Position numbers and translations under genes: made by a program. Below are positions 1 to 13,130 of a stretch of DNA of 13,130 bases, in pieces. The stretch's first letter is position 1. The number at the start of each line of letters is the position of its first letter. The notes under the pieces were generated by a model. It did not search any database, was not told the DNA's origin, and saw only the letters and a program-made list of their open reading frames with translations. The stretch comes from Burkholderiales bacterium (lineage in GTDB: Bacteria > Pseudomonadota > Gammaproteobacteria > Burkholderiales > Burkholderiaceae_C). The stretch spans positions 1 to 13,130 of the forward strand of contig SBFU01000193.1 of the NCBI GenBank assembly GCA_006227785.1, written 5' to 3'.

Positions 1-380
1 GGGCAGTCGATGAGCACGAAGTCGTGGTCGGCATCGACCTCGGCCAGGGCCTGCTTCAGGCGCTTCTCGCGCCGCTCGACCTCAACCAGCTCGACCTCGG
101 CGCCGGCAAGATCGCGGTTGGCACCCAGCACGTGGTAGCCGCACTTCTCCGAAAACACCGCCGCCTCCCTGACCGAAGCCGACTCTAGCAGCACGTCGTA
201 GATCGTCAGCGGCAGGGTGCGTTTGTCAACGCCCGAACCCATGGTGGCATTGCCCTGCGGGTCCAGGTCGACCATCAGCACGCGCTGACCGATCTTGGCC
301 AGGCCGGCGGCCAGGTTGACGGTGGTGGTGGTCTTGCCGACACCGCCCTTCTGGTTGGCGACACAGAATATCTTGGCCAT
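1..380 (-). CDS. parA: ParA/Soj chromosome-partitioning ATPase, N-terminal part (runs off the window)
   Basis: This is the first 126 codons of a ParA-family ATPase, the nucleoid-bound motor that with ParB and parS positions newly replicated origins. The deviant Walker A motif KGGVGKTT is at residues 11-18, the DLDPQGNAT segment (switch I/A' region) at about 38-46, and the Walker B strand FVLIDCP falls at the window edge. The ATG at 378-380 fits the family start ([13 protein letters not shown]). No clear Shine-Dalgarno precedes it. It lies 18 bp downstream of the LysE-type gene on the same strand, so it is probably read from the mnmG side. The parS sites at 1205, 2274, 2493 and 4007 support a chromosomal rather than plasmid ParA. 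parB is expected just beyond base 1, but that is inference. Confidence 0.96.
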
Positions 381-398
381 GGGTTCGGACCCGTTCGG

Positions 399-1013
399 TT
401 ACTTGGAAATGGCCAGCTTGATGCCGAAGCCAATCAGAAAGACGCCGGCGATCTTGTTCAGCAGCTGGGTGATGCGCGGGCTGGCACGCATGCGTTCGGC
501 CAGGAAATGGGTGAGCAGGACAACGGCCAGGCCGTACAGAAAGGTCAGGACCGCGATGGTCGCGGCCATGGCGCCGAAAGTGACCAGGCCCTGGTGCTTC
601 TGGGGGTCGACGAACAGCGGGAAGAAGGCCATGTAAAAAACAATGGCCTTGGGGTTGAGCAGGGTGATGGTCAGGGCCTGCTGGAAATACTGGCGTGGCC
701 GGATGTCGAGCACCGGCGCGTCACCGGGCTTGGCGCTCAGCATCTTCCAGCCCAGCCAGGCGAGGTAGGCGGCCCCCGCCCACTGCACAAAGGCAAAGGC
801 CGCCGGGTAGGCCGCCAGCAGGGCGGCCACACCGGCCACCGCCATCCACATCAGCACCTGGTCGCCGGCAATGACACCCAGGGTGGCGGCCAGACCGCCG
901 CCCATCCCGCCCTTGCCAGTGGAGGTGATCAGCGCCAGATTGCCTGGGCCGGGAATGGCCAGAAAGACAATGATGGCAACGACGAAAGCGCCGTAATCTG
1001 CAATGCCGAACAT
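399..1013 (-). CDS. LysE/RhtB-family amino-acid exporter
   Basis: This encodes a 204-residue inner-membrane protein of the LysE/RhtB superfamily, which exports amino acids or their analogues; the substrate cannot be read from the sequence. The family signature PGPGNLALI is at about residues 20-28, and LNPKAIVFYMAFFP in the middle is the second conserved block. About six hydrophobic segments cover most of the chain, and the length is typical (about 205-210). An upstream in-frame ATG at 1106 would add 31 hydrophilic residues. I prefer the ATG at 1011-1013 because it places the conserved N-terminal helix at the start and has GAGGG 10 nt upstream. It lies between rsmG and parA in the same direction with an 18 bp gap to parA, so cotranscription is likely. 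The 129 bp between it and rsmG holds a small hairpin but no clear terminator. Confidence 0.9.
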   Translation of the reverse strand: MFGIADYGAFVVAIIVFLAIPGPGNLALITSTGKGGMGGGLAATLGVIAGDQVLMWMAVAGVAALLAAYPAAFAFVQWAGAAYLAWLGWKMLSAKPGDAPVLDIRPRQYFQQALTITLLNPKAIVFYMAFFPLFVDPQKHQGLVTFGAMAATIAVLTFLYGLAVVLLTHFLAERMRASPRITQLLNKIAGVFLIGFGIKLAISK

Positions 1014-1142
1014 GGTGGGGTTTCCCTCGCGGTGAAGGGGCGAGTTTACGTGAGTCTGTTCGTCGCCGGATCGATGGGCCGGCCGGGAGCTCCCACGGCC
1101 TGGCACTGGCGGGCCTGGCCAGCGCCAGGCAGCTTCAAAGCA

Positions 1143-1958
1143 TCAGACCGCAGGACGCATCCAGACAATGCACCGGTCCGCATCCAGGCCGGGCACCGTC
1201 AGTGGTTCCACGTGAAACACCGACACATCCGATGGCAGGGCGGCCAGCTCATCGGCGGGGTGTTTGCCCTTGAGCGCCATCCACACCCCTGCCGGCCTCA
1301 GTGCCGCCTTGGACCAGGCGGTGAAGTCGACCAGCGAGGCAAAGGCGCGGGAGCAGACCACGTCATAGCCACCGCCCTCTTCCGCTTTCAACGATTCGAC
1401 CCGTGCGTGGATGCCCCGCAGGTTCGGCAGCTTCAGGGTGGCCGCCACCTGCTGGATAAAAGTTGCTTTCTTGAGCACGGTGTCGACGCAGTCCACCTTG
1501 ATCTGCGGACACGTGATGGCGACCACAACGCCAGGCAGACCGCCGCCTGAACCTACATCCAGGAGACGGAGGTAGGGCCCCCACGCTCCGCCGCTGCGCG
1601 GGTCGCTGCCCCCCAAGGGGGCTGTTTCGCCTTGGGGCGGCCCGGCAGCGAAACCTGGCCCCCACGCTCCGCCGCCAAGATCCCCGTCACTCCCACGCAA
1701 GCGGGAGTCCACAACAACCGACGACACCTCTTCCCCACCAACCTGCCGCAACAGCGGCGGGATGGCGGCCAGGCTGTCGAGCAGGTGGTGGGTCAGCATC
1801 TCCTGCGGATCGCGCACGGCTGTCAGGTTGTAGACCTTGTTCCATTTGGCGATCAGGTCCTGGTAGGCCAGCAGCTGATCCACCTGCCCAGTGGACAGGT
1901 TCAGCCCCAGCTTGCGCAGCCCGGCTTCCAGCGCCGGCCTCAGCACGGCAGCGCTCAT
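1143..1958 (-). CDS. rsmG: 16S rRNA (guanine-N7) methyltransferase RsmG (GidB), with a repeat-derived internal insertion
   Basis: RsmG methylates N7 of G527 (E. coli numbering) in 16S rRNA using S-adenosylmethionine; its loss gives low-level streptomycin resistance in several bacteria. The N-terminal helical part (THHLLDSLA at about 56-64), the SAM-binding loop [12 protein letters not shown] at about 132-143, CSRAFASL at 202-209 and a late KGKH are all present. The ATG overlaps the mnmG stop (ATGA), indicating translational coupling. The protein is 271 residues, against 207 in E. coli. Residues about 78-128, just before the first SAM-domain strand, have no counterpart in the family and are encoded by two repetitive DNA elements (1577-1674 and 1683-1714), with the frame kept open. 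A parS-like site overlaps codons F248-P252. Function is probably intact because the insertion falls in a domain-linking loop, but this is inference. Confidence 0.96.
1205..1218. promoter_or_regulatory. parS-like ParB-binding site (one mismatch) inside rsmG
   Basis: GTTCCACGTGAAAC differs from the perfect GTTTCACGTGAAAC palindrome at one base. That base is variable in the classical B. subtilis consensus TGTTNCACGTGAAACA, so binding is plausible. It lies in the rsmG coding region and encodes F248-H-V-E-P252 on the minus strand. Confidence 0.8.
1577..1674. repeat. GC-rich palindromic repeat inside rsmG, bounded by 17 bp direct repeats
   Basis: A 17 bp direct repeat (GCCCCCACGCTCCGCCG) occurs at 1577-1593 and 1658-1674, 81 bp apart. 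Between the copies lie a C-run/AA/G-run hairpin (about 1609-1621) and a second, inverted CCTTGGGG block (1631-1637). In the rsmG reading frame the two direct-repeat ends encode nearly the same peptide, GGGAWGP and SGGAWGP. A related sequence with the same order of blocks (CCGCTGCGCGG, C-run/G-run hairpin, GCGGCCCGGC) lies between genes at 11286-11334. I regard it as one copy of a dispersed intergenic repeat family that has entered a coding region. Confidence 0.8.
1683..1714. repeat. Short palindromic repeat of the ACTCCC...GGGAGT type inside rsmG
   Basis: ACTCCC at 1689-1694 pairs with GGGAGT at 1703-1708 around an ACGCAAGC centre. The sequence resembles the very common proteobacterial dispersed palindrome whose core reads roughly CCCGC-loop-GCGGGA flanked by GTCA/TGAC; here CGTCAC lies on one side and GTCCAC on the other. 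It encodes the [11 protein letters not shown] stretch of RsmG (residues about 83-93). The family assignment comes from general recollection, not a search. Confidence 0.65.
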
Positions 1959-3949
1959 GCCGCTTCGGTCTCGCGGCGCGCAAAACCCTTGTAGCCGCCC
2001 TTTTTCAGGTGGATCAGCAGCAGCGAAATGGCCGCTGGTGTCACGCCGGAGATGCGCGAGGCCTGGCCCAGCGTTTCGGGGCGGTGCTTGCCCAGCTTCT
2101 GTCGCACCTCGATGGACAAGGCCGTGACCTGGCTGTAGTCCAGGTCGGCGGGCAGCTTGAGACCTTCGTAATGGGCGGCCCGCTCGACTTCGTCTTTCTG
2201 CCGGTCGATGTAGCCAGCGTACTTGGCGGCGATCTCCACCTGCTCCACCACGGCATCGTGCAGTTCGCCCAGTGTTTCACGTGAAACCACAGGCCGGGCA
2301 TCCTCATCGTTGGCTTTGCCCGCCGGCGCCCAGCGCCCTTCGCCCATGCCCATCAGCTCGGCGTAGCCCACGCCTGGCCGCCGCAGCAGGTCGAACAGTT
2401 TGTACTCGCGCTCGATGGCCTTGCCCAGCACCCGCTCGGCCTCGGCCGCCTCCAGGATGCGGGGATTGACCCAGGTCGCCTTCAGGCGTTCGGTTTCACG
2501 TGAAACCGCATCCCGTTTGCGGCAGAAGGCCTCCCATCTGACGTCGTCCACCAGCCCCATGGCACGGCCCTGCTCGGTCAGGCGCATATCGGCGTTGTCC
2601 TCGCGCAGCTGCAGCCGGAACTCGGCCCGGCTGGTGAACATGCGGTAGGGCTCGGTCACGCCCTTGGTGATCAGGTCGTCCACCAACACCCCCAGGTAGG
2701 CTTCGTCACGGCGCGGCAGCCAGGCGTCTTTGCCCTGGCACTGCAGGGCAGCGTTCAGGCCAGCGAACAGGCCCTGGGCCGCCGCCTCCTCATACCCGGT
2801 GGTGCCGTTGATCTGGCCGGCAAAGTACAAGCCCCGGATCTGCTGGGTCTCGAAACTGGACTTGAGCGAGCGAGGGTCGAAGTAGTCGTATTCGATGGCG
2901 TAGCCCGGCCGCAGGATGTGGGCATTTTCCAACCCGGGCAGACTGCGCACCAGCGCGTACTGGATGTCGAACGGCAGGCTGGTGGAGATGCCGTTGGGGT
3001 AGACCTCGTGCGTGGTCAGACCCTCGGGCTCCAGGAAAATCTGGTGGCTGTCCTTGTCGGCGAAGCGGTTGATCTTGTCCTCCACGCTCGGGCAGTAGCG
3101 CGGGCCCACGCCCTCGATCTTGCCGGTGAACATGGGGCTGCGGTCAAAGCCGGATCGGATGATGTCGTGGGTCCGCTCGTTGGTGTGCGTGATCCAGCAC
3201 GGCAGTTGTGCAGGGTGCATGGACGCCTTGCCCATAAAGCTGAACACCGGCACCGGCCGGTCGGCCGTTTCGGACCCCGGCATGCCGTCGCCGGGCTGTT
3301 CGGTGCACTTGGAGAAATCGATGGTCCGGCCATCGATGCGCGGCGGCGTGCCGGTCTTCAGGCGCCCCTGCGGCAACTTCAGTTCCTTGAGGCGCGCACT
3401 CAGCGACACCGCTGGCGGATCGCCCGCCCGACCCGCCGCGTAGTTGTTCAACCCGACATGGATCTTGCCGTCCAGAAAGGTCCCCGCGGTCAGCACCACG
3501 GTGCGGCTGCGAAAGCGGATGCCGACCTGGGTCACCGCACCCACCACCCGGTCACCCTCGACCATCAGGTCGTCCACCGCCTGCTGGAACAGCCACAGGT
3601 TCGGCTGGTTCTCCAGCATGCGACGGATGGCCGCCTTGTACAGGATGCGGTCGGCCTGGGCGCGGGTCGCGCGCACGGCCGGCCCCTTGCTGCTGTTGAG
3701 AATGCGAAACTGGATGCCGCCCTCGTCCGTGGCCAGCGCCATCGCCCCACCCAGCGCGTCGATTTCCTTGACCAGATGGCCCTTGCCGATGCCGCCAATG
3801 CTGGGGTTGCAACTCATTTGGCCCAGTGTCTCGATGTTGTGGGTGAGCAGCAGCGTGGCGCAACCCATGCGCGCAGCGGCCAGCGCGGCCTCGGTGCCGG
3901 CATGGCCACCGCCGACAACGATGACGTCGAATTCCTGTGGGTACAACAT
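1955..3949 (-). CDS. mnmG: tRNA uridine-5-carboxymethylaminomethyl synthesis protein MnmG (GidA)
   Basis: MnmG is the FAD-dependent partner of the GTPase MnmE. Together they install the (carboxymethyl)aminomethyl group at C5 of wobble uridine U34 in several tRNAs. The 664-residue protein begins with the dinucleotide-binding fold [11 protein letters not shown] (GxGxxG at 13-18). It has SCNPSIGG around C47, the family block [11 protein letters not shown], the second signature [24 protein letters not shown], and the C-terminal [13 protein letters not shown] that contacts MnmE and tRNA. GGAG lies 9 nt before the ATG. It overlaps rsmG by ATGA. It is about 35 residues longer than the E. coli protein; part of the excess is near residues 540-558, which contain one of the two parS-encoded VSRET stretches. 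Confidence 0.98.
2274..2287. promoter_or_regulatory. parS site inside mnmG (codons 555-559)
   Basis: This is a perfect 14 bp palindrome, GTTTCACGTGAAAC, the core bacterial parS recognised by ParB. It encodes VSRET at MnmG residues 555-559. This stretch lies in a segment that appears to be about 16 residues longer than E. coli MnmG as I recall that sequence. Confidence 0.93.
2493..2506. promoter_or_regulatory. parS site inside mnmG (codons 482-486)
   Basis: This is a second perfect GTTTCACGTGAAAC core; the perfect symmetry extends to 18 bp (2491-2508). It is read in the same frame as the site at 2274 and again encodes VSRET, at MnmG residues 482-486. Only 205 bp separate the two sites. Confidence 0.93.
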
Positions 3950-4000
3950 GATGAGAGCTCCGGGGCGGGCCGGTCCGTGGCGACGCCCGATGTTCCAAAC

Positions 4001-4026
4001 CGGTGTGTTTCACGTGAAACACACCG
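4001..4026. promoter_or_regulatory. Extended parS site upstream of mnmG (26 bp perfect palindrome)
   Basis: The 16 bp consensus TGTTTCACGTGAAACA occupies 4006-4021, and perfect symmetry extends over all 26 bases of 4001-4026 (outer arms CGGTG/CACCG). It is the only one of the four sites outside coding sequence, in the 186 bp gap between the divergent mnmG and FMN reductase genes. It starts 52 bp before the mnmG ATG, so ParB bound here could also affect transcription of either gene. Confidence 0.95.
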
Positions 4027-4123
4027 CGCCGGCGACCTGCTCGGGCCGCCCGGCGAGGCGCAATTGTCCCATCTTTGGTCGGGACACGCCTTGGAAAGCA
4101 GGTTTCCTGCACAGGGACGGTGC

Positions 4124-4129
4124 CAAAAT
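4124..4129 (+). promoter_or_regulatory. Candidate -10 box for a leaderless FMN reductase transcript
   Basis: CAAAAT ends 6 bases before the ATG at 4136 and no Shine-Dalgarno sequence lies between, so transcription could start at or next to the start codon. No good -35 is seen. A small GCAGG-TTT-CCTGC palindrome lies at 4098-4110. Confidence 0.4.
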
Positions 4130-4135
4130 AAACGC

Positions 4136-4723
4136 ATGAACACCCCCATCCCCCTTCTTGTCTTCGCGGGCAGCACCCGCGAACAGTCCTGGAACCGCAA
4201 GCTGGCCGGCGCTGTCGGCGCCATCGCCAGTGCCGAGGGTGCCCAGGTCACCCGCCTGGAACTGGCGGATTTCGACGTCCCTTTGTACAACGCCGACCTG
4301 GAAGCCAAGGGCACGCCCCGCGACGTGATCCGGCTCAAGGAGATCTTCCACGCCCATCCGGCCTGGATTGTCTGCTCGCCGGAGTACAACGGCAGCTACA
4401 CCGGCCTGCTCAAGAACACCATCGACTGGGTGTCCAGCCCGGTCAAGGGCGACCCGCAATGGGGCAGCGGCACCAAAGCCTTTGCCGGCAAGGTGGTGGG
4501 CCTGATGTCGACCTCACCCGGCGCCCTGGGTGGCGTGCGCAGTCTGGGTCACCTGGCCCCGCTGCTGATGAACCTGCAGGCCTGGGTGGCCCCGAAGCAG
4601 TTCGCCATGCCACGGGCGATGGAGGCCTTCGACCCCGATGGCCGCCTGAGCAACGAAGCCCACCGCACAGCCGTCCACGGTGTCATCGAGCAGGTGCTCT
4701 GGGCGGCCAGACGCTTCGCATGA
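4136..4723 (+). CDS. NAD(P)H-dependent FMN reductase-like flavoprotein
   Basis: The 195-residue protein belongs to the flavodoxin-like NADPH-dependent FMN reductase family (SsuE/ChrR/azoreductase-type fold), which reduces FMN, quinones, azo dyes or chromate; the real substrate is unknown. The FMN phosphate loop AGSTREQSWN is at residues 11-20, and the second flavin-binding block SPEYNGSYTGLLKNTIDW at 81-98 is typical of the family. The length is usual, and no signal peptide is seen, so it is cytoplasmic. The ATG at 4136 gives the expected short N-terminus before the first beta strand; the long open frame upstream only reads through antisense mnmG sequence. The stop overlaps the start of the next gene (ATGA at 4720-4723), so the two are translationally coupled. 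It is divergent from mnmG across the parS-containing gap. Confidence 0.9.
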   Translation: MNTPIPLLVFAGSTREQSWNRKLAGAVGAIASAEGAQVTRLELADFDVPLYNADLEAKGTPRDVIRLKEIFHAHPAWIVCSPEYNGSYTGLLKNTIDWVSSPVKGDPQWGSGTKAFAGKVVGLMSTSPGALGGVRSLGHLAPLLMNLQAWVAPKQFAMPRAMEAFDPDGRLSNEAHRTAVHGVIEQVLWAARRFA

Positions 4724-4986
4724 ACTGCCGGCCGGGCTGCGCCGCCTGCTGCATCGCGCCGTCCATCAGCAGCCCGATGCCCGGCCTGCCCCAGGGCAAA
4801 GCGGCCGGTGTGCCCTGCCCGCATCTGGACGAGGCCCTGCGCTGCCGACTGTTCGCGCAAGCCGAGCGACCGGCCGTCTGTTCCTCTCTGGCGCCCAGCC
4901 TGGAGATGTGCGGCGAGACTCGCGAACAGGCGCTGGTCTTCCTGCAACGCCTGGAGCGCGACACCCGACCGGTCAGGACCGGATGA
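4720..4986 (+). CDS. YkgJ-family cysteine-cluster protein
   Basis: This 88-residue protein has eight cysteines (C3, C7, C10, C11, C33, C42, C54, C64). The N-terminal CRPGCAACC pattern is typical of the YkgJ/UPF0153 family, which is predicted to bind Zn or an Fe-S cluster; the biochemical role is unknown. It is a little shorter than E. coli YkgJ (about 109). The start is the ATG overlapping the stop of the FMN reductase gene, so translation is probably coupled, pairing a flavoprotein with a metal-binding protein. Its last 14 bases overlap the end of the convergent hydrolase gene. No terminator is visible between the two convergent genes. Confidence 0.87.
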   Translation: MNCRPGCAACCIAPSISSPMPGLPQGKAAGVPCPHLDEALRCRLFAQAERPAVCSSLAPSLEMCGETREQALVFLQRLERDTRPVRTG

Positions 4987-5866
4987 AGCGCGCCATGTCG
5001 TGGCCGACCGGCCCGGCCAGCGCGTCGGGCAGCAGGTGGCCCATGTCGAGCACCTGAAGACGCGCGCCCGGTATCACGTCGGCCAGCGCCTGGCCATGCG
5101 CCAGCGGCAGTGCCGGGTCGTGTGCACCGTGCAGCACCAGGGTGGGCACCCGAAGGCCGGGCAGCCAAGGCGTGCGGGCATCCGGCATGGCATCCACCGC
5201 CAGGGCGTGCCGCAGCGCGGCCAGCTCCGGCCGGTGACCGTTGGCCAGCGCCTGCGCCATCTGCTGGCGCACGCGGTCGGCCGGAAACGGCCAGGCGCCG
5301 GCATGGAACACCGCCCAACCCTCGACCGCCCGGTCCAGGGCCGACATCTGCGCGCCGCGGGCCGACAGTTGCCAGAGCCCGGCCAGCAACTCGGGAGACG
5401 GTCCGGGCAAGGGGCCGCGCAAAGGGCGGCCCATCATGCCGTCCAGGTAGGGCCGGTGGTCACCGGAGCTCGACAGCAGCACCAGATGGTCCACCCGCTG
5501 TGGCAGGTCACGCGCGAGGGTCTGGGCAATGTAGCCCCCCATGGACCAGCCCACCAGGGACACCCGCTCCACCCCCCAGGCGTCCAGCACGCGGCGCGCG
5601 TCGTCGGTGAGGTCGTCCAGCGTGTACGGCACGTCGGCCATCCCGGTCTGCAGCGAACGCCCGGTGTCGCGGTGGTCGTAGCGCAGCACGCGGCAACCGC
5701 CATCGACCAGGGCCTGCACCAGCGCGGGTGGCCAGACCAGGCCGGGGTTCATCGCCCCCATGATGAGCAGCACCGGCGGCCCGGTCCGCGGACCACAGGC
5801 CTCGCTCCAGAGCCGCCCCAGGCCGGCCACCTCCACCCAGCGTCCATCCCACACCGTGTTCGTCAT
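4973..5866 (-). CDS. Alpha/beta-hydrolase
   Basis: The 297-residue protein has the alpha/beta-hydrolase fold. The nucleophile elbow G-W-S-M-G has S108, the acid is probably D250 in HGAHDPALP, and the base is H277 in DMGHLLP. The YDHRDTGRS block at 63-71, ahead of a cap region, resembles the methylesterase/epoxide-hydrolase-like subgroup (RdmC-like), but the substrate cannot be inferred. A longer reading from 5932 would add 22 Arg/Cys-rich residues encoded by the terminator and spacer DNA. I start at the ATG at 5864-5866, which directly precedes the usual N-terminal strand. No Shine-Dalgarno is present; a TACAAA -10-like box ends 6 bases before the ATG. The gene is convergent with, and overlaps by 14 bp, the YkgJ-type gene. 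Confidence 0.88.
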   Translation of the reverse strand: MTNTVWDGRWVEVAGLGRLWSEACGPRTGPPVLLIMGAMNPGLVWPPALVQALVDGGCRVLRYDHRDTGRSLQTGMADVPYTLDDLTDDARRVLDAWGVERVSLVGWSMGGYIAQTLARDLPQRVDHLVLLSSSGDHRPYLDGMMGRPLRGPLPGPSPELLAGLWQLSARGAQMSALDRAVEGWAVFHAGAWPFPADRVRQQMAQALANGHRPELAALRHALAVDAMPDARTPWLPGLRVPTLVLHGAHDPALPLAHGQALADVIPGARLQVLDMGHLLPDALAGPVGHDMARFIRS

Positions 5867-5872
5867 GCGCCG

Positions 5873-5878
5873 TTTGTA
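5873..5878 (-). promoter_or_regulatory. Candidate -10 box for a leaderless hydrolase transcript
   Basis: On the minus strand TACAAA is followed by six bases and then the ATG. There is no ribosome-binding site between, and the -35 region is G+C-rich and unconvincing. Confidence 0.4.
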
Positions 5879-5904
5879 CACCGGAACCCGCCGGCCCCGG
5901 CGAC

Positions 5905-5929
5905 AAAAAAGCCCGCACGCGGCGGGCTT
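5905..5929 (-). terminator. Rho-independent terminator of the cytochrome b561-YceI operon
   Basis: The 8 bp stem AAGCCCGC (5909-5916) / GCGGGCTT (5922-5929) has a 5-nt loop. On the minus strand it is followed by a run of T (A's at 5905-5910 on the plus strand). It begins 26 bp past the stop of the last YceI gene and isolates it from the hydrolase gene. Confidence 0.9.
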
Positions 5930-5955
5930 CATGGGTTCGGGTCAAGCCCGGTGCA

Positions 5956-6528
5956 TCACTGCTTGATGGCTTCGACCTGGATGATGATCTTGGTGTCGTC
6001 CGGCACACCCATGTTCAGGCCCCAGTTGACACCCCACAGGCTGCGCTTGATGGTGGTCTCGAAGTCGCCACCGCAAACTTCGCGCTTGAGCATCGGGTGG
6101 TCAAAGCAGTTGAAGCGCACCGCCTTGAGGTTGACCGGGTGGGTCTGGCCACGCAGCGTCAGCTTGCCCTGCACCTCGGTCACCTTGTCGCCGTTGAAGA
6201 CGAATTTCTCGCCCACGTAGGTGGCGGTGGGGTGCTTGTCGGCGGCAAAGAAATCGTCGCCCTTGAGGTGGTTGTCAAAGGGGCCGACGCCGGTGGTCAC
6301 CGAACTCATGTCCAGCGTCAGTTCCACCTTGCCGGTCTTGGCGGCGCGGTCGAACTGCACCGTGCCGCTCTTCTTGGCCCAGCTGCCGCGGTTGGTCGAG
6401 GTGTTGAAGTGCAGTTGTTCCCAGATCACATTGGTGTGGGTGGGGTCGATCTGGTACTCGGCGGCCTGGGCCAGGCCGGCAGAGGCCAGGGTGGCCGCAG
6501 CGGCCAGCAGGGTCAGGGATTTGCGCAT
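5956..6528 (-). CDS. Periplasmic YceI-family protein (second of a tandem pair)
   Basis: The 190-residue precursor has a clear signal peptide (MRKSLTLLAAAATLASAGLAQ, cleavage after AQA at about 22), so the mature protein is periplasmic. It then shows the YceI lipocalin-like barrel: YQIDPTHTNVIW at the N-terminus, VELTLDMSSVTTG, FFAADKHPTATY and a C-terminal VNWGLNMGVPDDTKIIIQVEA. YceI proteins bind long isoprenoid chains, for example octaprenyl compounds in TT1927b, and are often paired with b561 cytochromes. GAGGAG lies 8 nt before the ATG at 6526-6528, which supports this start over the longer upstream reading from 6669. It is the last gene of a three-gene operon and is followed by a terminator. 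Confidence 0.93.
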   Translation of the reverse strand: MRKSLTLLAAAATLASAGLAQAAEYQIDPTHTNVIWEQLHFNTSTNRGSWAKKSGTVQFDRAAKTGKVELTLDMSSVTTGVGPFDNHLKGDDFFAADKHPTATYVGEKFVFNGDKVTEVQGKLTLRGQTHPVNLKAVRFNCFDHPMLKREVCGGDFETTIKRSLWGVNWGLNMGVPDDTKIIIQVEAIKQ

Positions 6529-6590
6529 GGTTGAACTCCTCGTCAGTGTGGGTGGGTTGGGTTGAAACGGAAAACGCGAAGGGCTTGCTC

Positions 6591-7154
6591 TCAGAGTGCC
6601 GGCACGCCGGTCAGGGCCATCTTGAAACGCACCTGAACGTCGTCGGCCACCATCGAGGTGTCGGCCCATTCCTTCTCGCCGATGCGGAAGGACAGGCGCT
6701 TGATCGGGAAGGTGCCGGTGGCGGTGGTGGTGCCGCCGCTTTGCGCCAGCGTCACCGGCACCACGACGTCGCTGCTGACCCCCTTGATGCTCAGCTTGCC
6801 GGCCACCTCGAAGCGGTTGCCTTCCACGCGACGGATCCGGCTGGACTCGAAGGTGGCCTGCGGGAATTGCGCGACGTTGAACCAGATGGGTTTGGGCAGT
6901 TCGGCATCGGCGTCGCGGTTGATGCGGGCGCTGCCGGTGTCCACGGTGAAGGCGATGCGGCTGTCGTCCAGCTTGGCCGGGTCGAACCGGACCTGGGCCG
7001 AAAAGCGCTCGAAACGGCCTTCCACCGGCACGCCCATCTGGCGGCTGACAAAACGCAGTTCACTCTGGTTGGCCACCAGTTGCTGCTGGGCCGTGGCGGC
7101 CAAGGGGAAGGCGGTGCTGGCCAGCAGGGCCAGGGCCGTCAGGACGGTTTTCAT
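6591..7154 (-). CDS. Periplasmic YceI-family protein (first of a tandem pair)
   Basis: The 187-residue precursor has the signal peptide MKTVLTALALLASTAFPLAATA (cleavage near residue 22). The rest is a divergent YceI domain, with SELRFVSRQMGVPVEGRF at the N-terminus, IAFTVDTGSARI, PQATFESSRI and VQVRFKMALTG at the end. It is only distantly similar to the next gene, so this is an old duplication or two subfamilies, not a recent copy. The ATG lies 27 bp after the cytochrome b561 stop and the second YceI gene follows after 62 bp. The likely role is lipid/quinone-analogue binding in the periplasm with the b561 cytochrome; the physiological substrate is unknown. Confidence 0.92.
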   Translation of the reverse strand: MKTVLTALALLASTAFPLAATAQQQLVANQSELRFVSRQMGVPVEGRFERFSAQVRFDPAKLDDSRIAFTVDTGSARINRDADAELPKPIWFNVAQFPQATFESSRIRRVEGNRFEVAGKLSIKGVSSDVVVPVTLAQSGGTTTATGTFPIKRLSFRIGEKEWADTSMVADDVQVRFKMALTGVPAL

Positions 7155-7181
7155 GGGGTAGGGCTCCGCAGAAAGTGGGTG

Positions 7182-7739
7182 TCAGGCGCGACCCAGGCCC
7201 ATGCGGGCCAGCAGCCGGTCGCGGTCGATGAACTGGTGTTTGAGGGCCCCCGCCACATGCAGGACCACCAGGGCCGCCATGGCCAGGGCGCCGAACTTGT
7301 GCAGTGGCTTGAGCACATCGGCCAGACCCTCGCTGACCGGCACAAAGTCGGGCAGCGGCAGCACACCGAACAGCACGATGGGGAAACCGGCCGCCGAGCT
7401 GTAGGCCCAGCCGAGCAGCGGCACGGCGAAGAACAGGATGTACAGGCCCAGGTGGGTGCCCTGATGGGCCAGCCTCTGCCAGCCCGGCATGGCCGCCTCG
7501 ATCGCCACCGGCAGCGCAGGCGGTCGGTGCGTCAGGCGCCACAGCAGGCGCACGAAGGACAGCGTCAGCACCAGCACACCGGCCCACTTGTGCCAGTTGA
7601 ACAGCTGCAGGCGCTGGGGTGAAAACGGCAGGTCGACCATGTAGGTCCCGACCGCGAACATGCCCACCAGTGCCAGGCCCAGCAGCCAGTGCAGGGCGAT
7701 GGACAGGGGGTGGTAGCGGGATGGCGTGGTGGAGGACAT
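7182..7739 (-). CDS. Cytochrome b561 (CybB/YceJ type), di-heme membrane protein
   Basis: This encodes a 185-residue, four-helix integral membrane cytochrome of the bacterial b561 family. Candidate heme-ligand histidines in the helices are H17 (IALHW), H50 (NWHKWAG), H147 (PLHKFGA) and H161 (VVLHVAG), the spacing seen in E. coli CybB. CybB-type proteins oxidise ubiquinol and pass electrons on, for instance to superoxide or unknown acceptors. It is the promoter-proximal gene of the b561-YceI-YceI operon, an order that recurs in proteobacteria (compare E. coli yceJ-yceI). No Shine-Dalgarno is seen before the ATG; a weak -10-like TAGACT ends 6 bases upstream (7746-7751, minus strand). It is divergent from the Crp/Fnr-type regulator. 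Confidence 0.93.
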   Translation of the reverse strand: MSSTTPSRYHPLSIALHWLLGLALVGMFAVGTYMVDLPFSPQRLQLFNWHKWAGVLVLTLSFVRLLWRLTHRPPALPVAIEAAMPGWQRLAHQGTHLGLYILFFAVPLLGWAYSSAAGFPIVLFGVLPLPDFVPVSEGLADVLKPLHKFGALAMAALVVLHVAGALKHQFIDRDRLLARMGLGRA

Positions 7740-7782
7740 GCTGCGAGTCTAGGGCCCGGCCCGGCGCGGCCATACACACACA

Positions 7783-7810
7783 CTTGAATCAAGAATTCAA
7801 AAATTTTGAA
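7783..7810. promoter_or_regulatory. AT-rich pair of palindromes between the b561 operon and the regulator gene
   Basis: CTTGAATCAAG (7783-7793, symmetric about one central base) is followed at once by TTCAAAAATTTTGAA (7796-7810, perfect with one central base). Both use TTGA/TCAA half-sites but neither has the TTGAT-N4-ATCAA geometry of FNR. The 151 bp divergent gap is otherwise G+C-rich, so this is the most likely regulatory region. The protein that binds is unknown. Confidence 0.5.
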
Positions 7811-7877
7811 CGAACCATTTCCGAACATTCCGATCGTGCGAGGACGAAAGCACGCAACACAGACCGGTCGCTCTGCC

Positions 7878-7883
7878 TACAAT
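7878..7883 (+). promoter_or_regulatory. -10 box (TACAAT) of the Crp/Fnr-type regulator gene
   Basis: TACAAT is a five-of-six match to the sigma-70 -10 consensus. Seven bases later is the ATG at 7891, the expected transcription start, suggesting a leaderless message. The earlier in-frame ATG at 7882 lies inside this hexamer and so would probably not be transcribed. The -35 region is weak (GCAACA at 7854-7859, 18 bp spacing). Confidence 0.6.
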
Positions 7884-7890
7884 GCCGGGC

Positions 7891-8544
7891 ATGGACACGC
7901 CCCGCTCCGATGGCCTGCTGCAGCTCTACCCGGCACTTGACGGTCTGGCCGCGATGGTCGAGCGCCTGCCCGCCATACAGGTGCCGGCCGGCACGGCCCT
8001 GTTTGCCGAGCAGGCCCCCTGCCAGGGCTTTCCCATGGTGCTGCGCGGTGAGGTTCGGGTTTCGCGCAGCGCCCCCAACGGCCGCGAACTGGAGCTCTAC
8101 CGGGTGCAACCCGGCCAGCTGTGCCTGGTGTCGTCGGCGGCCTTGTTCGACCACCGGCCCCTCAGCGCCCACGGCACGACCACCGCCGACACCACCCTGG
8201 TGCTGCTGCCCCCTCCGGCCTTCCGCCAGGCCCTGGGACACGAAGGCTTCCGCGAGTTTGTGCTGGGACTGTTCGCGGCCCGGATGGCCGAGCTCACCAG
8301 CCTGATCGAGGCGGTGGCCTTCCAGCGGCTGGATGCGCGGCTGGCCGGTGCCCTGCTCGGCCATGGGCCCCAGCTGCACACCACCCACCAGGCGCTGGCC
8401 GACGAACTGGGCACGGTGCGAGAGATCGTCACGCGTCTGCTGCGCCGCTTCGAGCGCGAAGGCCTGGTCGAGCTGTCACGGGAATGCATCACCATCCGCA
8501 ACAGCCAGGGCCTGCGTACCCTGGCCAGTGGCGAGGCACCGTGA
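7891..8544 (+). CDS. Crp/Fnr-family transcriptional regulator with CRP-type recognition helix
   Basis: The protein is 217 residues from this start (220 from the ATG at 7882, which overlaps a -10 box). The N-terminal half is a cyclic-nucleotide-binding-type beta roll (VPAGTALFAEQAPCQGFPMV, then GEVRVSRSAPNGRELELYRV). The C-terminal half is a winged helix: HQALADELGTVREIVTRLLR, then REGLVELSRECITI. The recognition helix carries R177-E178-x3-R182, matching the three base-contacting residues of E. coli CRP (R180, E181, R185), so a TGTGA-type site is expected. There are only three cysteines and no N-terminal cluster, so it is not a classical Fe-S FNR; the two in the sensor domain (C44, C78) might be redox-active. 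It lies 111 bp before bchE on the same strand. Its effector is unknown; control of bchE or of the DUF2892 gene is inference. Confidence 0.92.
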   Translation: MDTPRSDGLLQLYPALDGLAAMVERLPAIQVPAGTALFAEQAPCQGFPMVLRGEVRVSRSAPNGRELELYRVQPGQLCLVSSAALFDHRPLSAHGTTTADTTLVLLPPPAFRQALGHEGFREFVLGLFAARMAELTSLIEAVAFQRLDARLAGALLGHGPQLHTTHQALADELGTVREIVTRLLRRFEREGLVELSRECITIRNSQGLRTLASGEAP

Positions 8545-8550
8545 GCCAAT

Positions 8551-8594
8551 TGTCATATTTATTTGACATTATTGAATATACATTTAAGTTGACA
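8551..8594. promoter_or_regulatory. Candidate PpsR/CrtJ-type operator upstream of bchE, in an AT-rich island
   Basis: TGTCA (8551-8555) and TGACA (8564-8568) form a perfect TGTCA-N8-TGACA, which satisfies the TGT-N12-ACA consensus of the photosynthesis regulator PpsR/CrtJ. Eight bases further, 8577-8594 reads TAT-N12-ACA, one mismatch from the consensus, ending in a second TTGACA. Two sites 8 bp apart is the arrangement reported for CrtJ at promoters such as bchC. The island (about 8548-8596) is markedly AT-rich and lies 62-105 bp before the bchE ATG. TTGACA at 8563 and 8589 could also serve as -35 elements, but no good -10 follows. No PpsR gene is in the window. Confidence 0.6.
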
Positions 8595-8655
8595 TAGCGC
8601 AAGGTCTGCGGCCACCCGCGCCCTAGCATGGTTCTTCCACCCGAGGAGACCCAGC

Positions 8656-10332
8656 ATGCGCATCCTGTTCCTGCACCCCAACTACCACTCCGGTGGCGCC
8701 GAGATCGCCGGCAACTGGCCACCGGCCTGGGTCGCCTACCTCACCGGCTACCTCAAGGCGGCGGGCTACCACGACATCCATTTCGTGGATGCCATGACCC
8801 ACCACCTCGACGATGAAACGGTGCGCCAGCGCATGCTGGACATCCGTCCCGACATCGTGGCCTGCACCGCCATCACCCCGGCCATCTACAAGGCCGAGGA
8901 ACTGCTGCGCATCGCCCGCGAGGCCCTGCCCTCGGCCACCACCGTGCTGGGCGGCATCCATGCCACCTTCATGTACCCCCAGGTCTTGCAGGAAGCACCC
9001 TGGATCGACGCCGTGGTGCGCGGCGAGGGCGAGCAGGTGTTCCTGAACCTGGTGCAGGCCATCGACCAGGGGCGTTTCGCCACCGACCCGGGCTCGGTGA
9101 GAGGCATTGCCTACCGCAGTGCCGAAGGCCAGGTCATCGCCACGCCGGCCGAGCCGCCGATTGCCGACCTGGACCGCATCCAGCCCGACTGGGGCATCCT
9201 GGAATGGGACAAGTACATCTACATCCCCTTGGGCAAGCGCGTGGCCATTCCCAACCTGGCGCGCGGCTGCCCCTTCACCTGCAGCTTCTGCAGCCAGTGG
9301 AAGTTCTGGCGCGACTACCGCATCCGCGACCCGAAGAAGGTGGTCGACGAAATCGAGGACCTGGTGACGAACCACCAGGTCGGTTTCTTCATCCTGGCCG
9401 ACGAGGAACCCACCATCCACCGCAAGAAATTCATCGCCTTCTGCGAGGAGCTGATCGCGCGCGGCCTGCCCGAGAAGGTGCAGTGGGGCATCAACACCCG
9501 CGTCACCGACATCCTGCGCGACGAGGCCTTGTTGCCCATGTTCCGTCGGGCCGGCCTGGTGCATGTGAGTCTGGGCACCGAGGCGGCGGCCCAACTGAAG
9601 CTGGAACGCTTCAACAAGGAAACCACCATCGAACAGAACAAGAAGGCGATCCGCCTGCTGCGCGAGGCGGGCATTGTCAGCGAGGCGCAGTTCATCGTCG
9701 GCCTGGAGAACGAAACCGCCGAAACGCTGGAGGAGACCTACCAGATGGCGCGCGACTGGAACCCGGACATGGCCAACTGGGCGATGTACACGCCCTGGCC
9801 CTTCTCCGACCTGTTCCAGGAACTGGGCGACAAGGTCGAGGTGTTCGACTTCGAGAAATACAACTTCGTCACGCCGATCATGAAGCCCGACGCCATGGAC
9901 CGCGCCGAGCTGCTGGACCGGGTGATGCACAACTACCGCCGCTTCTTCATGAACAAGGCCTTCCTGCAGTACCCCTGGACGCGCGACCGCCAGCGCCGCG
10001 GCTACCTGCTGGGCTGCCTCAAGGCCTTCGCCAAGAGCGGCTTCCAGCGCACCTTCTACGACCTCGGCAAGGTCGGTTACTGGGGGCCACAGAGCAAGAA
10101 AAAAGTGGATTTCGGATTTGCCGACCGCCGCGAACGCACCCGACCGGACCCGGCGGCCATCGAGGCGGCCGATGAACAATGGGTGACCATGCACGGACCC
10201 AAGATCGAGATGCGGCGCAAGAAGGGCGAAGACCTGGCGGCCGCCGCCATCGCGGCCATGCAGGCCGAGCCGGCCATGGCCTGCGGCGGCGGCCACGAAC
10301 AGCTCAGCGCCGAAGAAGCCGCGCGCTACTGA
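8656..10332 (+). CDS. bchE: Anaerobic magnesium-protoporphyrin IX monomethyl ester (oxidative) cyclase BchE
   Basis: BchE forms the isocyclic E ring of bacteriochlorophyll without O2, converting Mg-protoporphyrin IX monomethyl ester to divinyl protochlorophyllide with water-derived oxygen. It is a B12-binding-domain radical SAM enzyme. The 558-residue chain starts with the family N-terminus ([20 protein letters not shown]), followed by the B12-binding-like domain (about 1-140, with [12 protein letters not shown] near 98-109). Next comes the radical SAM motif C205-P-F-T-C209-S-F-C212 in [17 protein letters not shown], then [34 protein letters not shown] and the late block [19 protein letters not shown], all strongly BchE-specific as I recall the family. 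GAGGAG lies 8 nt before the ATG. bchJ follows after 20 bp, almost surely in the same operon. Anaerobic expression is expected; the upstream island holds a PpsR-type site. Confidence 0.96.
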
Positions 10333-10352
10333 CGACCCGCACGTCCAGCGTC

Positions 10353-10973
10353 ATGGAAGCCAACAGCGGCCTGATCGGCCCGAATGCCATCATCCAGGTC
10401 CGGCTCGCCCTGGAAGCGCTGCAGGGCACCCTGCTGAGCGAACGCGTGTTCGCCAAGGCCGCACTGGTCCGTCACCTGGTGAGAAGCCCGCAGCGGCCGG
10501 TGCCCGAGCGGGAGGTGCAGCAGCTGCACATCGCCTTGCGCCAGACCCTGGGCGAAGCCCGCGCCGAAGCCGTGGCACGCGAGGCCGGGCTGCGCACCGC
10601 ACGCTACCTGCTGGCCAACCGCATTCCCGGCACAGCCCAGGCGCTGCTGCGCCGTCTGCCAGCGCGCCTGGCGCTGCCCATGCTGCTGCGCGCCATGCAG
10701 GGTCAGGCCTGGACCTTTGCCGGCAGCGGGCGTTTCGACAGCCGCATGGTCTGGCGCGGCCCCACCCTGGCCGTCCTGAGCATCCGCGACAACCCCCTGT
10801 GCCGCGGCCTGCACCTGGCCGGCCCCGCCTGCGCCTACTATGCAGCCACCTTCGAACACCTGATGCGCACCCTGGTCCACCCACACTGCGTGGTGCTGGA
10901 AACCGCGTGCGAGGCCATGGGGGCCCCGAGCTGCCGTTTCGAAGTCCGCCTGCCCGCCGGCACGGGCCCGTGA
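10353..10973 (+). CDS. bchJ: BchJ, V4R-domain protein of bacteriochlorophyll biosynthesis
   Basis: The 206-residue protein contains a V4R (4-vinyl reductase) domain. This is seen in the C-terminal part: WRGPTLAVLSIRDNPLCRGL, then CAYYAATFEHLMRTLV, then CVVLETACEAMGAPSCRFEV. BchJ was first named a divinyl (4-/8-vinyl) reductase; later work assigns that reduction to BciA/BciB/COR and suggests BchJ is a substrate carrier or accessory protein, so the catalytic label should be treated with caution. The length matches Rhodobacter BchJ (about 213). It follows bchE by 20 bp, and a bchE-bchJ pairing is known in purple bacteria. The ATG at 10353 is chosen because the longer open frame upstream overlaps bchE. 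No strong Shine-Dalgarno is present, so coupling to bchE translation is likely. Confidence 0.9.
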   Translation: MEANSGLIGPNAIIQVRLALEALQGTLLSERVFAKAALVRHLVRSPQRPVPEREVQQLHIALRQTLGEARAEAVAREAGLRTARYLLANRIPGTAQALLRRLPARLALPMLLRAMQGQAWTFAGSGRFDSRMVWRGPTLAVLSIRDNPLCRGLHLAGPACAYYAATFEHLMRTLVHPHCVVLETACEAMGAPSCRFEVRLPAGTGP

Positions 10974-10976
10974 ACA

Positions 10977-10992
10977 TGTGACCCGGGTCACA
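10977..10992. promoter_or_regulatory. CRP-type binding palindrome behind bchJ
   Basis: TGTGACCCGGGTCACA is a perfect 16 bp palindrome and an exact TGTGA-N6-TCACA CRP consensus. It begins 4 bases after the bchJ stop. Its centre (10984.5) is 41.5 bp upstream of the start predicted from the TCCAAT box at 11014-11019, the position used by class II CRP/FNR activators. The Crp/Fnr-type protein encoded at 7891 has the matching R-E-x3-R recognition helix. Confidence 0.65.
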
Positions 10993-11013
10993 GACGGCAC
11001 CGGCTGCACGGGG

Positions 11014-11019
11014 TCCAAT
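11014..11019 (+). promoter_or_regulatory. Candidate -10 box for the DUF2892 gene
   Basis: TCCAAT matches four of six -10 consensus bases. It is supported mainly by its spacing to the CRP-type palindrome (-41.5) and leaves an untranslated leader of about 60 nt containing a GGAG ribosome-binding site. Confidence 0.4.
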
Positions 11020-11085
11020 CGACCCATGGCCCCATCCGGATGGCCATCCGCCACACGGCGGCCAACCTTCATGTGGAGCATCACC

Positions 11086-11274
11086 ATGACCAAGAACGTC
11101 GGCGGCATCGACCGCACCCTGCGCATCATCGTCGGCCTGGCCCTCATCGCGGCCGCCGCCACCGGCACCGTGGGCCTGTGGGGCTACATCGGCGTCGTGC
11201 CCCTGCTCACCGGCCTGATGGGCTGGTGCCCGCCCTATGCGCTGCTGGGCTTCAACACCTGCAAGGTGAAGTAA
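11086..11274 (+). CDS. Small DUF2892 (YgaP-like transmembrane domain) protein
   Basis: This encodes a 62-residue inner-membrane protein. It has the family opening N-V-G-G-I-D-R-T-L-R, a first hydrophobic helix (about 12-25), a second (about 28-43), and the C-terminal GWCPPYALLGFNTCKVK with two cysteines, as in the membrane part of E. coli YgaP, where it is fused to a rhodanese. No rhodanese domain is attached here. The function of the stand-alone form is unknown; a role linked to sulfur or redox handling is speculation. GGAG lies 8 nt before the ATG at 11086, which decides the start over the longer frame from 10978. The gene is probably separately transcribed from bchEJ through the CRP-type site. 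A G+C-rich repeat with hairpins follows. Confidence 0.88.
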   Translation: MTKNVGGIDRTLRIIVGLALIAAAATGTVGLWGYIGVVPLLTGLMGWCPPYALLGFNTCKVK

Positions 11275-11280
11275 CCCCCC

Positions 11281-11347
11281 CTGCGCCGCTGCGCGGCTTC
11301 CCCCCCTGAGGGGGGACATCACGTGCGGCCCGGCGAAGCCGGCTCCG
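11281..11347. repeat. Intergenic G+C-rich palindromic repeat, related to the copy inside rsmG
   Basis: The stem-loops GCCGC-TGC-GCGGC (11285-11297) and C6-TGA-G6 (11301-11315) are followed by GCGGCCCGGC (11325-11334) and CTCCGCC (11343-11349). The same blocks in the same order occur in rsmG at 1591-1674. It sits directly after the DUF2892 stop and may act as a transcription terminator or mRNA end, although it has no T-run. The rest of this 215 bp gap holds only a weak promoter-like pair (TGGACA at 11358, CTACCA at 11381). Confidence 0.7.
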
Positions 11348-11489
11348 CCGTGATCACTGGACAAAGACACTTCGCGCCGGCTACCACAACCACTTTCGCG
11401 TCTGTCCGTCCTGCGACAGCCTGCACAGCTCCTGCGCGCGACCATGTCGCCTTCAGCCGCGCATCCCGACGCGGCACAGGAGACATGGC

Positions 11490-12260
11490 ATGTTGTCGAT
11501 TCCCTCCCTCCAGAACCAGGTCAGCGCTGAAGAATGGGCGCTGCGTTGTGATCTCGCGGCCTGCTACCGGCTGGTGGCGGCCTACGGCTGGTCCGACCTG
11601 GTGTTCACCCACATCAGCGCCAAACTGCCCGACAGCGTCACCGGTGGCGAGCACCAGTTCCTGATCAACCCTTACGGCCTGATGTTCGACGAGATCACGG
11701 CTTCCAGCCTGGTCAAGGTCGACATGCAGTGCAACAAGCTGATCGACTCGCCCTTCCCGGTCAACCCGGCCGGTTTCGTCATCCACAGCGCGGTCCACGA
11801 GGCCCGGCCCGAGGCGCAGTGCGTGCTGCACACCCACACCCGCGCCGGTGTGGCGGTCAGCGCACAGGCATGCGGCATCCTGCCGATCAGCCAGCAGAGC
11901 ACCTTCGTGCTGGCCTCGCTGGCCTACCACGACTACGAAGGCGTGGCCTTCCGCCCGGACGAGAAGCCACGCCTGCAGGCCGACCTGGGCGAGGCCAATT
12001 TTCTGGTGCTGCGCAACCACGGCCTGCTGACCGTGGGCCGCAGCATCGCCGATGCCTTCCTGTCGATGTACACGCTGGAAAACACCTGCCGCATCCAGAT
12101 CGACGCCCAGGCCGGTGGGGAACTGGTGCCGGTCAATCCGGCCATCCTGGCCGGCATGGCCGACGTGATGCGGGTAGCCACCGCGGGCCAGGGCGCGCAG
12201 CTGGCCTGGCCGGCCCTGCTGCGCAAAGTCGAACGGATGGACCCCGGCTACCGGACCTGA
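11490..12260 (+). CDS. Class II aldolase/adducin-family protein
   Basis: The 256-residue cytoplasmic protein has the class II aldolase fold (L-fuculose-phosphate aldolase / L-ribulose-5-phosphate 4-epimerase family). Zinc-ligand histidines are H114 and H116 in LHTHTRAG and H177 in LRNHGLL. The substrate pocket block SDLVFTHISAKLP is at about 35-47 and FLINPYGLMFDEIT at 57-70. In this family these residues bind a divalent metal used for retro-aldol cleavage, epimerisation or decarboxylation. The adducin-like bacterial subgroup is mostly uncharacterised and no substrate can be assigned. AGGAG lies 9-13 nt before the ATG. It is monocistronic on the plus strand; its 3' end overlaps the convergent kinase-like gene by 13 bp, with no terminator visible. 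Confidence 0.9.
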   Translation: MLSIPSLQNQVSAEEWALRCDLAACYRLVAAYGWSDLVFTHISAKLPDSVTGGEHQFLINPYGLMFDEITASSLVKVDMQCNKLIDSPFPVNPAGFVIHSAVHEARPEAQCVLHTHTRAGVAVSAQACGILPISQQSTFVLASLAYHDYEGVAFRPDEKPRLQADLGEANFLVLRNHGLLTVGRSIADAFLSMYTLENTCRIQIDAQAGGELVPVNPAILAGMADVMRVATAGQGAQLAWPALLRKVERMDPGYRT

Positions 12261-12988
12261 GCCGGCTCGACGAAACGCTGCATGCCCGCCAGCAGGATGC
12301 GCAGGCGCGTGACCTCGCGTGAGCTGTCCAGCCGGGTCGACCAGCTGGCGATGCGCAGCAGCCAGCGCAGCCGGGGCAGCAGACGGCGCACAAAAGCCAC
12401 CAGGTCCGGGCCACTCGCGGCACCGTGCAGATAGGCCTGCAGCACCTCGAACACCGCCGTCGGGCCCAGCGGCTCCAGGAAGCGCGCCAGCGACAGCACC
12501 AGCTGCAAGGCGTCGTAGAGTTGCACCGTCTGCAGCGGCAGCGGCGGGTGCAGGCATTCCTCGAAATCGAGCCGGGCAAAGCGCTGGCCATCCCAGGTCA
12601 GGTTGCGCGCCTGGGCCCCGCCGTGCCAGTGGCCACGTGCATGGAAGCCGGCCAGGTCGGTCGCCGCAGCACACATCAGCGGGAGCCGGTCGGCCTCGGG
12701 GATGCGGTGCAGCAGGTGTTCCAGCGTGGTGCCGACATCGCCGGTGACCAGTTGCCGGCCGTCGAAGGACAGCACCGGCGGCACCTGTTCACCGGCCGCC
12801 GCCAGCGCCACCAGGCGCTGGTGCTCATAGGCCAGCAGCCGGGCACCGTCGGTCTGGTGGATGGCGGCCCAGGGCACGGGCACACCCAGCACGCGCGAGA
12901 ACAGCCAGACGCCCAGCGCGCTGCCAGTGCTGCGCAAGGGCCTCTCGGCGGTCTTGGTCCAGGTCTTGGGGAGGGTCGTCAGGTTCAA
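12248..12988 (-). CDS. Protein-kinase-fold (RIO/BUD32- or LPS-kinase-like) protein with altered catalytic loop
   Basis: The 246-residue protein resembles the bacterial kinase-fold family that includes Kdo/heptose kinases of LPS and BUD32-like proteins. The putative catalytic loop is H122-G-G-A-Q-A-R-N129, where canonical kinases have H-G/A-D-x4-N, so the usual catalytic Asp is a Gly; D141-F-E-E takes the place of the metal-binding DFG. VTGDVGTTLEHLL at 81-93 is the hinge-like segment. Similar HGG(A/S)Q(x)RN loops occur in uncharacterised Burkholderiales homologues as far as I recall, so this may be a subfamily trait. The start is a TTG at 12986-12988, preceded by a GATAAT -10 box with a 7-base gap; no ATG exists before residue 106, and an in-frame stop lies seven codons upstream. 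Possible substrates are envelope sugars or none (pseudokinase). Confidence 0.72.
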   Translation of the reverse strand: MNLTTLPKTWTKTAERPLRSTGSALGVWLFSRVLGVPVPWAAIHQTDGARLLAYEHQRLVALAAAGEQVPPVLSFDGRQLVTGDVGTTLEHLLHRIPEADRLPLMCAAATDLAGFHARGHWHGGAQARNLTWDGQRFARLDFEECLHPPLPLQTVQLYDALQLVLSLARFLEPLGPTAVFEVLQAYLHGAASGPDLVAFVRRLLPRLRWLLRIASWSTRLDSSREVTRLRILLAGMQRFVEPAQVR

Positions 12989-12995
12989 GCGGGCG

Positions 12996-13001
12996 ATTAT
13001 C
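12996..13001 (-). promoter_or_regulatory. Candidate -10 box (GATAAT) for the kinase-like gene
   Basis: GATAAT on the minus strand matches five of six consensus bases. Seven bases separate it from the TTG start at 12988, implying a leaderless or near-leaderless transcript. No convincing -35 lies at 16-18 bp. It supports the TTG as the real start. Confidence 0.45.
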
Positions 13002-13031
13002 GCGAATCACCCACCGTCACCCGGGCAGGCT

Positions 13032-13130
13032 TCAACCGGCGGCGGCGTAACGCTGCCATTCCCAGTCGCTGACATGGGCGTGCCACTGGGCCCATTCGGC
13101 GCGCTTGAGCGCCAGCAGCTGGGCGCTCAC
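13032..13130 (-). CDS. Glutamine synthetase-family protein, C-terminal end only
   Basis: The last 32 codons of a minus-strand gene enter from the right edge. The tail ALKRAEWAQWHAHVSDWEWQ followed by RYAAAG is the ending I associate with GlnT/type III-like and gamma-glutamylpolyamine synthetase-like members of the glutamine synthetase superfamily. No catalytic residue is in view, so the activity (glutamine, gamma-glutamylputrescine or another gamma-glutamyl amide) cannot be judged. It ends 43 bp before the kinase-like gene on the same strand, with no obvious terminator between. Confidence 0.72.
   Translation of the reverse strand: MSAQLLALKRAEWAQWHAHVSDWEWQRYAAAG

Follow-up and report, generated by a model that had tools for sequence, protein, structure and literature searches.

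The window, a stretch of 13,130 nucleotides, carries on its minus strand an open reading frame that matches PF02527 and TIGR00138 above cut-off in a search with Pfam- and NCBIfam-type profiles, which identifies it as RsmG/GidB. Both profiles match the protein as two stretches, the better of which begins at residue 131. The insert was defined by aligning the protein with 45 relatives. We observed that 56 residues lie between LLRQVGG and LLDVGSGGG, compared to 4 in insert-free relatives (for example G280, ...LLRQTGGQPIQLLDVG), a net gain of 52 codons. A first-pass annotation of this DNA had already proposed an in-frame insertion in RsmG, placed at about residues 78-128 and positions 1575-1729; the insertion is confirmed, and its extent is corrected to that given in Table 1. 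The frame is open and the SAM-binding motif is intact and resumes at once, as that annotation had noted. Residues 9-64 and 62-202 of E. coli GidB (1jsx) match residues 14-69 and 128-267 of the protein, which places the insert after the N-terminal helices and before the first strand of the core. The loop at this site is variable in length among relatives even without repeats. In the AlphaFold2 model (mean pLDDT 75.6, pTM 0.75), residues 76-118 are below 50 while the remaining ten-residue blocks are mostly at 84-96, with dips to 53-73, and the insert is thus modelled as disordered.

Table 1. Features of rsmG and its insert, in positions of the window.
Feature	Position	Strand	Basis
rsmG (gidB), 16S rRNA m7G527 methyltransferase, 271 aa, with in-frame insert	1143..1958	-	family profiles, structure match
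SAM-binding motif, resuming right past the insert	1530..1559	-	alignment
19-bp direct repeat, copy 1, opening the unit	1576..1594	+	sequence
Dispersed hairpin repeat (BRE-like), one 81-bp unit, antisense to rsmG, in the favoured antisense frame	1577..1657	+	genome searches, alignment, frame count
Insert, 52 codons, residues ~76-127, ends +/- ~2 codons	1578..1733	-	alignment of relatives, DNA of alleles with and without the insert
Terminal stem-loop of the unit, arms GTTTCGC / GCGAAAC, 7-bp stem covarying among copies	1624..1654	+	covariation
19-bp direct repeat, copy 2, opening a truncated next unit	1657..1675	+	sequence; tandem units elsewhere share such a stretch
CGTC-tagged REP: CGTC tag, imperfect palindrome ACTCCC..GGGAGT, CCA tail	1685..1711	+	pattern search; class features as described in PMC3733652
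REP-side flank, also adjoining REP sequence in the RsmG insert of G353	1712..1733	-	comparison by eye

Two kinds of repeat in the insert

Read in the plus direction, the insert consists of one 81-bp unit, 19 bp of a next unit, nine bases, a CGTC-tagged REP and its flank, meaning that two kinds of repeat, a hairpin repeat and a REP, are joined in it. The direct repeats, spaced 81 bp, are 19 bp long and not 17 bp as first described. The ACTCCC/GGGAGT palindrome pointed out at the same time is real and forms part of the REP. The REP pattern occurs once in the window and in 0 of 200 shuffles, and it has an 8-bp stem with one mismatch and a 4-base loop. CGTC-tagged REPs are described with a CGTC tag, a stem of 8-9 bp, a loop of 4-5 bases and a CCA tail, and intragenic copies are known, with uvrA and uvrB among the hosts (BMC Genomics 2013, 14:522, PMC3733652). 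The element in the insert shares the tag, the short stem, the 4-base loop and the CCA tail with this class, to which we assign it, and the RsmG insert of G353 holds a head-to-head-like REP pair as found in that class. In contrast, the 81-bp unit is longer than a CGTC-tagged REP and has no tag. The words Acidovorax, Comamon and Polaromonas are absent from the text of PMC3733652. The REP is present in several copies, since nine places in the own genome match only about positions 115-161 of the query (E 8e-7 to 0.02).

To look at the hairpin, we aligned 84 copies of the repeat, excluding identical and truncated ones. The core was almost invariant, and changes on both sides were seen at every pair of the terminal 7-bp stem. 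Over the whole structure, 142 cells with double changes were counted, compared to 43.5 after shuffling and 9-49 when the partner column was slid. The terminal stem holds 19 G-U against 10 A-C cells, which does not decide between folding at the RNA and at the DNA level. The case for the hairpin rests on this covariation, because a single copy folds little better than its shuffled versions (z -1.35 for the plus strand as DNA, -0.34 for the minus strand as RNA); the covariation could also be produced by hairpin-templated repair. Nothing was found by Rfam in window positions 1500-1800 (E up to 1), nor in seven sources at the gathering score. Tandem units are mostly 81-92 bp apart. Long intergenic tandem arrays with unequal units (e.g., 82 to 92 bp), which could not keep a frame, were observed in G302 and G321. 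Several genomes of the source genus also hold scattered copies of a second subfamily (L333-L352), which has a longer middle hairpin; five RsmG inserts are of this form.

The repeat is dispersed in its own genome, where a 181-bp segment found 50 places at E<=10 and 37 at E<1e-6, itself counted, with 40 of 57 first-look candidates scored. Of 299 genomes sampled from the family, the own genome counted, 217 matched the 156-bp insert DNA (E<=1e-5). Among 369 genomes drawn over the class, the 81-bp unit matched 3, all in the family (E<=1e-6; two candidates scored per genome, family given for 20 of the 366 misses). Partial matches, none of which covers 80% of the query, were found in five plasmid records, from Acidovorax, Rhodoferax, Azoarcus, Variovorax and Burkholderia, and since one of them comes from Azoarcus, we do not regard the repeat as strictly confined to the family. 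The repeat was absent from the 61 parsed of 80 named GTDB RsmGs, which were ranked by their match to an insert-free query. No mobilising enzyme was found beside the repeat: PF01797 (Y1 transposase) was detected once in three of four genomes, and the best repeat match next to a PF01797 gene was 14 bp long (E 0.37). A RAYT-associated GTAG REP or REPIN was rejected on these grounds, as no Y1 transposase gene was flanked by the repeat.

Judged by description, the larger repeat can very probably be equated with the published Beta-proteobacterial repeat element (BRE), which it resembles in size, tandem habit, unit number, host range and intragenic copies. BREs are G+C-rich repeats of 75-91 bp in tandem arrays of variable unit number, their loci being termed VNTRs; they were reported from Bordetella, Comamonadaceae and Azoarcus as chromosomal copies only, mostly intergenic with some wholly inside coding sequences, and their function was left open (BMC Genomics 2011, 12:207, PMC3110155). 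Unit length and variable tandem number are alike, the hosts overlap in Comamonadaceae and Azoarcus, and both repeats are usually intergenic and partly in genes, although the copies of G190 and G294 lie mostly in genes. The G+C content differs, with a mean of 69.0% (63.7-78.9) for the Bordetella copies compared to 81.3% (70.5-88.2) for the matched parts of 106 single copies here. Contrarily to the BRE, reported from chromosomes alone, the repeat was also found in plasmid records. The BRE section of PMC3110155 deals with neither reading frame, distance to stop codons, covarying hairpin nor host proteins. Our literature searches found no report of the repeat as in-frame protein in named enzymes, of its frame bias or of its position relative to stop codons; its sequence words were not found, and no later title on BRE appeared. 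PMC2755013 was discarded as a source on the repeat, its available text covering CRISPR only. Altogether, the kind of element and in all likelihood the repeat itself are known, while the host protein is new, the intragenic spread is wider than expected and the frame preference is clear.

Copies inside genes and behind stop codons

The first-pass annotation had described the insert as a repeat turned into protein sequence. This holds far beyond RsmG, since we found 40 in-gene, in-frame copies within many unrelated conserved enzymes, including RecG, LigA, UvrA, MoeA, CobQ and AmgK: 17 in three genomes of the source genus, 10 in G190, 9 in G294, 3 in the own genome, and one CobQ copy overlooked by the classifier. 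In the source genus (G114, G343 and G312), 17 of 123 sites lay within an open frame and were flanked on either side by coding signal. These were the best copies (40 scored of 97 to 146 first-look candidates per genome), classified by a codon model trained on the window at sites at least 350 bp from a locus end. Their hosts, named from the best NCBIfam matches, some of them below cut-off since the loci are cut, are salicylyl-CoA 5-hydroxylase (two different sites), kynureninase, CobQ, MoeA, XdhA, Mpl (one site common to two species), biotin carboxylase, acyl-CoA dehydrogenase, UvrA (two insertions), an MBL-fold protein, threonine aldolase, acetoacetate-CoA ligase and one protein without a family. 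CobQ (L174) and UvrA (L293) each carry two separate in-frame copies.

In other genera, in-gene in-frame sites were 10 of 12 in G190 (loci for 15 of 16 matches) and 9 of 11 in G294 (15 of 19 matches). The hosts there include RecG, polyamine aminopropyltransferase, a heavy-metal P-type ATPase, an RND adaptor, an RND pump, acetoacetate-CoA ligase, AmgK, alkanesulfonate monooxygenase, threonine synthase, DNA ligase LigA, a FemAB-like protein and PurK, from a scan of 18 loci that left out L354 and gave no NCBIfam match for L369. A bias of the query does not explain the in-gene copies of G190, as an intergenic-type query found the same 16 places plus one more. In L374 (G294), the FemAB-like protein holds four tandem 28-codon units in frame. 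The own genome has 3 of 13 usable sites in genes (20 loci fetched), namely in RsmG, a DUF2126 protein and AmgK. In AmgK the repeat lies between HRDFMxRNLM and LGVLDFQDAV both in the own genome (L016) and in G190 (L379), which belongs to a different genus, and both copies are read in the favoured sense frame. An annotated in-gene case is a Fic-family gene on a Rhodoferax antarcticus plasmid.

We also used RsmG residues 76-131 as the sole query, a search that detects RsmG's frame only, in proteins 0.55-1.75 times the length of RsmG. It found 207 proteins; the 120 listed were 26 RsmGs and 94 others, the latter from more than 20 Pfam families as counted from the list. Hosts found in this way include DTW-domain proteins, TruB, BirA, CFA synthase, arylformamidase and TrmJ-like methyltransferases, with the repeat at differing sites among the last (P0134 and P0142 compared to P0135 and P0174). 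The repeat is terminal in P0124, P0128, P0137, P0143 and P0148, and in P0153 the frame is shifted after it.

The reading frame was strongly biased. While four frames are used overall, 33 of the 40 in-gene copies are in the one favoured for their orientation: all 12 sense copies read ...GSLPPEGA..., and 21 of 28 antisense copies, RsmG included, read ...AP(S/L)GGS(D/E)P..., two other frames being used by 3 and 4. Frames were counted at the invariant core, except that for three of the 40 copies the peptide served instead. We removed host-gene matches that fall outside the repeat by chance (the 'sense 0' matches of L083 and L309 and the 'antisense' match at L174 residue 11), along with any second hit in the same copy or the same tandem array. 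Among the open frames of 82 anchored intergenic copies, the share of the favoured ones is 0.41 (sense) and 0.35 (antisense), and the bias against this expectation has probabilities of 2e-5 and 1e-5, or 1e-4 and 2e-5 when sites shared by species are merged (10 sense; 18 of 23 antisense). The neglected open frames give Arg-rich peptides and the favoured ones flexible Gly/Pro/Ser-rich peptides. The frame bias of the in-gene copies therefore indicates that proteins filter which insertions survive. Openness as such is not a special trait of the repeat: copies have 5.16 of 6 frames open compared to 4.88 (sd 0.10) after base shuffling, so it is mostly a matter of composition. In-gene copies were antisense in 14 of 17 cases in the source genus (one-sided p 0.017), but we do not claim a bias of orientation, since two sites are common to two species and the other genera gave only 12 of 19.

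Outside genes, the repeat of the source genus is placed like a REP, its hairpins lying directly behind stop codons mostly in one orientation. Of the 106 intergenic copies in G114, G343 and G312, 80 have a gene pointing at them whose stop codon lies 0-12 bp before the start of the repeat. At co-directional sites, 61 of 72 were in that orientation and 11 in the reverse. Both distances were below 300 bp in 28 of 33 convergent pairs, and in 25 of these 28 the repeat start was nearer to its own stop than the end was to the other, with 3 in reverse (sign test 1.4e-5). These counts are not fully independent, some sites being common to species. Some E. coli REPs are likewise hairpins close behind stops, and work quoted in PMC12306157 (mSphere 2025) reports ribosome stalling at those that follow the stop by no more than 15 nt. 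There, 446 of 4,072 E. coli REPs lie within 15 nt of a stop (260 of 496 in earlier work quoted), compared to 80 of 106 intergenic copies within 12 bp here. The repeat may act on mRNA 3' ends when near a stop codon, and its position offers a functional clue for a repeat whose discoverers left the function open in 2011.

Origin and fate of the RsmG insert

The best 120 RsmG relatives comprised 73 empty alleles and 47 with an insert, mostly of one unit; 47 of 120 is not a frequency, because relatives were ranked by likeness to an insert-bearing query. In the source genus, 8 of 28 parsed loci carried an insert (30 fetched, best first in an insert-favouring ranking, among 67 genomes). The insert is thus patchy in the genus and not conserved across the order, nor is it strain-specific, since P0001 and others bear inserts at the same site of RsmG. 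Its make-up varies: P0013 has two units and P0003 three, P0004 and P0027 carry REP-derived inserts, five proteins retain remnants of 6-7 residues, and P0002 has exactly one 27-residue unit fewer than the window. These arrays and changes were seen solely in intact open reading frames, and the keeping of the frame is there partly an effect of the search.

A tree was built from the remainder of the protein without the insert (142 rows, of which 51 carry an insert or a remnant of one). The insert state changes a minimum of 31 times on it, compared to 41.7 (sd 2.6) with shuffled labels, and at least 20, 11 and 8 times when forks below 80, 90 and 95 were collapsed. Since the tree is weakly resolved, 8 changes is the safe figure. 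The five long-form inserts are on average 90% alike among themselves, compared to 83% for ten pool copies, and they group apart from these with moderate support (81/82). Loss, exchange and change of unit number at an old insertion therefore explain part of the pattern, and we do not claim repeated fresh insertion in rsmG, as one origin followed by loss or exchange fits the grouping at least as well. The five long-form inserts differ by 24 synonymous and 61 nonsynonymous codon changes (19 and 29 without G313), and the ten pool copies in the same frame by 182 and 394; in an initial smaller count the figures were 22 to 29 for four copies and 42 to 56 for five. Purifying selection on the peptide is not visible in these long-form inserts, which are few and whose pairs are non-independent; the insert of the window itself is of the short form.

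We consider it highly probable that the 52 residues are a tolerated passenger, made of a hairpin repeat unit and a partial unit, very probably BRE, together with a REP. The repeat would spread as DNA through an activity in trans, and the number of units would shift by recombination between the direct repeats. The insert sits in frame in a loop of variable length that separates the N-terminal helices from the first strand of the methyltransferase core, and it would survive there because its antisense frame yields a flexible Gly/Pro/Ser-rich peptide. Proteins would act as a filter on surviving insertions, and afterwards the peptide bears no sign of upkeep. The insert-bearing RsmG presumably still methylates G527.

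Other bacteria tolerate losing RsmG, and here a large insert lies near the SAM motif. Even so, it is unlikely that the insert inactivates the enzyme, with the frame kept only by chance or recency: both halves of RsmG match the family profiles, the SAM motif is unbroken, most of the core is modelled with confidence, and RsmGs with varied in-frame insert lengths recur, though our searches would miss broken ones. That the insert is used, its unit number tuning RsmG activity as an in-gene variable-number repeat, would agree with the differing unit numbers of near relatives (P0002 compared to the window; P0013 and P0003), with the reading of the insert in a favoured frame and with the term VNTR given to BRE loci (PMC3110155). 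However, the repeat and its frame bias recur in unrelated enzymes and the long-form inserts lack visible purifying selection, which makes such tuning very unlikely. Site, orientation and frame are alike in many RsmGs, as would be expected of an ancestral, functional domain added to the enzyme; this reading is most improbable given the patchy occurrence on the tree, the presence of the peptide in unrelated proteins and its disorder in the model. Finally, the insert is a repeat in a fragmented genome (67.57% complete, 506 contigs), but the chance of an assembly artefact is negligible, as a 97%-identical RsmG (P0001) has the identical 271-aa layout in a separate public assembly, inserts fill the identical site in others such as G313 (3 contigs), and the frame is intact.

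The best-known examples of in-frame repeat insertion come from Rickettsia and Wolbachia and are often put down to weak selection. Rickettsia palindromic elements (RPEs) are dispersed palindromic repeats found in frame in conserved protein genes and considered near neutral (PMC2229807, PMC10969869). The likeness to Rickettsia seen by the first-pass annotation holds for the way of working, palindromic repeats being carried in frame inside protein genes in both cases; it is not a claim of sequence homology. The hosts of RPEs are of another bacterial class. Unlike RPEs, the repeat here expands in tandem and has one favoured frame per orientation, and its hosts, judged by locus names, are not obligate intracellular bacteria (PMC2229807, PMC10969869). 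The joining of two kinds of repeat, the several gains and losses at the site, the favoured frame and the probable identity with BRE had all escaped that annotation. In-frame insertion is thus seen here at scale in a different, large-genomed group, with LigA, RecG, UvrA and RsmG among the hosts, and the frame bias shows which type of peptide proteins can absorb.

A broader reading is possible but somewhat doubtful: BRE-like repeats may be a family-wide passenger DNA that codes for protein, aimed behind stop codons, with in-gene survivors framed as bland linkers and, in some genera, copies that are mostly protein. If so, most recognisable copies in some genera would now be protein within conserved, even essential enzymes. 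Natural RsmG alleles with 0, 1, 2 and 3 units at one site make the cost of the insert directly measurable. Apart from the repeat, four GTTTCACGTGAAAC-like palindromes, which resemble parS sites, were observed in and around rsmG and mnmG, at 1203-1218, 2272-2287, 2491-2506 and 4005-4020.
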